Below, piece by piece: positions 1 to 5,790 of a stretch of DNA of 5,790 nucleotides (the first letter of the stretch is position 1; each line of letters opens with the position of its first letter). The notes beneath the pieces were generated by a model. That model was not told the DNA's origin, did no database searches, and saw nothing but the letters and a program-made list of their open reading frames with translations. The stretch covers positions 7,695 through 13,484 of the forward strand of contig DJFO01000094.1 of the NCBI GenBank assembly GCA_002432555.1, written 5' to 3'. The DNA comes from Marinagarivorans sp. UBA5870. GTDB taxonomy: Bacteria > Pseudomonadota > Gammaproteobacteria > Pseudomonadales > Cellvibrionaceae. Both the position numbers and the translations under genes were made by a program.

Positions 1-480
1 AAAGAATTTTGCCGTGCGCCAGGTCTCGGCCAAGCCAAATACGTTCAGCTACAGGCAGCGCTGGAGATGACGAAACGCCACCTCGCGGAACATCTGCAAC
101 GCAATTCCGCGTTCACCGACGTGACGCAGGTTCGCCTCTTCCTTGTGGCGCAACTGCGCCACAAGGCTCACGAGGTATTTGCCGCTCTGTTTCTGGACAG
201 CCAGCACCGGCTGCTGCATTACCGCGAATTGTTTCAAGGCACGATCGACGGCGCGAGCGTGTACCCGCGAGAGGTGGTCAAGCAGGTGTTACAGCTGAAC
301 GCCGCTGCGGTCATCTTCGCCCATAATCATCCCTCGGGAGTCGCCGAACCGAGCCAGGCGGACCTACACATTACCTACCAGCTGCGTGAAGCCTTGTCAT
401 TGATTGATGTGAAGGTTCTCGATCATTTTATAATCGGCGAAGGAAAGGTCACCTCTTTTGCCGAGATGGGTTGGTTGTGA
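1..480 (+). CDS. radC: RadC family JAB/MPN-domain protein, C-terminal part (5' end outside window)
   Basis: The reading frame is open from base 1 and ends at TGA 478-480, giving 159 residues. E. coli RadC is about 222-224 residues, so roughly 65 N-terminal residues lie outside the window. Residues 7-23 ([17 protein letters not shown]) are the end of the helix-hairpin-helix region. The JAB/MPN metalloprotease-like fold follows, from about residue 38 to the end. Its JAMM metal-site residues are visible: Glu58 in HEVF, His108 and His110 in HNHPSG, and Asp121 in PSQAD; the DHFIIGEG segment follows. RadC was once called a DNA repair protein, but its biochemical role is unsettled, and the intact JAMM motif suggests a metal-dependent hydrolase fold. 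It lies just upstream of rpmB in the same direction, as in enterics. No intrinsic terminator is seen after the stop, so some readthrough into rpmB is possible. The in-frame ATG at 67 is internal, because conserved HhH residues precede it. Confidence 0.96.
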
Positions 481-496
481 GCGCTCGCGCGGTGTG

Positions 497-525
497 TTGC
501 TTTTAGTAAGGTGTTCTGGTATAAA
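497..525 (+). promoter_or_regulatory. sigma-70 extended -10 promoter for rpmB-rpmG
   Basis: The -35 is TTGCTT (497-502), the spacer is 17 nt, and the -10 is TATAAA (520-525). A TG at 517-518 makes it an extended -10 promoter (TGGTATAAA). Transcription should start near 531-533. The bases between the -10 and the expected start are GC-rich (CGCGCC, 527-532). Such a discriminator is typical of stable RNA and ribosomal protein promoters under negative control by ppGpp/DksA; that regulation is an inference here. The promoter lies just after the radC stop. Confidence 0.75.
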
Positions 526-532
526 ACGCGCC

Positions 533-721
533 TCTTTTCGGCCGCTCACCGGGATTAGATCCCGAGTAAGGCGCGAAACCTGTGAGTTTTGTTTGCTTCA
601 GGCCGAATCGCCCATTCATTCCGCAGACCGCACCAGCGCGGATGGGTCGCACCCGGATGGGTCGCGCCAGAACCAAGAGGTTCTGATCAGTGCTTACAGG
701 TTTAGCTAAAGAGGCAGGACA
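533..721 (+). promoter_or_regulatory. structured 5' leader of rpmB (candidate autoregulatory element)
   Basis: About 190 nt separate the predicted start from the rpmB ATG, and no coding sequence is apparent. Several perfect complementary pairs can be read by eye. P1 is TTCGGCC 537-543 with GGCCGAA 601-607. P2 is CTCAC 545-549 with GTGAG 582-586. P3 is CGGGAT 550-555 with ATCCCG 559-564, stacked directly on P2. P4 is GCGCG 636-640 with CGCGC 663-667, enclosing GGGT/ACCC 644-654. P5 is CAGAACC 668-674 with GGTTCTG 679-685. An 8-bp pair, AAACCTGT 576-583 with ACAGGTTT 696-703, would compete with P2 and form a pseudoknot with P1. Its 3' arm ends eight bases before the GAGG Shine-Dalgarno at 711-714. 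Bacterial ribosomal protein operons often carry such leaders bound by their own product. I recognise no named family, so the function is inferred. Confidence 0.5.
640..665 (+). repeat. short tandem direct repeat in the rpmB leader
   Basis: GGATGGGTCGC occurs at 640-650 and again at 655-665, a 15-bp period with ACCC between the copies. The ACCC at 651-654 can pair with GGGT of either copy (644-647 or 659-662), so two mutually exclusive small hairpins are possible. This may be part of the leader's structure or a simple local duplication. Confidence 0.6.
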
Positions 722-958
722 ATGTCTAAGGTTTGTCAAATTACCGGCAAAAGCCCCCAAGTGGGCAACAACGTTTCGCATGCAAAAAACCATACCAAAA
801 GACGTTTTTTGCCCAATCTGCATACCCATCGCTTTTGGGTCGAGTCGGAAAAGCGTTTTGTGAAACTGCGCGTTTCCTCTAAGGGTATGCGTATCATCGA
901 TAAAAACGGAATCGATAGCGTACTGGCCGATCTCCGTAAACGCGGCGAAAAATTCTAA
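722..958 (+). CDS. rpmB: 50S ribosomal protein L28 (bL28)
   Basis: This encodes the 78-residue bL28, the same length as the E. coli protein. It is a component of the large ribosomal subunit. The start ATG 722 is preceded by GAGG (711-714) with a 7-nt gap. The N-terminal SKVCQITGK, the central [19 protein letters not shown] and the C-terminal [15 protein letters not shown] are near-diagnostic for the gammaproteobacterial protein. Only one cysteine (Cys5) is present, so this is the zinc-free form, without the paired CxxC motifs of zinc-binding bL28. The gene is the first of a two-gene operon, with rpmG starting 25 nt after its stop. It is expressed from the promoter at 497-525 through a long leader. 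Confidence 0.99.
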
Positions 959-983
959 TCGCCATTTATAGAGGAGTCACACC

Positions 984-1139
984 ATGCGAGAAAAAATACG
1001 TCTGAATTCAAGCGCTGGTACCGGTCATTTTTACACCACTACCAAAAACAAGCGCACCATGCCGGAAAAAATGGAAATCAAGAAGTACGATCCGGTTGTA
1101 CGTAAACACGTGATGTACAAAGAAGGCAAGATTAAATAA
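984..1139 (+). CDS. rpmG: 50S ribosomal protein L33 (bL33)
   Basis: This 51-codon gene runs from ATG 984 to TAA 1137-1139. The Shine-Dalgarno GAGGAG (971-976) sits 7 nt before the start. The product begins [20 protein letters not shown], continues with KNKR and [16 protein letters not shown], and is clearly bL33 of the large ribosomal subunit. It contains no cysteine, so it is the zinc-independent (C-minus) paralogue. Whether a zinc-ribbon copy exists elsewhere cannot be told. E. coli bL33 has 55 residues because of a longer N-terminus; the 51-residue form starting MRE is the Pseudomonas-like one. The gene is co-transcribed with rpmB and followed 14 nt later by a terminator. Confidence 0.98.
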
Positions 1140-1153
1140 ATTGTCTCTCATCC

Positions 1154-1179
1154 AAAGCCCGGTTCAGCCGGGCTTTTTT
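1154..1179 (+). terminator. Rho-independent terminator of rpmB-rpmG
   Basis: AAAGCCCGG (1154-1162) and CCGGGCTTT (1168-1176) form a 9-bp stem around a 5-nt loop, and the T run ends at 1179. The hairpin lies 14 nt after the rpmG stop. Its A-rich 5' flank is only three bases, so it should act mainly on the plus strand. Confidence 0.95.
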
Positions 1180-1502
1180 GTGCCCTTTCGCCGCCGACCC
1201 TAAGCCGCAAGATCCCGCGTTCCAACCACAACGCATTCCACCCACAAAGTGCCCGGCCCCTAGTGCCCGCCAACGCCTGGACTGCTGTTGCCACCGACGC
1301 ACAGACGTCGCCGCCCACTCGCAATTCAACGGAACCTTATCGGGTCGACAGCTTTCCGGCTGAGCCCCTGAGCGTGGCGGGGCTGGCTGCCTCTTTCACG
1401 GAGCATGGCCGGCGTTGAAAGCACGAGTCACGGTGTGCATCATATTTCACCCCAAACTCGGCACATTCTTGAGCTACGTCTTGCCGATCCACTTTCCCTG
1501 TC
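1180..1502. other. gap between rpmG terminator and mutM; no gene seen
   Basis: No convincing coding sequence is present; the small open frames here have no Shine-Dalgarno and resemble nothing I know. On the plus strand 1201-1320 is strikingly C-rich and G-poor (about 53 C against 25 G in 120 bases). That composition is compatible with a Rho loading region, but also with chance. An inverted repeat AGCCCC (1363-1368) / GGGGCT (1379-1384) has no T run after it. The gap probably holds the mutM promoter near 1415-1443. Confidence 0.6.
1415..1443 (+). promoter_or_regulatory. possible sigma-70 promoter for mutM
   Basis: TTGAAA (1415-1420) and CATCAT (1438-1443) are separated by 17 nt and match the consensus at 4 of 6 positions each. 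Transcription would start near 1450, giving a leader of about 60 nt before the TTG start. The strong terminator after rpmG makes a separate mutM promoter likely, but this particular site is only a modest match. Confidence 0.3.
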
Positions 1503-1515
1503 GGAGTTTGCATTG
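1503..1515 (+). promoter_or_regulatory. Shine-Dalgarno and TTG start that fix the mutM N-terminus
   Basis: GGAG at 1503-1506 lies six bases before TTG 1513-1515. The next codons, CCA GAA, supply the obligatory Pro2-Glu3 of the Fpg family. An in-frame ATG at 1405 would add 36 residues in front and bury the catalytic proline, so it is rejected. A TTG start usually lowers initiation, consistent with a low-abundance repair enzyme. Confidence 0.9.
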
Positions 1516-2328
1516 CCAGAATTGCCCGAAGTTGAAACCACACGCCGCGGCATTGAACCTCACGTTCGCGGCCAGACCATCGATCGAGTCGTGATTCGCA
1601 ATGGACGGCTGCGCTGGCCGGTGCCGAATGATCTCCCGTCGCGATTGGCGGGAAAGCAACTGCTGGCGGTTGACCGACGCGGCAAGTATCTTCTGTTGCG
1701 ATTCCAGCATGGCACGGCCATTTGGCATTTGGGAATGTCCGGCAGTCTCCGCCTCGTAACTGCCGCAGATGCACCCGGCAAACACGACCACGTCGATTGG
1801 GTTTTCTCCGGTCGTCACATCCTGCGGTTCAATGATCCGCGTCGTTTTGGCGCTCTGCTATGGACGGAGGCGCCTCCGGAAGAGCATTTTCTCCTGGCAC
1901 ATTTAGGTCCAGAGCCACTGACCGACGTATTTGACGGCCCATTGTTATTTAACCTTACGCGCAAACGAACCCAGCCGATTAAAACCTGGTTGATGGACTC
2001 GCGAAACCTTGTGGGAGTGGGCAATATCTACGCGAACGAGGCGCTTTTCAGCAGCGCAATTCACCCCCGCAAGCTGGCGGGTGCGCTTTCGCGACGCGAA
2101 TGTAACACCCTCGCGACTGAGCTGAAAAATATTCTCGAATACGCGATTCGCCGCGGCGGGACGACCCTACGAGATTTTGTCGGTGGTGACGGCAAGCCAG
2201 GGTATTTTGCGCAAGAACTGCAAGTCTACGGCCGAGGCGGGGAACCCTGCAGGAAATGCCGGAAACTTTTGACAGAAAAACGACTGGGACAGCGGACGAC
2301 GGTTTATTGTACTCATTGCCAAAAATAA
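1513..2328 (+). CDS. mutM: formamidopyrimidine-DNA glycosylase (Fpg/MutM)
   Basis: This 271-residue bifunctional glycosylase/AP lyase excises 8-oxoguanine and formamidopyrimidines from DNA (E. coli Fpg has 269 residues). The start is set at TTG 1513, which gives fMet-Pro-Glu-Leu-Pro-Glu. After Met removal, Pro2 is the Schiff-base nucleophile and Glu3 the general acid, so any upstream start would inactivate the enzyme. GGAG (1503-1506), 6 nt before the TTG, supports this choice. The N-terminal beta-sandwich includes the conserved Lys58 (DRRGKY), HLGMSGSLR (72-80) and DPRRFG (108-113). The helix-two-turn-helix segment contains VGVGNIYANEALF. The C-terminal zinc finger is CX2C-X16-CX2C (CRKC and CTHC), with the DNA-contacting Arg in GQRTTVYC. 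The gene is separated from rpmG by a terminator and a 373-bp gap, and is convergent with polA and the candidate sRNA. No plus-strand terminator follows. Confidence 0.97.
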   Translation: MPELPEVETTRRGIEPHVRGQTIDRVVIRNGRLRWPVPNDLPSRLAGKQLLAVDRRGKYLLLRFQHGTAIWHLGMSGSLRLVTAADAPGKHDHVDWVFSGRHILRFNDPRRFGALLWTEAPPEEHFLLAHLGPEPLTDVFDGPLLFNLTRKRTQPIKTWLMDSRNLVGVGNIYANEALFSSAIHPRKLAGALSRRECNTLATELKNILEYAIRRGGTTLRDFVGGDGKPGYFAQELQVYGRGGEPCRKCRKLLTEKRLGQRTTVYCTHCQK

Positions 2329-2363
2329 AAAACCCCCAGTGGCCTTGGGGTGAACCACTGGGG
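2321..2363 (-). terminator. Rho-independent terminator of the candidate sRNA
   Basis: On the minus strand CCCCAGTGG (2363-2355) and CCACTGGGG (2342-2334) form a perfect 9-bp stem with a 12-nt loop. G2333 and six T (2332-2327) follow, then A and five more T. The T run overlaps the last codons of mutM on the other strand. In the plus direction the stem is followed by TAACTATG, so it should not terminate mutM transcripts efficiently. Confidence 0.88.
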
Positions 2364-2411
2364 TAACTATGTGTACGAATAACTCATCTAGAGCGAACGT
2401 ACACCGTAGGC
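2321..2411 (-). ncRNA. candidate sigma-E-dependent small RNA downstream of polA (Spot 42/ErsA position)
   Basis: A transcript starting near 2411 on the minus strand would be about 85-91 nt long. It has a 7-nt 5' end, then stem-loop 1: GTGTACG (2404-2398) pairs with CGTACAC (2377-2371) around a 20-nt loop. A short A/U-rich linker follows. The terminator hairpin comes next: CCCCAGTGG (2363-2355) pairs with CCACTGGGG (2342-2334), followed by a T run. A GGAACTT-N16-TCCAA promoter lies just upstream, and a second terminator (2523-2494) isolates the unit from polA. In enterics Spot 42 (spf) lies directly downstream of polA with a CCCCAGUC-type terminator stem. As I recall, Pseudomonas has the sigma-22-dependent sRNA ErsA in the same place. 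The location, promoter and terminator are seen in the sequence; homology and function are inferred. No open frame longer than seven codons fits inside it. Confidence 0.6.
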
Positions 2412-2416
2412 AAAAA

Positions 2417-2444
2417 TTGGAGTGGGCGCGACTGGCTAAGTTCC
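2417..2444 (-). promoter_or_regulatory. sigma-E/AlgU-type promoter of the candidate sRNA
   Basis: Read on the minus strand, GGAACTT (2444-2438) is a full match to the ECF sigma-E/AlgU -35. After 16 nt, TCCAA (2421-2417) fits the TCnnA -10. Transcription would begin about six bases later, near 2411. Such promoters respond to envelope stress in gammaproteobacteria. There is no good sigma-70 alternative in the 60 bases upstream of the hairpins. Confidence 0.6.
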
Positions 2445-2493
2445 ATCTTTCTTTTTCCACACAACCTTATCTTTCCTTCACAAAAAGCCGAAC

Positions 2494-2523
2494 AAAAAAA
2501 ACCCGGTTTGTCGCCAAACCGGG
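2494..2523 (-). terminator. Rho-independent terminator downstream of polA
   Basis: On the minus strand CCCGGTTTG (2523-2515) and CAAACCGGG (2510-2502) form a 9-bp stem closed by the GNRA-type loop GCGA, followed by eight T (2501-2494). It lies 141 nt beyond the polA stop and separates polA from the sRNA unit. The plus-strand side has no T run. Confidence 0.93.
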
Positions 2524-2571
2524 CATATAAGTTGTACCTTGGGATTACATCCATAAACAATTCACTAGGAG

Positions 2572-2608
2572 CGTGTCCGGGCATCTCGCTAAGAACCGTC
2601 CGGACACG
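2572..2608. repeat. 9-bp perfect inverted repeat in the polA 3' region
   Basis: CGTGTCCGG (2572-2580) and CCGGACACG (2600-2608) are perfect inverted copies separated by 19 bases. No T run follows on either strand, so it is not an intrinsic terminator. In the polA transcript it would form a GC-rich hairpin between the stop codon and the terminator. It could be a stabilising 3'-UTR structure, part of an sRNA, or a remnant of a small palindromic repeat element; nothing in the window decides between these. Confidence 0.7.
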
Positions 2609-2664
2609 ACTTATGACATACCCGAAAAAGCGGAGTTCACTGGCAAGTAAAATTTTTAACCACG

Positions 2665-5388
2665 TCAGTGCGCCTCATCCCAGTTTGCGCCAGCGCCAAC
2701 TTCCACGAGCAGGGGTATAGACAGAGTCATAGCGCACGCCATCAATTGTTTCACCTGCGCGCAAAGCTCGTCCACCAAGTCCGCTCGCACTTCAAAAACC
2801 AACTCATCGTGAACCTGCATTATCATCTTCGCATCAAGCTTGCTGCTTTGAAGCCACTGATCGACAGATATCATTGCTTTTTTGATGATGTCCGCCGCCG
2901 TTCCTTGCATGGGTGCATTGATTGCCGTGCGCTCTGCTGCCTGACGGCGCATCGGGTTACGGTCATTTATTTCAGGCAGATAGAGTCTGCGCCCACCGAG
3001 CGTTCGCACGAATCCTTGTTGCCCGGCTTGGCGACGGGTGTCATCCATAAAACGTTTTACACCCGGATACCGCTCAAAATATCGATCAATATACTGCTGT
3101 GCTTCGCTGCGCCCAATGTGCAGCTGCCGAGCGAGGCCGAAAGCAGACATACCGTAGATAAGACCGAAATTGATCGCCTTAGCACTCCGACGCTGGTCCG
3201 CCGATACTTCGCTCAGTGGGACTCCAAAGACCTCTGCAGCAGTTGCCCGATGGACGTCCAGGTTAGAGCCGAACGCATGCAAAAGGCCGTCATCGCGCGA
3301 CAGATGCGCCATGATCCGCAGTTCGATCTGCGAGTAATCCGCCGCAACAATTCGGTAACCATCCGGTGCAACGAAGGCCTGTCGGATGCGCCTCCCCTCT
3401 TCCGTCCGAATTGGAATATTCTGCAGATTCGGGTCGGTCGAAGAGAGTCGCCCGGTGGCCGCGACCGCCTGGTGGTAGGAAGTGTGCACTCGCCCGGTAA
3501 CCGGGTTCATCATCTGTGACAGTTTATCTGTGTACGTGGACTTGAGCTTGGCGAGTCCGCGGTATTCCAGCAGCACTTTCGGCAATTCATACTCGTGTGC
3601 GAGCTCCTGCAGGACTTCCTCGGCGGTCGAAGGCACGCCGGTGGCCGTCTTTTTACCCACAGGGATTTTTTGCTCGGTAAACAGTATTTCCGCCAGCTGC
3701 TTGGGTGAGGAAAGGTTGAATTCCTTGCCGGCCAAGGCGAATGCCCGCTCCTGCAGGGCAGCTATTTGACGCGCCAGCTCTTCGCTGTGTTTGGCCAAAG
3801 CCTTGGCGTCTACCAGCGCGCCGTTGCGCTCTATTCGATTGAGAACCCGCACCAGCGGCAGTTCAATTTCTTGCAGCACCCTTACCAAATCCGGCTCTTC
3901 CTGCAATCTAGACCACAGGCATAAATGCAGACGTAAGGTGATATCTGCGTCCTCGGCGGCGTAAGGCGCGGCTTTCTCTAGCTCGATCTGGTTAAACGTA
4001 AGCTGTTTCGCCCCCCGGCCCGCAATATCTTCAAAATGAATGGTATTGTGTTCCAAATGGGTCAACGCCAAATTATCCATGTCGTGCCGGCCGATCGAAT
4101 TCAGCACATAGGATTCGAGCATGGTGTCAAAGGCGATACCGCGCAGCGTAATTCCGTGATTTAGCAGCACATGCGCGTCGTACTTGAGATTCTGACCGAC
4201 CTTTTTCCGACCCTCGTCTTCCAAAAGCGGCCTTAGGGCGCCGAGCACCTCTTGTTCACTCAACTGACGCGGTGCCCCCAAATAATCATGACCAAAAGGC
4301 ACATAGGCGGCTTTGCCTGGCTCGACCGCAAAAGAAACCCCGACGATACGTGCCTGCATGTAATCGAGTGACGTGGTTTCCGTATCGAAAGCGAACAAAT
4401 CAGCGCTGCGCAGAAGTGTCAACCATCGGTCGAATTGCTCCCGCGTCAAGACGGTCTCATACTCGATAGGAGGCGCTGCCGGGGCGGGTTTGGCAACGAC
4501 TGCCGGCGCCGCCTCTTCCTCCAGCTCCGCCACCCAGCCTTTGAATTCCAGCTCATGAAATAGGCTGCGAAGCGCTGCCTTGTCCGGCGGCGTGGGTACG
4601 AGATCACGCAGATCGACATCCAGCTTCACGTCAGTTTTTATAGTGGCAAGCTGATAGGACAAATAAGCCTGATCCTTGAAATCGGCGAGTTTGACGGCGA
4701 GGGATTTCGCCCCGCGGATCTCGAGGGCCGCTACTCGATCGAGATTAGCAAAGATGCAATCGAGGCTTCCGAGCCCCTGCAGAAGCGCCGCTGCGGTTTT
4801 CTCTCCCACCCCCGGTACGCCGGGAATGTTATCAATTTTGTCGCCCATGAGAGCCAAGTAATCGATAATCAACTCAGGCGGCAAACCGAATTTTTCGGTT
4901 ACACCGGCAACGTCGAGGCAGGTATCGGTCATTGTATTCACGAGAGTGACATGGGGGCCGACTAATTGCGCCATATCCTTGTCGCCCGTCGAAATCACCA
5001 CATTTCTTTTCTGCTCGTTGGCCTGCCTTGCCAAGGTGCCTATGACATCGTCTGCCTCCACATTGTCCACGCTCAAAAGCGGGATCCCCATGGCGCAAAT
5101 AATCCGGCAGATCGGTTCCACCTGCGGACGTAAATCTTCCGGCATAGGAGGGCGGTTGGCTTTGTAAGCTGCAAAAATCTCATCGCGAAAAGTTTTACCC
5201 TTCGCATCAAACACTACGGCAATTGGGCTATTCGGATAGTCTTTCGCCAGTTTCCGCACCATGCTTATGACCCCCTTGACCGCACCGGTCGGTATCCCCT
5301 TGCTGTTGGTCAGCGGTGGCAGTGCATGAAAGGCACGGTACAAATAAGAGGAGCCGTCGACGAGAACGAGGGGACAGGAGGAGTTCAT
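2665..5388 (-). CDS. polA: DNA polymerase I
   Basis: This 907-residue protein (E. coli Pol I has 928) performs gap filling, RNA primer removal and repair synthesis. The 5'-3' exonuclease domain spans about 1-290, with [15 protein letters not shown] (8-22, Asp11), [15 protein letters not shown] (67-81) and [10 protein letters not shown] (111-120). An Ala/Pro-rich linker (about 291-308) follows. The proofreading 3'-5' exonuclease is intact: Asp335 and Glu337 in DTET, Asp404 in NLKYDAH, and Tyr476/Asp480 in YAAED. In the polymerase domain, motif A has Asp684 (DYSQIELR). The O helix has Arg733, Lys737, Phe741 and Tyr745 (the equivalents of E. coli Lys758, Phe762 and Tyr766). Motif C has His860-Asp861-Glu862 ([10 protein letters not shown]). 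The ATG at 5388 places the first beta strand as expected; only a weak AGG (5398-5396) precedes it, 7 nt away. The gene is convergent with mutM and divergent from the gene at 5770. Confidence 0.99.
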
Positions 5389-5448
5389 GGTTTTGCCTGG
5401 TCATCTGTTGCGAGGCGGCAGCATAACCTATCCGCCAGCGAATTTTTA

Positions 5449-5480
5449 TCGTAAGCGAAGCGTCGGCAGGACACTTACGA
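5449..5480. repeat. 7-bp inverted repeat upstream of polA
   Basis: TCGTAAG (5449-5455) and CTTACGA (5474-5480) are perfect inverted copies with an 18-bp spacer, 61-92 bp upstream of the polA start. It could be a leader hairpin if polA transcription starts upstream of it, or a protein-binding site. It may also be coincidental. Confidence 0.5.
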
Positions 5481-5557
5481 GGTTTTAATAGCCAGTTTGC
5501 ATAAGGGGCCTTGGCGGAGGTGAACGTCAATATAAAGGCTTCCACGTCGTGACACCT

Positions 5558-5696
5558 GTGTTACCAAAGGTATCTTGGCCAGACACCGTCAAAACATATA
5601 AAAATCAACCATATTCTAAATGGTCCTAAAAATTCCCCGAAAAAAAGCTTTGCTTTTGTTTCCTGCTTTGTTACCATTTGTAACGTCAGGTAACAC
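5558..5696. repeat. repeated GTTACC / GGTAAC motifs (possible operator cluster)
   Basis: GTGTTACC (5558-5565) and GGTAACAC (5689-5696) are perfect 8-bp inverted copies. A further TGTTACC (5669-5675) forms a 7-bp inverted repeat with GGTAACA (5689-5695), and a GTAAC (5680-5684) lies between. The copies flank the candidate promoter at 5575-5602, an arrangement seen for transcription factor sites. I do not recognise a regulator for this motif. Confidence 0.4.
5575..5602 (+). promoter_or_regulatory. possible sigma-70 promoter for the gene at 5770
   Basis: TTGGCC (5575-5580), a 16-bp spacer and TATAAA (5597-5602) fit a sigma-70 promoter, with a stronger -10 than -35. Transcription would begin near 5609 and leave a leader of about 160 nt. 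A weaker alternative, TTGCTT (5650-5655) with TACCAT (5672-5677), lies closer to the gene. Confidence 0.4.
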
Positions 5697-5769
5697 AAGA
5701 CCTGCACGATACGTCAATCACCATAAGCGATCGACGTTCGGTATCAACCACTCGAATCGAGGACCTCAT

Positions 5770-5790
5770 ATGAACAAGCTTGGTTTTCTG
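5770..5790 (+). CDS. start of an unidentified gene (3' end outside window)
   Basis: ATG 5770 is preceded by GAGGA (5759-5763) with a 6-nt gap, a good Shine-Dalgarno. The seven visible codons read MNKLGFL, and no stop is reached. One lysine followed by hydrophobic residues would fit the start of a signal peptide or membrane segment, but seven residues are too few to say. The gene is divergent from polA, and the AT-rich upstream region with a candidate promoter supports a real gene start. Its function cannot be assigned. Confidence 0.6.

Follow-up and report, generated by a model that had tools for sequence, protein, structure and literature searches.

In the window, the whole 5,790-nt stretch of DNA analysed here, the region past polA probably holds two tandem small RNA genes, sRNA1 and sRNA2, each with its own ECF/sigma-E-type promoter and its own terminator. 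The second, sRNA2, is probably made under RpoE and would act in trans as a repressor through a C-rich loop. Both promoters and both terminators are present in the DNA. Among relatives, the promoter, its spacing and its locus are conserved, and the stem of the C-rich hairpin undergoes matched changes around a kept loop. Matched changes around a recurring C-rich loop are the pattern expected of a regulator that grips G-rich messages, and the two genes probably form a conserved, stress-induced sRNA gene pair of the ErsA/sX13 kind.

Two promoter-terminator units between polA and mutM

Read along the minus strand, polA (DNA polymerase I, 5388-2665) is followed by the sRNA1 promoter, sRNA1, the sRNA2 promoter, sRNA2 and the convergent neighbour mutM (1513-2328, plus strand). 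The mutM open reading frame includes 36 residues ahead of TTG 1513-1515 (plus strand) that lie outside the family match, and the TTG start suggested by the family alignment is probable. The window lies on a contig of 33,590 bases. Its PolA reaches a best identity of 81%, with Pseudomaricurvus and Exilibacterium at 71-72%, and metagenome contigs have PolA at 75-81%. The nearest family genomes by PolA are G426 (80%), G427 (79%) and G428 (83%, residues 347-907). They come from a family list, read as Cellvibrionaceae, that also has Pseudomaricurvus, Aestuariicella and Gilvimarinus. All three carry the sRNA1 and sRNA2 genes between polA and mutM-matching DNA.

The initial annotation described a GGAACTT-N16-TCCAA promoter, a 5' hairpin and a terminator with a T run, and each of these lies on the minus strand where it had been placed. 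The -35 box GGAACTT (2438-2444) and the -10 box TCCAA (2417-2421) are separated by a 16-nt spacer. A start at G2411 is likely and gives a predicted transcript of about 85 nt (2411-2327), in line with the 85-91 nt proposed earlier. The 5' hairpin (2371-2404) pairs GTGTACG (2404-2398) with CGTACAC (2377-2371) around a 20-nt loop. Next comes a C-rich-loop hairpin merged with the terminator (2334-2363), in which CCCCAGTGG (2363-2355) pairs with CCACTGGGG (2342-2334) around the loop TTCACCCCAAGG (2343-2354), the proposed seed. G2333 and a U tract (2327-2332) complete the element, and the U tract overlaps the mutM stop codon (2326-2328, plus strand).

The strict promoter pattern GGAACTTN{15,17}TCNNA has one match in the window against 0.04 expected, and an 86-nt RNA (2411-2326) folds at -36.5 kcal/mol with z = -4.52, a value as low being reached by 0 of 200 shuffles. 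A terminator scan of the window found nine, a count not above the shuffled mean of 8.0. The longest are the sRNA2 hairpin (11 pairs) and a hairpin at 2524-2501 (10 pairs). The plus-strand copy of the sRNA2 hairpin has no T run.

Because a GAACTC-N16-TCATA promoter lies upstream of it, the terminator at 2524-2501 can be assigned to another small RNA gene, sRNA1. Its -35 box GAACTC (2633-2638) and -10 box TCATA (2612-2616, 16-nt spacer) lead to a predicted transcript of about 113 nt (2606-2494, minus strand), with the T run of the terminator extending to 2494. The looser promoter pattern that detects this promoter has two matches in the window against 0.45 expected. Within sRNA1, a 42-nt core containing GCTCCTAGTG (2531-2572) is identical in the window and in the clade members L146 and L147, with one difference in L148. 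The single sRNA gene of the initial annotation, sRNA2, is thus present as one half of a tandem pair whose other half, at about 2606-2494, had been missed.

Promoter conservation past polA and the sigma factor

Using mutM loci as a guide brought up polA in 0 of 80 kept stretches (at most 3 kb per side, some shorter), so polA loci were chosen for comparison. DNA past the polA stop was taken from 140 genomes, and after removal of two rows that were too short, 138 loci remained; a further locus, L091, was left out as a fragment. The loci were picked mostly by PolA match rank and partly by guess at more distant groups, and they cover only some of the genomes that gave a PolA match (sets of 262 and 136). 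Of the 138 loci, 81 have the promoter GAACTx-N15-17-TCxxA no more than 300 nt past the polA stop, and 57 lack it there. Twenty dinucleotide shuffles gave a mean of 1.1 at the same distance (largest 3), and the reverse strand gave 2 of 138. The proposal of a polA-downstream sRNA gene with a sigma-E-type promoter is supported; motif and locus recur in relatives well beyond shuffles.

With spacers of 12-20 nt allowed, 141 rows (the window and the too-short rows among them) gave 116 promoter pairs, of which 90 had 16 nt, 25 had 17 and one had 18, and none had 12-15, 19 or 20. A G precedes the TC of the -10 box in 90 of 115 pairs; the TCCAA of sRNA2 is without it. At least two promoters lie within 500 nt of the polA stop in 28 of the 138 loci and in none of the shuffles. 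These 28 include Gilvimarinus polysaccharolyticus (L086) and Aestuariicella albida (L082). The tandem RNAs are near-copies in some loci, such as L212, and dissimilar in others, the window included. At L213, three promoter-terminator units occur, with promoters 77, 286 and 588 nt past polA, and RF01719 recognises two of them.

The RpoE/AlgU consensus is GGAACTT-N16-GTCnnA, and the sRNA2 promoter motif resembles it closely enough to suggest sigma-E control, as had been proposed at first. The motif stood; no wider regulon pattern emerged around it. Across the genomes of three near relatives the strict promoter word shows no enrichment (18 matches, and 52 for its reversed form), and the DNA ahead of rpoE in the relatives has no GAACT word at a spacing of 16-17. 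Both rpoE and hfq score above cut-offs in all three near relatives, each of which also has 4-7 further, weaker RpoE-family matches. These observations leave some room for the view that the RNAs are real but that a different ECF sigma factor drives their promoters, or that these respond to a signal other than envelope stress. We consider that unlikely, given the fit to the RpoE/AlgU consensus and the precedent of ErsA, which shares the polA locus and depends on sigma-22 according to a passage of PMC7565897. RpoE remains our preferred candidate for sRNA2.

Relation to ErsA, sX13 and Spot 42

Spot 42 (spf) of enterics shares the polA-downstream locus with sRNA2 and has a promoter that differs from the sigma-E type. 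The initial annotation raised Spot 42 membership, a proposal that found no backing: an Rfam scan of the window covering matches up to E 10 returned no Spot 42, and this identity for sRNA2 was rejected. The same scan returned no match to RF01719 (ErsA/Pseudomon-1) and none to sX13 (RF02232), both models having cut-offs of 50 bits. As a control, RF01719 recognises L223, L224 and L225 at 134 bits, and it scores below cut-off, at 29-41 bits, in nine loci (L206-L209, L211-L215). Among 25 loci scanned in the window's family, it gave two weak matches, L129 at 31.4 bits (E 0.034), located in that locus's second RNA, and L127 at 24.8 bits (E 0.8). RF02232 reaches 27-30 bits, also below cut-off, in L098, L127, L129, L158 and L197.

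ErsA sits in the polA-engB region (PMC8575079) and works with Hfq (PMC8395346), and RF01719 is tabulated for Pseudomonadales (PMC2864571). The sX13 RNA of Xanthomonas (Xanthomonadaceae) lies 175 bp downstream of polA, has three C-rich-loop hairpins, is described as constitutive and Hfq-independent, and represses mRNAs with G-rich motifs via its C-rich loops (PMC3771888). According to the same source, alpha-r7 sRNAs are alike in combining the polA locus with C-rich loops, and HPnc5490 of H. pylori is alike in directing a C-rich loop at a G-rich target. sRNA2 resembles sX13 in locus and in its C-rich hairpin loop but differs in having a stress-type promoter and one such loop instead of three.

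The likeness to ErsA extends to the polA-downstream locus, a promoter motif of the sigma-22/sigma-E type and a 5' hairpin. ErsA-like RNAs carry C-rich loops in the second hairpin and the terminator, and sRNA2 is alike in its C-rich terminator loop. In contrast to ErsA, with 132 nt and three hairpins, sRNA2 has about 85 nt and two hairpins and stands in tandem with a distinct RNA. The earlier suggestion of an ErsA-family analogue accordingly survives for locus, promoter type and general architecture, but is not backed by RF01719, which finds no match in the window, and the matches that would bridge the two in relatives are weak. Since Rfam recognises neither Spot 42 nor ErsA in the window, sRNA2 is best described as an ErsA/sX13-like variant on the grounds of its locus, promoter and architecture, and is filed as neither ErsA nor sX13. 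A common origin of sRNA2 and ErsA is likely.

A stronger version of this kinship would make sRNA2 an Hfq-dependent ErsA ortholog with ErsA-type targets and a seed other than the C-rich loop. Locus, promoter and architecture, the weak RF01719 match in L129 and the Hfq partnership of ErsA all fit such an ortholog. So does model R2, built from 14 ErsA-like RNAs, which matches two family loci at full length (L093, E 4e-4; L187, E 0.0016). Since the only structure in R2 is a 6-pair terminator stem, its matching reflects in large part terminator likeness, and the model carries little weight; in the window it scores highest on the terminators of the two sRNAs, at 14.2 and 12.4 bits, and gives an ordinary terminator 6.5 bits. 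Set against these points, RF01719 has no match in the window and is weak in 2 of 25 family loci, and a stretch common to ErsA-like RNAs, CUCCUU...GUGUUUAGUGUUGGCA, is absent from sRNA2, sRNA1 being the closer of the two by eye. We judge such an orthology improbable and favour an ErsA/sX13-like variant with a C-rich seed. Among the titles listed in a literature search, none concerned sRNAs at the Cellvibrionaceae polA locus; most subscription papers fell outside it, which makes this weak evidence of novelty.

Further Rfam matches in the window, to sroD, asX2, anti-hemB, suhB and Qrr, were rejected as far below their cut-offs. The sroD match (1098-1180, plus strand; 27.5 bits against a cut-off of 50) spans a terminator and the end of a 51-codon frame resembling rpmG/L33, and is probably merely that terminator.

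The C-rich hairpin and its proposed action

The motif CCCCAAG occurs at 78 places in the first 900 nt past polA in the unselected set of 138 loci, and 75 of these, in 54 loci, fall in hairpins with six or more pairs. When the set was shuffled ten times, the counts were 7-16 places and 3-11 hairpins. For a pair test, 24 rows were chosen by eye from 68 CCCCAAG places. The window's clade was excluded, as were near-duplicates, copies of terminators and seven weak-hairpin rows almost identical to one another (L188-L192, L200, L204). The loop is invariant in this set because the rows were selected for it, and the hairpin was likewise selected for. Across the 9-pair stem of these selected rows, 91.2% of cells pair against 75.8% in shuffles, changes on both sides affect 48 cells (15.3 in shuffles), and covariation reaches 0.713 (0.383 in shuffles), with 0 of 500 shuffles as high in each case; slid versions of the stem reach at most 0.171. 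Two further measures do not exceed shuffles: 8 of 9 pairs have changes on each side, where shuffles give 6.5 and 91 of 500 are as high, and there are 17 further pair types, where shuffles give 16.6 and 267 of 500 are as high. The terminator stem 2363-2355/2342-2334, singled out earlier for a compensation check, shows matched changes in relatives within the 24 selected rows.

A covariance model, R1, was built from the 24 rows with the window's clade left out of training. Its top match in the window is the C-rich hairpin of sRNA2, with 24.5 bits and E 1.1e-5, followed at 8.1 bits by the runner-up; on 76 other loci it gives 20 matches up to E 0.5. On ten whole genomes it matches in nine, with the polA locus best in all nine, six of which belonged to the training set. 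In the untrained G426-G428 the polA locus ranks first at E of about 0.008 each, and in the tenth genome, G104, from outside the family list, there is no match. With an R1 match past polA and a GAACTx-N16/17-TCxxA promoter before it, sRNA2 belongs to a group defined in the present analysis, the Cellvibrionaceae polA-downstream CCCCAAG-hairpin RNAs. In other folded members a separate terminator usually follows the CCCCAAG hairpin, whereas in the window's clade this hairpin itself continues into the U tract.

A conserved pair of terminators that only insulates polA (and mutM), its promoter-like words due to chance and no RNA of its own made there, is a very improbable reading of the locus. In its favour, both hairpins are good terminators, an ordinary window terminator also matches R2 weakly, and one relative has a C-rich-loop terminator (L299) at another site that lacks a promoter of this type. 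Against it, the promoter words and their 16-17 spacing after polA lie far above shuffles, the CCCCAAG hairpin is separate from the terminator in other family members, and its plus-strand copy in the window has no T run.

Within the clade, the two hairpins of sRNA2 behave differently. The 46 nt from 2379 to 2334, comprising the linker and the terminator hairpin, are identical in the window, L146 and L147, and L148 shares 40 nt (2369-2330) with the window. All four clade members keep the 5' stem; L146 and L148 have G-U in place of A-U, and no pair shows full compensation. The 20-nt loop 2397-2378 differs in length and sequence and is the most variable part. A variable proximal loop and a constant terminator hairpin argue against 2397-2378 and for the terminator loop as the seed. 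Both loops had been put forward as pairing regions; the first loses ground, and the second, whose CCCCAAG recurs in relatives, is on this comparison the likely seed.

Separately, window 2572-2325 (minus strand) is identical over 248 nt to L147 (G426), in surrounding polA-mutM DNA of about 72% identity, and the block covers most of sRNA1, the spacer and sRNA2. Because the spacer differs in two other clade members, selection is a less likely cause of the identity than recent recombination or an artefact of assembly in either record.

Under envelope stress, RNA polymerase with RpoE would transcribe sRNA2, which would act in trans through a seed formed by the C-rich loop (UUCACCCCAAGG) that caps its terminator hairpin. 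The CCCC loop may pair with G-rich motifs in or close to ribosome-binding sites; the paired mRNAs would be repressed, as by sX13 in Xanthomonas, but under envelope-stress control. We infer transcription, RpoE control, any need for Hfq, repression and the targets. A target pattern, CTTGGGGTN{2,11}ATG, has 35 sites in three genomes against 25 for the reversed control, with no recurring gene; of 30 sites fetched, eight open an ORF of at least 60 aa, none of the eight resembling another, and the scan yielded no convincing target.

Within one bacterial order, many sampled polA-downstream loci carry one or more sigma-E-type sRNA genes, many of them with a C-rich loop on a covarying stem. The gains include a searchable RNA model, cultured relatives suited to testing RpoE control, and a clean case of sRNA gene duplication and divergence at a fixed place. 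More tentatively, the polA-downstream stretch could be an old, fast-turning nursery of stress-induced sRNAs, in which ErsA, sX13, alpha-r7 and the present pairs share descent from, or repeated convergence on, a locus-bound design of promoter and C-rich-loop hairpin. In the window's clade, fusion of the seed hairpin and the terminator would then have left a minimal regulator of two hairpins that works in tandem with a distinct CUCC-seed partner RNA.

A DNA search of ten genomes for further copies gave long matches at the polA locus of G426-G428 only, the remaining matches being 19-46 bases long. Plasmid copies were likewise rejected, with one short match in each of 52 plasmid-collection records; the 20 matches listed each cover 32 bases at 87.5% and fall within unrelated genes or DNA that has no annotation. 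The second R1 match in G102, the C-rich-loop terminator hairpin L299 away from polA (E 1.2e-5), was set aside as a further sRNA, since by eye it is a terminator before a probable tRNA gene and its strand has no sigma-E-type promoter. C-rich terminator loops may, on this example, be commoner in this group.
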